Source: Pseudoxanthomonas sp. F37
GTDB lineage: Bacteria; Pseudomonadota; Gammaproteobacteria; Xanthomonadales; Xanthomonadaceae
NCBI RefSeq assembly: GCF_022965755.1
Contig: NZ_CP095187.1
Coordinates: 1,860,001-1,924,000 of the forward strand
DNA length: 64,000 nt
Direction of reading: 5' to 3'
Shown: piece by piece, positions 1 to 64,000 of the stretch
Layout of the letters: every line of letters starts with the position of its first letter
How positions within the stretch are numbered: the first letter of the stretch is position 1
The notes under the pieces: generated by a model
What the model was told of the DNA's origin: nothing
The model's input: only the letters and a program-made list of their open reading frames with translations
Databases searched by the model: none
Made by a program: the position numbers and the translations under genes

Positions 1-195
1 GCCAGCCGCCAGGAAGGCGCCGGAACTGACGCCCACGTAACAGTCCATGCGGGTCAGGTCCAGGCCGTCCAGAGCCTCGTCGAGCGCGCGCAGCGCACCC
101 AGTTCGTACATGCCGCCGATGGGACCGCCGCCGGCGATCGCCAGGCCGATCTTGCCGTTGCGGCCCCGCCGCCGTGCGCTGTGGATCGAAAGCAT
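1..195 (-). CDS. patatin-like phospholipase (N-terminal part, cut by window edge)
   Basis: This gene reads leftward and leaves the window after 65 codons. The visible start carries the two patatin signatures: a glycine-rich oxyanion loop (GGGPIGG, about residues 22-28) and the nucleophile elbow GVSSG (about residues 56-60), whose serine is catalytic in this family. Patatin-like proteins hydrolyse acyl ester bonds of lipids. The ATG at 195 is the only good start because an in-frame TAG lies at 201-199, directly upstream. It is divergent from the next gene. The C-terminal half, including the catalytic aspartate, is outside the window, so the substrate class cannot be judged. Confidence 0.85.
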   Translation of the reverse strand, partial: MLSIHSARRRGRNGKIGLAIAGGGPIGGMYELGALRALDEALDGLDLTRMDCYVGVSSGAFLAAG

Positions 196-282
196 GTACT
201 ACCCGCCGTGACCTTGCTGCCCGAGTGTAGCCGACCGGCTGCCGGGTTGCGGTGGTCGCCCGCCGTCCGGATCATGGTCTCC

Positions 283-999
283 ATGGCCCGAGCAAATCCG
301 CTGATCGCACGCGTGGGCAGGCGCCTGGCCTGGCACCAGGCGGCGCACGACCCCGCGCGCGAGCCGCGCAACCGCCTGCGCTGGCTGCCCGAGGTCAGGC
401 GCTGGCAGGCGGCCAGGCTGGAGACCAGCTTCGCGCACTTCCTGGCCGACCCCACCCGCCGTGCCGCGGCCATGTTCTTCCTCACCGATGTCTACGGCGA
501 CCACGACTTCAGCGGGCGCGACGCCAACGTGGCCAAGGTCATGCCGATGATGCAGCGCCTGCTGCCGTTCGCCGTGCTGGAAACCGTGGCCCATGGCATC
601 GAGCTGGGGGTGCTGACGCACACCCTGGACATGCGGATGGCCGAGGCACTGCAGCGGCTGGCGCCCCACCGGCGCAAGCTGGACGCCGAGCTGTACGGCC
701 AGGCGTATCGCGAAGTGGGCCTGCGCCGCCTGCGCCGGCACCAGATCGACCTGATCGCCGAGGTCGGCGTGGGCCTGGCGCGGGCGGTGAAGACGCCGGG
801 CGTGGCCACCTTGCTGAAGCTGTCGCGCGGGCCGGCCCGGGCCACGGGCCTGGGCGAGCTGCAGGGCTTCCTTGAACGCGGGTTCGCCGCCTTCGCCGCA
901 CTGGGCGACGGCAAGGCCTTCGTGCGCGATATCGAACGCGCCGAGCGTGCGGTCTCCCGCCGGTTGTTCGCGGCGGACCCGGATCCGTTCCGCGAATGA
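283..999 (+). CDS. conserved hypothetical protein (FFLTDVYG family)
   Basis: This soluble, mostly helical, arginine-rich protein of about 238 residues has no signal peptide or membrane segment. It carries the block FFLTDVYG followed by an RD pair and a run of hydrophobic residues ending in RLLP, a pattern I recall from an uncharacterised family in gammaproteobacteria. The start is uncertain: ATG at 283 is used here, ATG at 274 is in the same frame, and the frame stays open to 181, but the upstream part does not look like protein. It lies 2 bp from a convergent gene, and no function can be assigned. Confidence 0.75.
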   Translation: MARANPLIARVGRRLAWHQAAHDPAREPRNRLRWLPEVRRWQAARLETSFAHFLADPTRRAAAMFFLTDVYGDHDFSGRDANVAKVMPMMQRLLPFAVLETVAHGIELGVLTHTLDMRMAEALQRLAPHRRKLDAELYGQAYREVGLRRLRRHQIDLIAEVGVGLARAVKTPGVATLLKLSRGPARATGLGELQGFLERGFAAFAALGDGKAFVRDIERAERAVSRRLFAADPDPFRE

Positions 1000-1001
1000 C
1001 C

Positions 1002-1277
1002 TCAGTCGAACTTCTCGCTCAGCACCCGGCGGATCTCCGCCTCGATCGGGCCTTTCATCGCCGAGAGCAGGAAACCCAGGGTGGCGGTGACGCGCAGCGT
1101 GTCCGTCAGCAGCGCAATCCGGCCTTCCACGCCCGATCGACTGAAGTTCAGCGTGTCGCCGTCCCAGTCGTAGTCCATGTCGAAGCGCTCGGAGAGCTTC
1201 TTCGCCACGCCTTCGATGGCCTTCCGCGCCTGCGCGGGCGTCTTGGAATGCGGATGCTGGATGTCGATGCTGGCCAT
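1002..1277 (-). CDS. polyhydroxyalkanoic acid system family protein
   Basis: This is a 91-residue protein beginning MASIDIQHPHSK and containing LSERFDMDYDW and a C-terminal helix. It matches what I recall of the small family called polyhydroxyalkanoic acid system proteins, whose members are often linked to granule loci but are also widespread without PHA genes. No PHA synthase or phasin is visible in this window, so the family name should not be read as proof of a PHA role. It is convergent with the preceding gene (2 bp gap) and divergent from the FHA gene. There is no signal peptide or membrane segment. Confidence 0.75.
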   Translation of the reverse strand: MASIDIQHPHSKTPAQARKAIEGVAKKLSERFDMDYDWDGDTLNFSRSGVEGRIALLTDTLRVTATLGFLLSAMKGPIEAEIRRVLSEKFD

Positions 1278-1376
1278 GCCTTGCCTCCTGTGGCGTAGGA
1301 CTATTCTGCGCGGCCACGCCGTGCGATGCCAAGCCGGCTATCGCGGCCGGGCGGCAACCTGATAGGCTCCCGTCGC

Positions 1377-2180
1377 GTGCAGAACCTCAGACTTCACTTC
1401 ACCAACCGCCCCGCGCCCGACCGGCCGCTCACCACCGGCGTCCACCGCATCGTGCGCGAGGCCGCCGGCACCATCGGCGTGGGCGACGCGCTGCAGGGTG
1501 CGTTGCTGGCGCAGATCTGCGTGGACCGGCGTGGCCTGTGGCTGCAGGTGGCCAACGGCATGCGCGGGGTGCACATCAATGGCCGTCCGGTGAAGCGGAT
1601 GGCCGTGCTGCGGCCGGGCGATGCGGTGTATGTGGAAGGCGTGGAGCTGCTGCTGCAGTCGGGGTTCCAGTCGGCGGCGGAGTTGCGCGACAGCGACGCC
1701 GGCCAGGGCGACGCCCGGGTGGTGCTGCGCGGCCTGGGCGGCAAGTACCACGGCAGGAGCGTGTCGCTGGAGCACCCGCGCATCGTCGGCCGTGCACGCG
1801 AGGCGGACATCCGCATCGATGATCCTGCCTTCGCCGAGCGCCATGCCCGGCTCGAACTGCGCGGCGACCGCGTGTTGCTGCGCGATCTGGGATCGGCCGA
1901 GGGTACCCGCGTCAATGGCATGGCGGTGCGCGATGCGCTGCTGGCCGCGGGCGACCAGGTGGTGTTCGATGCCCAGCACCGGTTCGTGCTCGAGGTGCCC
2001 TGGGCCCCCAGTGCGCGGGCGGAGGAATCGGCAACGCCTGACGATGCCGCCCAGGCGCCCGCCGAGGGCGAGGCCCCGCCGGTGGCCAGAGCCTCGGTAC
2101 GGCGTTGGCCGTGGTTGCTGCTCGCGGCCGTGCTGATGGCCGCCGCGCTCAGCGCGCTGCTGCTGTTCGGCGCCGGCTGA
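1377..2180 (+). CDS. FHA domain protein with C-terminal membrane anchor
   Basis: A protein of about 267 residues. A clear forkhead-associated domain sits at about residues 120-200, with IVGRAREADIRIDD, the conserved RHARL core and RVNG, the phosphothreonine-binding loops. The first 100 residues look like a second, divergent FHA-like fold (GVHINGRPV). After a short acidic linker there is one hydrophobic segment at the extreme C-terminus, so the protein is probably tail-anchored with its FHA parts in the cytoplasm. The GTG at 1377 is preferred because it gives a start like relatives (VQNLRLHFTNR); an ATG at 1326 is in frame but adds unconvincing sequence. A TAGGCT hexamer 7 nt upstream would fit a leaderless start. 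The last 32 bp overlap the convergent msrQ. Confidence 0.8.
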   Translation: MQNLRLHFTNRPAPDRPLTTGVHRIVREAAGTIGVGDALQGALLAQICVDRRGLWLQVANGMRGVHINGRPVKRMAVLRPGDAVYVEGVELLLQSGFQSAAELRDSDAGQGDARVVLRGLGGKYHGRSVSLEHPRIVGRAREADIRIDDPAFAERHARLELRGDRVLLRDLGSAEGTRVNGMAVRDALLAAGDQVVFDAQHRFVLEVPWAPSARAEESATPDDAAQAPAEGEAPPVARASVRRWPWLLLAAVLMAAALSALLLFGAG

Positions 2181-2778
2181 GCGATTTCCACAGGCGCCAG
2201 CCCAGCAGTGCGGACAGGATGCCCGCATACAGCAGTGGCTCGCGGATGTCGGATTTCACCAGCCACCAGAAATGCAGCACCGCCAGTACGCCGATGGCGT
2301 AGACCAGCTTGTGCAGCTGGCCCCAGCGCCGGCCGAGGCGCCGCATCCAGCCCTGGGTGGAGGTGATCGCCAGCGGCACCAGCAGCAGCCACGCGGTGAA
2401 GCCGACGGTGATGTAGGGACGCTTGACGATCTCTTCGAAGATCTGGGTCCAGTAGCCGCGCAGGTCCAGCGCCAGGTAGGCCGCCAGGTGCAGGCTGGCG
2501 TAGAAGAAGGCGTACAGGCCCATCATCCGGCGGAAGCGCAGCAGCACCGGTTGGCCGGTCAGCTGGCGCAGGGGCGTGATCGCCAGCGCCACCATCAGCA
2601 GGCGGAGCGCCCACAGGCCGGTGCGGTGCTCGATCTCGGCCACCGGATCGGCACCCAGTGCGTCGCTGCCATTGCGCCATACGTCGTGGAATTGCCATGC
2701 GAGGAGGGCGAGCGGGGTCAGGACCAGCGCGTGGACCAGGGTCTTGGCGGCGACCAGGCCGGCGGAGGCCTTGCGCAT
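2149..2778 (-). CDS. msrQ: protein-methionine-sulfoxide reductase heme-binding subunit MsrQ
   Basis: This 209-residue inner-membrane protein has about six hydrophobic helices and belongs to the ferric reductase-like (YedZ) family. MsrQ carries electrons from the respiratory chain or flavins to the periplasmic reductase MsrP. Histidines in the blocks ASLHLAAY and GQLHKLVY, and one near VLHFWW, are probable heme ligands. It lies 7 bp downstream of msrP on the same strand, the usual msrPQ operon. Its last codons overlap the end of the FHA gene on the other strand. Confidence 0.93.
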
Positions 2779-2785
2779 GGTCAGG

Positions 2786-3754
2786 TCAGTACCATTTCTT
2801 CAGATCCAGCCCGGCATACATCGAGGCGACCTGGTCCGCATAACCGTTGAACATGCGCGTGGGGATGCGCTCGGCGAACAGCTTGCTCTGGGTGCCGGCG
2901 ATGCGCCGCTCGGTTTTCTGGCTCCAGCGGGGATGGTCCACCTCCGGATTGACGTTGGAGAAGAACCCGTATTCCGAGGGCTGCAGGTCATGCCAGGCCG
3001 TCTCGGGCATGCGTTCGACGAACTTGATCTCCACGATCGACTTGATGCTCTTGAAGCCGTACTTCCAGGGCACCACCAGCCGCAGCGGCGCGCCGTTCTG
3101 CTGGGGCAACGGTTTGCCGTACAGCCCGGTGGCGAGCAGGGTGAGCGGATGCATGGCTTCGTCGATGCGCAGGCCCTCGCGGTAGGGCCAGTTGATGGCC
3201 CGGTAGCGCACGCCCGGCATCTGCACCGGATCGGCCAGCGTGGTGAAGGCCACGTACTTGGCCTTCGAGGTGGGCTGGAACTTCTTCAGCACCTCGCCCA
3301 GCGGAACGCCCAGCCAGGGGATCACCATCGACCAGCCCTCCACGCAGCGCAGCCGGTAAATGCGCTCCTGCGGCGCCAGGCCCTTGACGAGGTCCTCCAG
3401 TGCGATCCTGCCGGGCCTGGCGCATTCCCCGCCCACCAGGACCGACCACGGCGAGGTCTTCAGGGTCTTGCGCGCGTTCGAGGGATCGGCCTTGCCCGTG
3501 CCGAACTCGTAGAAGTTGTTGTAGCTGGTGACGTCCTGGTAGCGGGTCAGCGTCTCGGCGGTCCGGAAGCCGGAGCGGGCCTGCTCCGGCGTCAGCGCGA
3601 CCTTCGGCGGGGGCGGGGGTTCGGCTTCGGCACAGCCGGCCAGCGCCAGGGTCGGCGCGGCGGCGAACGCCTGGAGCAGGCGGCGGCGGTGCCGGTAGAC
3701 CGACTCGTCGGTGACCTGGGAGGCGGGGATCCGCAGGACGTCGCGCAGGGACAT
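2786..3754 (-). CDS. msrP: protein-methionine-sulfoxide reductase catalytic subunit MsrP
   Basis: A periplasmic molybdopterin enzyme of 322 residues that reduces methionine sulfoxide in envelope proteins oxidised by reactive chlorine or oxygen species. The N-terminus has a Tat-type twin arginine (RRRLLQAF from residue 23) and a hydrophobic core. Cys137 in RCVEGW corresponds to the molybdenum ligand, and [13 protein letters not shown] near the C-terminus is typical of the family. The ATG at 3754 is chosen because GGAG lies 6 nt upstream; ATGs at 3760 and 3781 are alternatives. It is the first gene of the msrPQ pair and is divergent from serC across about 200 bp. Confidence 0.93.
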
Positions 3755-3955
3755 GGACATCTCCGTGAAGCGGGGGGTCATGGTTGGACGATACTCGCGC
3801 GGAAAAATTCCCGTGCAATCGCCTTGTACCGACTCTATACGTCGCGGGATGGCGGCAGGATGCGCGACGTGCGCGATTCGCCCCCGGCTTGCGCTTCGTT
3901 GCCCCTGCAACTGATGCGCTGCGGCATACTACGGGTCCTCCTGTTCAGGTGCCCC

Positions 3956-5041
3956 ATGACGCGCGCGTTCAACTTCAGTGCCGGTCCCGCCACCCTGCCC
4001 GAATCGGTCCTGCGGCAGGCGCAGGCCGAGATGCTCGACTGGAACGGCATCGGCGCGTCCATCGTGGAAATCAGCCACCGCAGCCAGGACTTCATCGCCG
4101 TGGCCGCCGAGGCCGAAGCCGACCTGCGCAGGCTGGTCGGCATCTCCGACGACTACGCCGTGCTGTTCCTGTCCGGCGGCGCCACCACCCACCAGGCCCT
4201 GCTGGCGATGAACTTCGCCGCGCCCGGCCAGGTGGTGGACTACGTGGTCACCGGCCACTGGGGCAAGACCGCGATCAAGCAGGCCAAGCCCTACTGCACG
4301 GTCAACATCGCCGCCGACGGCGAACCGGGCGGTTTCCACGACATCCCGCCGCGGGCCAGCTGGCAGCTCACGCCCGGTGCGGCCTATGTGCACATCACCG
4401 CCAACGAGACCATCCACGGCGTGGAGTTCCGCCATACGCCGGACGTGGGCGAGGTGCCGCTGTTCGCCGATTTCAGTTCGTCCATCGCCTCCGAGCCGCT
4501 GGACGTGTCGAAGTACGGCGTGATCTATGCCGGGGCGCAGAAGAACCTGGGCCCGGTGGGGGTGGCGGTGGTGATCATCCGCAAGGACCTGTTCGAACGC
4601 AGCGGCCAGCCGCGCGCCGACATCTTCGATTACCGCTCGCATGCGGCCCGCGACTCCATGCTCAACACGCCGCCGACCTGGAACTGGTACCTGGCCGGCC
4701 TGGTGTTCAAGTGGATGCTCGCCGAGGGCGGCGTCGAGGAGTTCGCGCGCCGCAACGCGCTGAAGTCCTCGCTCGTCTACGGGGCCATCGATGCCTCCGG
4801 CGGCTTCTACCGCAACGAGGTGGTGCCGGCGGTCCGCTCGCGGATGAACATCCCGTTCTTCCTGCCCGATGAGACCCTGACCTCGCGCTTCGTGGCCGAA
4901 TCCAAGGCGGCCGGACTGCTGGCGCTGAAAGGGCACAAGGCGGTCGGCGGCATCCGTGCCTCGCTGTACAACGCGCTGCCGGTGGAAGGCGCGCAGGCGC
5001 TGGTCGACTTCATGTGCGATTTCCAGCAACGCAACGGATGA
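3956..5041 (+). CDS. serC: 3-phosphoserine aminotransferase
   Basis: SerC (361 residues) converts 3-phosphohydroxypyruvate and glutamate to 3-phosphoserine, and serves the analogous step of pyridoxal phosphate synthesis. The start [11 protein letters not shown], the cofactor region SGGATTHQ and the PLP-binding lysine K196 in YAGAQKNLG are all present. ATG at 3956 agrees with family length. An in-frame opening extends far upstream (to 2576) but is antisense to msrPQ. pheA follows after 112 bp that hold a small palindromic repeat, so the genes may still be co-transcribed. Confidence 0.97.
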
Positions 5042-5062
5042 ACCCGCTGCATTGCCCGATGC

Positions 5063-5124
5063 GGGAGCGACGCACGTCGCGATGAGGCGTCACCGGCAGA
5101 TCTTCGCGACTTGCGTCGCTCCCA
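5063..5124. repeat. dispersed inverted repeat (GGGAGCGACG type), copy 1
   Basis: The two arms read GGGAGCGACGCACGTCGCGA and TCGCGACTTGCGTCGCTCCC and can fold into a long hairpin between serC and pheA. The same motif recurs at 7737-7800 and, less complete, at 29653-29699. Short palindromes of this kind are common between genes in this bacterial family. Confidence 0.8.
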
Positions 5125-5153
5125 CGGGGAAGCGACCGAACTACGGAAAACCC

Positions 5154-6299
5154 ATGGCCTCCAAGCCCAGCAAACCCAGCAAGAAGCCCGCTACCGGCAA
5201 GAAGGCCGAAGCGACGCCCGCTCCGGCCCTCTCCGACGTGCGCGCCAAGATCGACGGCATCGACCGCCAGATCCAGGCGCTGATCGCCGAGCGCGCGCGC
5301 TTCGCCCACCAGGTCGGCAAGGCCAAGGGCAAGCTGGCCGCCGCCGTGGACTACTACCGGCCCGAGCGCGAGGCGCAGGTGCTGCGCATGGTGGTGGACC
5401 GCAACGAAGGCCCGCTCAGCGACGAGGTGCTGGTGCATGTCTTCCGCGAGATCATGTCCGCCTGCCTGGCGCAGCAGGAGCCGCTGAAGATCGGTTACCT
5501 GGGGCCGGAGGGCACCTTCAGCCAGCAGGCGGTCCTCAAGCATTTCGGTCGTTCGGCGCACGGTCTTCCGCTGGCCAGCATCGAAGAGGTGTTCCAGGAA
5601 GTGGCCAGCGGCAACGCCGATTTCGGCGTGGTGCCGGTGGAGAACTCGGGGCAGGGCACCATCCAGATCACCCTGGACATGTTCCTGACCTCGGATCTGA
5701 AGATCTGCGGCGAGGTGGAACTGCGCGTGCACCAGTTCCTCATGTCGCGCACCGGCCGCATCGACGAGATCGAGCGCATCTACGCGCACCCGCAGTCCTT
5801 CGCGCAGACCGCAGGCTGGCTGCGCGCCAACCTGCCGAAGGTGGAGAAAGTGCCGGTGTCGAGCAATGCCGAAGGCGCGCGCCGGGCCCGCGGCAGCGAC
5901 GACGCCGCCGCCATCGGCGGCGAGAGCGCCGCCCACGTGTATGGCCTGAAGAAGGTCGTCATGAGCCCTATCCAGGACGACAAGGACAACACCACGCGCT
6001 TCCTGGTGATCGGCCGCAGCATCTTCCCGCCGTCCGGCCACGACCGCACCTCGGTGCTGGTCTTCATCCACGACAAGCCCGGCGCGCTGTTCGACGTGCT
6101 CAGCCCGTTCGCACGCCACGGCATCAGCATGAACCGCATCGAATCGCGCCCCTCGCACCACGCCAAGTGGGAGTACGGCTTCTTCATCGACCTGGCCGGC
6201 CATGTCGACGACGAGGCGATGAAGCAGGCGCTGGCCGAACTGAAACAGCATTCGGCGCAGATCAAGGTGCTGGGATCGTACCCGGTTGCGGTGCCTTAG
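5154..6299 (+). CDS. pheA: bifunctional chorismate mutase/prephenate dehydratase (P-protein)
   Basis: This enzyme of 381 residues makes phenylpyruvate from chorismate for phenylalanine synthesis. Residues 27-108 are an AroQ-type chorismate mutase helix bundle; the prephenate dehydratase begins at about 111 (KIGYLGPEGTFSQQ); a C-terminal ACT domain (about 299-375) holds the phenylalanine feedback motif ESRP at 330-333. The first 25 residues are a Lys/Pro/Ala tail that is probably disordered. ATG at 5154 is chosen because the earlier in-frame codons run through the upstream palindrome. It sits between serC and aroA, as in the larger serC-pheA-aroA-cmk-rpsA clusters of other gammaproteobacteria. 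Confidence 0.96.
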   Translation: MASKPSKPSKKPATGKKAEATPAPALSDVRAKIDGIDRQIQALIAERARFAHQVGKAKGKLAAAVDYYRPEREAQVLRMVVDRNEGPLSDEVLVHVFREIMSACLAQQEPLKIGYLGPEGTFSQQAVLKHFGRSAHGLPLASIEEVFQEVASGNADFGVVPVENSGQGTIQITLDMFLTSDLKICGEVELRVHQFLMSRTGRIDEIERIYAHPQSFAQTAGWLRANLPKVEKVPVSSNAEGARRARGSDDAAAIGGESAAHVYGLKKVVMSPIQDDKDNTTRFLVIGRSIFPPSGHDRTSVLVFIHDKPGALFDVLSPFARHGISMNRIESRPSHHAKWEYGFFIDLAGHVDDEAMKQALAELKQHSAQIKVLGSYPVAVP

Positions 6300-6301
6300 G
6301 C

Positions 6302-6412
6302 CGGGAGAGGGGAGTCGGGAATGGGGAATGGTTCAAGCGATCGCTCCATCCGGCTCCGTCCCTCACCCAGTCCTCCGCGCTCCGATTCCCCATTCCCTAT
6401 TCCCCATTCCCG
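6302..6412. repeat. dispersed inverted repeat (GGGAATGGGGAATGG type), copy 1
   Basis: The region between pheA and aroA is bounded by GGGAGTCGGGAATGGGGAAT on the left and its near-complement (ATTCCCCATTCCC repeated) on the right. The left arm begins 3 bp after the pheA stop and the right arm ends at the aroA start codon. A related element fills the fadA/beta-oxidation gene gap at 57152-57295. Because the reading frame stays open through it, pheA and aroA would fuse in a naive frame scan. Confidence 0.8.
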
Positions 6413-7720
6413 ATGAACACACAAGACTGGATCGCCTCTGCCGGCCGCGCGCTGAGCGGCACCTTGGACATCCCCGGCGACAAGTCGGTGTCGCACCGCG
6501 CGGTGATGTTCGCCGCGCTGGCCGATGGCGCCTCGACCATCGACGGCTTCCTGGAAGGCGAGGACACCCGCGCCACCGCCGCGATCTTCTCGCGGCTGGG
6601 CGTGCGGATCGAAACCCCGTCTCCTTCGCGCCGCATCGTGCATGGCGTGGGCGTCGATGGCCTGAAGGCCGCGCAGGGCCCGCTGGACTGCGGCAATGCC
6701 GGCACCGGCATGCGCCTGCTGGCCGGCCTGCTGGCCGCGCAGCGGTTCGACAGCGTGCTGATCGGCGACGCGTCGCTGTCCAGGCGCCCCATGCGCCGCG
6801 TCACCGGGCCGCTGGCCATGATGGGCGCGCGCATCGACACCGGGGAAGGCGGCCTGCCGCCGCTGCGCATCCACGGGGGCCAGCGGTTGACGGGCATCGA
6901 CTACACGCTGGAAGTCGCCAGTGCGCAGGTGAAGTCCGCCGTCCTGCTGGCCGGCCTGTATGCCGAAGGCGAGACCGTGGTGCGCGAGCCGCACCCCACC
7001 CGCGACTACACCGAGCGCATGCTGAAGGCGTTCGGCGTGGATATCGCGTTTTCGCCCGGGTTTGCGCGCCTGCGCGGCGGGCAGCGCTTGAAGGCCACGG
7101 ACATCGCCGTGCCCGCGGATTTCTCCTCGGCCGCGTTCTTCCTGGTCGCCGCCAGCATCATTCCCGGGTCCGAACTGCGCCTGCGCGCGGTCGGCCTGAA
7201 TCCCCGTCGCACCGGCCTGCTGCAGGCGCTGCGCCTGATGGGCGCGGACATCACCGAAGAGAATGCCAGCGAGCACGGCGGCGAACCGGTGGCCGATCTG
7301 GTGGTGCGCCATGCGCCGCTGCGTGGCATCGAGGTGCCGGAAGCGCTGGTGCCGGACATGATCGATGAGTTCCCGGCGCTGTTCGTGGCGGCCGCGGCCG
7401 CGGACGGCCCCACCGTCGTGCGGGGCGCGGCGGAACTGCGGGTGAAGGAATCCGACCGCCTGGCCAGCATGGCCAACGGCCTGCGCGCGCTGGGCCTGCG
7501 CGTGGACGAGACGCCGGACGGCGCCACGATCTTCCCGGGCGCACTGCAGGGCGGTGAAGTGGAGAGCCATGGCGACCACCGCATCGCCATGGCGTTCTCC
7601 ATCGCCGGCCAGCTGTCCTCCGGTGGGGTGCGCATCGGCGACGTGGCCAATGTGGCCACCTCGTTTCCGGATTACGACGGCCTGGCGACGGGCGCGGGGT
7701 TCGGGTTGCGGAAGGCGTGA
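6413..7720 (+). CDS. aroA: 3-phosphoshikimate 1-carboxyvinyltransferase (EPSP synthase)
   Basis: AroA (435 residues) joins shikimate 3-phosphate and phosphoenolpyruvate in aromatic amino acid synthesis. Motifs in order: GDKSVSHRA (22-30), GNAGTG (94-99), GDASLSRRPM, ASAQVKSAVLLAGL, MIDEFPAL, LRVKESDRL and ATSFPDYD. The ASAQVKSA, GDASL and FP-DYD blocks are closer to the class II enzymes (as in Agrobacterium CP4) than to E. coli AroA, but position 97 is glycine, as in glyphosate-sensitive enzymes. ATG at 6413 abuts the repeat; no strong ribosome site is visible, so translation may depend on the repeat's sequence or on coupling. Confidence 0.96.
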   Translation: MNTQDWIASAGRALSGTLDIPGDKSVSHRAVMFAALADGASTIDGFLEGEDTRATAAIFSRLGVRIETPSPSRRIVHGVGVDGLKAAQGPLDCGNAGTGMRLLAGLLAAQRFDSVLIGDASLSRRPMRRVTGPLAMMGARIDTGEGGLPPLRIHGGQRLTGIDYTLEVASAQVKSAVLLAGLYAEGETVVREPHPTRDYTERMLKAFGVDIAFSPGFARLRGGQRLKATDIAVPADFSSAAFFLVAASIIPGSELRLRAVGLNPRRTGLLQALRLMGADITEENASEHGGEPVADLVVRHAPLRGIEVPEALVPDMIDEFPALFVAAAAADGPTVVRGAAELRVKESDRLASMANGLRALGLRVDETPDGATIFPGALQGGEVESHGDHRIAMAFSIAGQLSSGGVRIGDVANVATSFPDYDGLATGAGFGLRKA

Positions 7721-7736
7721 GGGCTGGGACGGTGAT

Positions 7737-7800
7737 GTGGGAGCGACGCAAGTCGCAGTGACCGGCCGCAGCACCGCTTCGCGACGTGGGTCGCTGCCAC
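7737..7800. repeat. dispersed inverted repeat (GGGAGCGACG type), copy 2
   Basis: The arms GTGGGAGCGACGCAAGTCGC and GCGACGTGGGTCGCTGCCAC flank a 24-nt centre, downstream of aroA. It is the same family as 5063-5124. Confidence 0.8.
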
Positions 7801-7820
7801 AACCGCCGCAGTGGCCGCGC

Positions 7821-7850
7821 AAAAAAGGGGGACGCCTGCCCGCGTCCCCC
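7821..7850 (-). terminator. Rho-independent terminator (TonB-like gene)
   Basis: On the minus strand, GGGGGACGC pairs with GCGTCCCCC and is followed by six T, 42 bp after the stop of the TonB-like gene. On the plus strand the tail is TTCCTTTCC, so it may also serve aroA transcripts from the other side. Confidence 0.85.
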
Positions 7851-7891
7851 TTCCTTTCCTCGTCAGCTCCGTATCGGGCGCGATGCGGCGC

Positions 7892-8452
7892 TCAGATGGG
7901 CTTGAAGTCCACCGGCACCTTCACGCTGGTGGCGATGGCCTTGCCGTTGCGCATGGCCGGCTCGAAGCGCCACTGGCGCACGGCGTTCACCGCAGCGCGG
8001 TCCAGATCGCGTTCGCCGCTGCGCTCGACCACGCGCACGTCGATCGGGGTGCCCTGGGCATCGACCTCGGCCAGCACCACCACCGTGCCACCGACACCGG
8101 CTCGCAGCATCGCGGCCGGGTACTTGGGCTCGGCATTGCCGGCCATCGGCCGGGCGTCGCGGCTGATCGGCGCAGGGCGGGTCGCGGCCGTGCGCTCTGC
8201 GCGCTTGCTTTCAGGGGCGGCCGCGGCGCGCTCGTTCGCGGGCTGGGCCGCATCATCCATCACCGGTGCCGGTAGGGCGGCCACGGGCGCTTCGGTCGCC
8301 CGGCGCGACTGCGTCCACCAGACCAGTGCCGCGGCCGCCACCGCGAATGCCAGCAGCATCAGCAACACGGGCGAGGTGGAACGACGCGGTTCCACCGTGG
8401 TGTCTTCCACGGTGTCCGCGGTGCGGTATTCGTTGTTCGTGGGCATCGACAT
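7892..8452 (-). CDS. TonB family energy-transducer protein
   Basis: A 186-residue protein with one N-terminal membrane helix (about residues 29-46), a proline/alanine-rich periplasmic linker, and a C-terminal TonB-like domain (about 105-186) containing EPKYPAAMLR, GTVVVLAEVDAQG and VRQWRFEPA. TonB proteins couple the ExbBD proton channel to outer-membrane receptors, but no exbBD or receptor gene is nearby, and many such paralogues in this family have no known partner. GGAGG lies 5 nt before the ATG at 8452. A second TonB-like gene sits just upstream on the same strand; the 181-bp gap suggests its own promoter. Confidence 0.88.
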   Translation of the reverse strand: MSMPTNNEYRTADTVEDTTVEPRRSTSPVLLMLLAFAVAAAALVWWTQSRRATEAPVAALPAPVMDDAAQPANERAAAAPESKRAERTAATRPAPISRDARPMAGNAEPKYPAAMLRAGVGGTVVVLAEVDAQGTPIDVRVVERSGERDLDRAAVNAVRQWRFEPAMRNGKAIATSVKVPVDFKPI

Positions 8453-8600
8453 GTGAACCTCCGTTTCGCGTTGTGGGTTGCGCGTTGGAACGGGGCCGAG
8501 TCTTGGTGCGGCGATGTTTGCGATGCGTGATGTCGCAGTGTTTCGGGCAGGCGTAAGTTCAGCTAGCGAAACCGGGGGTTCAGCAACGCATGCGCGAGGT

Positions 8601-8646
8601 CAAGATGCGGTGACCTGCGGGTCGTCCGCATTGTCACCGCATCTTG
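8601..8646. repeat. perfect 13-bp inverted repeat at a stop codon
   Basis: CAAGATGCGGTGA at 8601-8613 is exactly matched by TCACCGCATCTTG at 8634-8646, around a 20-nt loop. The right arm contains the last codons and TGA stop of the TonB-like gene at 8634. There is no T tract on either side, so a simple intrinsic terminator is unlikely; it could protect the 3' end of the mRNA. Confidence 0.75.
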
Positions 8647-9281
8647 AAATCGATCGGCACCGTCACCGCGCCCGCCACGGCCTGGCCGTCGCGCTGCGCC
8701 GGCTGGAAGCGCCACTGGCGCACAGCGTCCACCGCGGCGCGGTCCAGGTCGCGCGAGCCGCTGCGCTGGGCCACCTCCACCGATACCGGCACGCCGTCGG
8801 CGCCCACTTCCACGCGCACCAGCACCGTGCCCTGGTCGCCGCTGCGCATGGCGGCCGGCGGATACTCCGGCGCGGGGGTCTGGCCGGGGATCGGCACCGG
8901 CACATCGCCGGGCGCCAGGGTCACGCCGGGGGCGAGGGGGGCCGTGGCTTCCGGCGGGGTGGGAGCGGTGGCTTCCGGTACCGGCGTGGGCATCGGCTTT
9001 TCCTCCACCAGTTGCGGGCGCTCGTCGCTGGAGGCGCGCGGCGCCGGCTCTTCCATGCCGCTGGCACCGTCGCCGGTGGACAGCGGCTCGGGCAGCGCCT
9101 CGACCGGCGCGGCCTTGCCGGGCAGGGTGGGTTGGGCGGTGTAGAAGCCGTCGTCGCGGCCGGCCCACCACACGATCAGGAACAGCAGCAGGCCCGCGCC
9201 GAAGGCGATGGCGGCGTTGCGCAGGGCGGTGCGGGGCAGACGGAGGGTGAAATGGGGTTCGTGCGGTTGCGGGGCCGACAT
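8634..9281 (-). CDS. TonB family energy-transducer protein
   Basis: A 215-residue paralogue of the next gene downstream. It has an N-terminal membrane helix (about residues 21-42), a long Pro/Glu/Ala linker that could span the periplasm, and a C-terminal TonB fold (PAPEYPPAAMRSG, GTVLVRVEVGADG, VRQWRFQPAQ). The ATG at 9281 is preferred; the frame stays open far upstream, antisense to serS. Two TonB-like genes in a row suggest duplication. No receptor, exbB or exbD is in the window, so the partner is unknown. Confidence 0.88.
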   Translation of the reverse strand: MSAPQPHEPHFTLRLPRTALRNAAIAFGAGLLLFLIVWWAGRDDGFYTAQPTLPGKAAPVEALPEPLSTGDGASGMEEPAPRASSDERPQLVEEKPMPTPVPEATAPTPPEATAPLAPGVTLAPGDVPVPIPGQTPAPEYPPAAMRSGDQGTVLVRVEVGADGVPVSVEVAQRSGSRDLDRAAVDAVRQWRFQPAQRDGQAVAGAVTVPIDFKMR

Positions 9282-9296
9282 GGGAGTCACCGGTGA

Positions 9297-10673
<1,377 letters not shown>

Positions 10674-10680
10674 AGCTTTG

Positions 10681-10800
10681 ATCCCTTCTCCCCGCGAGCG
10701 GGAGGTTGCTGGGTCCTTCTCCCCGCTTCGCAGGGAGAGGGAGAGGCAGCCACAGCTTCGCGTATCGGTGTCCTTCCAACCCCCAGGGGGAGAGGATGCG
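10681..10800. repeat. palindromic repeats between serS and the AlkD-like gene
   Basis: Two short hairpins (CTCCCCGCGAGCGGGAG and CTTCTCCCCGCTTCGCAGGGAGAGG) and a third partial one fill the convergent gap. Direct repetition of CCTTCTCCCCGC marks it as a dispersed repeat family. The hairpins could also act as a two-way transcription barrier, though no T tract is present. Confidence 0.65.
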
Positions 10801-10816
10801 CAGGATCGGCGCACTC

Positions 10817-11554
10817 CTAGACGTTCTTCTGCGCGCGTCCTTTGTCCGACTTCGCCACCTTGGCGCGCACGGTCGCGCGGCCCAGGTCGCGCAGCGCATC
10901 CTTACCCACCCAGCGTCGCGTCGGGTTGTCCGACGCCGCCAATGCGCTGGCATGGGTGATCGCTTCCGCATGTAGCGTGGCGTTGCGATGGCCGATGGCC
11001 CGCAGCGCCCAGCTCACCCCCTTGCTGACGAAATTGCGTGCGTCGCCGGCGGCTGCGTCCACGTGGGCCAGTCCGGCGAGGAAGGGGGCATCGGGCGTGT
11101 GGCGGTCATGCACCGCCAATCCGGCCAGCAGCGCGAACGCCGCGCGCTTCTCGAACTCGCCGCGCCTGCGCGCCCACGCATCGATCCGCCCCCACGCATG
11201 CGGGCTGCGGTCGAACAGGTGCAGGCACAGGGTGTCGCAGACCGCCCAGTTGTCGAACTGGCGGCACCAGCGGTCCATCTGGGCGGTAGTGAGCTGGCCG
11301 GGGTCGGCGACGAAAGCCACCAGCAGGCGCGCTTCGTAGATGCCGCTGTCCCACAGCGGCGGTGCCAGTGCAGGCTGGCGACCGATGCGTTTGCCCAGCG
11401 CCTGGATCTCGCGCATGGGGACGCCGAGGGCGTGGGTGTCGGGGATGTCATAACGCGCCAGCCCGGCGCGATGGGCAGGGCTGGAGGCGTTCTTCAGCAG
11501 GGCGAGTGCCTGTGCCGGTTCGATGGAACCAGGCGGAGATTTCTTCGCGGGCAT
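10817..11554 (-). CDS. DNA alkylation repair protein, AlkD-like
   Basis: A 245-residue all-helical protein of the AlkD (HEAT-like repeat) glycosylase family, which removes bulky or charged alkylated purines. Typical blocks are WDSGIYEARLLVAF, FDNWAVCDTLC and KGVSWALRAIGHRN; the tryptophan/aspartate pair around WAVCD is in the region that forms the active site in AlkD. The N-terminus (MPAKKSP) and C-terminus (KSDKGRAQKNV) are basic. No signal peptide. It is followed by repeats and convergent with serS, and stands alone as a transcription unit. Confidence 0.85.
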   Translation of the reverse strand: MPAKKSPPGSIEPAQALALLKNASSPAHRAGLARYDIPDTHALGVPMREIQALGKRIGRQPALAPPLWDSGIYEARLLVAFVADPGQLTTAQMDRWCRQFDNWAVCDTLCLHLFDRSPHAWGRIDAWARRRGEFEKRAAFALLAGLAVHDRHTPDAPFLAGLAHVDAAAGDARNFVSKGVSWALRAIGHRNATLHAEAITHASALAASDNPTRRWVGKDALRDLGRATVRAKVAKSDKGRAQKNV

Positions 11555-11609
11555 CGTCGGGGCGCGGGGGCGGAAGCCGGCAGCATACCGGCCCCGTCCC
11601 GCAACCCGC

Positions 11610-12188
11610 TCAGGCCGCCTGCCGCAGCGGCGTCGGGATGCTCGCCAGTGCCGCGTCGATGGCCTCGGCCTTGTGCTGCGGCGAATAGGCCACGCGCTCG
11701 GCGCGGACGAATGCCACGTCGGTGATGCCCAGGAAGCCGAACACCTGCTTCAGGTACGGGGCGACGAAGTCGATCGCGGTGCCGGCGTACTCGCCGCCGC
11801 TGGCCTCGGCCACGATGACCCGCTTGCCGCCGGCCAGGCCGACGGGGCCGTTCTCGGTGTACTTGAAGGTGCGGCCCGCAACGGCAATCCGGTCGATCCA
11901 GGCCTTCAGCGTGGACGGCACGCCGAAGTTGTAGCGCGGCACGCCCACCACGATGACGTCGGCGGCCAGGAACTGCTGCATCGCCGCCTCGCCGGCTTGT
12001 GCGGCGGCGGCATCGCCCCCACCCAGTACGGCGTTGGTCAGGTGGGGCAGCGGGTCGGCGTCCAGGTCGCGGTAGGTGACCTCCAGGCCGGGCACGGCGT
12101 CCTGCCAACGGGCTACGATGGCGGCGGTCAGTTGCCGGCTGACCGAGTTGGCGGCCAGGGCGCTGCTGTCGATATGCAATAGTTTCAT
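11610..12188 (-). CDS. azoR: FMN-dependent NADH-azoreductase
   Basis: A flavodoxin-fold quinone/azo reductase of 192 residues that uses FMN and NAD(P)H in two-electron reductions. It starts MKLLHIDSS and carries the diagnostic active-site stretch PRYNFGVPSTLKAWIDR (about residues 94-110) and ASGGEY near the flavin site. ATG at 12188 is preceded by GGAG; an ATG at 12248 only adds untypical residues. It is divergently transcribed from a LysR regulator 115 bp away, the standard arrangement for a LysR-controlled reductase gene. Confidence 0.92.
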   Translation of the reverse strand: MKLLHIDSSALAANSVSRQLTAAIVARWQDAVPGLEVTYRDLDADPLPHLTNAVLGGGDAAAAQAGEAAMQQFLAADVIVVGVPRYNFGVPSTLKAWIDRIAVAGRTFKYTENGPVGLAGGKRVIVAEASGGEYAGTAIDFVAPYLKQVFGFLGITDVAFVRAERVAYSPQHKAEAIDAALASIPTPLRQAA

Positions 12189-12303
12189 GGTGGTTCTCCG
12201 GTCGGGATGCGGCCCAGCCGCGTTGGAGAACACTGTAGGTCGTTGCATTTGTAGGATAAACGTGTTTAAACGTCACTGATTGTTCTAAAGGTGGGCTTAA
12301 TTC

Positions 12304-13311
12304 ATGCAGCACGACCTCAATGACCTGTATTACTTCGCCATGGTGGTGGACCACGGCGGGTTCGCCGCGGCCGAGCGCGCCCTGGGCATCCCCAAGTCCC
12401 GCCTGAGCCGGCGAATCAGCCAACTGGAGACCGATCTGGGCGTGCGCCTGCTGCAGCGCTCCACGCGCCGCTTCGCGGTGACCGACGTGGGCATGAGCGT
12501 GCACCGCCATGCGCAGACGATGCTGGCCGAGGCCCAGGCCGCCCGCGAGGTGGTCGACCGCCTGAGCGCGGAACCGCGTGGCGTGGTGCGCGTCAGCGTG
12601 CCGGTGGCGGTGGCGCAGATGCAGTTGCCCAAGATCCTGCCGGCGTTCCTGGACAAGTACCCGAAGGTGCGGCTGCAGTTGCACGTCAACAACCGCCGCG
12701 TGGACATCATCAACGAGGGTTACGACGTGGCCCTGCGCGTGCGCGCCAAGCTGGACGACGACGGCAGCCTGGTGATGCGCAGCTTCGGCCAGATCCAGGA
12801 GTTGCTGGTCGCCAGCCCCAAGTACCTCAACCGCGCCGGCCGCCCGAAGATGCCGGAAGACCTGGCCGAGCACGTCACCCTGAGCATCAGCGAGGACGAG
12901 GCGCGCCAGCGCTGGGAGCTGCACGGTCCCGACGGCGAGGTGCGCCGGATCGAGTTGAATCCGCGCCTGGCCGGCTTCGACTTCCCGCTGCTGCAGTCGA
13001 TGGCGAAGGACGGTTACGGCATCACGCTGTTGCCGGAGACGGTGTGCGCGGAGGCGGTGCGCAAGGGCGAGCTGGAGGTGGTGCTGCCGGAATGGAGCCT
13101 GCCGCAGGGCATCTGCCATGCGGTGTTCGCCTCGCGCCGGGGCATGCTGCCGGCGGTGCGGGTGTTCATCGATTTCCTGGCCGAGCACCTGCCGCAGCAG
13201 ATCGAGTCGTCGCGGCTGGATTGCGGTGGCAAGTGTTCGGAGGAGAAGGCCAAGGCCATCGCGATGGCCATCGACAACACCAAGGCCGCCAAGGTGAAGA
13301 AGGCCTCGTAA
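12304..13311 (+). CDS. LysR family transcriptional regulator
   Basis: A 335-residue regulator. A winged helix-turn-helix occupies residues 1-60 (FAAAERALGIPKSRLSRRI is the recognition unit), followed by a periplasmic-binding-like effector domain from about 90. The C-terminal 35 residues are a lysine-rich tail (ending KAAKVKKAS) beyond the usual LysR length of about 300. Divergent placement suggests it controls azoR. The shared gap contains an A/T-rich imperfect dyad, ACGTGTTTAAACGT, at about 12259-12272, a reasonable operator candidate. The inducer is unknown, perhaps a quinone or azo compound by analogy. Confidence 0.88.
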   Translation: MQHDLNDLYYFAMVVDHGGFAAAERALGIPKSRLSRRISQLETDLGVRLLQRSTRRFAVTDVGMSVHRHAQTMLAEAQAAREVVDRLSAEPRGVVRVSVPVAVAQMQLPKILPAFLDKYPKVRLQLHVNNRRVDIINEGYDVALRVRAKLDDDGSLVMRSFGQIQELLVASPKYLNRAGRPKMPEDLAEHVTLSISEDEARQRWELHGPDGEVRRIELNPRLAGFDFPLLQSMAKDGYGITLLPETVCAEAVRKGELEVVLPEWSLPQGICHAVFASRRGMLPAVRVFIDFLAEHLPQQIESSRLDCGGKCSEEKAKAIAMAIDNTKAAKVKKAS

Positions 13312-13424
13312 GCCACGGCGGCGGGGTTCGTGCGAAAATGCGCCACGGCCTGCAAGGGGCCGGGCGCGCCGCCGGGGCAGGGCGGCGACGCACCGCGACG
13401 GGGTCGCGGGCAGTTCCAGACAAC

Positions 13425-13514
13425 GGAGAGATGGCCGAGCGGTTTAAGGCACCGGTCTTGAAAACCGGCGAAGGGTCAAACCTTCCGTGGGTTCGAATCC
13501 CACTCTCTCCGCCA
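13425..13514 (+). tRNA. tRNA-Ser (anticodon UGA)
   Basis: A 90-nt class II tRNA with the acceptor stem GGAGAGA/TCTCTCC, discriminator G and an encoded CCA end. The anticodon loop CTTGAAA (stem CCGGT/ACCGG) gives UGA, reading UCN serine codons. A long variable arm follows (GAAGGGTCAAACCTTC), then the T loop GTTCGAATC. All arms pair well, so the gene looks functional. Confidence 0.97.
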
Positions 13515-13552
13515 ACTCGGCAATGACTGTTTGAGGCAATGGAGATGTCGCG

Positions 13553-14137
13553 ATGGATCCCTTCTCAGCATTCAAAAGCGAAGTTTTTCGGCCGCTTGCG
13601 GCGGTGGTTATGCCTGGTCTATTGGCAGTGGTGCCCTACGTGGTCATTGCCTGCAATGCCAATCCAGATATCAATAGTTTCTATTTGAAGCAGACGTTGT
13701 GGTTCATGGCTGGAGTTCTAGCTGTTGCGACGGCCCTTGGGCTTTTCATTGAGAACCTTGGGTCAAGCATTGAGCGGGGAATCGATCGGTGCATAGATCA
13801 TGAATACCTGCCTGGGCATAACAGTGTCTGGTCGCTGTATTTGTCGTGCGGCCAAGTCGACAGCAACGGCAGGAGATACTTGGCTTCTATAGTTACGCGC
13901 CTGAAGTACATAAATTCGATGATGCCTGCGGTCTTCTTATTCTCAGTAGGAATGGTTCTTCTCGATCTACAGGTAGATATTTTAAGTGGTTGGTCGATGA
14001 TTGCTTTTGTCGTTTTGACAATTTCAACATTGACCTGGCTCTTTCGGACGTCGACCGAGCTGAGTGAGGTTGCCTCCAATACGCGGTACTGCCTGTTGGT
14101 CCCTCGCGTGGATGGCTTGGCATGTATGGCCGGCTGA
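13553..14137 (+). CDS. orphan low-GC membrane protein of unknown function
   Basis: A 194-residue protein with about four hydrophobic helices (around residues 16-34, 48-66, 120-137 and 145-163). I recognise no family. Its base composition is about 50% GC by eye, against well over 65% for its neighbours, and it uses codons such as ATA, TTA and AGT that are otherwise rare here. It starts 38 bp after the 3' end of tRNA-Ser, a common integration site for mobile DNA. No integrase, and no repeat of the tRNA end, is visible downstream, so it could be the residue of an old insertion. ATG at 13553 has a purine-rich GGAG 11 nt upstream. Confidence 0.65.
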   Translation: MDPFSAFKSEVFRPLAAVVMPGLLAVVPYVVIACNANPDINSFYLKQTLWFMAGVLAVATALGLFIENLGSSIERGIDRCIDHEYLPGHNSVWSLYLSCGQVDSNGRRYLASIVTRLKYINSMMPAVFLFSVGMVLLDLQVDILSGWSMIAFVVLTISTLTWLFRTSTELSEVASNTRYCLLVPRVDGLACMAG

Positions 14138-14149
14138 GTCCGTCTCCGT

Positions 14150-14245
14150 CGGAGCGTAGCCCGGATGAGACCAGTGGCTACACCCGGGGCCTTAGCTTTC
14201 GAGCTCCCTCGACGCATCTCCCCGGGTGTGCTTCGCTTACCCGGG
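14150..14245. repeat. REP-like palindromes (GTAGCCCGGAT / ACCCGGGT type)
   Basis: The sequence runs from GTAGCCCGGATGAG to a clean hairpin, CCCGGGTGTGCTTCGCTTACCCGGG minus overlaps, just after the orphan membrane gene. Such CCCGGG palindromes with a CTTCGC centre are a known type of dispersed repeat in GC-rich proteobacteria. There is no T tract. Confidence 0.55.
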
Positions 14246-14333
14246 TACGGTCTAAACCTTTTGCCAGTCCGTGTCTCCGCCACGTAGCCGACACGCCGGA
14301 TAGACTGCGGCACGATTTGCCCGGATAACCCGC

Positions 14334-14612
14334 ATGAAACTCACCCCCACCCCCATCACCGCCGCCATCGCCGGCCTCTTCGCCGGCATCGTGATGCCAC
14401 TGGTCTGGCCGCGCCTGGGCGAGGAGACCTTGAACTGGGTGTTCGCATTCCTGCTGGTCATCGCGCTGCCCATGCACGTGCTGGTGGTGGGCTTCAACCC
14501 GTCGCGCGAAGCGGGGCAGGGCGGATTGAACAGCGCCCTCATCAAGCGCGTGGCGGTGTGGCTGGCCTCCGCCGTGGCCGCCGTGGCATTGACGAGAATC
14601 CTGTCGCTGTAA
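14334..14612 (+). CDS. small two- to three-helix membrane protein, unknown
   Basis: This 92-residue hydrophobic protein has likely membrane helices at about residues 8-26, 34-53 and 70-90. The loop FNPSREAGQGGLN separates the second and third. GC content returns to the genomic level here, so it is not part of the low-GC patch before it. A TAGACT hexamer at about 14299 could be a -10 element. I recognise no domain. Confidence 0.6.
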   Translation: MKLTPTPITAAIAGLFAGIVMPLVWPRLGEETLNWVFAFLLVIALPMHVLVVGFNPSREAGQGGLNSALIKRVAVWLASAVAAVALTRILSL

Positions 14613-14663
14613 CGCCGGTTGTCCTGGTCTACACTCGGCTCACCCAACGGAAAGGGGAATCCC

Positions 14664-14933
14664 ATGCGCAAGACCGCAGTCTTCCTGGCATTGATGCTGG
14701 CCACCGGCACCGCCCTTGCCGACACCTACGCCTTCGGCAACCGCGTGGTCAGCAGCGGCGACAGCATCGGCAGACTCGTCGAGATCGCCGGCAAGCCCGA
14801 CCTCGTCACGCCACTGGAAAACGAATACGGCGCCCGCGAAGGCGAGAACTGGACCTACTTCCGCGATGGCAAGACCCTCGTCTTCACCATCAACACCAGC
14901 GGCAAGATTCTTCGCATCGTCGAATCCCGTTGA
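14664..14933 (+). CDS. small secreted protein, DUF2845-like
   Basis: A preprotein of 89 residues with a signal peptide cut after TALA (about residue 19). The mature part (YAFGNRVVSSGDSIGRL then AGKPD and a basic beta-strand end) resembles the DUF2845 and SmpA-like small periplasmic folds in layout: an invariant SxGDS, a short helix, a GxP turn, then strands. Function is unknown. TACACT at about 14628 is a plausible -10 and GGAAAGGGG a ribosome site. It ends about 390 bp before ggpPS. Confidence 0.7.
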   Translation: MRKTAVFLALMLATGTALADTYAFGNRVVSSGDSIGRLVEIAGKPDLVTPLENEYGAREGENWTYFRDGKTLVFTINTSGKILRIVESR

Positions 14934-15320
14934 TCCTGGCGTCGCGACGCCCGCATCGGACAGCGAGTGGCGCCGCCGATACCGGCGACGCAGGCGTCGT
15001 TCCCTGCGTGCGCTGCGCATGCGCACCAGCGGCGCAGCGCGCGCACCACGATGGCGATTTAACATTCTTAACATCGCGTTGACCTTTGCAACGACGATGC
15101 GGCCTACAATGCTGCATCGCATCAGTCGATGCCTGCGTCCACATCCGGGGATGGACGCGCATCTGTAGCGCGCTTGCGCGCAGCGTGTTCCGCACGCGGC
15201 AATCCTCTTCCTGCGCCTGCCTTGCAGCGCCCTCCGATGCGATGACTCCCCGCCTGCGTCCGTGGACGCGTTCGCGTCGTGCCTTGTGCGCGGCATCTCC
15301 CCATCCTGGAGTGCACCTGC
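14934..15320. other. 387-bp gene-free region upstream of ggpPS
   Basis: No credible protein is present. An A/T-rich patch (TTTAACATTCTTAACATCG) at about 15059-15077 is followed by TTGACC and, 20 bp on, TACAAT at about 15104; the spacing is longer than optimal for a sigma-70 promoter, so this is only a candidate. Transcription from there would give a leader of about 200 nt with a short hairpin (CGCGCTTGCGCG) near 15170. Salt regulation is known for ggp genes elsewhere, and this is where it would act. Confidence 0.5.
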
Positions 15321-17618
15321 ATGAGCTTGTTGAAACAACCCGCCCAACCCCTGCTTCTTGCCACCGACCTGGACGGCACCTTCCTGGCCGGCGACCCGGA
15401 TGCGCGCAAGCGCCTGTACCACCTGGTCGATGCGCATCCGGACGTGAAGCTGGCGTGGGTGACCGGGCGCGGGCGCGAAGCGATCCTGCCGCTGCTGGCC
15501 GACCCCGGCCTGCCCACGCCCGACTACGTGATCTGCGATGTGGGCGCCACCGTGCTGCGCACCGCCGACATGCAGCCCATCCAACCCCTGCAGTCGCGGA
15601 TCGAGGCGCGCTGGCCGGGCGAGCACGTGGTGGCCGAAGCGATGCGCCGCTTCCCGATGCTGGTGCGCCAGGAAGTGCCGCAGGAACGCCGCTGCTCGTA
15701 CTACTGCCATCCCGAACAGCTGTCGACCATCCAGGCCGAGGTGGAGGCCGTGGCCGCGTCGCTGGGCTGCGAGGTGCTGTATTCGGCCGACCGCTACCTG
15801 GACATCCTGCCGCGCGACACCCAGAAGGGCAGCACGCTGGCGGCGCTGGTGGATGCGCTGGACCTGGCGCGCGAACGCGTGCTGGTGGCCGGCGACACGC
15901 TCAACGACCTGTCGATGTACGGCGAAGGATTCCCCGGCGTGTGCGTGGGCGCTTCCGAGCCGGCGCTGGTCGCCGCCACCGCGGACATGGACCACGTGCT
16001 GCATGCGGACGCGCCGGGCTGCGGCGGCATCCTGCAGGCGATGGCGCATTTCGCGCTGATCGAAGCCGACGCGTATGCGCCGCCCGCGCAGCCGGCGGGC
16101 AAGGCGGAGCTGGTGATGGTCTACCACCGCCTGCCGTACGAGGAACACATCGTCGACGGCCAGCGCGTGCGCAGGCCGCACAGCTCGCCCAACGGCATCA
16201 TCCCCAGCCTGCTCAGCTTCTTCGCCGATGGCCGGCCCGGCTCATGGGTGGCATGGACGGTGGAAGACCCCAAGGCCCCGCCGGTGGAGCCGCGCGCAGC
16301 GGTGGATGCCGAGCAGTACCCGGGCCTGACCGCGACCCACGTGCCGCTGACCCGGCACGAGGTGGACGTGTTCTACAAGCGCTTCTCCAAGGAAGCGTTC
16401 TGGCCGGTGATCAACAGCTTCTGGGAGCGCGCGCGCTTCAGCGAGGACGACTGGGCGCTGTTCAAGCGCGTCAACCGCCGCTTCGCCGAAGCCGCCGCGG
16501 CGGAAGCCGCGCCGGGCGCCACGGTATGGCTGCACGACTACAACCTGTGGATGGTGCCCTCGGTGCTGCGCGAACTGCGGCCGGACGTGAAGATCGCCTT
16601 CTTCCACCACACGCAGTTTCCCTCGGCGGACATCTTCGCCATCCTGCCGTGGCGCCGCGAGATCCTGGGCAGCCTGCTGGCCTGCGACTACGTGGGCTTC
16701 CACATCCCGCGCCACGCGGAGAACTTCACCGACGCGGTGCGCAGCACGTTCCCGGTGGAAGTGACCCGGCGCGCCTCGTGCGCGCCGCGCTTTCTGACCT
16801 TCGGCTGCGCCGTGGGCGTGGAGGACATGGCCACCGCACTGCGCATCGACGGCCGCACCGTGCGCATCGGCGCGCATCCCATCGGCACCGACGTGGGCCG
16901 CATCCGTACCTGCCTGGAGAGCGAGGAGGTGGCCACGGACATCGCCCGCATCCGCGGCGAGATCGGTCGGCGCAAGCTGGTGCTGTCGATCGAGCGGCTG
17001 GACTACACCAAGGGCATCCTGCAGAAGCTGCATGCCTTCGAGCGCCTGCTGGATGGCTCGCCCGAACTGCAGGGCCGGGTGACGCTGGTGATGGTATGCG
17101 TGCCGGCGGCCAAGGAGATGACCGTCTACCGCCCGTTGCAGCAGCAGATCGAACAGGCAGTGGGCCGCATCAACGGCCGCCTGTCGCGGCTGGACTGGAC
17201 GCCGGTGCGCTTCTTCTCGCGCGTGCTGCCGTTCGCCAGCGTGGTGGCGCACTACGCCGCGGCCGATGTCATGTGGATCACGCCGCTGCGCGACGGTCTG
17301 AACCTGGTGGCGAAGGAGTTCGTCGCGGTGCAGGGCCTCAACGAGGGCGACGGCGTGCTGGTGCTGTCGGAGTTCGCCGGTGCCGCCGCGGAACTGAAGG
17401 GCGCGGTGCTGACCAATCCGCACGACCCGGCCGACCTGGTGCGCAGCCTCAACCAGGCGCTGGCGATGACGCCGCGGGAGCGTGAGGACCGCCAGCGCAG
17501 GCTGTACGACATCGTGCGCCATCACGATCTTTCGCGATGGGGGCGCGAATTCCTGGCCGCGGCACAGGCGGATTCCGATGAGGTAAATGCGGAAACGCAG
17601 ACGGCGGTCGCGGCTTAA
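15321..17618 (+). CDS. ggpPS: fused glucosylglycerol-phosphate phosphatase/synthase (GgpPS type)
   Basis: A 765-residue fusion. Residues 1-250 form a HAD phosphatase (nucleophile motif DLDGT at 16-20; [10 protein letters not shown] at the metal site). Residues 255-745 are a GT20 glycosyltransferase ([29 protein letters not shown]). The phosphatase-first order and sequence flavour match GgpPS of Stenotrophomonas, which makes the compatible solute glucosylglycerol from ADP-glucose and glycerol 3-phosphate; separate OtsA/OtsB trehalose enzymes are the alternative. Substrate cannot be decided from motifs alone. ATG at 15321 is used; the frame opens at 15279. It implies an osmotic-stress role. Confidence 0.85.
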
Positions 17619-17689
17619 TGCATTTACGTTTGACGCGTCGCCGCGTGGCGGCGATAGTCGAAGCGGATTCGGGACAGGAGACCCACCCC

Positions 17690-17803
17690 ATGCGCAACCT
17701 GCTGATGCGCAGCATGGCCTGGATGCTGATCGCGGCGACCGCGCTGCTGCTGTTCGGCCTGGTCCAGGCGCCGGAACTGTGGCTGGGCCCGGGCGGGCGC
17801 TGA
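17690..17803 (+). CDS. possible 37-residue membrane peptide
   Basis: A short frame with a ribosome site (AGGAG, 10 nt upstream) encodes MRNLLMRSMAW, a hydrophobic helix and a short GPGGR tail. It lies 71 bp after ggpPS on the same strand. The single-helix architecture is like many real small membrane proteins, but the length gives little statistical support. Confidence 0.35.
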   Translation: MRNLLMRSMAWMLIAATALLLFGLVQAPELWLGPGGR

Positions 17804-17818
17804 GACGCGGCGCCGCGC

Positions 17819-17848
17819 AAAAGAAAACCCGACCAGAGGCGGTCGGGT
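17819..17848 (-). terminator. Rho-independent terminator, minus strand
   Basis: ACCCGACC pairs with GGTCGGGT around GCCTCT, followed on the minus strand by TTTCTTTTG. The plus-strand tail (CTGAAAGGGG) is not T-rich, so the terminator serves leftward transcription from about 18 kb. Confidence 0.75.
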
Positions 17849-17960
17849 CTGAAAGGGGGAGTCCCCGGCTCCGGCAGTGCTGCTTGCTCAAGGCAGCGCC
17901 CGTTTCCATTGCAGAGCGGCCGTTCGTGGCCTGCGCAGGGCGTGCTGCCGGGGACAGGCG
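17819..17960 (-). ncRNA. candidate small RNA with intrinsic terminator
   Basis: The convergent gap between ggpPS and the PEP-mutase-like gene contains a minus-strand unit of about 140 nt. GTCCCCGGC (17955-17947) pairs perfectly with GCCGGGGAC (17869-17861) as a closing stem. Inside, CCTGCGCAGG and GCTGC...GCAGC can form local hairpins. It is followed by an intrinsic terminator with a T-rich tail (17848-17819). A perfect palindrome of response-regulator type lies 58 nt upstream of the closing stem. No protein is encoded. Only three GGA triplets occur (AATGGAAAC is the one likely unpaired), fewer than expected for a CsrA/RsmA sponge. The 5' end is a guess. Confidence 0.4.
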
Positions 17961-18012
17961 CATGGTCGCGCACGCTGTCGCGGCCCACAGTCGGGCGTCG
18001 CCCCGATGGGGT

Positions 18013-18028
18013 GTAGGAAATTTCCTAC
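18013..18028. promoter_or_regulatory. 16-bp perfect palindrome, GacA/LetA-type box
   Basis: GTAGGAAATTTCCTAC is fully self-complementary. Its form (TGTAGG-N6-CCTACc) parallels the GacA upstream element TGTAAG-N6-CTTACA, and the core GAAATTTC matches the LetA box of Legionella (TNAGAAATTTCTNA), both bound by GacA-family NarL-type response regulators. It lies in the intergenic region, 21 bp from the PEP-mutase-like stop codon and upstream of the candidate RNA. The assignment to a particular regulator is inference. Confidence 0.5.
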
Positions 18029-18049
18029 CTGCCCGCAGGCCGCGCGGTA

Positions 18050-18856
18050 TCAGCCGAACAGGGCGTTGATGGCGCCGTAGCCCATCGCCTGCGGGTCGGG
18101 CAGCGAGGTGGTGCCGGCGTGCAGGAACTCGTCCACCTGCGCGGACAGGCGTCCGTACATGGATTCGGCCAGGGCCGAGCCCGCGCTGACGCGGCGCACG
18201 CCGAGGGCTTGCAGGGCCGCCAGGTCCTGCAGCGCCGGACGCAGCATCACGTTGAGCGGCAATCCGCAGGCAGCGGCGACGGCCCGGATGGCGTCCACGT
18301 CGACCAGTCCGGGCACGAACAGCCCGTCCGCACCGGCCTGCCGGTACAGGGTGGCGCGGGCGAGGGTTTCGTCTACCCGCCGTTCTTCCGCTGCGAGTCC
18401 GCGCAGATACACGTCCGTGCGCGCGTTGATGAAGACATCCGTCCCCTGCGCGGCGCAGGAGGCACGGATCGCGCGGATCTTGGCGGCCAGCAGCGCGGGT
18501 GCGCCGGCGCCATCCTCCAGGTTGATCCCGGCCGCGCCGGCCTGCACGACGCGCGACACCAGCGCAGCGACGGTGTCGGGGTCGTCGGAGTAGCCGCCCT
18601 CCACATCCACGGTCAGCGGGACGCGGATGACGCGGGCGATGCGCGCGACCGCCTGCAGCAGGACGTCCGGATCGAGCCGATCACCATCGGCATAACCCTG
18701 TGCCCACGCCAGGCCGGCGCTGGTGGTGGCGACGGCCGCCGCGCCACGCTGTTCGATCAGCCGGGCCGTGCCGGCGTCCCAGGCGTTGGCCAGGCGCAAC
18801 AGGCCCTGGCGGTGCAGGTCGCGGAAGCGGGCGGTGGCTTCGGGGGAAGATGGCAT
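18050..18856 (-). CDS. isocitrate lyase/PEP mutase family protein
   Basis: A cytoplasmic (beta/alpha)8 protein of 268 residues. Typical blocks are TTSAGLAWAQGY, VPLTVDVEGGYSDD (metal-binding acidic residues), GINLEDGA, INARTDVYLRG and ADGLFVPGL. The KKCGH motif of true isocitrate lyase is absent, so it belongs to the small, functionally mixed branch that includes oxaloacetate decarboxylase and PEP-mutase-like enzymes. The reaction cannot be specified. ATG at 18856 gives a normal family start (PEATARFRDLH); the frame opens earlier at 18994. It is convergent with ggpPS. Confidence 0.85.
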   Translation of the reverse strand: MPSSPEATARFRDLHRQGLLRLANAWDAGTARLIEQRGAAAVATTSAGLAWAQGYADGDRLDPDVLLQAVARIARVIRVPLTVDVEGGYSDDPDTVAALVSRVVQAGAAGINLEDGAGAPALLAAKIRAIRASCAAQGTDVFINARTDVYLRGLAAEERRVDETLARATLYRQAGADGLFVPGLVDVDAIRAVAAACGLPLNVMLRPALQDLAALQALGVRRVSAGSALAESMYGRLSAQVDEFLHAGTTSLPDPQAMGYGAINALFG

Positions 18857-18950
18857 GCGGGCGTCTCCGGAGGCGGGCGCACAGCCTGCCATGCCGGGGG
18901 CCTGCGCGGCGCGGTGGGCAGGCGACTTCAGGGCGGTGACGGACCGCGTC

Positions 18951-19172
18951 TCACGCGCAGAGCCGCCACCCTTCGAACAGCCGCCAGCGCCCATCGCCGC
19001 CCTCGATATTGATGGCGTAGTCCAGGCCCTGTTGCTGGCGCTGGTTGGCCAGCTTCACGGCGTAGCGCAGCGCCGCGCCCCGGCTGGCGAAATGCAGGGG
19101 CGGCGATTCGTTGATGGACAGCGCGTACAGGCCATCCTGGGCGGGGGCGTGGAACAGATCGAAGGTCATCAT
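18951..19172 (-). CDS. small conserved hypothetical protein
   Basis: A 73-residue protein (start MMTFDLFHAP) with alternating strands and a basic central helix (ALRYAVKLANQRQ). No signal peptide. The frame has strong coding character and a definite protein-like mix of residues, and I recall similar short proteins in related species without a function. It sits 94 bp upstream of the PEP-mutase-like gene on the same strand, so they may be co-transcribed. Confidence 0.6.
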   Translation of the reverse strand: MMTFDLFHAPAQDGLYALSINESPPLHFASRGAALRYAVKLANQRQQQGLDYAINIEGGDGRWRLFEGWRLCA

Positions 19173-19593
19173 GGGGCGGAGACGGGTTGCTGCCTTGGCA
19201 CAACCTACGGATCGCCCCGTGATGCGGACGCATGCGCGCCGACATGCCTTTCCCCGGGGTTAAGCCATGTGCAACCGGCGTGAGAAATGTGCAGTGCGAC
19301 TGAACGGCCTACACATGGCCTTCGCAACGCCCGGCGTACAACGTCCGCCAGTGGTCGGGCCGGCGGATCCACCCCCTCCGTCGCCTGCGCAAACCCTGCT
19401 TCCGAGCCGCAAGGCTGACACCCAGGGCACCACGAGAGAACCGAACGCAGCGTACCGGACACCCCCTGTTCCTTGCTGCGCCTGGCGGTGGACCGCGAGT
19501 CCGACACCGTCGCCGCCCGGAGAGCCAGGCGTGTTCTCGCCCCCCTGCACGGACGGGCCCGCAAGGGCCCGTTCGCGTATCCCGTGCACAGGT
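19173..19593. other. 421-bp region without a credible gene
   Basis: Frames on both strands are open in places but give low-complexity Arg/Pro/Cys-rich products with no resemblance to any protein. A short direct repetition (ATGTGCA near 19267 and 19288) is the only structure seen. It could be a decayed gene or simply a regulatory region for the small protein to the left. Confidence 0.5.
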
Positions 19594-20463
19594 TCAGTGG
19601 CCGTGCCGGGCATCCCATGCGCGCAGGCCCTGTTCGATCACGCGCAGGGCATCATCCACGCGGGCGCCGTCGACTTCGGCCGTGGTGTCCCGCCCGCTGT
19701 GGATCACCTGCATCACCTTTGGCAGCTGCGCCGGCTTGCCCCCGTCGAAGACGGCCAGGACAGGATCGATCTCCTCACCGCCCACCAGTGAGAACGACAC
19801 CGCCGGCCAGCCCGCCTTGAGGAAGGCCAGGTGGTCGGTGGGCGGGTACTGGTCGCCGGGCCGAAAGCCGAGCGCCTCGCGCCCGCTGGCCGTGCGCAGG
19901 GCGTCGACCAGCGCGCCATCGGTGGCGGGCGTCATCATCCACAAGGTGTCGCCCCAGCCGAACACGTCGAAGTTGACGTACAGCGCGGGCTGTTCGCGCC
20001 CCGCCGTCGCCACCCACGCGCGCGAACCCAGCAGCCCCTTTTCTTCCAGGTCCCAGAACGCGATCTGCACGCGATGGCGCGCCAGCGGCCTGGCTTTCAG
20101 CGCCTGTGCCAGTTCCAGCACGGCCGAGACGCCGGACGCGTTGTCGGTGGCGCCATGGCCCACATCGACCCGGTCGTAGTGCGCACCGATCAGCAGCAGG
20201 GGCGCTTCCGCCGGCCCGCCCAGGTCGGCCACCAGGTTGGTTCCGGACTGGCCGTCCTGCTGGAAGTCCTCGCGCTTCCACGCGATGCCCAGCGCATCCA
20301 GGCGCCGGCCGATGGCATCGCCGCGCGCGGCGGTGTCGCTGCTGGCGCTCACGGCGGTGACCTGGGTGAGCCAGCGGCCGGACACATCATCGGCCCATGC
20401 CGGCAGGCTGGCGAACATCGACAGGAACAACGCTGCGCGCAGGCGGCGCCGGATATCGGTCAT
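19594..20463 (-). CDS. secreted M28 family zinc peptidase
   Basis: A preprotein of 289 residues with a signal peptide (basic start MTDIRRRLR, hydrophobic core, cut after AWA near 24). The catalytic domain shows the M28 zinc sites in order: GAHYDRVDVGHGATDNASG (histidine and bridging aspartate), DLEEKGLLGSR (general base EE), NFDVFGWGD and a late histidine in VIHSGRDT. Members are aminopeptidases or related exopeptidases in the periplasm or outside. It is divergent from the response regulator gene over 158 bp and ends close to gene-free sequence. Confidence 0.9.
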   Translation of the reverse strand: MTDIRRRLRAALFLSMFASLPAWADDVSGRWLTQVTAVSASSDTAARGDAIGRRLDALGIAWKREDFQQDGQSGTNLVADLGGPAEAPLLLIGAHYDRVDVGHGATDNASGVSAVLELAQALKARPLARHRVQIAFWDLEEKGLLGSRAWVATAGREQPALYVNFDVFGWGDTLWMMTPATDGALVDALRTASGREALGFRPGDQYPPTDHLAFLKAGWPAVSFSLVGGEEIDPVLAVFDGGKPAQLPKVMQVIHSGRDTTAEVDGARVDDALRVIEQGLRAWDARHGH

Positions 20464-20621
20464 GGTGGAATCCCCTCGGAAAACCCGAGTATGCCGCAGC
20501 CGCCGCGCGTCCTCGACCCGCCTACACGCATGGAGTGGGGGGCGTCGCTACAATAATGTTAATTGCGCGGCGACGGATGGCCCCTCTACGCTCGACCCGT
20601 TCCCCCAAGGCATCCGTGTCC

Positions 20622-21269
20622 ATGACCATCCGCGTTTTCCTGATCGACGACCACGCCCTGGTGCGCACCGGCATGCGCCTGATCCTGGGCAGCGACGCAG
20701 ACATCGAAGTGGTGGGCGAGGCGGAGACCGGCGAAGCGGCATTGCCGCTGGTGCGCCAGCTGAAGCCCGACGTGGTGCTGTGCGACCTGCACCTGCCGGG
20801 CTACAGCGGCCTGGAGGTGACCGAGCGCATCGTGCGTGCCGATCTGGGCGTGCGGGTGATCATCGTGTCGGTGCTGGAGGACGGGCCTCTGCCCAAGCGC
20901 CTGCTGGAGGCCGGGGCGTCCGGCTATCTGGGCAAGGCCGGCGACGCGGCCGAGCTGATCCGCGCGGTGCGCGAGGTGTCGCGCGGCAAGCGTTACCTGG
21001 GCAGCAACGTGGCGCAGAACCTGGCGTTGCATACGGTGGGCGGCGATGCGTCGCCGTTCGACGCGCTGTCGCCGCGCGAGCTGGAAGTGGCCATGCTGCT
21101 GACCCAGGGCCTGCGCCAGGAAGAGATCGCGCGGCGGCTCAACCTGAGCGCCAAGACGGTGAACACGCACAAGACGCGATTGTTCGAGAAGACCGGCGTG
21201 CAGGACAACATCGCCCTGGCGCGGCTGGCCGCGCAGTGGGGACTGACGGACCCGACGCGCTCGCTGTAG
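20622..21269 (+). CDS. NarL/FixJ response regulator, GacA/UvrY-like
   Basis: A 215-residue two-component regulator. Receiver residues 3-118: acidic pair D9-D10, phosphorylation site D55 (VVLCDLHLPG), S83 and K105. The C-terminal LuxR-type helix-turn-helix begins at about 148 (SPRELEVAMLLTQG...IARRLNLSAKTVNTHK). The linker PFDALSPREL and the ending LFEKTGVQDNIAL closely follow GacA/UvrY, which activates Rsm/Csr small RNAs when phosphorylated by GacS/BarA. No sensor kinase is in the window. A TACAAT at 20549 is a possible -10. A GacA-type palindrome and RNA candidate lie 2.6 kb to the left. Confidence 0.85.
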   Translation: MTIRVFLIDDHALVRTGMRLILGSDADIEVVGEAETGEAALPLVRQLKPDVVLCDLHLPGYSGLEVTERIVRADLGVRVIIVSVLEDGPLPKRLLEAGASGYLGKAGDAAELIRAVREVSRGKRYLGSNVAQNLALHTVGGDASPFDALSPRELEVAMLLTQGLRQEEIARRLNLSAKTVNTHKTRLFEKTGVQDNIALARLAAQWGLTDPTRSL

Positions 21270-21295
21270 CGGTCTGCGCGCGGGTCGGTGCACGT

Positions 21296-21805
21296 TCCGC
21301 ATCCCGTCGTTCCAGCGAACGCTGGAATCCATGTTCTGTAAGGGCCGGGACGGTCACCGCAAGAGCAAGATGGGTCCCAGCGTTCGCTGGGACGACGGCG
21401 GGGGGGCGATGCGCCTTCCATGCCGTCATTCCAGCGAACGCTGGAATCCATTTTGTGTGCGAGCCGGGACGGTCACCGCAAGAGCGAAGATGGGTCCCAG
21501 CGTTCGCTGGGACGACGGCAGGGATCGATACGCGTTCCACATCCCGTTATTCCAGCGGACGCTGGAATCCATGTTCTGTGCGAGCCGGGACGGTTACCGC
21601 AAGAGCAAGATGGGTCCCAGCTTTCGCTGGGACGACGGCGGGGGGCGGTGCGCGTTCCACATCCCGTCATTCCAGCGAACGCTGGAATCCATGTCCTGTG
21701 AGAGCCGGGACGGTCGCCGCAAGAGCAAGATGGGTCCCAGCTTTCGCTGGGACGACGGCGACGATTGCGCCTTCCATGCCGTCGTTCCAGCGGACGCTGG
21801 AATCC
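21296..21805. repeat. tandem array of REP-type inverted pairs, about 120-bp period
   Basis: Five units start their first palindrome at 21312, 21431, 21552, 21672 and 21787 (spacing 119, 121, 120 and 115). Each full unit carries ATTCCAGCGAACGCTGGAAT-like and GTCCCAGCGTTCGCTGGGAC-like palindromes; the core of the second is the reverse complement of the first, so a unit is an inverted pair that can form two small hairpins or one large one. The fifth unit lacks the second palindrome. Units 2-4 differ at scattered sites (AA/GA and GTT/TTT centres). This looks like a BIME (REP dimer) array and lies between the regulator gene and rne. Confidence 0.9.
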
Positions 21806-21910
21806 ATGTCCCGTGCGAGCCGCGGTGGTCACCGCAGGCGCAAGCGGCCCAGTGTTCGCCGCGACCACGGTCCGATCAAGTGTCTGAGTCGGCAGCTGCC
21901 CCCTGAAACG

Positions 21911-21936
21911 ACACTGGCCGCTTGCGCGGCCAGTGT
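21911..21936 (-). terminator. hairpin downstream of rne
   Basis: ACACTGGCCGC and GCGGCCAGTGT pair perfectly around TTGC, 32 bp after the rne stop. The minus-strand tail CGTTTC is only weakly T-rich, so termination may be incomplete. It is the first strong hairpin after rne. Confidence 0.65.
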
Positions 21937-21967
21937 GTCTTCCATCCACAGGAAGAGGCGCAGTGCG

Positions 21968-24900
21968 TCAGGCGCTGCGTTCTTCGGTGGTGTCGTCGTC
22001 CTGCTTGTCGCCGGCCGCCTCGTCGACGGGCTTGACCGGCGTGACGGCGGGTTCGAACAGGCTGCGCGTGATGGAGGGCGGCGTGTCCGCATCGGCGACG
22101 AAGAACAGCGAGCCGGTAGCCGGTTCGCTGACCGGCTTCGGCGCGGCCGGAGGCGGCGGCGTGACGGCTTCGACCGGCGACTCGGCTTCGGCCGCGGCTT
22201 CGTTCACGGCATCCACCAGGTCGATCTGCACCGGTTCGGCACGATGCGTCGCCGGAACCGGCGTCTCCGCCGCGTCGGCGGTGCTGGCCGTGGTGGCGAC
22301 CGAAACAGGCGCCTCGGGTGCTTTGACGGCCCTCGGAGTGGGCTCGGCCGCGATCTCGGCCCTGACCGTTTCGACGATGGCTGCGGCCGTCGGTGCTTCG
22401 TGTTGCACCGTGGCGGTCACTTCGGGCTGCACGCGCGCGGCCTCGGCTTTCACGTCCGCGATGACCTCCACGGCCGCGGCTTCCACCACGACGGCCGGGG
22501 CGGGCACGACGGCGGGCGTCTCCTCGGCGGCGGCCACGGTCTCGGGCTGCGGCGCAGCGACCACGGCTGCCGCGACGGCGGGAGCGGAGGGGGCCTTCGG
22601 CGGACGCGGTGCGGCGAGCGCCGGTTCGTCGTCCTCGAAATCGAACTCCGGCTGCGAACGATCGGCGACCGGCGCGCCATCCTCGCTGCCCAGGTCGTCG
22701 ACCAGCATGCCGTCCTCGCCCGTGGCACCGGCTTCACCACTGCCACGGCGGCGGCGGCGGCCACCGCGGCGGCCACGGCGGCGACGGCCGCCTTCACCGG
22801 CCTCGCCGGCCTCGGCAGACGGTGCGGCGTCGCTTTCGACCGCGACGACCTGCGTCGCGTCCGTGTCGATCACCGGCACATCGGCGCCCGGGACGGGCGT
22901 CGGCGCAGCGGCGGGCGTGGTGCGCGCGATGTCCTGCCCGGTAGCCAGCACGGCGGCGGATGCCGTCGCTGCCTCGGTGGCGGCCGGCACGGCCGGCTTG
23001 GCTGCGGTGTCCTGCGGCGTTGAGCGTGCGCCCTGCTGACGGCCTTCCTGGGCCTGCTGCTTGCCGCCCTGCTGGCCCTGCGGCTGGCGGGGGGCTTGGG
23101 CGGCTGCTGCGCGTTGCCCTGGGCGTTCTGCGGCTTCGGCTGCTTCTGGCCCTGCGGCTGCTCGCCGCGCGGCTTCTGCTGCGGCGCATTGCCGGCCGGG
23201 GCGTTCTGGCCCTTGTTGCGCTCGTCGCGGCGGCTGTTGTCCTGCTTGCCGCCGCGGCCCGGGTTCTGCTGGCCGCGGTTGTCGCGGTTGTCGCGACGGC
23301 CGTTGCCGTTGCGATCGTTGCGCTGGCGGTTGTCCTGCTGCGGACGCGCCTGCGGGGCCGGCGCCGCGGGTTCGCCTCCGCCGAACAGACGCTTGAAGAA
23401 GCCGACCACGCCGCCGGAGGCGGGCGCCGCGATGGCGACCGGCGGCGCCACCGGGGCCGGTGCGGGCGCCGGTGCCGGCGCTTCGCGTTCTTCGCGCACC
23501 GGGGCAGGCTGGGTGTGCTTGACGTGGGTCACCGCCGGGGCGGCCGGGATGTTCAGCTGCGCCTTGGTCAGCGCATGCACCGGCAGCTTGCGCGGCGTGC
23601 CGCGCTGGTAGCTGGGCTTGCTGGTCTCTTCGCCCAGTTCGTTCTGGCGGATGCGGGTGACTTCGTAATGCGGGGTGTGCAGCGCTTCGTCGGCGACGAT
23701 GATGATGGGGGCATCGTGGCGCTGCTCGATCTCGCGCAGGGCGCCGCGCTTCTCGTTGAGCAGGAAGTTGGCGATCTCCAGCGGCGCCTGGATCAGCACC
23801 TGCCCGGTGTTGTCCTTCATCGCGTGCTCTTCGGCCACGCGGATGATGGACAGCGACAGCGACTCGACGCTGCGCATGCGGCCATGGCCTTCGCAGCGCG
23901 GGCAGACGATCTGGCTGGACTCGCCCAGGCTCGGGCGCAGGCGCTGGCGGCTCATTTCCAGCAGGCCGAAGCGCGAGATGCGGCCGATCTGCACGCGCGC
24001 GCGGTCGTACTTCAGCGCGTTCTGCAGGCGGTTCTCGACTTCGCGCTGGTGCTTGTTGGAGGACATGTCGATGAAGTCGATCACCACCAGGCCGCCCAGG
24101 TCGCGCAGGCGCAGCTGGCGGGCCACTTCCTCGGCCGCTTCCAGGTTGGTGTGGAACGCGGTTTCCTCGATGTCGCCACCCTTGGTGGCGCGCGCCGAGT
24201 TGACGTCGATGGCGGTCAGCGCCTCGGTCTGGTCGACCACGATGGAGCCGCCGGAAGGCAGGCGGACATTGCGTTCGTAGGCGCCTTCGATCTGCGATTC
24301 GATCTGGAAGCGGTTGAACAGCGGGATGTCGTCCTTGTACGCCTTCAGCTTGCGCAGGTTGTGCGGCATGACCTGCTGCATGAACTCGCGGGCGGTCTCG
24401 TACAGCTCGTCGGTGTCGACCAGGATCTCGCCCACGTCGCTGCGCAGGTAGTCGCGCAGGGCGCGCACGATCAGGCGGCTTTCCTGGTAGATCAGGAACG
24501 GGGCCGGCTTGGTCAGCGCCGCTTCGGCGATGGCCTTCCATACGCTCAGCAGGTAATCCAGGTCCCACTGCAGCTCTTCGGCGTCACGGCCGACACCGGC
24601 GGTACGGATGATCACGCCCATGTCGTCCGGGATCTGCAGGGCGTCCATGGCCTTCTTCAGCTCGGCCCGGTCGTCGCCCTCGATGCGGCGCGACACCCCA
24701 CCGGCGGTGGGCGAGTTGGGCATCAGCACCATGTAGCGGCCGGCCAGCGAGATGAACGTGGTCAGGGCCGCGCCCTTGTTGCCGCGTTCGTCCTTGTCCA
24801 CCTGGACGACGACTTCCTGGCCTTCCTTCAGCAGTTCGCGGATGCCGGCCTTGTTGTGGTCGACGCCGGCCTGGAAGTAGTCGCGGGAGATTTCCTTTAG

Positions 24901-25107
24901 CGGCAGGAAGCCATGGCGGTCGGCGCCGTAGTCGACGAAGGCGGCTTCCAGGGAGGGCTCGAGCCGGGTGATGCGGCCCTTGTAGATGTTGGACTTCTTC
25001 TGTTCCTTGGACGGCTGTTCGATATCGATGTCGTACAGGGTCTGACCGTCAACGATGGCCACGCGCAGCTCTTCGGCCTGCGTGGCGTTGATCAACATGC
25101 GTTTCAT
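21968..25107 (-). CDS. rne: ribonuclease E, with a frame break in the C-terminal scaffold
   Basis: RNase E is the endonuclease that starts mRNA decay and matures rRNA and tRNA, and is the scaffold of the degradosome. The N-terminal half is intact: S1 domain (about 37-125), catalytic aspartates in [13 protein letters not shown] and [11 protein letters not shown], and the zinc-link CPRCEGHG. A membrane-targeting helix ([12 protein letters not shown]) and Arg/Gln-rich RNA-binding tracts follow. At 23089-23094 (six G, so CCCCCC in the mRNA) the frame changes: read straight on, the protein stops at 22870 after basic nonsense; with one more C it continues through GKQQAQEG, an Arg-rich block and an acidic Ala/Glu/Val tail to 21968, about 1046 residues. 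ATG at 25107 gives [13 protein letters not shown]. Confidence 0.95.
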
Positions 25108-25501
25108 TGTGCGTTCCTCGCGCGCTGCTACCGCGCGGAACGCCATGGGGTTTCGCCTCTGGAACGTTGCACCGCCCCTTGCGCAGGCGCAGCGGGGCGG
25201 GTCGGGTTTCCAGCGCTACGACACCACGGCAGGCCGCGGGAGCGCTTTTGTTTCTAATAGGTGTTGCGGGGCCGGCGGCAGCTTCCCTGGTGAGGTGGCG
25301 CCGCGCGGGACATGTTCAGCATCAGGTGCCGTCACGCACCCGGCGGTATCCGGGCCTGCCGATCAGCCGCTAACATGGCCGCCCCTGGGGCGGTGGCCGC
25401 GCACTTGCCGGAATCGCGGGGAGACGGGCTTCTGGCCCAACTGCAACTCCCAGCGAAATCAAACCCTTATCTCGCCCCCCGAGTTTAACAGATTACCGTT
25501 C
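25108..25501. other. rne/rluC divergent region and probable rne leader
   Basis: This 394-bp gap holds both promoters. On the minus strand, CCGCCCC and GGGGCGG (near 25170-25200) can form a hairpin in the rne leader; in E. coli a structured 5' leader lets RNase E limit its own mRNA, and the divergent rne/rluC arrangement is the same. An A/T-rich patch is at 25247-25262. No clean -35/-10 pair could be chosen. Confidence 0.45.
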
Positions 25502-26491
25502 ATGACCCCTAGCCCCCCCTCGGACAAGCCGGCCGCCCAGCCCAAGACCGCCGTGCGCACCGTCACGGTGCCGGAAGACCGGGCCGGGCAGCGGTTGGAC
25601 AACTTCCTGCTGGGCCAGTTGAAAGGGGCCCCGCGCAGCCTGGTCTACAAGCTGGTGCGCAGCGGCCAGGTGCGGGTGAACGGCGGCCGGGCCAAGGCGG
25701 AGCGGAAGCTGGAAGGGGGCGACGAGGTCCGCATCCCGCCCGTCAATCCCGGCGAAACGGGCGACAGGGCGGCGCCGCCGGCCGGCTTCCTGAAGCGCAT
25801 GGAGGCGGCCATCGTCTTCGAGGACGAACGTCTGCTGGTCATCAACAAGCCGACCGGGGTGGCCAGCCATGGCGGAAGCGGCATCAGCCATGGCGCCATC
25901 GAAACGATGCGCGCGCTGCGGCCGCACCAGTCCCTGGAACTGGTCCACCGGCTGGACCGCGACACCTCCGGCCTGCTGGTGATGGCCAAGAAGCGCTCGG
26001 CGCTGTCGGAACTGCAGGCGCTGCTGCGCGAGGACAGCGAAGAGGGCACGCGCGGGATCGAGAAGCGCTACCTGACGCTGCTGGTAGGGCGCATGCCCGA
26101 TGGCGTGATGAGCGTGGATGCGCCGCTGCACATCGGCTTGCGCCAGGGCGGGGAACGGCACGTGCAGGTGCACCGCGATGGCAAGCCGTCGCTGAGCCAC
26201 TTCCGCGTGCTGGAGCGGCGGGGCGGGCATTCCTATTGCGAAGTCCGCATCGAAACCGGCCGCACCCACCAGATCCGCGTGCATGCCCAGCACATCGGCC
26301 ATCCCGTGGCCGGCGACGACAAGTACGGCGACCCGGCCGTCAACAAGCGCCTGCGCGAACAGGTGGGGCTGAAGCGCCTGTTCCTGCACGCCGCCTCGCT
26401 GCAGTTCGCGCTGGACGGGGGGCGTACGCCGTACCTGCTGACGGCCCCGCTGTCCGAGGACCTGGCCGAGGCGCTGGACCGGCTGGGCTGA
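25502..26491 (+). CDS. rluC: 23S rRNA pseudouridine synthase, RluC/RluD family
   Basis: A 329-residue enzyme with an S4 RNA-binding domain (about 20-80: RAGQRLDNFLLGQL, RSGQVRVNG) and the RluA-type catalytic core with HRLDRDTSGLLV, whose aspartate is the catalytic residue, and RTHQIRVH. RluC modifies U955, U2504 and U2580 of 23S rRNA in E. coli. Its place opposite rne favours RluC over RluD or RluA. ATG at 25502 is chosen; the codons after it contain a seven-C run. It ends 3 bp before the restored stop of the TonB-like gene. Confidence 0.93.
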   Translation: MTPSPPSDKPAAQPKTAVRTVTVPEDRAGQRLDNFLLGQLKGAPRSLVYKLVRSGQVRVNGGRAKAERKLEGGDEVRIPPVNPGETGDRAAPPAGFLKRMEAAIVFEDERLLVINKPTGVASHGGSGISHGAIETMRALRPHQSLELVHRLDRDTSGLLVMAKKRSALSELQALLREDSEEGTRGIEKRYLTLLVGRMPDGVMSVDAPLHIGLRQGGERHVQVHRDGKPSLSHFRVLERRGGHSYCEVRIETGRTHQIRVHAQHIGHPVAGDDKYGDPAVNKRLREQVGLKRLFLHAASLQFALDGGRTPYLLTAPLSEDLAEALDRLG

Positions 26492-26494
26492 GTG

Positions 26495-26907
26495 TCAGCC
26501 GCCCTGGGCGAAGCAACGGGTCGGCTTTTCCAGTACGGGGGGAAGGTCACCGGCACGGTGATCGTGTGGGTGACCGGCCGGCCGTTGCGGGTGGCGGCGC
26601 GGAACGTCCAGGCACGCACGGCTTCCAGCGCCGCCTTGTCCAGCGCGGCATGGCCGCTGCTCTGCGCCTGCGCCACCTGGGCGGGCACGCCGTCCTTGTC
26701 GATGGTCACGCGCAGCACCGTGGTGCCGCCCTCGCTGTCGCATTCGGCTTCCGCCGGATAGGCCGGCGGCGGGGTGTCGATGGCGGCCAGTTCGGTGGGA
26801 GGGATCGCGGGCGCGGCTGCCTCCTCCTGCTTCTTCGTGCAGGCTGCAAGCGACACTGCCAGCATCAGCGCCGCGGTCAGCGGCGCGCGGGTCGGACGTG
26901 GGTGCAT
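26495..26907 (-). CDS. TonB-like lipoprotein, frame broken near its end
   Basis: Encodes a lipoprotein signal (LAACTKK, cysteine about residue 22) and a TonB C-terminal-like domain (AIDTPPPAYPAEAECD, VLRVTIDKDGVP, VRAWTFRAATRNG, TITVPVTFPP). As read directly, the frame then runs on to 26233, antisense to rluC. One extra C in the six-C run (26537-26542 on the plus strand) gives VLEKPTR and a stop at 26495, giving about 137 residues and a tidy convergent end beside rluC. A TonB fold on a lipoprotein without a membrane helix is not a classic energy transducer. Its ATG overlaps the phhB stop (TGATG), so the two are translationally coupled. Confidence 0.7.
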
Positions 26908-27254
26908 CAGCGTTCTCCCAACAGGGCGCTGGCCTTGGCCGCGCAGATGAAGTCGTTCTCGCTCAGGCCGCCCACGTCGTGCGTGGAGTAGCGCACGACG
27001 GCGCGGTTGTAGTGCACGCCCAGGTCCGGATGGTGGTCTTCCGCATGGGCGACGAAAGCCAGCGCGTTCACGAACGCCATGGTTTCGTAGTAGTTGCCGA
27101 AGGCAAAGGTGCGCGACAGCGCGTGTCCGTCCTCCACCAGTTCCCAGCCTGGCACCTGGGGGAGCAGTTCGGCGATGCGCGCGGGCGGCAGGCGGTGCTC
27201 GCTGCCACGCAGCGGCACGCAGTGCGCTTGGGCGAGGGGGATCAGATCGGACAT
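26907..27254 (-). CDS. phhB: 4a-hydroxytetrahydrobiopterin dehydratase
   Basis: Pterin-4a-carbinolamine dehydratase (115 residues) regenerates the pterin cofactor after aromatic amino acid hydroxylation. The signature [10 protein letters not shown] with its paired histidines and the preceding [14 protein letters not shown] are diagnostic. No phenylalanine hydroxylase gene is in the window; the enzyme can also recycle other pterins. ATG at 27254 has GGAGAC upstream, while the frame itself stays open for a long way antisense to the next genes. It leads a two-gene unit with the TonB-like lipoprotein. Confidence 0.93.
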
Positions 27255-27344
27255 CGCGCGTCTCCTGGGCGGCCAGTCTGAATGAAGACCGACGACGGGC
27301 CTGTGAAGGTGAATGGCTGTCGGGCAGGGGGCTAGAATACCCGC

Positions 27345-27941
27345 ATGATCCAGATTTCCGACAGCGCGCAGGCGCATTTTCGCAAGCTCATCGAACGCGA
27401 GGCGCTGCCCGGGCTGGGCGTGCGCCTGAGCGCCGTCCATCCCGGCACCGCACAGGCCGACGCACGGCTGGAGTTCTCCGAGCCGCGCGACCTGGCAGGC
27501 GATGAATGGGCGGTCGATTGCGACGGCTTCACGCTGTATGTCGACGCTGCCAGCGTGCACTGGCTGGATGGCGCCGAGATCGATTACGTGATGAAGGGCG
27601 CAAGCACGCAACTCACCATCAAGGCGCCGCGCATCAAGGGCGAAGCGCCCGGCGACACCGCCTCGCTGGTCGAGCGGGTGCGCTGGGTGATCGACAACGA
27701 GATCAATCCGCAGCTGGCGTCCCACAAGGGGCGCGTGGCGGTGGAGGAAGTGGGCGGCGATGGCGTGGTGTGGCTGCGCTTCGGTGGCGGCTGCCATGGG
27801 TGCGGCATGGCCGACGTCACCCTCAAGCAGGGCATCGAGAAGACCCTGATGGCACGCGTGCCGGGGGTGACCGCGGTGCGCGACGCCACCGACCACGGGA
27901 CCGGCGCCGCGCCGTACATCCCCCGCGGCAACGCCGCCTGA
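27345..27941 (+). CDS. nfuA: Fe/S biogenesis protein NfuA
   Basis: A 198-residue carrier that delivers [4Fe-4S] clusters to apo-enzymes. The N-terminal degenerate A-type domain (about 1-95) lacks the A-type cysteines, and the C-terminal Nfu domain has the cluster-binding CHGC in [24 protein letters not shown] lies 7 nt before the ATG at 27345, a position that would place the transcript start at the start codon (leaderless mRNA). The next gene follows after 15 bp. Confidence 0.95.
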
Positions 27942-27956
27942 CGGACGCCAGCGCCG

Positions 27957-29609
27957 GTGACGAACGCCACCGACGTCATCACCTACCTGCTGCCGCGCAA
28001 GGCGGCCCCCATCGTCGAACGCCAGACCGGCCTCCCGTTCGGTTGGGGCCTGTGGTTGCGCGCGCTGCCCGAACGGCTGGGCCGCATCACCCGTGAGCGT
28101 GCCGATGCGATGGTGGCGACACTGGCCGCGCGCGCGTCGCCGCGCAGGGCCGATGCGGCGCCGTTCGCGCCGGGGCGCTGGCGCGCTTTCCGCTCGCTGT
28201 TCTACCAGGGGTGGGGACCGCCGCCGCGCGAAGAGCGCTGGATGCGCTGGCTGGCCGGCTTCAGCAGCAGCCTGTTGCACCTGCTGTTCTTCCTGTTCCT
28301 GCTGTGGGTGGCGCTGGTGCAGATACCGCCGCCGCCGGCCGAGCCGGGCGACAGCAGTCGCGTACGGCTGCAGATGATCGGCGATGGCAACCCTGCGGAG
28401 CCGGGAGGCGGGGCACAGGCCGGCCAGCCCGATGCGGGGCAGCCTGCATCGCCCAGCTCCGCGGCATCGGCACCCGCGCCGCAGCCGCCCTTGCCGCCCG
28501 CGGCGATGCCCGAAGCCGGGGCGGTCGCCCCGGCGGCGTTGGCGATGGACGTGCCGCCGATGCCACCGCGCAACGTCCCCGTGCCCGAACTGGCCCCACA
28601 GCCGTTGCAGGTCACGGACGTGCCGGAGCCGACGCAGGCCTTCGTACTGCCGCCGGCCACCGCCCGCCTGCCCGAGGTGGCGCTGCCGTCCCTGCGCGAA
28701 CCGGGGGTGCCGACGCGCGAGATCCCGGCGCCGGTGACGGCCCCGGCAGTGGTCCGTCGCGAACTTCCCGCGCGTGCCGACGTGCCGGCGGTGGCCACGC
28801 GGGAAGCCCGCGTGCGGGAGCGCGAAGTCCCGGCGCCGCTGCAGGCGCCGGAGGTGCGCGACCTCCAGCCCCGTGCGGCCGAGGTCGCGCCGCGCGATGT
28901 CGCGGCGCGCGAGCGCAGCGTTCGCCAGACGCAGATCCAGGAACCGGCGCCCCGGCCGGCCACCAGCCCCGCGCCCACGGCGCCCGCCGCTGTCGAAGCG
29001 GCCGCGCCCGCGCTGGCGCGGGCGCGGGCACCGGCGGGAACCTCGCCTTCTTCCGCCCCTCGCGGCACGGCGCCTGCAGCGTCCGCCAGCGCATCCCCTG
29101 CCGCGCCGGCGGCGCGCGCCGGCGGCTGGGACACCCCCGCACGCACCGACGAATGGGGCAATGCGCGGCGCAACGTGGCGGGCGACAGTGCGGCGGACGG
29201 ACGCGACAGGCCGGGCCTGTACAACGCCGACGGCAGCCTGCGGGTTCCCGGCGTGGCGGATGGATCCGAGCCACCGCGCGGCGCGCCGGGCGGACAGAAC
29301 GACCAGTGGACCCGGGAGCAGTTGGCAGAGGCGGGCACCTGGCTGCAGCGACCGCCGTACGACTACGAGCCGACCAGCTTCGACAAGTACTGGGTGCCCA
29401 GCGAATCGCTGCTGGCCGAGTGGGTGAGGCGCAATGTGCGCGAGATGGAGATCCCCATCCCCGGCACGAACATGAAACTGAAGTGCACGATCTCGGTGCT
29501 GCAGCTGGGCGGCGGCTGCGGCCTGGGCAGCCTGTTCCCCGAGCCGCCGAAGGCGCGTCCGCCGCCCGACATCCCGGTCAAGCGCACGCCTATCCCGACC
29601 GACAGCTGA
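27957..29609 (+). CDS. transmembrane repetitive protein, unknown function
   Basis: A 550-residue protein found, as I recall, mainly in xanthomonads. It has an N-terminal cytoplasmic part (about 1-95), one membrane helix (about 100-122, [18 protein letters not shown]), then about 300 residues of Pro/Ala/Val/Arg-rich sequence with irregular repeats of the type REVPAP / REIPAP / RDVAAR, and a compact C-terminal domain with two cysteines ([15 protein letters not shown]). GTG at 27957 is used. The long linker could span the periplasm, which recalls TonB-like design, but no TonB fold is visible. It follows nfuA closely and could share its mRNA. Confidence 0.75.
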
Positions 29610-29652
29610 GAAGATCCGGGAGTCCGTCGGGTGTGGCGGGGGGCGAATTCCG

Positions 29653-29699
29653 TCGCGATGGAGATCGGGACGCTTCATCGCGACCGACGTCGCTCCCAC
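29653..29699. repeat. dispersed inverted repeat (GGGAGCGACG type), copy 3
   Basis: TCGCGATG on the left and CATCGCGACCGACGTCGCTCCCAC on the right (written here only in part) repeat the motif of 5063-5124 and 7737-7800, with a shortened left arm. Confidence 0.65.
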
Positions 29700-29722
29700 G
29701 CCAGCCTCACGTTCCCGCATAC

Positions 29723-29749
29723 GGAAACGGAGCCTTGCGGCTCCGTTCC
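29723..29749. terminator. two-way hairpin between convergent genes
   Basis: AACGGAGCC and GGCTCCGTT pair perfectly around TTGC, extended by a GG/CC pair. It lies 24 bp past the cytochrome stop codon and beyond the repetitive-protein gene. T tracts are weak on both sides. Confidence 0.55.
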
Positions 29750-29772
29750 GGTGTTCCCGACGAGGGAAGTCC

Positions 29773-30228
29773 TTACTTGTTGACGTTGTGCAGGTCGCGC
29801 AGCTGCGACGGCCGCGAACCGAAATAGGCGGCCAGGTCGGCGATGTCCTGGTCGCTCAGGCTGGCAGCCTGCGGGCCCATCAGTGCGTGCTGGCGGTCGC
29901 CGCCGCGATAGGCCTGCAGCGCGTGCGCCAGATAGTCGGCGTACTGGCCGCCCAGCTTGGGGTAGGTATCGTCGATGGGCGCATTGCCCTCGGCGCCGTG
30001 GCAGTCCACGCAGCTCTGGCCGGTAGCCTGGCCCTTGGCCTTGGCCAGTTCCTCGCCCTTGGCGATATGACCCTTCGGCAGGCCGGCCGACGAACTGGAG
30101 CCGTGCTCGCCACTGGCGTGGCCCGGATCCTGGGCCGCGGCTTCGGTGTTCTCCTTCGAGCAGGCCACCAGGGCGAGGGCAGCGAACAGGACGATGGCTA
30201 GACGCTGAGCGTGCTTGGCGTTGGGCAT
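29773..30228 (-). CDS. c-type cytochrome lipoprotein
   Basis: A monoheme cytochrome c of 151 residues with a lipoprotein signal (LALVACSKE), so probably anchored to a membrane on the periplasmic side. The heme site is CVDCH in [11 protein letters not shown], and the likely distal methionine lies in ALMGPQA. The module resembles one half of a cytochrome c4. It follows the next cytochrome gene by 7 bp on the same strand and is very probably in one operon with it, perhaps delivering electrons to a terminal oxidase. Confidence 0.9.
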
Positions 30229-30235
30229 GGTGGGC

Positions 30236-30637
30236 TTACTTGACGGTGGAAAGGAAGGCGGCGATGTCGGCGATGTCCTGCTCGGAGAAGCTCTGCGCCT
30301 GGGCCTGCATGGTGGGGTGCTTGCGGTTGCCGTTGCGGTACTCGGTCAGCGCGTTGGCCAGGTAATCGGCCGACTGCCCGCCGATCTTCGGCACCTTGAA
30401 GCTGGGATAGGCGTTCTTGTAGCCCTCGATGCCATGGCAGCCCAGGCAGGTGTAGGTGAGGGTACGGCCGGTCTCCGGGTTGCCGACCAGCGGCGCCGGG
30501 GCGGCGGTGGGGGCGGCGGCAGGGGCCGCGGCTTCGACCGGGGCGGGCGCGGCCGGGGTTTCCTGTTGGGCGGTCAGGGCGGCCAGCGGAAGGGCGGCCA
30601 AGGCAAGGCAAGCGGCGAGCGGCAGCGGTCGCATCAT
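30236..30637 (-). CDS. periplasmic c-type cytochrome
   Basis: A monoheme cytochrome c of 133 residues with a cleavable signal peptide, an Ala/Pro-rich linker and the heme site CLGCH in YTCLGCHGIEG. The core matches its neighbour (PKIGGQSADYLANALTEYR versus [19 protein letters not shown]), so the pair arose by duplication. Start at the first of two adjacent ATGs (30637). TATACT at 30702-30697 on the minus strand is a good -10 about 60 nt upstream. Confidence 0.9.
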   Translation of the reverse strand: MMRPLPLAACLALAALPLAALTAQQETPAAPAPVEAAAPAAAPTAAPAPLVGNPETGRTLTYTCLGCHGIEGYKNAYPSFKVPKIGGQSADYLANALTEYRNGNRKHPTMQAQAQSFSEQDIADIAAFLSTVK

Positions 30638-30995
30638 TCTCGGGAAACTCTCAGGTTGCGCGCGCCACGTACCACCGCGGCGCTTGGCTGAACGCAAGTA
30701 TAGCCTGCGACCGAATGTCGCGCACAGGCGCGCCTCCCCGGTGCGCAGGCAGGCGCACCAGTGCGCGAGCCGTCGGACGGTTGCCTGCCCCGCCGCACCG
30801 TCGCGTTGGAAGACCGGTATGTCGTCCCCGCGCATCGAAGGCGGAGCAACCCGCGGCCCGTGTCGTGCATCGAAGACCACGGATGCCCCGTGCCTGCTCA
30901 GGACGCTAGTCACCATGACCTTCGGCGCATGGAAGTCATTCAGGGGTGATATACCTTCATACAACACCACCACAACACCACCACGGTACCGTCCC
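30638..30995. other. divergent cytochrome/efflux promoter region
   Basis: This 358-bp gap has no gene. On the minus strand GGCTATACT (TATACT at 30702-30697) is a plausible extended -10 for the cytochrome operon; no convincing -35 is seen. On the plus side an A/T-rich patch (GTGATATACCTTCATACAAC) at about 30946-30965 is the best place for the efflux promoter. No regulator gene accompanies the efflux genes. Confidence 0.4.
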
Positions 30996-32137
30996 ATGTC
31001 CCGACCCCGCCCCCCTCCGGCCGTTCCTACCTGCAGCTGGCACTGGTCCCCGTGTTGTGTGGCCTGCTGGTGCTGTCCGCCTGCAAAGGCGGCGGCCCGA
31101 CGCCCGAGGCCCAGGCCAAGAACGGCGAGGCTCCCAAGGAACCCGACGCCGTTCCCGTCGAAGTGGCCAAGGTGGCCCGTCGCGCGGTCGCGGCCAGCTA
31201 CAGCAATACGGCGCCGCTGGAAGCGCTGGGCGAATCGCAGGTGATCGCCAAGACCTCCGGCGTGGCGCTGGCCGTGCTGGTAGAGGAGGGTCAGGTGGTG
31301 CGCGCCGGCCAGGCCCTGGTCCGGCTGGACCCGGACCGTCTGCGCCTGCAGGTGGCCCAGGCCGAGGCGCAGATGCGCAAGCTGGAGAACAACTACCGGC
31401 GCGCGCAGCAGCTGGTCGAGCAGCAGATGATCAGCGCCAACGACGTGGACCAGATCAAGTACGACCTGGAGAACGCGCGTGCCGTCTACCGCGCCGCCGC
31501 GCTGGAGCTGTCCTACACGACGGTCACCGCGCCGATCTCCGGCGTGATCGCGTCGCGTTCCATCAAGGTCGGCAATTTCGTGCAGATCAACACGCCGATC
31601 ATCCGCATCGTGGACCAGTCGCGCCTGGAGGCGACGCTGGACGTGCCCGAGCGCGAACTGGCCACGCTGAAGGCCGGCCTGCCGGTCCTGATGACCGTGG
31701 ACGCGTTGCCGGGCAAGACCTTCCAGGGCACGGTGGACCGCATCGCGCCGGTGGTGGATGCCGGCAGCGGCACCTTCCGCGTGGTGTGCTCCTTCGCCAG
31801 CGACGGCGTGCTGCAGCCGGGCATGTTCAGCCGCATCCGGATCGACTACGACCAGCGTGCCGATGCCCTGGTGGTGCCGCGCGTGGCGCTGCTGGACGAT
31901 GGCGACCCGGCGGTGTTCGTGGTGCGCGACGGCAAGGCCGTGCGCGTGCCGGTGAAGATGGGTTACGTGGATGGCGAATGGATCGAGGTGCGTGAGGGCC
32001 TGAAGGCCGGCGAACAGGTCGTGACCGCCGGCAAGGTGGCCCTGCGCGACGGCAGCGCCGTGCAGGTGATCGGCGCCGAGCCCGCCAAGGTGGCCGCCAA
32101 GGCCGATGCCGCCAAGACCGCCGGAACCAAGCAATGA
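30996..32137 (+). CDS. RND efflux periplasmic adaptor lipoprotein, frame break in signal peptide
   Basis: A membrane-fusion protein of about 380 residues that links an RND pump to an outer-membrane channel. The body shows the biotinyl-lipoyl half-motifs, a helical hairpin (LRLQVAQAEAQMRKLENNYR) and beta-barrel (TAPISGVIASRSIKVGNFVQ). Read directly, the frame starts only at GTG 31052, inside the signal peptide. With one more C in the six-C run at 31010-31015, ATG at 30996 joins in frame and gives a complete lipoprotein signal ending LSAC. This strongly suggests the run is really seven C. Its stop overlaps the start of the first RND gene (ATGA). Confidence 0.9.
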
Positions 32138-35100
32138 GCGCGCCCGGCCACGCACCCGGCGAGCACCCGCCCCGCGCAGCCGGCGACGACACGCTGGGCG
32201 GCGGCCTGGTCGAGTTCTCCACGCGGCGTCGCGTCACCGTCGCGATGTTCTGGATCACGATGTTCCTGTTCGGCGTGATCGCGCTGGGCTCGCTGAAGGT
32301 CAACCTGCTGCCCGACCTGAGCTACCCCACGCTGACCGTGCGCACCGAGTACACCGGGGCCGCGCCGTCGGAAATCGAAACCCTGATCAGCGAGCCGGTG
32401 GAAGAGGCCGTCGGCGTGGTCAAGAACCTGCGCAAGCTGAAGTCGGTCTCGCGCACCGGCCAGAGCGACGTGGTCCTGGAGTTCGCCTGGGGCACGGACA
32501 TGGACCAGGCCAGCCTGGAAGTGCGCGACAAGATGGAAGTGCTGTCGTTGCCGCTGGAGGCCAAGGCCCCGGTGCTGCTGCGCTTCAACCCGTCCACCGA
32601 GCCGATCCTGCGCCTGGTGCTGTCCAACAAGCAGGAGCCGAAGAGCGACGCCGACGCGATCCGCCTGCTGACCGAACTGCGCCGTTACGCCGATGACGAC
32701 CTGAAGAAGAAGCTGGAGCCGGTCAGCGGCGTGGCGGCGGTGAAGGTCGGCGGTGGCCTGGAAGACGAAATCCAGGTCGACATCGACCAGCAGAAGCTGG
32801 CGCAGCTCAACCTGCCCATCGACACCATCATCCAGCGCCTGCAGCAGGAGAACATCAACATCTCCGGCGGCCGCCTGGAAGAGGGCTCGCAGCGCTACCT
32901 GGTGCGCACGGTCAACCAGTTCGCCAGCGTCAACGAGATCCGCGAGATGCTGGTCACCACGCAGGGCGGCGGCGACAACGCCGCGGCGTCGGCGGCGGCG
33001 CAGATGGCGGCCATCGCCGCCACCACCGGCTCGGCCGAGGCGATGGCCGCGGCCGCGTCCGTGCAGAGCGCTTCCTCCGGTGGCAGCGGGGTGGTGGCCG
33101 GCGGCATGCCGGTGCGCCTGAAGGATGTGGCCGAGGTGCGCCAGGGCTTCAAGGAGCGCGAGGCCATCATCCGCCTGGCCGGAAAAGAGGCCGTCGAACT
33201 GGCCATCTACAAGGAAGGCGATGCCAACACCGTGTCCACCGCCGAGGCGCTGAAGGCCCGGCTGGAGCAGCTGAAGCAGCAGGTGCCGCCGGATGTCGAG
33301 GTGACCATCATCGACGACCAGTCGCTGTTCATCGAGCACGCGATCGCCGACGTCAAGAAGGACGCCGTGATCGGCGGCCTGCTGGCCATCCTGATCATCT
33401 TCCTGTTCCTGCGCGATGGCTGGAGCACCTTCGTCATCAGCCTGTCGCTGCCGGTTTCCATCGTCACCACGTTCTTCTTCATGGGCGAGCTGGGCCTGAG
33501 CCTGAACGTCATGTCGCTGGGCGGCCTGGCACTGGCCACCGGCCTGGTGGTGGACGACTCCATCGTGGTGCTGGAAAGCATCGCCAAGGCGCGCGAGCGC
33601 GGCCTGGGCATCCTGGAAGCGGCCATGGTCGGCACGCGCGAAGTGAGCATGGCGGTGGTGGCGTCGACGCTGACGACCATCGCGGTGTTCCTGCCGCTGG
33701 TGTTCGTGCAGGGCATCGCCGGCCAGCTGTTCCGCGACCAGGCACTGACGGTGGCCATCGCCATCGGCATTTCGCTGATCGTGTCGATGACGCTCATCCC
33801 GATGCTGAGCTCGCTGAAGGGCCGTCCGCCGCTGGCGTTCCCCGAGGAAGCCCCGCACCCGCAGTGGAAGCCGGCTTCGCGCTGGCAGAAGCCGGTGGCG
33901 GCCACGGGGCGCGGTGTCGGTGCGATCTTCCGCTGGGGGTTCTTCGGCGCCGCCTGGCTGGTCGTGCGGGCGTGGCGTGGCGTGGTGGCCGTGGTGGGCC
34001 CGGTCATGCGCAAGGCGTCCGACCTGACCATGGCGCCCTACCACCGCGCCGAAGCCGGCTACATGCGATTGCTGCCGGCGTCGCTGCAGCGCCCCTGGCT
34101 GGTGCTGGGTTTCGCCGCCGCGGCGTTCGTCGCTTCACTGGCGATGGTGCCGCTGCTGGGCGCGGACCTGATCCCGCAGCTGGCGCAGGACCGCTTCGAG
34201 ATGACGGTGAAGCTGCCGCCCGGTACGCCGCTGGCCAAGACCGACGCCCTGGTGCGTGAACTGCAGAACCAGCACGCCAAGGACGAGGGCATCCATGCGC
34301 TGTATGGCGTAAGCGGCAGCGGCACGCGGCTGGACGCCAATCCCACCGAGAGCGGCGAGAACATCGGCAAGCTGACGGTGGTGATGGCCAACGGCGGCAG
34401 CGAGGCCCTGGAGGCCCGCGAAACCGACGCGCTGCGTGCCAGCATGAAACAGCATCCGGGCGCGCAGGTCGATTTCAGCCGTCCGGAGCTCTTCAGCTTC
34501 TCCACCCCGCTGGAAGTCGAGCTGCGCGGCCAGGACCTGGCCAGCATCGAGAAGGCGGGCCAGAGGCTGGCGGCGCTGCTGCGCACCAACCCGCACTACG
34601 CCGACGTCAAGTCGACCGTGGAGCAGGGCTTCCCCGAGATCCAGATCCGCTTCGACCAGGAACGCGCCGGTGCGCTGGGCCTGACGACGCGCCAGATCGC
34701 CGACGTGGTGGTGAAGAAGGTGCGTGGCGAGGTGGCCACGCGCTACAGCTTCCGCGACCGCAAGATCGACGTGCTGGTGCGCGCGCAGGAGGGCGACCGC
34801 GCCTCGGTGGAAAGCATCCGCCAGTTGATCGTCAATCCGGGCAGTGCCCGGCCGGTCACGCTGTCGGCGGTCGCCGATGTGGTGGCCACCACCGGTCCCA
34901 GCGAGATCCACCGCGCCGACCAGGTGCGCGTGGCCATCGTGTCGGCCAACCTGCGCGACATCGACCTGGGCAGCGCGGTGCAGGAAGTGCAGCAGATGGT
35001 CGCCGAGCATCCGCTCGGCGCCGGCGTCGGCATGCACATCGGCGGCCAGGGCGAAGAACTGGCCGAATCGGTCAACTCGCTGCTGTTCGCCTTCGGCCTG

Positions 35101-35649
35101 GCGGTGTTCCTGGTGTACCTGGTGATGGCCTCGCAGTTCGAGTCGCTGCTGCACCCGTTCGTGATCCTGTTCACCATCCCGCTGGCGCTGGTGGGCGCGG
35201 TGGCGGCGCTGTTCCTGACCCGCTCGCCGGTGTCGGTGGTGGTGTTCATCGGCCTGATCCTGCTGGTGGGCCTGGTCACCAAGAACGCCATCATCCTGAT
35301 CGACAAGGTCAACCAGCTGCGCGAGGCCGGCGTGGCCAAGCGCGAGGCATTGGTGGAGGGCGCGCGTTCGCGCCTGCGGCCCATCATCATGACCACGCTT
35401 TGCACGCTGTTCGGCTTCCTGCCGCTGGCCACCGCGCCGCTGTTCGGCAGCCCGGGTGCGGAAGTGCGCTCGCCGATGGCCATCACCGTGATCGGCGGCC
35501 TGCTGGTCTCCACGCTGCTGACCCTGCTGGTGATACCGGTGGTGTACGACCTGCTGGACCGTCGTGCCGACGACTACTACCTGGAACGCGGTCGCCGTGC
35601 CCGCAAGGCGGCGGCGATGCCGGCCGAAGGGGAGGGCGAACCCGCATGA
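32134..35649 (+). CDS. RND efflux permease (first of tandem pair)
   Basis: An inner-membrane proton-drug antiporter of the HAE1 family. At 1171 residues it is about 130 longer than AcrB. Twelve membrane helices and two periplasmic loops are evident; the TM4 proton relay is GLVVDDSIV (D474, D475). Extra sequence sits in an Ala-rich stretch at about 282-325, in the first periplasmic domain, and at about 565-630, between the halves. Translational coupling (ATGA) to the adaptor before and the second permease after makes one operon. No outer-membrane factor is present, so it must use one encoded elsewhere. Confidence 0.93.
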   Translation: MSAPGHAPGEHPPRAAGDDTLGGGLVEFSTRRRVTVAMFWITMFLFGVIALGSLKVNLLPDLSYPTLTVRTEYTGAAPSEIETLISEPVEEAVGVVKNLRKLKSVSRTGQSDVVLEFAWGTDMDQASLEVRDKMEVLSLPLEAKAPVLLRFNPSTEPILRLVLSNKQEPKSDADAIRLLTELRRYADDDLKKKLEPVSGVAAVKVGGGLEDEIQVDIDQQKLAQLNLPIDTIIQRLQQENINISGGRLEEGSQRYLVRTVNQFASVNEIREMLVTTQGGGDNAAASAAAQMAAIAATTGSAEAMAAAASVQSASSGGSGVVAGGMPVRLKDVAEVRQGFKEREAIIRLAGKEAVELAIYKEGDANTVSTAEALKARLEQLKQQVPPDVEVTIIDDQSLFIEHAIADVKKDAVIGGLLAILIIFLFLRDGWSTFVISLSLPVSIVTTFFFMGELGLSLNVMSLGGLALATGLVVDDSIVVLESIAKARERGLGILEAAMVGTREVSMAVVASTLTTIAVFLPLVFVQGIAGQLFRDQALTVAIAIGISLIVSMTLIPMLSSLKGRPPLAFPEEAPHPQWKPASRWQKPVAATGRGVGAIFRWGFFGAAWLVVRAWRGVVAVVGPVMRKASDLTMAPYHRAEAGYMRLLPASLQRPWLVLGFAAAAFVASLAMVPLLGADLIPQLAQDRFEMTVKLPPGTPLAKTDALVRELQNQHAKDEGIHALYGVSGSGTRLDANPTESGENIGKLTVVMANGGSEALEARETDALRASMKQHPGAQVDFSRPELFSFSTPLEVELRGQDLASIEKAGQRLAALLRTNPHYADVKSTVEQGFPEIQIRFDQERAGALGLTTRQIADVVVKKVRGEVATRYSFRDRKIDVLVRAQEGDRASVESIRQLIVNPGSARPVTLSAVADVVATTGPSEIHRADQVRVAIVSANLRDIDLGSAVQEVQQMVAEHPLGAGVGMHIGGQGEELAESVNSLLFAFGLAVFLVYLVMASQFESLLHPFVILFTIPLALVGAVAALFLTRSPVSVVVFIGLILLVGLVTKNAIILIDKVNQLREAGVAKREALVEGARSRLRPIIMTTLCTLFGFLPLATAPLFGSPGAEVRSPMAITVIGGLLVSTLLTLLVIPVVYDLLDRRADDYYLERGRRARKAAAMPAEGEGEPA

Positions 35650-38600
35650 GCGTCGCGGAGTTCAGCATCAAGCGGCCGGTGACGGCGGTGATGTTCTTCA
35701 TCTCGCTGTTCGTCATCGGCCTGATCGCGGCGATCCGTCTGCCGCTGGAGGCGTTTCCCGAGGTCTCGCCGCCCTTCATCTTCGTGTCCTTGCCGTACAC
35801 CGGCTCCACCCCCGAGGAGGTCGAGCGCACGGTGCTGCGCCCGGCCGAGGAAGCGCTCTCGACGATGGCCGGCATCAAGCGGATGGAGTCCAACGCCAAG
35901 GCCGAAGGCGCGCAGATCTTCATCCAGTTCTCCAACTGGGACCGCGATGTCGCCATCGCGGCCTCGGAGGCGCGCGAGCGGCTGGATGCCATCCGCGACG
36001 ACCTGCCGGAGGACCTGCAGCGCTACTTCGTCTTCAAGTTCTCCACCACCGACCAGCCGGTGCTGCGGGTGCGCCTGGCCAGCAAGACCGACCTGACCGG
36101 CGGGTACGACATGATCGAGCGCGAGTTCAAGCGCCGCATCGAGCGCATCCCCGGCGTGGCGCGCGTGGACGTATCGGGCGCGCCGCCGAACGAGGTGGAG
36201 ATCGCGATCAACCAGGACCGCCTGACCGCGCACAACCTGAGCCTCAACGACCTGACCCAGCGCCTGCAGGCGGTGAACTTCTCCATCTCCGCCGGCGTGA
36301 TCAGCGACGGCCCGCAGCGCCTGCGCGTGCAGCCGGTGGGCGAGCTGACCGACCTGCAGGAGCTGCGCGACCTGGTGGTCGGCACCGGCAACGTGCGCCT
36401 GGGCGACATCGCCGACGTACGCCTGAAGCCGGCCCGCATGGATTACGGGCGACGCCTGGACGGCCAGCCGGCCGTGGGCCTGGACATCTTCAAGGAACGC
36501 AACGCCAACCTGGTGGACGTGTCGAGCAAGGCGCTGGCGGAAGTGGAAGCGATCCGCGCGCAGCCGCAGCTCAGCGACGTGCAGGTCAAGGTGATCGAGA
36601 ACCAGGGCGAGAACGTCACCTCCTCGCTGCTGGAACTGGCCGAAGCCGGCCTGATCGGCCTGGTGCTGTCGATCGTCGTGCTGTGGTTCTTCCTGCGCCA
36701 CTGGCCGTCGGTGTCGATGGTGACGCTGGCCATCCCGATCTGCTTCGTGATGACGCTGGGTTTCATGTACTTCGCCGGGGTGACGCTGAACATCCTGTCG
36801 ATGATGGGCCTGCTGCTGGCCATCGGCATGCTGGTGGACAACGCCGTGGTGGTGGTGGAAAGCATCTACCAGGAGCGCGAGAAGTATCCGGACAACCCGG
36901 TGTGGGCCTCCATCGTCGGCACCCGCCACGTCGCCATCGCACTGTCGGCCGGCACGCTGTGCCACTGCATCGTGTTCGTGCCCAACCTGTTCGGCGAGCG
37001 CAACTTCCTCAGCATCTACCTGGGCCAGATCGCCATCACCATCTCCGTGTCGCTGCTGGCCTCGTGGCTGGTCGCGGTGAGTCTGATCCCGATGATCTCG
37101 GCGCGGCTGAAGACGCCCCCGCTGGTGCGCACCGAGACCGGCATCATCCCGCGCATGCAGAAGCGCTACGCCGGCCTGCTGCGCTGGACGCTGGAGCACC
37201 GCGGCTGGAGCGTGCTGGGCATCCTGCTGATCGTGGTGGTCAGCTTCGTGCCCATCAAGTTCACCAAGTTCGACATGTTCGGCGGCGACAGCGGCGGCGA
37301 AGCCGAGCTGTACTACCAGTGGAAGGGCGCCTACACCAAGGAACAGATGTCGGCCGAGATCCTCAAGGTCGAGCAGTTCCTGCAGGCCAACCGCGAGAAG
37401 TACCGGGTCACGCAGGTCTATTCGTACTTCAGCGAACAGGGCTGGGGCGGTACCCAGGTCAAGTTCGATACCGACAAGGCCAGCGAGACCAAGCCGATCA
37501 TCGAGCAGTTGCGGAAGGACCTGCCGAAGTCGGCGCGCGCCAACATCGGCATCAACGGCGAGGGCGGCGGCCAGGGCGGCGGCGGCCAGCCGGGGCAGGG
37601 CGTGTCCTTCCAGCTGATCGGCGATTCCACCCAGACCCTGTCCGAGATCGCCGACGACCTGATTCCGATCCTGGCCAAGCGGAAGGAGCTGCGGGACGTG
37701 CGCGTGGACGTGGGCGACCAGAACAGCGAGCTCAACGTGCGCGTGGACCGCGAACGTGCGGCGGCGTTCGGTTTCAGTGCACAGGAGGTCGCGCGCTTCG
37801 TCAGCCTGGCCTTGCGCGGCGCTCCGCTGCGGGAGTTCCGCCGCGGCGAGACGGAAGTGCCGGTCTGGGTCCGCTTCGCGGGTGCGGAGGACTACGGCAC
37901 CGACGACCTGTCCGGCTTCATGGTGCGCGCGCCGGATGGCCGCACGGTGCCGTTGCTGGCCCTGGTGGACGTGGGCGTGCAGCCGTCGGCCACCCAGATC
38001 CAGCGCACCAACCGGCAGACCACGCTGTCCGTGCAGGCCAACCTGGCCGAGAAGGCCACGGTGCCGGAGGCGCGCAAGGCGCTGGAGGAGACGCTGAAGG
38101 GCGTGTCGTTCCCGGCCGGCTACAGCTACTCCTTCGACGGCGGCGCATTCGAGGAAGAGGATGAAGCCAGTGCGCAGATGATGTTCAACCTGCTGATCGC
38201 GCTGGTGATGATCTACATCGTGATGGCGGCGGTGTTCGAGTCGCTGCTGTTCCCGGCGGCGATCATGAGCGGCGTGCTGTTCTCGGTGTTCGGCGTGTTC
38301 TGGCTGTTCGCGCTGACCGGTACCACCTTCGGCATCATGTCCTTCATCGGCATCCTGGTGCTGATGGGCGTGGTGGTGAACAACGGCATCGTGATGGTGG
38401 AGCACATCAACAACCTGCGACGGCGCGGCCTGTCGCGCACCGATGCGCTGGTGGAGGGCAGCCGCGAGCGCCTGCGCCCCATCCTGATGACGATGGGCAC
38501 GGCGATCCTGGCGATGATCCCCATCGCGATGGCCAATACGCAGATGGCGGGCGACGGCCCGGCCTACGCGCCGATGGCGCGGGCCATCGCCGGTGGCCTG

Positions 38601-38756
38601 GCGTTCTCCACGGTGGTCAGCCTGCTGTTCCTGCCGACCATCTACGCCATCCTGGACGATCTGCGCAGCGGCACCGCCCGGGCGATCGCGCGGGCCCGCA
38701 TGCGGCGCGGGGACATCCCGTCGAAGGCCAGCGTGACCGCGCTGCACGTCGACTGA
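35646..38756 (+). CDS. RND efflux permease (second of tandem pair)
   Basis: This 1036-residue RND permease overlaps the previous gene by 4 bp. It is only distantly related to its neighbour, so it is not a recent duplicate. In TM4 the usual Asp-Asp relay reads GMLVDNAVVVVES (D398, N399), so one of the two aspartates is replaced by asparagine. A short Gly-rich loop (GGGQGGGGQPGQG) occurs in the second periplasmic region. One adaptor with two RND subunits is the layout of MdtABC, where the pumps form a mixed trimer; the same may hold here. A strong terminator follows. Confidence 0.93.
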   Translation: MSVAEFSIKRPVTAVMFFISLFVIGLIAAIRLPLEAFPEVSPPFIFVSLPYTGSTPEEVERTVLRPAEEALSTMAGIKRMESNAKAEGAQIFIQFSNWDRDVAIAASEARERLDAIRDDLPEDLQRYFVFKFSTTDQPVLRVRLASKTDLTGGYDMIEREFKRRIERIPGVARVDVSGAPPNEVEIAINQDRLTAHNLSLNDLTQRLQAVNFSISAGVISDGPQRLRVQPVGELTDLQELRDLVVGTGNVRLGDIADVRLKPARMDYGRRLDGQPAVGLDIFKERNANLVDVSSKALAEVEAIRAQPQLSDVQVKVIENQGENVTSSLLELAEAGLIGLVLSIVVLWFFLRHWPSVSMVTLAIPICFVMTLGFMYFAGVTLNILSMMGLLLAIGMLVDNAVVVVESIYQEREKYPDNPVWASIVGTRHVAIALSAGTLCHCIVFVPNLFGERNFLSIYLGQIAITISVSLLASWLVAVSLIPMISARLKTPPLVRTETGIIPRMQKRYAGLLRWTLEHRGWSVLGILLIVVVSFVPIKFTKFDMFGGDSGGEAELYYQWKGAYTKEQMSAEILKVEQFLQANREKYRVTQVYSYFSEQGWGGTQVKFDTDKASETKPIIEQLRKDLPKSARANIGINGEGGGQGGGGQPGQGVSFQLIGDSTQTLSEIADDLIPILAKRKELRDVRVDVGDQNSELNVRVDRERAAAFGFSAQEVARFVSLALRGAPLREFRRGETEVPVWVRFAGAEDYGTDDLSGFMVRAPDGRTVPLLALVDVGVQPSATQIQRTNRQTTLSVQANLAEKATVPEARKALEETLKGVSFPAGYSYSFDGGAFEEEDEASAQMMFNLLIALVMIYIVMAAVFESLLFPAAIMSGVLFSVFGVFWLFALTGTTFGIMSFIGILVLMGVVVNNGIVMVEHINNLRRRGLSRTDALVEGSRERLRPILMTMGTAILAMIPIAMANTQMAGDGPAYAPMARAIAGGLAFSTVVSLLFLPTIYAILDDLRSGTARAIARARMRRGDIPSKASVTALHVD

Positions 38757-38767
38757 GGGAGCTGACG

Positions 38768-38796
38768 AAAAGAGCCGGGCAATGCCCGGCTCTTTT
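38768..38796. terminator. bidirectional Rho-independent terminator
   Basis: AAAAGAGCCGGGC pairs with GCCCGGCTCTTTT around AAT. It has A and T tracts on both sides, ends the RND operon from the left and the TraB-family gene from the right. Confidence 0.93.
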
Positions 38797-38816
38797 CTGT
38801 TCTCCGGGAGCCTGGC

Positions 38817-40052
38817 TCAGCCGACCAGCTTGCCCAGCATCCTCAACCCGCCTGTCCACACGCCGATGGCGGTGCCCAGGCTGGTGAGGAAGAAATTGAG
38901 CAGGATCCGCGCCACCCGGTTCTTCCACCAGCCCTTCAACGTCTGCACGTCGTCGCGCAGGGCCATGAAGTCCGCGTAGGTGGGTTTGCGCAGCGTCGCC
39001 TCGACGAAGGCGCTGACCGTGCCCGAGGCCAGTGCGGGATGCAGCGGCGTGAGCGGCGAGGAAATGAAGGCCGCGAGGATGCTGAGCGGATGCCCGCCGG
39101 CGATCGCGCAGCCGATGGCGCCCAGCACGCCGGTCGCCAGTACCCACTGCAGCAGCAGGTCCGAACCGACGTCCACGCCGCCCTGCCAGAAGCCCCAGGC
39201 GAAGCCGCCTATCAGGAACGCGCCGATCACCAGCTCCATCCACGGCACGCGCGACTTGGGCTTCACGACTTCCAGCGAGCGCCGCAGTTCGCCCGGATCC
39301 CCGGCATCGTCCCGGAGGTGGCGGGCCAGGCCAGGCAGGTGGCCGGCACCCACGACCGCCAGGACGCGGTAGGGGGACGCGGCGCCGGCCGGCACGCCGG
39401 CCGCGACCTGGCGCAGCGCCGAGGCCATGTACTGGTCGCGCTCGGCGATGATGGCCTGGTACAGCTGCGGGCTTTCGGCGGCGAACTCGCCGAAGCTGGA
39501 TTCCAGCATGTCGCCCTGCTTGAGCTTTTCGATCTCGTCGTCGCCGACCTCCTCATCGCCGAACATGCTGGCCAGGATGCCGGCGCCGACCTTGGTGCGC
39601 TGCCACCAGCCCAGCGACTGCAGGGCGCGCTTGAAGGTCAGGCCGACCTCGCGGTCGATCAGGTGCACGGGCAGGCCGCGCGCCTGGGCATCCAGCGCGC
39701 CGGCCTTGAGTTCCTCGCCGGGCTCGACGCCCAGTTGTTCGGCCAGCCGTCGCTGGTAGGCGGCCAGCGCCAGGTTGGCGGCGAACAGGTGCGTCTTGCC
39801 TTCGCGGATCACTTTCACCAGGTCCAGCCGCGCCAGCGTGTCCGGATCGGTCAGCGACTGCAGGCGGCCGGGGTCCAGCTCGACCGCGACGCTGTCGTAG
39901 TCGCCGCTGGCCACGGTCGCACGCACGGCATCCACGCTGGCGCGGGAGACGTGCGCGGTGCCCAGCAGCGTGTAGCGCACGCCGTCGCGCTCGACGATCT
40001 CGTGGGGTTGTCCGTGCAGCGGATCGGCGGGCACGGTATTGGATTCGGTCAT
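38817..40052 (-). CDS. TraB/GumN-family membrane protein
   Basis: A 411-residue protein. The N-terminal 230 residues hold the TraB-type domain with LLGTAHVSRASV and VAVELDPGR, a glutamate/histidine pattern proposed to be metal-dependent; the C-terminal third has about four membrane helices. Relatives include PrgY of enterococci, which reduces peptide pheromone activity, but bacterial chromosomal members are uncharacterised. Some segments near 280-300 are charged and could be cytoplasmic. It lies 4 bp after the acetyltransferase gene, so is part of the same unit. Confidence 0.85.
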   Translation of the reverse strand: MTESNTVPADPLHGQPHEIVERDGVRYTLLGTAHVSRASVDAVRATVASGDYDSVAVELDPGRLQSLTDPDTLARLDLVKVIREGKTHLFAANLALAAYQRRLAEQLGVEPGEELKAGALDAQARGLPVHLIDREVGLTFKRALQSLGWWQRTKVGAGILASMFGDEEVGDDEIEKLKQGDMLESSFGEFAAESPQLYQAIIAERDQYMASALRQVAAGVPAGAASPYRVLAVVGAGHLPGLARHLRDDAGDPGELRRSLEVVKPKSRVPWMELVIGAFLIGGFAWGFWQGGVDVGSDLLLQWVLATGVLGAIGCAIAGGHPLSILAAFISSPLTPLHPALASGTVSAFVEATLRKPTYADFMALRDDVQTLKGWWKNRVARILLNFFLTSLGTAIGVWTGGLRMLGKLVG

Positions 40053-40056
40053 CGTG

Positions 40057-40587
40057 TCATTCGTCTTGCGGGGGCGCGGTGGTGCCGGCGCCGAGGGTGC
40101 GCTGCATCTGCACGGTGTCCAGCCAGCGGTCGTGCTTCCAGGCGATGCCGCGGAAGACGCCCACCAGCGTGAAGCCGAATTTCTCGTGCAGGCGGATGGA
40201 GGCGGTATTGGTGGGTTCGCCGATCACCGCGATCATCTGGCGATAGCCGCGTGCCTGGCAGGCGTCGATCAGCGCCTGCATCAGCGCCGCGCCGATGCCC
40301 TGGCCCTGCCGGCCGGGCAGCACGTAGACCGAGTTCTCCACCGTCTTGCGATAGCCTGCGCGCGCCCGGTAACTGCTGGCGTAGGCGTAGCCGGCGAAGT
40401 CTCCGTCGAGCTCGGCCACCAGGTACGGATAGCCGGCGTGGAGCACGCCCTGCATGCGGCGCGCCATTTCGGCCTGGTCCGGCACGTCGTACTCGTAGGT
40501 ATTGACGTGATGGCGGACTTCGTCGGCGTAGAGGGCGGCGATGGCCGGCACGTCGGCCGGCGTGGCATCACGGACGATCAACGGCAC
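40057..40587 (-). CDS. GNAT N-acetyltransferase, phosphinothricin-acetyltransferase-like
   Basis: This acetyl-CoA-dependent transferase of 176 residues has the start RDATPADVPAIAALYADEV, the region SSYRARAGYRKTVENSVYV and the CoA loop GRQGQGIGAAL, all typical of the Pat/Bar and MddA branch that acetylates amino acids such as methionine sulfoximine or phosphinothricin. The physiological substrate is unknown. It sits between aguB and the TraB-family gene with gaps of 9 and 4 bp. Confidence 0.87.
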   Translation of the reverse strand: MPLIVRDATPADVPAIAALYADEVRHHVNTYEYDVPDQAEMARRMQGVLHAGYPYLVAELDGDFAGYAYASSYRARAGYRKTVENSVYVLPGRQGQGIGAALMQALIDACQARGYRQMIAVIGEPTNTASIRLHEKFGFTLVGVFRGIAWKHDRWLDTVQMQRTLGAGTTAPPQDE

Positions 40588-40596
40588 GCTTGGGCC

Positions 40597-41481
40597 TCAG
40601 TCGATGTAGCGCTTGAGCAGGTCGCCGTACGCGTCGATGCGGCGATCGCGCAGGAACGGCCAGATCCGGCGCACATGCTCGCTGCGCTGCAGGTCGACAT
40701 CGGCCATCAGGAGGGTTTCTTCGCCACCGGCTTCGGCGATGAACTCGCCCTGCGGACCCAGCACGTGGCTGTTGCCCCAGAACTGGATGCCCGATGCGCC
40801 CAGCGGCGAAGGCTCATGGCCGACCCGGTTGCAGCTCAGTACCGGCAGGCCGTTGGCGACGGCATGGCCGCGGTGGCTCAATACCCACGCATCGCGCTGT
40901 CGGTTCTTTTCGGCCTGCTCGTCATCCGGGTCCCAGCCGATCGCCGTGGGATACAGCAGCAGGTCCGCACCGGCCAGCGCCATCAGGCGCGCGGCTTCGG
41001 GGTACCACTGGTCCCAGCACACCAGCACGCCCAGACGGCCGACCGAGGTGTCGATGGGGGTAAAGCCCATGTCGCCCGGCGTGAAATAGAACTTCTCGTA
41101 GAAGCCCGGGTCGTCCGGGATGTGCATCTTGCGGTACTTGCCCGCGATGCTGCCGTCCTTTTCGTAGACCACGGCGGTGTTGTGGTACAGGCCGGCGGCG
41201 CGGCGCTCGAACAGCGACGACACCAGCACCACGCCATGCTGCTTCGCCAGCCTGCCCAGGCGCTGGGTGCTGGGGCCGGGGATGGGTTCGGCCAGGTCGA
41301 ATTCCTGCACCGATTCGTGCTGGCAGAAGTAGGCGCCGTTGTGCAGTTCCTGCAACAGCACCAGCCGGGCCCCCTGCTTGGCGGCCTCGGCCACGCGCGC
41401 CTCGATCACGGACAGGTTGGCGTCGGCGTCGCCGTGGTTCTTCTCCTGGATCAGGGCGACAGGCAGGGTGGTGCGGTTCAT
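40597..41481 (-). CDS. aguB: N-carbamoylputrescine amidase
   Basis: A nitrilase-superfamily amidase (294 residues) that hydrolyses N-carbamoylputrescine to putrescine, CO2 and ammonia, the last step of the arginine decarboxylase-agmatine route. The catalytic triad is visible: E45 (LLQELHNG), K118 (YRKMHIPDD) and C155 (VCWDQWYPEA). ATG at 41481 gives the normal N-terminus PVALIQE. Its partner aguA is 2.5 kb upstream on the same strand, with two unrelated genes between. Confidence 0.94.
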   Translation of the reverse strand: MNRTTLPVALIQEKNHGDADANLSVIEARVAEAAKQGARLVLLQELHNGAYFCQHESVQEFDLAEPIPGPSTQRLGRLAKQHGVVLVSSLFERRAAGLYHNTAVVYEKDGSIAGKYRKMHIPDDPGFYEKFYFTPGDMGFTPIDTSVGRLGVLVCWDQWYPEAARLMALAGADLLLYPTAIGWDPDDEQAEKNRQRDAWVLSHRGHAVANGLPVLSCNRVGHEPSPLGASGIQFWGNSHVLGPQGEFIAEAGGEETLLMADVDLQRSEHVRRIWPFLRDRRIDAYGDLLKRYID

Positions 41482-41578
41482 CGTGGGCGCATTCGGGCAG
41501 GGGCGGCGAGGGGGCGAATGGTACCGCGTCCGTCCCGGGCGCAGGCGCACGCGGCGTGAACGCGCCGTGCCACCTTCC

Positions 41579-42895
41579 TCACGAAGCCGCCGCCTCGTCC
41601 CGGCGGCGCTGCTGGCGTCCCAGCGCCACGCCGGTGGCCGCCCACGCCAGGGCCACGCCGGTGCCGATCAGCATGGCCATGGCGGGGTGTTCGGCCAGCA
41701 CGTCCAGCGCGCGCTTGACCCAGCCGCTGAGCGCATCGCCGCCGCGGTACACCACCGTGTCGATGAAGTTCTTCGCCTTGTACTTCTGGTCCGGCGCGAC
41801 CACCGTGTAGAGCATCTCGCGGCCGGGACGGACGAAGGCGTACTCGCCGGCCCGGCGCGCGACCATCACCACCACGAACACGCCGAACACCGGCGCCAGC
41901 GCCAGCCACAGGAAACCCGCCGCCATCACCAGCGGCACCGCGACCAGCAGCACGCCCACGCCCAGCCGCTGGGCGATACGGCCGGTGATGAACAGCTGGC
42001 TGAGGATGGCCAGCGCCTGCACCACCGTGTCGATGGTGCCGAACACGCGGGTCTGCTGCGCCTTGTCCGGGAACAGCTGCTCCACCAGCCTGGCCTGCTC
42101 GAAGTAGAGGAAGGTCGTGACCGTGGCCAGCAGCAGGACGAACAGCGCGATTCCCGCCAGATACGGCGACTTGAATACCTCGGTGGCGCCCGCGAACGGA
42201 TTCCCGCCCAGCGCAGCGCGCCGCTGCTCGGCCGTGCCGACGCCCTGGGGCGACGGATGCCGGTCGCGCCACTGGTGGAGCCATACGGCGGTGACGCCGC
42301 TGGCGCCCATCAGCAACGAGGACAACAGCATCAGGCCGCCGTGCCCAAGCTGGCCGACCAGCAGCGTGGTCAGCAGCGGGCCCGCCAGCCCGCCAAGACT
42401 GGCGCCGCTGGCGATCAGCGCGAACAGGCGCTTGGCCTCGCTGCTGGCCAGGACGTCGGCCAGTACGCTCCACGCCAGGGATATCAGCAGCAGGTTGATC
42501 ACCGACACCCAGATGTAGAAGCCGCGCGCCAGCCAGACATCGTCCGGCTTCGCCAGCAGGGCAAGGCCGAACGCCAGCAGGGTGGCGACGACCGCGCCGA
42601 ACACCCAGGGCAGGATCCGCCGGCGCGGCACCTTCGATGCGATCCAGCCGAACACCGGCAGCACGATCAGCGTGGCCACGAAGGTGCCGGTGAACAGCCA
42701 TTGCAGGTTGTCCACGCCCCCGGTGACGCCCATCGTTTCCCGTATCGGCCGCAGCATGAAGTAGCCGGCGAACAGCAGGAAGAACATCAGCAGCCCTGCG
42801 CCCACCGCAGGTGCCTCGTGGGGCGCGACGTTGAACAGGCGGGGCAGCAGGCGTGTCAGCGCCCCGCGGGGGGCGGGTCCGGGGATGTAGGGCAT
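41579..42895 (-). CDS. MFS/NTT-like transporter (ADP/ATP translocase-like fold)
   Basis: A 438-residue integral membrane protein with about 12 helices. Features such as MLRPIRETMGV near the start, RGFYIWVSVINLL and FVRPGREMLYTVV, and KNFIDTVVYRGGD fit the NTP/NDP-exchange-transporter-like branch of the major facilitator group, common in free-living proteobacteria where the cargo is not known. It is probably in an operon with the aldo/keto reductase upstream (7-bp gap). A polyamine role is possible only by position. Confidence 0.82.
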   Translation of the reverse strand: MPYIPGPAPRGALTRLLPRLFNVAPHEAPAVGAGLLMFFLLFAGYFMLRPIRETMGVTGGVDNLQWLFTGTFVATLIVLPVFGWIASKVPRRRILPWVFGAVVATLLAFGLALLAKPDDVWLARGFYIWVSVINLLLISLAWSVLADVLASSEAKRLFALIASGASLGGLAGPLLTTLLVGQLGHGGLMLLSSLLMGASGVTAVWLHQWRDRHPSPQGVGTAEQRRAALGGNPFAGATEVFKSPYLAGIALFVLLLATVTTFLYFEQARLVEQLFPDKAQQTRVFGTIDTVVQALAILSQLFITGRIAQRLGVGVLLVAVPLVMAAGFLWLALAPVFGVFVVVMVARRAGEYAFVRPGREMLYTVVAPDQKYKAKNFIDTVVYRGGDALSGWVKRALDVLAEHPAMAMLIGTGVALAWAATGVALGRQQRRRDEAAAS

Positions 42896-42902
42896 GGAAG
42901 GC

Positions 42903-43850
42903 TCAGGCGAGGGTGGCGATCAGCGCATCGCGCTGGGCGGAGGTCAGGTTCGGCCCGACGCCCGCCTTGAGGTTGTCGGTCTGCCGGTCGGGTTTGCCGG
43001 TTGCCGGGATCACCGCGGTCACCGCCGGGTGGCTGAGCGCAAACTTCAGGAACGCCTGCGCCCACGACGTCACGCCGGCTTCGGCGAGTGCCGGCGGCAG
43101 GGGCTTGTCCTTGACCTGCGCGAACAGCCTGCCGTCCTCGAAGGCGCGGTTGATCAGCACGGCCACGCCCAGTTCCCGTGCCAGCGGCAGCACGCGCTTC
43201 TCGGCCCCCCGGCTGGCGACCGAATAGTTGATCTGCAGGAAGTCCGGCTTCTCCGCCTGGACGACGTCGGCGAGTTGTTCCTGCGCGCGCTCGAGGTAAT
43301 GCGTCACGCCGACATACTTCACCTTGCCCTGCGCCTTCAGTTCGCGCGCGACCGCCATCTGGGTCTTCAGGTCGCCCAGATTGTGGACCTGCAGCAGCGC
43401 CACCTTGTCGGTCCCGAGCCGGCGCAGGGTGTCGGAAAACTGGGTCAATCCTTCTTCGCGGCCGGTCACGCCCGACAGCTTGGTCGCAAGCCAGGCCTTG
43501 CCGGTGAGATGTTGCTCAGCGAGCAGGGCGCCCATGACGTCCTCGGCCACGCTGTAGGTGGGGGCGGTATCGATCACGGTGGCGCCGGCGGCGAAGAAGC
43601 GCTTCAGCACTTCGCGCAGCGGATCCCGTTCGGCGGCGCTCTGGCCCACTTCGAAGCTGCCCGAGGTGCCCATGCCGATCACCGGGATCTTCTCTCCGGT
43701 CGAGGGGATGGCACGCATGTTCAGCGGAACGCTGGCGCCCGGCGTGCCAGCGGTGGCGGGTTGTGCCTGGGCGGCATCGCGGCAGGCCGCCAGGCCAATG
43801 CCGGCGGTGGCGATGACAGCGCTGCCGAGGAACCTGCGTCGTGTGTACAC
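42903..43850 (-). CDS. aldo/keto reductase with Tat-type signal
   Basis: A 315-residue (beta/alpha)8 NAD(P)H oxidoreductase. Catalytic residues of the family are seen: Asp and Tyr in DTAPTYSVAEDV, Lys in WLATKLSG and His in LLQVHNLG. The N-terminus TRRRFLGSAVIATAGIGLAA is a twin-arginine signal followed by an AACR that could be lipidated, so the enzyme is exported, unlike most aldo/keto reductases. GTG at 43850 with GGAGA 5 nt upstream is the start. The transporter gene follows in the same direction. Confidence 0.87.
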   Translation of the reverse strand: MYTRRRFLGSAVIATAGIGLAACRDAAQAQPATAGTPGASVPLNMRAIPSTGEKIPVIGMGTSGSFEVGQSAAERDPLREVLKRFFAAGATVIDTAPTYSVAEDVMGALLAEQHLTGKAWLATKLSGVTGREEGLTQFSDTLRRLGTDKVALLQVHNLGDLKTQMAVARELKAQGKVKYVGVTHYLERAQEQLADVVQAEKPDFLQINYSVASRGAEKRVLPLARELGVAVLINRAFEDGRLFAQVKDKPLPPALAEAGVTSWAQAFLKFALSHPAVTAVIPATGKPDRQTDNLKAGVGPNLTSAQRDALIATLA

Positions 43851-44039
43851 GGCCGTCTCCTTCTGGGGAAACGGCCGTTATCGGCGATCAGGCGATGCAG
43901 GGTGTGAACGAAACGTTCAATCCGCGCCCAACGGAAGTCATGGTGGGCCGGGGCGTTGGACCAGGAACCGGGAGCGGCGAACCCGTGGCGATGCGCCGAG
44001 CCTGGCGCTCACCCGTTCCTCTTCGCCCGTTGCTGGCCT

Positions 44040-45071
44040 TCAGCCCAGCAGGCCGGCCGGCAGCTGCATGGTGATGCAGTGCAGGCTGCCGTTCTGCCAG
44101 ATCAGGGCGCGGCAGGGCACCTGCACGATCTCGCGGTCCGGGTATGCCTGCGCGAGCACGGCAGCGGCCTGATCGTCGGCGGGATCGCCGTAGGCCGGCA
44201 TCAGCACGGCGCCGTTGATGATCAGGTAGTTCGCGTACGAGGCGGCCAGGCGGCGCCCCTCGTCGATCACCGGCTGCGCCCAGGGCAGCGGGAATGCGCG
44301 GTACGGGCGGCCATCGGCCGTGCGCAGTGCGGCGATGTCGGCGGCCATGGCCTGCAGTTCGGCGTAGTGCGCATCCGCGGCGTCGTCGCACGCCTGGTAG
44401 ACGATGGCATCGCCGGGGGCGAAGCGGGCGAGGGTGTCGATGTGGGCGTCGGTGTCGTCGCCTTCCAGGTAGCCGTGGTCCAGCCACAACACCCGCTGTT
44501 GCTTCAACCAGCCGGCCAGTCTTGCCGTCAGTTCCTCGCGGCTCGCGTCGGGATGACGCTCGTGCAGGCATTGCCAGGTGGTCAGCAGGGTGCCGGCGCC
44601 GTCGGTTTCGATGGCGCCACCTTCCAGCGCAAAATCAATGCTTTGCACGAAATAGTTGTGAAACAGCTGCATGCCGGACAACTCGCCGACCAGGCGGTCG
44701 TCGCGGCTGGCCTCGTACTTGCCGCCCCAGCCGGTGAAGCGGAAGTCCAGCAGCTTGAAGCGCTGTCCGTCGCGCAGCGTGACGGGGCCGGAGTCGCGCA
44801 GCCAGGTGTCGTCGTACTCCGCCGGCACGAAGCGCACCTGGTCCATGTCCACCCGCGCGGATCGCAGTCGGGCTTCGGCATAGGTCTGCAGGTCATCGTC
44901 GGCCACGCAGATCACGACCGGCTGGAAACGGGTGATGGCGGCGACCAGGGCGACGTAGGTCTCTTCCACGTCGGCCAGGCGCTCGGCCCAGTCGGTATCG
45001 GCGTGCGGCCACGCGATCAGGACCGCGGATTGGGGTTCCCACTCCGCGGGGAAACGAAAGGCATCGGTCAT
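44040..45071 (-). CDS. aguA: agmatine deiminase
   Basis: AguA (343 residues) converts agmatine to N-carbamoylputrescine and ammonia, feeding AguB. It belongs to the pentein fold: the N-terminal FPAEWEPQSAVLIAWPH, the substrate region EYDDTWLRDSGP with its paired acids, EGGAIETDG and the catalytic cysteine in GSLHCITMQLP near the C-terminus are all conserved. It is probably co-transcribed with the small secreted protein 31 bp upstream. The window has no arginine decarboxylase. Confidence 0.95.
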   Translation of the reverse strand: MTDAFRFPAEWEPQSAVLIAWPHADTDWAERLADVEETYVALVAAITRFQPVVICVADDDLQTYAEARLRSARVDMDQVRFVPAEYDDTWLRDSGPVTLRDGQRFKLLDFRFTGWGGKYEASRDDRLVGELSGMQLFHNYFVQSIDFALEGGAIETDGAGTLLTTWQCLHERHPDASREELTARLAGWLKQQRVLWLDHGYLEGDDTDAHIDTLARFAPGDAIVYQACDDAADAHYAELQAMAADIAALRTADGRPYRAFPLPWAQPVIDEGRRLAASYANYLIINGAVLMPAYGDPADDQAAAVLAQAYPDREIVQVPCRALIWQNGSLHCITMQLPAGLLG

Positions 45072-45102
45072 GGCATCAAGGGCGCGGCCGCGCCGCGCGG
45101 TG

Positions 45103-45429
45103 TCAGCGGATGGGGGGCTTGGGGCCGATTTCCTCGGCGCTGGCCTTGTTCATCACCACGTCGATGACGCGGCTCTTTTCGAAGTATACGGTGAAACCCG
45201 GGTATACCCAGCGCTGGATCACCGGCCACTGGCGCTTCTGGCCGCCGCGCGGTTCCAGCTTCTGCTGCGGGGCGCCGAAGCGGGCCTCCACGTCGGCCGC
45301 GGTCTGGCCGCGCACGGGGGCCGCGGCAGGCGTTTCCTGCGCGCGCTCGATCAGCAGGGTATCGGCCAGTGCGGGGCCGGACAGGCCCAGCAGGGCGATC
45401 AAAGGCAGGGCAAGGACGCAACGGCTCAT
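45103..45429 (-). CDS. small periplasmic conserved protein
   Basis: A preprotein of 108 residues with a clear signal peptide (cut after ALA at about 22). The mature part contains TAADVEARFGAPQQ, a helix-turn typical of SmpA/BamE-like folds, followed by strands (RWVYPGFTVYFEKSRVIDVV). No lipobox is seen, so it is probably soluble in the periplasm. I recall close relatives in the same bacterial family with no assigned function. aguA lies 31 bp downstream. Confidence 0.75.
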   Translation of the reverse strand: MSRCVLALPLIALLGLSGPALADTLLIERAQETPAAAPVRGQTAADVEARFGAPQQKLEPRGGQKRQWPVIQRWVYPGFTVYFEKSRVIDVVMNKASAEEIGPKPPIR

Positions 45430-45561
45430 GTGGAGTTCCCCTAGGTGACCCGCCTTTTATAGCAAAAGGCCGGATACAAAAAACCGCCGCGCCGCAAGGA
45501 ATGGCGATGGCCGGAGGCTGGCGCGCCGCCGCGCCGCCGCCTTCCCGGGCGAAGAGCGCGC

Positions 45562-45593
45562 AAAAAACAGAAAAGCCGCCTTGCGGCGGCTTT
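45562..45593 (-). terminator. Rho-independent terminator (rpmJ)
   Basis: AAAGCCGCC pairs with GGCGGCTTT around GCAA; the minus-strand tail is TTCTGTTTTTTG. It lies 36 bp after rpmJ. Confidence 0.85.
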
Positions 45594-45628
45594 CTGCGCA
45601 TCGCCGGCCAGGGCCGGCAATACCGTTC

Positions 45629-45754
45629 TCAGCGCTGGCGCGCCTTGAAACGGGGGTTGGACTTGCAGATCACGAAGACCTTGCCGCGGCGGCGGACCAC
45701 CTTGCAGTCGCGGTGACGGGCCTTCGCCGACTTCAGGGAGGACAGGACCTTCAT
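45629..45754 (-). CDS. rpmJ: 50S ribosomal protein L36, zinc-free type
   Basis: A 41-residue basic protein beginning [17 protein letters not shown] and ending NPRFKARQR. It is the C-minus form: only two cysteines (in HRDC and VICK) remain, and the CxxC...C...H zinc set of the classic form is missing. In bacteria with both types, the zinc-free form replaces the other when zinc is scarce; many xanthomonads seem to carry only this one. It stands alone, divergent from cmk, with its own terminator. Confidence 0.95.
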
Positions 45755-45928
45755 GAGTTGAAACCTCGGCGTGAATGTATGGAGTGAAGCGAAGCCCGCT
45801 ATTCTAGCGGGGTTTCCATAGCCGGATCAAGCGGTTGCATGCCATGCAAGGCAATCCGGCGACCGGCACGGGCCGGTGCCGGCCCGTCGGGCGGCATAAT
45901 GGCGCATCCGATCACCGTGGAAACGCGC

Positions 45929-46606
45929 ATGTCCGACCTTGCTCCCGTCCTGACCATCGATGGCCCGTCCGGCGCAGGCAAGGGTACCGTCAGTCGGATC
46001 GTCGCCTCACGGCTGGGCTGGCACTACCTGGATTCGGGGGCCCTGTACCGGGCGGTGGGGGTGGCGGCCAGCTGGGCCGATCTGGACGTGTCGGACCCGG
46101 CCGCCCTGGTCCGCTGCGCCTTCGACACGCGGGTCGGCTTTCGCGAGACCGAGGCCGGTTTGCGCGTGATCGTCGACGATCTTGATGCCACCGACGAGCT
46201 TCGTCTGGAAACGACCGGGGCCTTGGCCTCGGCCATCGCGGCCATCCCGGAGGTGCGTGCCGCCCTGAAGGAGCGGCAGCGGGCGTTCCGCCAGGCGCCG
46301 GGGCTGGTGGCAGACGGGCGGGACATGGGGACGGTCATCTTCCCGGATGCGCCCTACAAGGTGTTTCTGACCGCCAGTGCCGAGGAACGTGCCGAAAGGC
46401 GGTATAAGCAGTTGAAAGACAAAGGGGTTTCCGTCACAATCGACGGTCTGCTGCGCGAGATTCTCGCCCGCGATGCCCGTGACGCCCAGCGCACGGTGGC
46501 GCCCCTGCGGCCGGCCGACGACGCCGTCCTCATCGACACCACCGGCCTCGGCATCGAGGCGGTCGTCGAACGCGTGCTGGCCCTGGTGCCGGTGCGCGCG
46601 GGCTAG
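45929..46606 (+). CDS. cmk: cytidylate kinase
   Basis: CMP/dCMP kinase (225 residues) phosphorylates CMP with ATP. P-loop GPSGAGKGT at about 12-20, the CMP-binding [10 protein letters not shown] and the LID-region arginines (RAERRYKQL) are present. ATG at 45929 is used; the frame opens at 45839 with a CATAAT at about 45895 that could be the -10. As in many bacteria it directly precedes rpsA (153 bp). Confidence 0.95.
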
Positions 46607-46759
46607 TTCCCGCGCAGCGGATGGCTCCGTGCGGAATCCTCCGCGCGGTTTTTCCAACCACAACACTCACGGCCACACGCAATCCCGCGCAGGCCGACAA
46701 CGGGTGGACCGTGGCGCCCTCGCGCGCGCCGGTCTGTGTCATCAACCGAGTATTTTTCA

Positions 46760-48451
<1,692 letters not shown>

Positions 48452-48487
48452 CCGGCAGGACGCTTGAAGTTCCATCCGCAGTAACGT

Positions 48488-48523
48488 CCCCGCCGGCCCG
48501 GATTGTTCCGGGCCGGCGCGGGG
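48488..48523 (+). terminator. strong GC hairpin between rpsA and ihfB
   Basis: CCCCGCCGGCCCGG pairs with CCGGGCCGGCGCGGGG, with one bulge, around ATTGTT. No T tract follows, so full termination is unlikely; it could attenuate read-through or protect the 3' end of rpsA mRNA. Confidence 0.4.
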
Positions 48524-48548
48524 TACATCCGCCCGAACGCCAGACGCG

Positions 48549-48854
48549 ATGACCAAATCCGAACTCATCGAGATCCTCAGCCGCCGCCAGCCGCACCTCA
48601 AGGCCGAGGACGTGGACCTGGCCGTCAAGGCATTGCTGGAAATGATGGGCGGCGCGCTTGCCCAGGGCGATCGCATCGAGATTCGCGGATTCGGCAGTTT
48701 TTCGCTGCACTACCGTCCGCCGCGCATGGGCCGCAATCCCAAGACCGGCGAATCGGTCGCATTGCCCGCCAAGCACGTTCCCCATTTCAAGCCGGGCAAG
48801 GAGCTGCGCGAGCGCGTCAGCGACGTCACGCCCATCGAAGAAGCCGGGGAATAA
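48549..48854 (+). CDS. ihfB: integration host factor subunit beta
   Basis: A DNA-bending protein of 101 residues, partner of IhfA. It starts [17 protein letters not shown]; the DNA-contact arm [15 protein letters not shown] carries the intercalating proline (NPKTG). Placement after rpsA is standard in gammaproteobacteria. The downstream gap of 70 bp contains a TAAGCT that may promote lapA. Confidence 0.97.
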
Positions 48855-48924
48855 CGCCTGCGGGGCGCGTGTCGTTCCACGCCGACTCCGCTAAGCTAGG
48901 CGCCGTCCCGCAAGGAGTCGCCTG

Positions 48925-49185
48925 ATGAACATGTTCCGCCTGGTCGTCGCACTGCTGTTCCTGGCCTACGGACTCATCATCGGCGTGCTCAATACGCAGC
49001 CGATCACCCTCAAGCTGCTGTTCACCGAATTCCAGACCTCGTCCGGCGTGGGCATCATGCTGTCCCTGCTGCTGGGCGTGGTGGTCGGTGGGCTGATCGT
49101 GCTGGCCACGCTGGTCTGGCCCCTGTACGCCAAACTGCGCAGGGCCACGCGCGCCGCGGCGCCGACCCAAGATGCCGGCGTCTGA
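48925..49185 (+). CDS. lapA: lipopolysaccharide assembly protein LapA domain protein
   Basis: A small inner-membrane protein (86 residues) with two helices (about 4-22 and 43-66), the LapA/YciS fold. LapA and LapB together control LPS synthesis by guiding FtsH-mediated degradation of LpxC in E. coli. ATG at 48925 has AAGGAG 7 nt upstream. lapB follows after 2 bp, so the two are translated together. Confidence 0.92.
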   Translation: MNMFRLVVALLFLAYGLIIGVLNTQPITLKLLFTEFQTSSGVGIMLSLLLGVVVGGLIVLATLVWPLYAKLRRATRAAAPTQDAGV

Positions 49186-49187
49186 CC

Positions 49188-50366
49188 ATGGCCTTCCTCA
49201 CCGAGTGGTTCTGGTTCTTCCTCTTTCTTCCATTGGCTGCGCTCAGCGGCTGGATCATCGGCCGGCGCGGTGGACAGCGCCATGGGGACACCCAGGTCAG
49301 CCGGCTGTCGAGTACCTACTTCCGCGGCCTGAACTACCTGCTCAACGAGCAGCCCGACAAGGCGATCGAACTTTTCCTGCACATCGCCGAGCTCGACAAG
49401 GAAACTTTCGAGACGCAGGTCGCGCTGGGCCACCTGTTCCGCAGGCGCGGTGAGGTGGACCGCGCCATCCGCCTGCACCAGGGACTGGTGCAGCGGGCGG
49501 ACCTGAGCGACGCCCAGCGCGTGCAGGCCTTGCTGGCGTTGGGCGAGGACTACATGCGTTCGGGTCTGCTGGACCGCGCCGAAACCGTGTTCTCGGACCT
49601 GGCGCGCATCGACCAGCGTGCCCCGCAGGCACTGAAGCATCTCATCGGCATCTACCAGGCCGAGCGCGACTGGGAAAAGGCGATCGACAACGCGCTGCGT
49701 TATGAGGAAGTCACCGGCGAGCCCATGGGCAAGCTGGTCGCCCAGTTCGAGTGCGAGCTGGCCGAACGCCAGCGCACCGCCAACAACATCGAAGCTGCGC
49801 GCGCGGCGGTGGCGCGCGCTTACCAGGCCGACGCCGGCAGTGTCCGTGCCGGCATCATCGAGGGCCGGATCGAATCCGATGCGGGCAATCCGGAAGCGGC
49901 GATCCGCGCATTCGAACGCGCGGCCCGCCACGATCCCGATTACCTGCCCGAGGTGCTGCCCAGCCTGCTGGCGGGGTACGACCAGGTGGGCGACCTGTCG
50001 GGCGCGCGCGCCTTCCTGTCCGAAATGTGCGAGCACTACCGGGGCATCGCGCCCGTGCTGGCGCTGACCCGCCTGGTGGAACGCCAGGAGGGTGTCGCCG
50101 CCGCCCGGGCCTATCTGGCCCGGCAGCTCAAGGATCGGCCGTCGGTAAGAGGCGAAGCCGCGCTGATCGACCTCACGCTGGCCGAAGGCGCCGATCCCGC
50201 GGCAACCCTGCACGATCTGAAGCACATCACCGACCAGTTGCTGGTGCGCAATCCCAGCTACCGGTGCACGCGTTGCGGATTCGGAGCGCGCACGCATCAC
50301 TGGCAATGCCCGAGTTGCAAGGAGTGGGGCACGATCAAGCCGCTGCTGAACTACGCGGTGGTCTGA
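49188..50366 (+). CDS. lapB: lipopolysaccharide assembly protein LapB
   Basis: LapB (392 residues; YciM) is anchored by one N-terminal helix (about 5-25), has a cytoplasmic TPR solenoid of about nine repeats from 45 to 350, and ends in a rubredoxin-like zinc domain with CTRCGFGARTHHWQCPSC. It adapts LpxC for FtsH proteolysis and so balances LPS and phospholipid synthesis. The TGA overlaps the next gene's ATG (TGATG), coupling it to the glycosyltransferase. Confidence 0.96.
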   Translation: MAFLTEWFWFFLFLPLAALSGWIIGRRGGQRHGDTQVSRLSSTYFRGLNYLLNEQPDKAIELFLHIAELDKETFETQVALGHLFRRRGEVDRAIRLHQGLVQRADLSDAQRVQALLALGEDYMRSGLLDRAETVFSDLARIDQRAPQALKHLIGIYQAERDWEKAIDNALRYEEVTGEPMGKLVAQFECELAERQRTANNIEAARAAVARAYQADAGSVRAGIIEGRIESDAGNPEAAIRAFERAARHDPDYLPEVLPSLLAGYDQVGDLSGARAFLSEMCEHYRGIAPVLALTRLVERQEGVAAARAYLARQLKDRPSVRGEAALIDLTLAEGADPAATLHDLKHITDQLLVRNPSYRCTRCGFGARTHHWQCPSCKEWGTIKPLLNYAVV

Positions 50367-51334
50367 TGCCTCATGCATTCGTCTGGCTGGGGCTGCTGAC
50401 CGCGGCCGCCGCTGTGGCGACCTGGCTGGCGCGTCGCTACGCCTTGCGCGGCAATCTGCTGGACCAGCCCGGCGAACGGCGCAGCCACAGCGTCGCCACG
50501 CCGCGCGGGGGCGGTATCGCCATCGTGGCGGTGGTGCTGGCGGCCGGTGCGTTCCTGGCCCTGCGTCCCCCTGCAGGCGCGCTGTGGGCGGGATTTCTGC
50601 CCGGATTCCTGATCGTGGCCGGTATCGGCTGGTGGGACGACCATCGCCCCCTGTCCCCGTGGCTGCGATTGGGCGTCCATGGCGTCGCGGCCGTCGCCTT
50701 GGCGGCTGGCGCGTGGTGCCAGGGCGGCCAGGCAGGGCTGGCCTTGCTGGCGTTCGGCATGGCGATGGTGCTGGTCAATGTGTGGAATTTCATGGACGGC
50801 ATCAACGGGCTGGCGGCCAGCCAGGCCGCTGTGGCGGCACTGGCCTTCGCCGCCCTGTTGACGGACGGCTGGCATTGGCTGGCCCTGGCCGTGCTGGCGG
50901 GGTGCCTGGGCTTTCTTCCGTTCAACTTCCCCAAGGCGCGCATATTCCTGGGAGACGTCGGTAGCGGGGCACTGGGATTCGCGCTGGCCGGTCTGTTCGC
51001 GGCTGCGGCTCTGGCCTCGCCGCCTGCGAGGTGGCCGGTGCTGTTGCTTCCCCTCACGGCCTTCCTCGTCGACGCCGGCTTCACCTTGCTGGAGCGCATG
51101 CTGAGGGGCGAGTCATGGTGGACCCCTCATGTCAGTCATCTCTACCAGCGGAGTGCACGGCGGTATGGGCACACCGCCGTAACCGTGATTTACATGGCGT
51201 TTGGCGGCGTTACATTACTGTTAACATACGCGATGTCCCATGCGTCGCTCGGGGTGGCGCTGGCTACGGCGGCCGTCGCTTACGGTGTGGGTGGGGCGCT
51301 GTGGTTTTCATTGCGCCGAGGACGGCGCGGCTAG
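50366..51334 (+). CDS. polyprenyl-phosphate sugar-1-phosphate transferase, WecA/MraY family
   Basis: An integral membrane enzyme of 322 residues with about ten helices. The family's catalytic acids are visible in WWDDHRPLS, NVWNFMDGINGLA and RIFLGDVGSGALGF, and the WTPHVSHLYQR motif near the end corresponds to the HxxHxxR-like loop. Such enzymes transfer N-acetyl-hexosamine 1-phosphate to undecaprenyl phosphate, starting O-antigen or exopolysaccharide repeats. The following epimerase and galU fit an O-antigen/exopolysaccharide role. Exact sugar is unknown. Confidence 0.9.
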   Translation: MPHAFVWLGLLTAAAAVATWLARRYALRGNLLDQPGERRSHSVATPRGGGIAIVAVVLAAGAFLALRPPAGALWAGFLPGFLIVAGIGWWDDHRPLSPWLRLGVHGVAAVALAAGAWCQGGQAGLALLAFGMAMVLVNVWNFMDGINGLAASQAAVAALAFAALLTDGWHWLALAVLAGCLGFLPFNFPKARIFLGDVGSGALGFALAGLFAAAALASPPARWPVLLLPLTAFLVDAGFTLLERMLRGESWWTPHVSHLYQRSARRYGHTAVTVIYMAFGGVTLLLTYAMSHASLGVALATAAVAYGVGGALWFSLRRGRRG

Positions 51335-51356
51335 CAGGCACCTGGAGATGGAGCTG

Positions 51357-53270
51357 ATGGAATCATGGCGGGATCGATTGAGCGGTGTGATGCCACGCGT
51401 CCTCGTCGCGGCCCATGATCTGGGCATGGTGTGGATCTGCTGGCAGATCCTGCACCGGTTGCGTTACGCCATGCTGGCCCATTCGCCGGACTTCCCCCTG
51501 TGGTCCAACGAAATCGCCATCGTTCTGGTGGCGCAGGGCACGGTGTTCTGGTGGATGGGGCTGTACCGGGGGCTGTGGCGCTTTGCGAGCCTGCCGGATC
51601 TGTGGAACATCGTGAAGGCATGTGCGCTGGGCTTCCTGGGCATACTGCTGGGTCTGTTCTTCTACAATCGCTTCGGTTCCACGCCGCGCGTGGTGCTCGG
51701 GTTCTATCCGTTCGCGCTCGTCGGGCTGCTTGGCTTGCCTCGCCTGGTCTATCGCGCCTGGAAGGACAGTCAGGCTCAACGTGTCAACGAGACCGCCTCG
51801 CGCGTGCTGATTCTGGGCGCCGGGCGTGCCGGCGAAGCGCTGGTGCGCGAGCTGCGCCGCACGGGCGTCTACTACCCGATCGCATTCCTCGATGACGCCA
51901 CCCGGCTGCATGGTTCGAAGCTGCAGGGCGTGCCCGTTCTCGGCGGGCTGGAGAACGCCGCTGCCGTCGCGCGCGAAACCGCGGCGCGCATGCTCGTCAT
52001 CGCCATGCCTTCGCTGGACGCGCCGGCCATGCAGCGCGTGGTGGCGATCTGCGAGAGCACCGGATTGCCGTTCCGCATGGTGCCCAAACTGATCAACGTG
52101 CTGGAAGGGCAGTCCATGCCCGGCGATCTCAAGGAGGTCGCGATCGAAGACCTGCTGGGTCGCAAATCTGTGACGCCGGACTGGAAGCTCATACGCGGCT
52201 GGCTGGGCGGGCGCACCGTCATGGTGACGGGCGCGGGCGGATCGATCGGATCCGAGCTCTGCCGGCAGTGCGCACGGCATGGTGCCCAGCGGATAGCGCT
52301 GGTCGAGATCGACGAACTGGCGCTGATCACCATCCAGGGCGACCTGCGGCGCGCCTTCCCCGACCTCGAGGTGCTGCCGGTGCTGGGCAATTGCGGCGAT
52401 CCCGCCGTCATCGCCCATGCCTTGGCGATCGCCGAGCCCGATGCGGTATTCCATGCCGCCGCCTACAAGCAGGTGCCGTTGCTGGAAAGCCATCTGCGCG
52501 AGGCCGTGGGCAACAACGTGCTGGCGACCGAGGCGGTGGCACGCGCCTGCCGCGACGCCGGCGTGGCGACCTTCGTGCTGATCTCGACGGACAAGGCGGT
52601 GGATCCGGTCAACGTGCTGGGGGCCACCAAGCGCCTGGCCGAGATGGCGTGCCAGTCGCTCGACGACGCCCGCTCCGGCACCCGCTACGTCACCGTGCGG
52701 TTCGGCAACGTCCTGGACTCGGCGGGAAGCGTGGTGCCGCTGTTCCGCGAACAGATCCGCAAGGGCGGACCGGTCACCGTGACCGATCCCGACGTCACCC
52801 GGTATTTCATGACCATCCCGGAGGCGTGCCAGCTGATCCTGCAGGCCGCCTCCGGCGCGGCGCACGCCTCCATCTATACGCTGGACATGGGCGATCCGGT
52901 GCCGATCCGGCTGCTGGCCGAGCAGATGATCCGCCTGGCCGGCAAGCAACCGGGACGGGACATCGCCATCGTCTACACAGGCCTGCGGCCCGGCGAAAAG
53001 CTGCATGAGACGCTTTTCCACGCCGACGAGCGCTATCAGCCGACGTCGCACTCCAAGATCATGAAGGCGATCGCGCGCGAGGTTTCGAGCGAGTTCATCG
53101 ATCTGGCCCTGCAGCGCCTGCGCGCCGCGCACGCCCGCTACGACACCACCGAGCTGGCCGAGGTGTTGAGGATCGCCGTGCCGGAATTCACGCCGATGTC
53201 AAACGATCAGAACGAAGCATCGGCTAACATCGTGGTCTTCCCTGGTCGAGACGCCCGCAGAACCCGATGA
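51357..53270 (+). CDS. membrane-bound nucleoside-diphosphate sugar 4,6-dehydratase, WbpM/CapD type
   Basis: A 637-residue protein with four N-terminal membrane helices, a Rossmann sensor-like domain ([15 protein letters not shown] at about 150) and the catalytic SDR domain ([14 protein letters not shown] at about 290). The catalytic block is [18 protein letters not shown], without the usual YxxxK tyrosine, as in WbpM-type enzymes that turn UDP-GlcNAc into a 4-keto-6-deoxy sugar. ATG at 51357 is preferred on ribosome spacing; ATG at 51348 adds three residues. It follows the WecA-type gene and overlaps galU by 4 bp. Confidence 0.92.
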
Positions 53271-54169
53271 CTTCCGCCCGCATCCGCAAGGCCGTGTTCC
53301 CCGTGGCGGGACTCGGCACCCGCTTCCTGCCCGCAACCAAGACCGTCCCCAAGGAAATGCTGCCGATCATCGACCGGCCGCTGATCCAGTACGCCGTCGA
53401 CGAAGCGGTCGAGGCAGGCTGCGACACGCTGATCTTCGTCACCAACCGTTACAAGCATGCGGTGGCGGACTACTTCGACAAGGCCTACGAGCTGGAGCAG
53501 AAGCTCGAGCGGGCCGGCAAGACCGAGCAGCTGGACCTGGTGCGCAACGTGCTTCCGCCACACGTGCGGGCCGTGTTCGTGACCCAGGCCGAAGCGCTGG
53601 GGCTGGGCCATGCCGTCCTTTGCGCCAAACCCATCGTCGGCGATGAGCCGTTCGCCGTGCTGCTGCCCGACGACCTGATCTGGAACCGGGGACCCGGTGC
53701 GCTGAAGCAGATGGCGGATGCCGCTGAACGTTCCGGCGCGAGCATGATCGCCGTGCAGGACGTATCGCCGGAACAGACCGGCAGCTACGGCATCGTGGCG
53801 ACAGAGTCCTTCAACGGGCGCGAAGGCAGGATCGGTGCCATCGTCGAAAAGCCGAAGCCCGAGGATGCGCCCAGCACCCTCGCCGTGGTCGGGCGCTACG
53901 TCCTGGACGGACGCATTTTCGAGTTGCTGGAGAACACCACGCCCGGCGCGGGCGGCGAAATCCAGTTGACCGACGGCATCGCCCAACTGCTGCGCGAAAA
54001 GCCCGTGCACGCCTACCGCTTCCAGGGCACGCGCTTCGATTGCGGCACCCATATCGGCCTGATCGAAGCCACCATCCGTTACGCGCTGGACCACGAGAAG
54101 CTCAGCGATGCGGCGCGCGACACCATGCAGGACGCGCTGAGCGAACTGGGCGTACGGGACCTGCAGTAG
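53267..54169 (+). CDS. galU: UTP-glucose-1-phosphate uridylyltransferase
   Basis: GalU (300 residues) forms UDP-glucose for LPS, exopolysaccharide and osmolyte synthesis. The nucleotide loop [19 protein letters not shown] and the later [12 protein letters not shown] are conserved. Its ATG overlaps the dehydratase stop (ATGA), so the envelope-sugar genes form one operon from lapA or earlier to here. Confidence 0.97.
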
Positions 54170-54223
54170 ACCTTGCGCGGGTACGCTCGCGGGCGGCAAC
54201 AAGGCCCCATAATCCCGTCCGCG

Positions 54224-55522
54224 ATGTCAGAACCTGCTTCCAGCTACTATCTGGCGACGGCTGCGCCGTCCTTGCCGCACGAACCCCTCCGGGGGCGTCG
54301 GGAAGCCGCCGTCTGCGTCATCGGCGGTGGTTTCGCCGGCCTGAACACGGCCCTGGGCCTGGCCGAGCGCGGTACGCGCGAGGTCGTCGTCCTGGAGGCG
54401 AGGGCGCCCGGTTTTGGCGCGTCCGGGCGCAACGGGGGATTCGTCTTCGGCGGCTTTTCGCGCGGCGAGGGCGCGCTGCTGCGGGAGGTGGGCGTCGCGC
54501 GCGCGAAGGCGTTGTACGGCGGCACGCTGCAGGCGGTCGAGCTGATCCGCGAGCGGATCGCGCGCTACCGGATCGACTGCGAACCGACGGAGCAGGGCGT
54601 CATCTGGGCGAACTGGTTCAAGGACGCTGCGGTGCTGCGCGAGCGCCAGGCGCTGCTGGCGGAACACTACGACACCCATTGGGCCTGGTGGTCGCGCGAT
54701 CGGTTGCGCACCCAGGTCAACTCAACCCGCTACCACGACGGTCTGTTCGAGCCGCAGGGTTTCCATTTCCATCCGCTGAACTACGCGACGGGACTGGCGC
54801 GGGTTGTGGCCGACGCGGGCGTGGCGGTGCATGCGGCATCGCCGGCGGTGTCGCTGGAACGCAACGGGGCTTCGTGGCGGGTGCGTACGCCGGAAGGCGA
54901 GGTCGAAGCGCCGCAGGTCGTGCTCGCATGCGGCGGCTATCTGGCCGGCCTGCGCGCACGCGTCGACGCGGCGGTACTGCCCATCGCCACCTACGTGATG
55001 GTGACCGCGCCCCTGGGCGCGCGCTTGTCCGAGGTGCTGGCGACCGGCGCAGCCGTCTACGACACGCGTTTCGCCTTCGACTATTACCGGCCGCTACCCG
55101 ATACGCGCATCCTCTGGGGCGGACGGATCTCCGTGCTCGACCGTTCGCCCGCCGCGGTGCGACGCCTGCTCTACCGGGACATGTTGAAGGTGTTTCCGCA
55201 GCTCGAAGGCATCGGCATCGACTACGCGTGGTCGGGCCTGATGAGCTACGCGCGGCACCAGATGCCGCAGATCGGCCAGGTCGAACCCGGATTGTGGCTG
55301 GCGCAGGCCTTCGGTGGGCATGGCGTGGCCCCCACGACGTTCGCCGGGGAAGTGCTGGCGGCGGCGATTGCGCAGGGAGACGGCCGGTGGAAGGAATTCG
55401 CGGATTACGGCCTGGTGTCCGCGCTGAAGCCGGCGGGGTTCCTGGGGGCCCAGTTGAGTTACTGGTGGGCCGAATCCAGGGACGCCTGGAAGGATTGGCG
55501 GGAACGGGCGAGCGGAGGATGA
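54224..55522 (+). CDS. FAD-dependent oxidoreductase, DadA/PuuB-like
   Basis: A 432-residue flavoprotein of the D-amino-acid/glycine oxidase group. FAD-binding start CVIGGGFAGLNTALGLAERG at about 31-50; ASGRNGGFVFGG and the C-terminal AQAFGGHGVAPT complete the flavin site. ASGRNGG followed by FGG is seen in gamma-glutamylputrescine oxidases (PuuB) and relatives, so an amine or D-amino acid may be the substrate; this is inference. It lies 54 bp after galU with CATAAT at about 54210 as a possible -10 close to the start. Confidence 0.88.
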   Translation: MSEPASSYYLATAAPSLPHEPLRGRREAAVCVIGGGFAGLNTALGLAERGTREVVVLEARAPGFGASGRNGGFVFGGFSRGEGALLREVGVARAKALYGGTLQAVELIRERIARYRIDCEPTEQGVIWANWFKDAAVLRERQALLAEHYDTHWAWWSRDRLRTQVNSTRYHDGLFEPQGFHFHPLNYATGLARVVADAGVAVHAASPAVSLERNGASWRVRTPEGEVEAPQVVLACGGYLAGLRARVDAAVLPIATYVMVTAPLGARLSEVLATGAAVYDTRFAFDYYRPLPDTRILWGGRISVLDRSPAAVRRLLYRDMLKVFPQLEGIGIDYAWSGLMSYARHQMPQIGQVEPGLWLAQAFGGHGVAPTTFAGEVLAAAIAQGDGRWKEFADYGLVSALKPAGFLGAQLSYWWAESRDAWKDWRERASGG

Positions 55523-55863
55523 GCGTGGAGAGCGGTGCGATCGGCTGGGCGGATTTCGAAAAGGTGCACCTGTGCGCCGGCACCGTCGTGCGCGTGGAGG
55601 CCTTCCCGGAAGCGCGCAAGCCCGCATGGAAGGTATGGGTGGATTTCGGTCCGCATGGCGTCAAGAAGACCAGCGCGCAGATCCACGCGCTCTACGGCGC
55701 GGACGATCTGGTGGGCCGGCAGATCGTCGGCGTCATCAACTTTCCGCCCAAGCAGGTCGGTCCGTTCGTATCCGAGTTCCTGCTGACCGGGTTCCATACC
55801 GATGCCGGCGTGGTGGTGACCACCGTCGAGCGTCCCGTCCCGGACGGCGCACGCCTGGCCTGA
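55519..55863 (+). CDS. csaA: tRNA-binding domain protein CsaA
   Basis: A 114-residue OB-fold protein of the CsaA group (related to the tRNA-binding tails of methionyl-tRNA synthetase), reported as a chaperone-like secretion helper in Bacillus. Features: HLCAGTVVRVEAFPEARKPAW, FGPHGVKKTSAQI and GVINFPPKQVGPFVSEFL. Its start overlaps the oxidoreductase stop (ATGA), an operon for which I see no functional reason. Confidence 0.93.
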   Translation: MSVESGAIGWADFEKVHLCAGTVVRVEAFPEARKPAWKVWVDFGPHGVKKTSAQIHALYGADDLVGRQIVGVINFPPKQVGPFVSEFLLTGFHTDAGVVVTTVERPVPDGARLA

Positions 55864-55883
55864 GTTCCGGTCTTCGGAACGAA

Positions 55884-55905
55884 CATGGCGCCTCGCGGCG
55901 CCATG
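55884..55905. terminator. hairpin between convergent csaA and fadA
   Basis: CATGGCGCC and GGCGCCATG pair perfectly around TCGC, midway between two convergent stops. No T tract on either side. Confidence 0.45.
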
Positions 55906-55927
55906 TCGTGGACGGTGCGTAGTGTCC

Positions 55928-57133
55928 TCAGAGCGATTCGAAGATGCCCGCCGCGCCCATGCCGGTGCCGATGCACATGGTCACCATGCCGTACTTCTTC
56001 TGCCGGCGACGCATGCCGTGCACGATCGTCGCGGTACGGATGGCGCCGGTGGCGCCCAGCGGATGGCCGAGCGCGATGGCGCCGCCCAGCGGATTGATCT
56101 TCGACGGGTCCAGGTCGCTGTCGCGGATCACCGCCAGGGCCTGTGCGGCGAAGGCTTCGTTGAGCTCGATCCAATCCAGCTGATCCTTGGTCAGGCCGGC
56201 CTGCTTCAGGGCCTTCGGGATGGCCGCGATCGGGCCGATGCCCATCACTTCCGGCCGCACGCCGGCCACCGAGAAGCTGACGAAGCGCGCCAACGGGGTC
56301 AGGCCGTAGTCCTTGATCGCCTGCTCCGAGGCCAGCAGCACGCCGGCCGCGCCGTCGCTCATCTGCGAGGAGGTGCCCGCGGTCACGGTGCCGCCGAACT
56401 GCGGGTTGCGGAACACGGTGCGCAGCTTGGCCAGGCCTTCCAGGGAGGTGTCCGCGCGCGGCCCCTCATCCTGCTCCACCAGCAGCTTCTTCAGGCGCAC
56501 GGTGTTGCCGGCCAGGTCGGGCTGGCGCGAGACGACCTCGTAGGGGCTGATCTCGTCACGGAATTCGCCCGCGGCCTGCGCCGCCAGGGCCTTCTGGTGC
56601 GAAGCCACGGCGAAGGCGTCCTGGTCCTCGCGCGAAATCTTCCATTCCTCGGCGACCTTCTCGGCGGTGATGCCCATGCCGTAGGCGATGGCCACGTGGT
56701 CGTTGTCGAACACGCTGGGCGCCATGGCGATCTTGTTGCCCATCATCGGCACCATGCTCATGCTCTCGGTGCCGCCGGCGAGCATCAGGTCGGCATGGCC
56801 CAGGCGGATCTGGTCCGCCGCCATCGCCACCGCCTGCAGGCCGGACGAGCAGAAGCGGTTGATGGTCTGCGCGGCGATGGTGTTCGGCAGGCCCGCCAGC
56901 AGCAGGCCGATGCGCGCCACGTTCATGCCTTGCTCGGCTTCGGGCATCGCGCAGCCGATGATGGCGTCGTCGATGCGGTTGACGTCGATGCCCGGCGCCT
57001 GCGCCACGACCGACTTCAGTACGTGCGCCAGCATGTCGTCCGGACGGGTGTTGCGGAACACGCCCTTGGGCGCCTTGCCGACCGGCGTGCGGGTGGCGGC
57101 GACGATGTAGGCGTCTTGGATTTGTTTGCTCAC
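55928..57133 (-). CDS. fadA: acetyl-CoA C-acyltransferase (3-ketoacyl-CoA thiolase)
   Basis: The thiolase (401 residues) cleaves 3-ketoacyl-CoA in the last step of beta-oxidation. Nucleophile cysteine in NRFCSSGLQAV (about residue 91), base histidine in GGAIALGHPLGATGAIR and the second cysteine in MCIGTGMGAAG are all present. It is the last gene of the operon, separated from the multienzyme gene by 160 bp that contain a dispersed repeat. Chain-length preference cannot be read from sequence. Confidence 0.94.
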   Translation of the reverse strand: MSKQIQDAYIVAATRTPVGKAPKGVFRNTRPDDMLAHVLKSVVAQAPGIDVNRIDDAIIGCAMPEAEQGMNVARIGLLLAGLPNTIAAQTINRFCSSGLQAVAMAADQIRLGHADLMLAGGTESMSMVPMMGNKIAMAPSVFDNDHVAIAYGMGITAEKVAEEWKISREDQDAFAVASHQKALAAQAAGEFRDEISPYEVVSRQPDLAGNTVRLKKLLVEQDEGPRADTSLEGLAKLRTVFRNPQFGGTVTAGTSSQMSDGAAGVLLASEQAIKDYGLTPLARFVSFSVAGVRPEVMGIGPIAAIPKALKQAGLTKDQLDWIELNEAFAAQALAVIRDSDLDPSKINPLGGAIALGHPLGATGAIRTATIVHGMRRRQKKYGMVTMCIGTGMGAAGIFESL

Positions 57134-57151
57134 TTGGCTTTCTCCGAAAGC

Positions 57152-57295
57152 CGGGAATGGGGAATGGAGAGTCGGGAATCGTGAAGACGGATTCGCGCGA
57201 TCTGCGGCATTCCTGTTTCCCGGCAGAAAATTAGGGAGGGAGAGAGGCGTCGGGAGTTGACGGCGTCCATTCCCGATTCCCCACTCCCGATTCTC
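57152..57295. repeat. dispersed inverted repeat (GGGAATGGGGAATGG type), copy 2
   Basis: The left arm CGGGAATGGGGAATGGAGAG and the right arm, its near-complement (CCATTCCCGATTCCCCACTC), enclose about 100 bp between the multienzyme gene and fadA. The right arm touches the stop codon of the upstream gene. It is related to 6302-6412 and likewise sits inside an operon. Confidence 0.8.
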
Positions 57296-59664
57296 AGTTC
57301 CGCAACGGCTTGCCGGTCTTCAGCATGTGCGCGATGCGGGCCTGGGTTTTTTCCTGCTGCGCCAGTTCGACGAAGTGCTGGCGCTCCAGCTTCAGCAGCC
57401 ATTCCTCGTCGACCACCGATCCCCGATCCACCTCGCCGCCGCACAACACGGTGGCGATGCGCACTGCGATCTCGTAGTCGTACGGGCTGATGAAGCGGCC
57501 TTCCAGCATGTTCACCAGCATCATCTTGAAGGTGGCGATGCCGACATCGCCGGCCACCTGGATGCGGCGTGCGGGCAGGGGGGCGGTAGCCCGTCTCGGC
57601 CAGCGCCAGGGCTTCCTGCTTGGCGATGTACAGCAGTTCATTGGCATTGAAGGCCACCTTGTCGCCCGCGCGCATCAGGCCCAGTTCCCGGGCCTCGACC
57701 GCGGAGGCGGAGACCTTGGCCATCGCGACCGTTTCGAAGGTCTTCTTCAGCTCGGCGAACACGTCGCCGCCCGGGCCCGCCGCCTGCGAGGCGCGTACCG
57801 CGATTTCCTTCAGGCCACCGCCGGCCGGCAGCAGGCCCACGCCCGCTTCGACCAGGCCGATGTAGCTTTCCAGATGCGCGATGGTGCGCGCGCTGTGCAT
57901 CTGGAACTCGCAGCCACCGCCCAGGGCAAGGCCGCGCACGGCGGCCACGACGGGCACCAGCGCGTACTTGATGCGCTGGCTGGTGGCCTGGAAGTTGGCC
58001 ACCATCGCCTCGAACTCGGCGATCTTGCCGGCCTGCAGCGCACCCAGCGCGCCCGCCAGATCGGCGCCCGCGGAGAAGGGTTCCTTCGGCTGCCAGATCA
58101 CCAGGCCCTTGAACCTGCGTTCGGCGATGGCGATGGCTTCCTGCAGGCCGTCCAGCACGGCGTCGGAGACCGTGTGCATCTTGGTCTTGAAGCTGACCAC
58201 GCCGATCCCGTCGCCGTCGGTCCACAGACGGACGCCGTCGTTCTCGAACACGGTCGCGCCCTGCGCAAATGCCTCACCCAGCAGCGGATCCGGGAAGCGC
58301 TGGCGCTGGTACACCGGCAGACTCGAGCGCGGCAGCTTGGCGTTCTTGGCCGGGCTGTAGCTGCCCTCGGCGCCGTGCACGCCCTCGCGGCCGTCGAACA
58401 CCCAGTTCGGCAGCGGCGCGCTGCTCATGGCCTTGCCGGCCACGATGTCGTCGGCGATCCACTGCGCCACCTGCTTCCAGCCGGCCGCCTGCCAGGTCTC
58501 GAACGGGCCCAGCGACCAGCCGTAGCCCCAGCGGATGGCCAGGTCGACGTCGCGCGCGGTCTCGGCGATGTCGGCCAGGTGATAGGCGCTGTAGTGGAAG
58601 AGGTCGCGGAACACCGCCCACAGGAACCGGGCCTGCGGATGCTGGCTCTCGCGCAACCTGGCGAATTTCTCGGCCGGGTTCCTGATCTTCAGGATCTCCA
58701 CCACCTCCGGCGCCGCGGTGCGGTCGGAGGCGCGATAGTCCTGCTTCTCCAGGTCGAGCACCACGATGTCCTTGCCGACCTTGCGGAAGATGCCCGCGCC
58801 GGTCTTCTGGCCCAGTGCGCCCTTGGCGATCAGCGCTTCCAGCCACTTCGGCGACTTGAAGTAGGCATGCCACGGATCGTCCGGCAGGGTGTCGGCCATG
58901 GTCTTGATGACATGGGCCATGGTGTCCAGGCCGACGACGTCGGAGGTGCGGTAGGTGGCGGACTTCGGGCGGCCGATCAACGGCCCGGTGATGGCATCCA
59001 CCTCGTCGAAGCCGAGCTTGAATTCCCCCGTGTGGTGGGCCGTGGCCAGGATCGAGAACACGCCGATGCGGTTGCCGATGAAGTTGGGCGTGTCCTTGGC
59101 GTACACCACGCCCTTGCCAAGCGTGGTGGTCAGGAAGGTCTCCAGACCCTCAAGCACCGAGGCATCGGTGGACCGGGCGGGAATCAGCTCGGCCAGATGC
59201 ATGTAGCGCGGCGGGTTGAAGAAGTGCACACCGGAGAAGCGGTGCCGAAGTTCTTCTGGAAGAACTTCGGCCAACTTGTTGATTCCCAAGCCAGAGGTAT
59301 TGCTGGCCAGCACGGCATGCGGGGCGACGAAGGGGGCGATCTTCCGGTACAGGTCCTGCTTCCAGTCCATCCGTTCGGCGATGGCCTCGATGATCAGGTC
59401 GCAGCCCTTCAGGTGCTCCAGCCCTGTCTCGTAATTGGCCGGCGTGATCGCCTCGGCCAGCGACTTGCTGGCCAGCGGGGCAGGGCTGAGTTTGGCCAGG
59501 TTGGCGATGGCCTTGTGCACGATGCCATCCGGATGCCCCTCTTTGGCGGGCAGGTCGAACAGCACCGTGTCGACGCCGGCGTTGGTCAGGTGCGCGGCGA
59601 TCTGCGCGCCCATCACACCGGCGCCCAGCACGGCCGCCTTGCGTACAAGCAATGGATTGGACAT
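57294..59664 (-). CDS. 3-hydroxyacyl-CoA dehydrogenase/enoyl-CoA hydratase, FadN-type, with frame break
   Basis: The beta-oxidation multienzyme, about 790 residues, in dehydrogenase-first order (as in FadN of Bacillus) rather than hydratase-first as in E. coli FadB. Residues 1-310 carry the NAD fold (VLGAGVMGAQIAAHLTNAG) and 3-hydroxyacyl-CoA dehydrogenase; a second dehydrogenase C-domain follows; a crotonase domain begins near 490 (ALGGGCEFQMHSARTI). At 57578-57583 (six G) the frame breaks: read on it runs into basic nonsense to 57130, while removing one base or adding two restores VAGDVGIATFKMML to a stop at 57294. ATG at 59664 has AAGGAA upstream. It is the second gene of the operon. Confidence 0.93.
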
Positions 59665-59689
59665 GGAATTTCCTTGGATTGCAGGGGTT

Positions 59690-60319
59690 TCAGACATGGT
59701 CGGCGCGCAGGCCGGCCTCGGCGAAGCGGATCAGTTCACGGGCGGCACGCTCACGGTGCGCCGCTTCCGTGACGCCCGGTGGGCGCTTGATCAGGCCGAA
59801 ATCGGCCATGGCGTAGGTCAGTGCGCCCGAGAAGAAGTCCAGCCGCCAGTACAGCGCCTCCTTGCTCAGGCCCGGCACGCAGCCCGCGATGGCCTTGCCG
59901 AACTCGCGCAGCACGTGGCCGTAGTGGTCGGACAGGAACTTGCGCAGCCCGTCGTTCTTCTCGGCGTAGGCGCGGGCGATGACCCGGACGAAGGCGCCGC
60001 CCCCCTGGCGGTCCTGGGCCAGGGCCAGGGCAGGCTCGACGAAGGCGGCCAGGATGGGTTCCAACTGCCCGGGACGTTCGACCAGCGCTTTCTCCAGCAG
60101 GGACAGGCGGGCGGCGGTCATGTCGTCCATGCGGCGGCGGAACACCTCGTTGACCAGGTTTTCCTTGCTGCCGAAGTGGTAGTTGACGGCGGCGATGTTC
60201 ACGTCCGCCCGGCTGGTGACCTGGCGCAGCGAGGTGCCGGCGAAGCCGTGCTGGGCGAACAACTCTTCGGCCGCCCCCAGGATGCGCTCCTTGGTGGAGA
60301 AATGCGTGGTGTTGCCCAT
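59690..60319 (-). CDS. TetR family regulator, PsrA-like
   Basis: A 209-residue regulator. The helix-turn-helix is at residues 11-56 (ERILGAAEELFAQHGFAGTSL, NIAAVNYHFGSKENL). It heads the operon with the two beta-oxidation genes (25-bp gap) and so resembles PsrA of Pseudomonas, which represses fadBA and is released by long-chain acyl ligands. Its upstream DNA carries a PsrA-like operator, so it probably represses itself and the operon until fatty acids appear. The ligand-binding half (about 70-200) is helical and variable, as usual. Confidence 0.88.
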   Translation of the reverse strand: MGNTTHFSTKERILGAAEELFAQHGFAGTSLRQVTSRADVNIAAVNYHFGSKENLVNEVFRRRMDDMTAARLSLLEKALVERPGQLEPILAAFVEPALALAQDRQGGGAFVRVIARAYAEKNDGLRKFLSDHYGHVLREFGKAIAGCVPGLSKEALYWRLDFFSGALTYAMADFGLIKRPPGVTEAAHRERAARELIRFAEAGLRADHV

Positions 60320-60337
60320 GGTTCCTCCGGGACTGAA

Positions 60338-60353
60338 TCAAACGCTTGTTTGA
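60338..60353. promoter_or_regulatory. PsrA-type operator for the tetR-fad operon
   Basis: TCAAACGCTTGTTTGA is a near-perfect inverted repeat 19 bp before the regulator's start codon. CAAAC-N4-GTTTG is the half-site arrangement described for Pseudomonas PsrA. Confidence 0.7.
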
Positions 60354-60463
60354 CTCATTCTCCGCCGGCTCGGGGACGCTGTCATGCTGCAAAGCAGCAT
60401 TCTCCGGAGTCCTGCTGCACTGCGGCGCCGGATGCTTTAGAATCTCGCTACGCTTTCTGGTCT

Positions 60464-60490
60464 AAGCCCGCGTTTCGTCGCGGGTTTTTC
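60464..60490 (+). terminator. Rho-independent terminator in the ndk leader
   Basis: CCCGCG pairs with CGCGGG around TTTCGT and is followed by five T, 48 nt before ndk. TAGAAT at 60438 could start a short transcript toward it, so it may attenuate ndk or end a very short RNA. Confidence 0.7.
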
Positions 60491-60537
60491 ATGTTAACCT
60501 CGGGTCTTCAGTGGCCCGCCCAACGGAGAAAATCCCC

Positions 60538-60963
60538 ATGGCGCTGGAGCGCACCCTGTCGATCGTCAAGCCCGATGCCGTCGCCAAGAACGTCATCGGC
60601 GAAATCTATGCCCGTTTCGAAAAGAACGGCCTGAAGATCGTCGCCTCGAAGATGAAGCATCTCTCGCGTCGTGAAGCCGAAGGCTTCTATGCCGTGCACC
60701 GCGAGCGTCCGTTCTTCAACGCGCTGGTCGAATTCATGATCTCCGGCCCGGTCGCCATCCAGGTGCTGGAAGGCGAGAACGCGGTGCTGAAGCACCGCGA
60801 GATCCTCGGCGCCACCAATCCGAAGGACGCCGCGCCCGGCACCATCCGCGCCGACTTCGCCGATTCCATCGACGCCAACGCGGCGCATGGTTCGGATTCG
60901 GTCGAGAACGCGAACACCGAGATCGCGTATTTCTTCGCCGCCACCGAAGTGTTCTCGCGCTGA
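60538..60963 (+). CDS. ndk: nucleoside diphosphate kinase
   Basis: Ndk (141 residues) equalises nucleoside triphosphate pools by phosphate transfer through the active-site histidine H117 (NAAHGSDS). The start [11 protein letters not shown] and [14 protein letters not shown] are characteristic. ATG at 60538 has GGAG 10 nt upstream. It precedes rlmN by 11 bp, the usual ndk-rlmN order. Confidence 0.98.
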
Positions 60964-60974
60964 ATGATGGCGTG

Positions 60975-62198
60975 ATGAGCAGCCACGACCTGCCGCCGAT
61001 CGAGTTGAAGCTGGCCACGGACGCTCCGTCCGTGGCCCTCGGTGCGCCCGTGTCTGCGAAGCAGAACCTGATGGACCTGGACCGCGAAGGGCTGGAGCGG
61101 TTCTTCGTCGGCACGCTGGGCGAACAGAAGTTCCGCGCGCACCAGGTGATGAAGTGGATCCATCACCGCTACGTCACCGACTTCGACCAGATGACCGATC
61201 TGGGCAAGACCCTGCGCGCCAAGCTGCAGGAGCATGCGGAGATCGTCGTGCCGCAGGTGGTGTTCGACAAGCCCTCCGCCGACGGCACCCACAAGTGGCT
61301 GCTCGGCATGGGCGTGGATGGCAAGAACGCCGTCGAAACCGTCTACATCCCCGACCGTAGCCGGGGCACGCTGTGCGTGTCCTCGCAGGTCGGGTGCGGG
61401 CTGAACTGCACGTTCTGCTCCACCGCGACGCAGGGCTTCAACCGCAACCTGACCACCGCCGAGATCATCGGCCAGGTCTGGGTGACCGCGCGCCACCTGG
61501 GCAACGTGCCCGCGCAGAACCGTCGCCTCACCAACGTGGTGATGATGGGCATGGGCGAGCCGCTGCTGAATTTCGACAACGTCGTGCGCGCGATGAACAT
61601 CATGCGCGACGATCTGGGCTACGGCCTGGCCAGCAAGCGCGTGACGCTGTCGACCTCCGGCCTGGTGCCGATGATCGATCGCCTGTCCACCGAGACCGAC
61701 GTGTCGCTGGCCGTCTCGCTGCACGCGCCCAACGATGCGCTGCGCGAACAGCTGGTGCCGCTCAACAGGAAGTACCCCATCGCCGAGCTGATGGCCTCGT
61801 GCGTGCGCTACCTGCGTGCGAACAAGAAGCGCGATTCGGTGACCTTCGAATACACGCTGATGAAGGGCGTCAACGATCAGCCGGAGCACGCGCGCCAGCT
61901 GGCGCAGCTGATGCGCAAGTTCAGCAACGCCGCGCAGCTCAAGGACGCCGGCAAGGTCAATCTGATCCCGTTCAATCCATTCCCCGGCACGCGCTACGAG
62001 CGGGCGCCGGAAGAAGACATCCGCGCCTTCCAGAAGCTGCTGCTCGATGCGCAGGTGCTGACGATGGTCCGGCGCACCCGGGGCGACGACATCGATGCCG
62101 CCTGCGGGCAGTTGAAGGGGCAGGTGATGGACCGCACCCGCCGCCAGGCCGAGTTCCGCCGGCAGTTGCAGGAACAGGGCATCGACGATGCGGCATAA
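60975..62198 (+). CDS. rlmN: dual-specificity 23S rRNA A2503/tRNA A37 C2-methyltransferase RlmN
   Basis: A radical-SAM methyltransferase of 407 residues. The iron-sulfur motif CGLNCTFC (CxxxCxxC), the preceding CVSSQVG and the C-terminal [13 protein letters not shown], whose cysteine takes part in methyl transfer, are all present. ATG at 60975 is preferred to the GTG directly before it. The last 11 bp overlap pilF. Confidence 0.97.
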
Positions 62199-63003
62199 GG
62201 CGCTCTGCCTGTTGCTCATCCCCCTCCTGCTGGCCACCGCCTGCAGCCGTTTGACCTTCGTCCGCCCCAAGATGGAGCGCAAGGACGGCGAGCAGATCGC
62301 GCAGGACTATTCCGTCAAGGACAGCCCCGAGGTGAAGCGGCGCCAATCCGTGCAGATGATGGTGTCGCGCTCGGTACAGCGCCTGCAGGCGGGCGATCTG
62401 GATACGGCGGAGAAGGAGGCCCGCGCCGCCCTGAAGCTGGCACCGGATTCCGCGGACGCGCTGACCCTGCTGGCCGTCCTCGCCGATCGCCGGGGACAGG
62501 CCGAGCAGGCCGGGCAGCACTACCGTCGGGCGGCGGAGCTGGCACCGGATCAGGGCGCGATGCAGAACAACTACGGCACCTGGCTGTGCGCCAACGGCTT
62601 TCCGGCCGAGTCGCTGGTCTGGTTCGACCGGGCGATACGGGCACCTGGCTACGGCACGCCGGAAGTGGCGCAGGCCAACGCCGGCAACTGCGCCCTGGCC
62701 ACGGGCCAGGAGGAGCGGGCCGAGCGCGACCTGCGGCAAGCGTTGTCGCGCGACCCGTCCAATGCCACCGCATTGGGCGCGATGGCCGAACTGGAGTTCC
62801 GCCGGCAGCAGTACCTGCCGGCGCGCGCCTTCATCGAGCGGAGGCTGGCATCGGCGCCGGCGTCGCTTGCGGTGTTGAAACTCGCATCACAAATCGAGGA
62901 AAGACTCGGCGACAAGGCCGCTGCCAGTCGATATGTTCAGCGCATTCGGGCGGAGTTCCCTGACGCGCGGGACGTCACAAACGGGGGAAATGCAGGGTCA
63001 TGA
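62188..63003 (+). CDS. pilF: type IV pilus biogenesis TPR lipoprotein PilF (PilW)
   Basis: A lipoprotein of 271 residues (lipobox LATACSRL, cysteine 19) with about six TPR repeats between 55 and 260. In Pseudomonas PilF places the PilQ secretin in the outer membrane. Position between rlmN and rodZ is conserved in many gammaproteobacteria. Start overlaps rlmN by 11 bp, so coupling is likely. Confidence 0.93.
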
Positions 63004-63818
63004 TGGATTCGGTAGGTGGGGGCATGTCGCCGCCGCAGGGGTGCGGTGAGGCGCTGCGGTCGGCGCGTGAGCAGTCCGGCCTGTCGTTGCAGGACGTCAG
63101 CCAGCGGCTGAAGATGCCGGTCAGGGTGCTGCAGGCGCTCGAGGCCGGGCAGTGGGACCAGTCCGGCGGCGCCGTGTTCGTCCGCGGACAACTGCGCAGC
63201 TATGGGCGCCTGCTCAAGCTGGACGTGGAGCCGTTCCTTGCGCAATCGGAGGCGGTCGTGGCGCCTCCTGCCGTGCTGGTCAGCCATAGTCATACGCCGC
63301 GGCTGCAGTACGTCTTCGAGAGCTTCAAGCGCCGCGCGGTCTACGTGGTGCTGACGCTGGTGATCGCCACGCCGGTATGGATGGCGTTGCGCTCCACGGC
63401 CGACCCGAGCCCCGAGGCTGCCACGGCCTCGCTCGATGTGCTGCCCGATGCGTCGGTGCCCGCAAGCGGCGGTGCGCCTGCGGCGCGTCCCTCCGGCCGC
63501 ACGCCTGCAGCGCCTTACGTGGCATCGATGGCGCCGGTGCCGCGGGCGACGGCGCCCTGGCTGTCGTTGTCGTTCAAGGGCGACAGCTGGGTGGAGGTCG
63601 ATGGGCCCGACGGCCGCAAGGTCGAGCATGCGCTGTTGCGCGCGGGCGACGAGCGCCGCTATGCGGCCGGCGAAGTCGGCCGCATCAAACTGGGCGATGC
63701 GACGGCGGTCGAGGTTCAGCAATCGGGTAGTACGGTGGACCTGGCGCCGTACCAGCGCGCGAACGTTGCGCGCTTTACGGTATCCTCTGAGGGTTCCCTA
63801 GCGCCGGTCGGTGACTGA
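63000..63818 (+). CDS. rodZ: RodZ-family cytoskeletal/HTH membrane protein
   Basis: RodZ links MreB to the envelope for rod shape. This 272-residue version has the cytoplasmic HTH domain (about 16-85, LRSAREQSGLSLQDVSQRLKMP), one membrane helix (about 112-130), a Pro/Ala linker and the C-terminal beta domain (WLSLSFKGDSWVEVDGPDG). Two adjacent ATGs (63000 and 63003) are available; the first overlaps the pilF stop. ispG, often next in other species, is absent. Confidence 0.93.
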   Translation: MMDSVGGGMSPPQGCGEALRSAREQSGLSLQDVSQRLKMPVRVLQALEAGQWDQSGGAVFVRGQLRSYGRLLKLDVEPFLAQSEAVVAPPAVLVSHSHTPRLQYVFESFKRRAVYVVLTLVIATPVWMALRSTADPSPEAATASLDVLPDASVPASGGAPAARPSGRTPAAPYVASMAPVPRATAPWLSLSFKGDSWVEVDGPDGRKVEHALLRAGDERRYAAGEVGRIKLGDATAVEVQQSGSTVDLAPYQRANVARFTVSSEGSLAPVGD

Positions 63819-63877
63819 CCCGCGCGCGGGTCTGTCCACCTAGACCAAGACCCTGCCGAGACGGGGCAAGAGAGCGC

Positions 63878-64000
63878 ATGGCGATTGACGATCTGCTCGA
63901 CGAGCACGAACAAAGCGAACGTGTCCGCAGCTGGCTGAGGAACAACGGTGCCGGCCTGCTGGGCGGCGTGGCCCTGGGTCTGGCGGTGATCCTCGGCTGG
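63878..64000 (+). CDS. yfgM: YfgM-like tetratricopeptide membrane protein (N-terminus only)
   Basis: The first 41 codons run off the window: MAIDDLLDEHEQSERVR, a short charged helix, then the start of a membrane helix (AGLLGGVALGLAVILGW). This is the YfgM layout (ancillary periplasmic chaperone of SecYEG), and rodZ upstream fits the usual locus. AGAGAGC lies before the ATG. Confidence 0.88.
   Translation, partial: MAIDDLLDEHEQSERVRSWLRNNGAGLLGGVALGLAVILGW

Follow-up and report, generated by a model that had tools for sequence, protein, structure and literature searches.

A probable fused glucosylglycerol-phosphate phosphatase/synthase (GgpPS) in mexicana-group Pseudoxanthomonas and the supply of its glucosyl donor

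Results

The ggpPS gene and its upstream region

The window analysed here, a 64,000-nucleotide stretch of the genome of Pseudoxanthomonas sp. F37, carries the following features around a gene for a two-domain protein:

15059..15110, + strand: putative promoter-like block consisting of a TTAACATTCTTAACATC direct repeat, TTGACC and TACAAT (20-nt spacer), kept in the window and in 8/8 mexicana-group loci
15308..15311, + strand: GGAG, probable ribosome-binding site 9 nt 5' of the ATG, read directly and invariant in 9/9
15321..17618, + strand: ggpPS, predicted bifunctional glucosylglycerol-phosphate phosphatase/synthase of 765 aa; intact ORF; TIGR02398 688.7 bits (cut-off 569); 66-67% identical, across 747-750 columns, to the GgpPS in four records titled S. 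rhizophila
15348..16058, + strand: N-terminal HAD phosphatase domain (S6PP type), aa 10-246; Pfam PF05116, E 4.9e-59; catalytic residues D16, D18, T48, K169, D192, N195 and D196 invariant in 81/81 GgpPS
16110..17564, + strand: C-terminal GT20 glucosyltransferase domain, aa 264-748; Pfam PF00982 (Glyco_transf_20), E 1.1e-129; donor residues common to OtsA, acceptor Arg replaced by Ala597

The frame from 15321 to 17618 on the forward strand encodes 765 residues followed by a stop codon, with zero internal stops. The arrangement given in the preliminary description, a HAD domain followed by a GT20 domain in one 765-residue protein, is confirmed by this intact frame and the two Pfam matches. A GTG at 15279 in the same open frame would offer an alternative, earlier start and a protein of 779 aa; the stretch 15279-15321 contains one- and two-base gaps in the alignment of nine sequences, and GGAGTGCA, which precedes the ATG, is common to 9/9 of them. 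The genome consists of one contig of 3,971,652 bases, in which the ggpPS query finds one other GT20 frame. The closest named relative of the window GgpPS is that of P. mexicana DSM 17121 (95% protein identity). Direct comparison with GgpPS used records titled S. rhizophila (other than DSM 14405) and P. mendocina. A pattern search in viral contigs gave 14 matching stretches, none of which encodes a relative.

The promoter-like block lies about 260-210 nt before the ggpPS ATG. Its 17-mer occurs as a single copy in the 3.97-Mb genome (<=2 mismatches), and a sigma-70 scan did not report the block. A structured leader RNA was considered and rejected: the leader of the window folds with a z of -0.45, 66/200 shuffles being as good, a double change is seen in 2/69 predicted pairs, and three Rfam matches are far below the gathering scores.

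Genomic neighbourhood and the YcaD-type transporter

On the flanks of ggpPS in the window lie a LysR gene, a tRNA-Ser and two ORFs that match no Pfam family; genes for a PEP-mutase-family protein and an M28 peptidase follow downstream on the opposite strand. An MFS gene (ycaD) is located directly upstream of ggpPS in at least 46/80 named loci, as judged by ORF clustering; an adjacent MFS gene is present in 0/8 mexicana-group loci and is absent from the window locus. A YcaD homologue with 55-59% identity to YcaD of an S. rhizophila record is encoded in 8/8 mexicana-group genomes searched. Within this group ycaD and ggpPS are 169-297 kb apart in four genomes and on different contigs in four, the distance in the window genome being 177 kb. 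The YcaD-type MFS gene at G000:C1:2055037-2056254 (L161:5038-6285) adjoins a formate-dehydrogenase-like gene and a HemN-like (coproporphyrinogen III oxidase) gene, both named by reading the sequence. A promoter shared by ggpPS and the non-adjacent ycaD was rejected, the 17-mer of the promoter-like block having one genomic copy and being absent from L161-L170 and L043-L114 (<=2 mismatches).

Within the genus, YcaD is found in 9/10 ggpPS carriers versus 0/8 non-carriers (Fisher p 0.0004), and the carrier G218 shows no YcaD homologue anywhere in the genome search. In other genera it is found in 30/30 carriers versus 7/30 chosen non-carriers, a weak 78-bit match not being counted and the thirty positives including one split into two pieces on separate contigs, one with 44% identity on another contig and one with 47% downstream. 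Overall this amounts to 39/40 carriers versus 7/38 non-carriers with p 7e-14, a value that is only a guide because species are not independent, the 38 non-carriers being the eight congeners plus 30 hand-chosen genomes and no random draw. Six of the seven positive non-carriers belong to genus g17, in which 6/6 chosen ggpPS-lacking genomes carry ycaD; YcaD may therefore have another substrate or be left from a lost pathway. In S. rhizophila under salt, ggpS is up 8.3-fold, ycaD is up 7.7-fold and glucosylglycerol is made (passages of PMC3653106), and the characterisation of the YcaD-type protein was called pending in a section of a 2019 review (PMC6753628).

A record titled Bacillus subtilis SK7B5 (L079) holds a Stenotrophomonas-type ggpPS locus with Stenotrophomonas gene order and is probably a mixed or mislabelled assembly. 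Elsewhere in the window, five copies of an inverted-arm repeat (TTCCAGCGaACGCTGGAA) lie about 115-121 nt apart at 21291-21841, between a response-regulator gene and an RNase E-like gene, the latter named by reading.

Assignment of the two domains

The GT20 half reaches 688.7 bits and thereby exceeds the cut-off of 569 for the NCBIfam model of glucosylglycerol-phosphate synthase (TIGR02398), a test that is not independent because the NCBI model may itself derive from proteins like this one. It does not pass the OtsA equivalog model (430.5 bits; cut-off 564.85), and the HAD half stays below the cut-offs of the sucrose-phosphatase equivalog models TIGR01485 (92.7; cut-off 183.65) and TIGR02471 (82.1; cut-off 209.75). 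Among solved structures, sequence comparison ranks OtsA enzymes first for the GT20 half and the Synechocystis sucrose-phosphatase first for the HAD half.

A maximum-likelihood tree of GT20 domains included, on the GgpPS side, the window and 38 out of 80 named loci; its root is a matter of display, long branches occur in several OtsA, the composition of one OtsA row is unusual, and the order inside GgpPS is used at starred forks or with the support stated. In this tree, 39 GgpPS rows and 19 OtsA rows split at 100/100, and the GgpPS of the window groups with those of Stenotrophomonas rhizophila and Pseudomonas, apart from OtsA. The preliminary description had proposed a probable glucosylglycerol synthase, against which clustering with trehalose-phosphate synthases would have spoken; such clustering was looked for in the tree and not found, and the proposal is supported by the passed TIGR02398 model, the failed OtsA model and the position of the GT20 half among GgpPS proteins.

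The GT20 domain of the window pairs with that of P. mexicana (99/96), and the union of the six mexicana-group rows has a support of 90/100. Other members of the genus (kalamensis, wuyuanensis, GM95 and winnipegensis) share a cluster, supported at 100/99, with Stenotrophomonas and Xanthomonas; the mexicana group lies outside a starred fork (99/100) that unites 29 GgpPS rows. Judged from the tree, the genus Pseudoxanthomonas holds two ggpPS lineages, of which that of the mexicana group differs from the rest. Horizontal transfer may be one explanation for the two lineages, a reading limited by the arbitrary root of the tree.

Donor and acceptor positions

Residues were compared in an alignment of 81 GgpPS, 80 of them from named loci and one from the window, with 19 OtsA of sampled relatives. 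Among the GT20 donor residues, R657, D658, G659, N661, L662 and E666 show no variation in GgpPS and are the same in the 18 OtsA rows covering them; R559 and K564 agree in 12/12 rows of a smaller alignment. Position 597, on the other hand, is Ala in 81/81 GgpPS and Arg in 19/19 OtsA, position 408 is Asn in 81/81 GgpPS and His in the 19 sampled OtsA, and position 269 is His in 81/81 GgpPS and Asn in OtsA (His in 0/19). In the M. thermoresistibile OtsA structure, R324 and Q146 contact glucose 6-phosphate (passages of PMC6879718), and positions 597 and 408 correspond to these two residues in an alignment with a hand-derived one-residue offset. Since the donor residues are shared and the acceptor positions differ from OtsA, the donor side appears to be kept and the acceptor side changed in GgpPS. 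The GgpS of Dinoroseobacter shibae has Asn at 597, so that Ala597 is not universal, and the sampled OtsA have His at 408 and not the mycobacterial Gln, so that this position separates the groups and represents no plain loss of a known contact.

A HAD-GT20 fusion of Kitasatospora (L177:3890-6124) has Glu at position 597, that of the acceptor Arg, and Phe for the conserved Tyr, and scores 323.7 on the glucosylglycerol-phosphate synthase model. Similar places in Streptomyces and Embleya are among the matches listed.

Occurrence of GgpPS and of trehalose genes

Full-length GgpPS is encoded in 41/297 sampled family genomes and in 10/18 listed same-genus genomes, a distribution that the preliminary description had called narrow and that is better termed patchy. 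G059 is not counted as a carrier, its 851-aa frame matching in the GT20 part alone (48% identity). GgpPS is also found in Pseudomonas, Azoarcus, Thiobacillus and others. The window genome contains an OtsA homologue (P0002) of 531.5 bits, just below the cut-off of 564.85, which adjoins a trehalose-phosphatase gene (108.2 bits; cut-off 68.05). As the genome thus also has OtsA/OtsB, it may have osmolytes other than glucosylglycerol: of the earlier statement that the organism makes glucosylglycerol as its osmolyte, the probable glucosylglycerol function, as predicted from sequence, holds, and its reading as sole osmolyte is too strong. Among six compared mexicana-group genomes, five show no OtsA and the window genome has one; G191, with three matches, may have OtsA too.

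Candidate sources of the glucosyl donor

The window also encodes a candidate donor supplier:

53267..54169, + strand: galU, UTP-glucose-1-phosphate uridylyltransferase, with a putative role in the pathway; TIGR01099 352.8 bits (cut-off 326.8)

According to passages of PMC6004087, the GgpS of Synechocystis works with ADP-glucose but does not use UDP-glucose, and a need of cyanobacterial GgpS for ADP-glucose is described in parts of PMC6004087 and PMC8168540. In the window genome, the best match to GlgC (TIGR02091), the ADP-glucose pyrophosphorylase that classically supplies this donor, has 32 bits, against a cut-off of 424.9, and the best matches in this search are GalU and RmlA. GlgC over cut-off was found in 0/40 ggpPS carriers and 0/119 family genomes. 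The 40 carriers are those of the 41 full-length ones that remain without G007, which is 72% complete and has a 94-bit partial GlgC match (L179; model 157-331) near a contig end, either a rare family GlgC or contamination. A control search showed that GlgC can be found by this model. It covered 27 hand-chosen carriers not belonging to the family, with several metagenome bins of the 80-locus set left out; three were over cut-off, two reached 417 bits and three 105-112 bits across almost the whole model, and in 19 of the 27 (genome completeness not given), including all 14 Pseudomonas, nothing exceeded 45 bits. G245, with a YcaD 99% identical to the one in an S. rhizophila record, likewise gave no GlgC over cut-off. 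Of the 40 carriers, seven have GlgA over cut-off, the window genome not being among them, and sucrose synthase was over cut-off in 0/40 with a control that was also without a positive over cut-off. Since GlgC over cut-off is missing in the carriers, the donor would be UDP-glucose or ADP-glucose made by another route.

In mycobacterial OtsA, the small base-pocket residue V363 is connected with ADP preference (passages of PMC6879718). The equivalent position 636 is L, I or V in 77/81 GgpPS and Y or F in 15/18 OtsA rows with a letter there, an ADP-like look, and the equivalent of R361 is Arg, as in the ADP-preferring enzyme, in 58/81 GgpPS. Not ADP-like are V or I at position 592 in 81/81 GgpPS, as in the 19 OtsA, where the equivalent L319 of the ADP-preferring enzyme is Leu, and, in the window protein, Ser at position 640 (E367 equivalent), a position with Glu in 53/81 GgpPS.

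Discussion

The gene studied in this work is very probably the ggpPS of mexicana-group Pseudoxanthomonas, the product of which would form glucosylglycerol via a phosphate intermediate; this estimate does not extend to the donor step. The GT20 half would glucosylate glycerol 3-phosphate with a sugar nucleotide as donor, and the HAD half would dephosphorylate the resulting glucosylglycerol phosphate to glucosylglycerol, a compatible solute that serves against salt or drying. Substrates, product and salt induction are predicted from studied orthologues. The non-adjacent MFS protein described above, a YcaD homologue, is a candidate transport partner, and at the donor step, which is uncertain, the glucosyl donor may be UDP-glucose from GalU or else ADP-glucose from a non-GlgC source.

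The window GgpPS belongs to an already known kind of enzyme. The GgpPS of Stenotrophomonas rhizophila (Hagemann et al., 2008, as cited in passages of PMC10873239 and PMC3653106) has the same HAD-then-GT20 order, falls into the same clade against OtsA and is recognized by the same TIGR02398 model (L066). The two differ in that ycaD is directly upstream in four S. rhizophila loci and far from ggpPS in the window genome, and in that the window GgpPS lineage is separate from the one common to Stenotrophomonas and other Pseudoxanthomonas. Cyanobacterial GgpS and GgpP catalyze the same two-step reaction and are encoded by separate genes (passages of PMC10873239). This system of two genes and ADP-glucose contrasts with the fused protein of the window, whose genome has no GlgC over cut-off. 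Cyanobacterial GgpS are presumably members of TIGR02398. The cyanobacterial glucosylglycerol phosphatase belongs to another HAD family; no cyanobacterial-type phosphatase model was listed for the window HAD half in the Pfam and NCBIfam searches. With OtsA/OtsB, the window GgpPS has the GT20 family and the donor-binding residues in common, whereas acceptor residues, phosphatase family and domain fusion differ. In Dinoroseobacter shibae the same HAD type (38% identity) and a protein matching the glucosylglycerol-phosphate synthase model (657.8 bits) are present as in the window protein but unfused, and on the plasmid (L175:2805-6222) a glycerol-3-phosphate dehydrogenase gene is directly followed by the HAD gene and ggpS. 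As the split genes sit directly behind the dehydrogenase gene, they provide independent support for glycerol 3-phosphate as acceptor.

This gene context also bears on whether the enzyme could make something else. A GT20 enzyme with a different acceptor, yielding another glucoside phosphate, would agree with the acceptor positions unlike those of OtsA, and the actinobacterial fusion of the same layout, which reaches only 323.7 on TIGR02398, implies that the HAD-GT20 layout alone does not fix the product. The window protein, however, is well above the TIGR02398 cut-off and shares 66-67% identity with the GgpPS of S. rhizophila records, and together with the D. shibae context, which points to glycerol 3-phosphate, this makes another acceptor very unlikely. 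Another alternative is a trehalose-6-phosphate synthase/phosphatase with its domain order reversed. Membership in the GT20 family and the best solved matches to OtsA enzymes are in line with it, but the OtsA model is failed, the tree sets GgpPS apart from OtsA, the OtsA acceptor Arg is replaced in all 81 GgpPS, the HAD half matches the sucrose-phosphatase and not the trehalose-phosphatase family, and a separate OtsA-OtsB pair already exists in the genome; we consider trehalose-phosphate synthesis by the fusion very improbable.

With glucosylglycerol-phosphate synthase/phosphatase as the preferred reading, the donor has to be considered separately. UDP-glucose from GalU is the plainest donor, yet with a base pocket of mixed character the choice between UDP-glucose and ADP-glucose is about evenly balanced. 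That the same enzyme is fed by ADP-glucose in the cyanobacterial manner, from an unrecognised pyrophosphorylase or by another route, is a possibility that we rate somewhat below an even chance: the pocket residue at 636, the Arg at the R361 equivalent and the preference of Synechocystis GgpS for ADP-glucose are in its favour, but the carriers and family genomes searched are without GlgC over cut-off, the best matches of the window genome are GalU and RmlA, sucrose synthase (with the control mentioned) and, in the window genome, GlgA stay below cut-off, and the L319 and E367 equivalents of the window protein do not follow the ADP-preferring enzyme. In Lysobacteraceae and the 14 examined Pseudomonas carriers, glucosylglycerol is probably not made from GlgC-derived ADP-glucose; instead, UDP-glucose from GalU or the product of an undescribed ADP-glucose-forming enzyme would be used. 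Literature listings and some passages yielded no paper on the glucosyl donor of GlgC-lacking carriers, and glucosylglycerol is unmentioned in the parts consulted of a 2024 review on alpha-glucan enzymes.

The presumed glucosylglycerol transporter tracks ggpPS across the family sample even when the two lie at a distance from each other, and this pattern supports a role in common. The published picture, in which glucosylglycerol-phosphate synthase uses ADP-glucose, is at odds with the gene content of most carriers examined. Either answer to the donor question would mean that heterotrophs and cyanobacteria differ in the opening step of the pathway.
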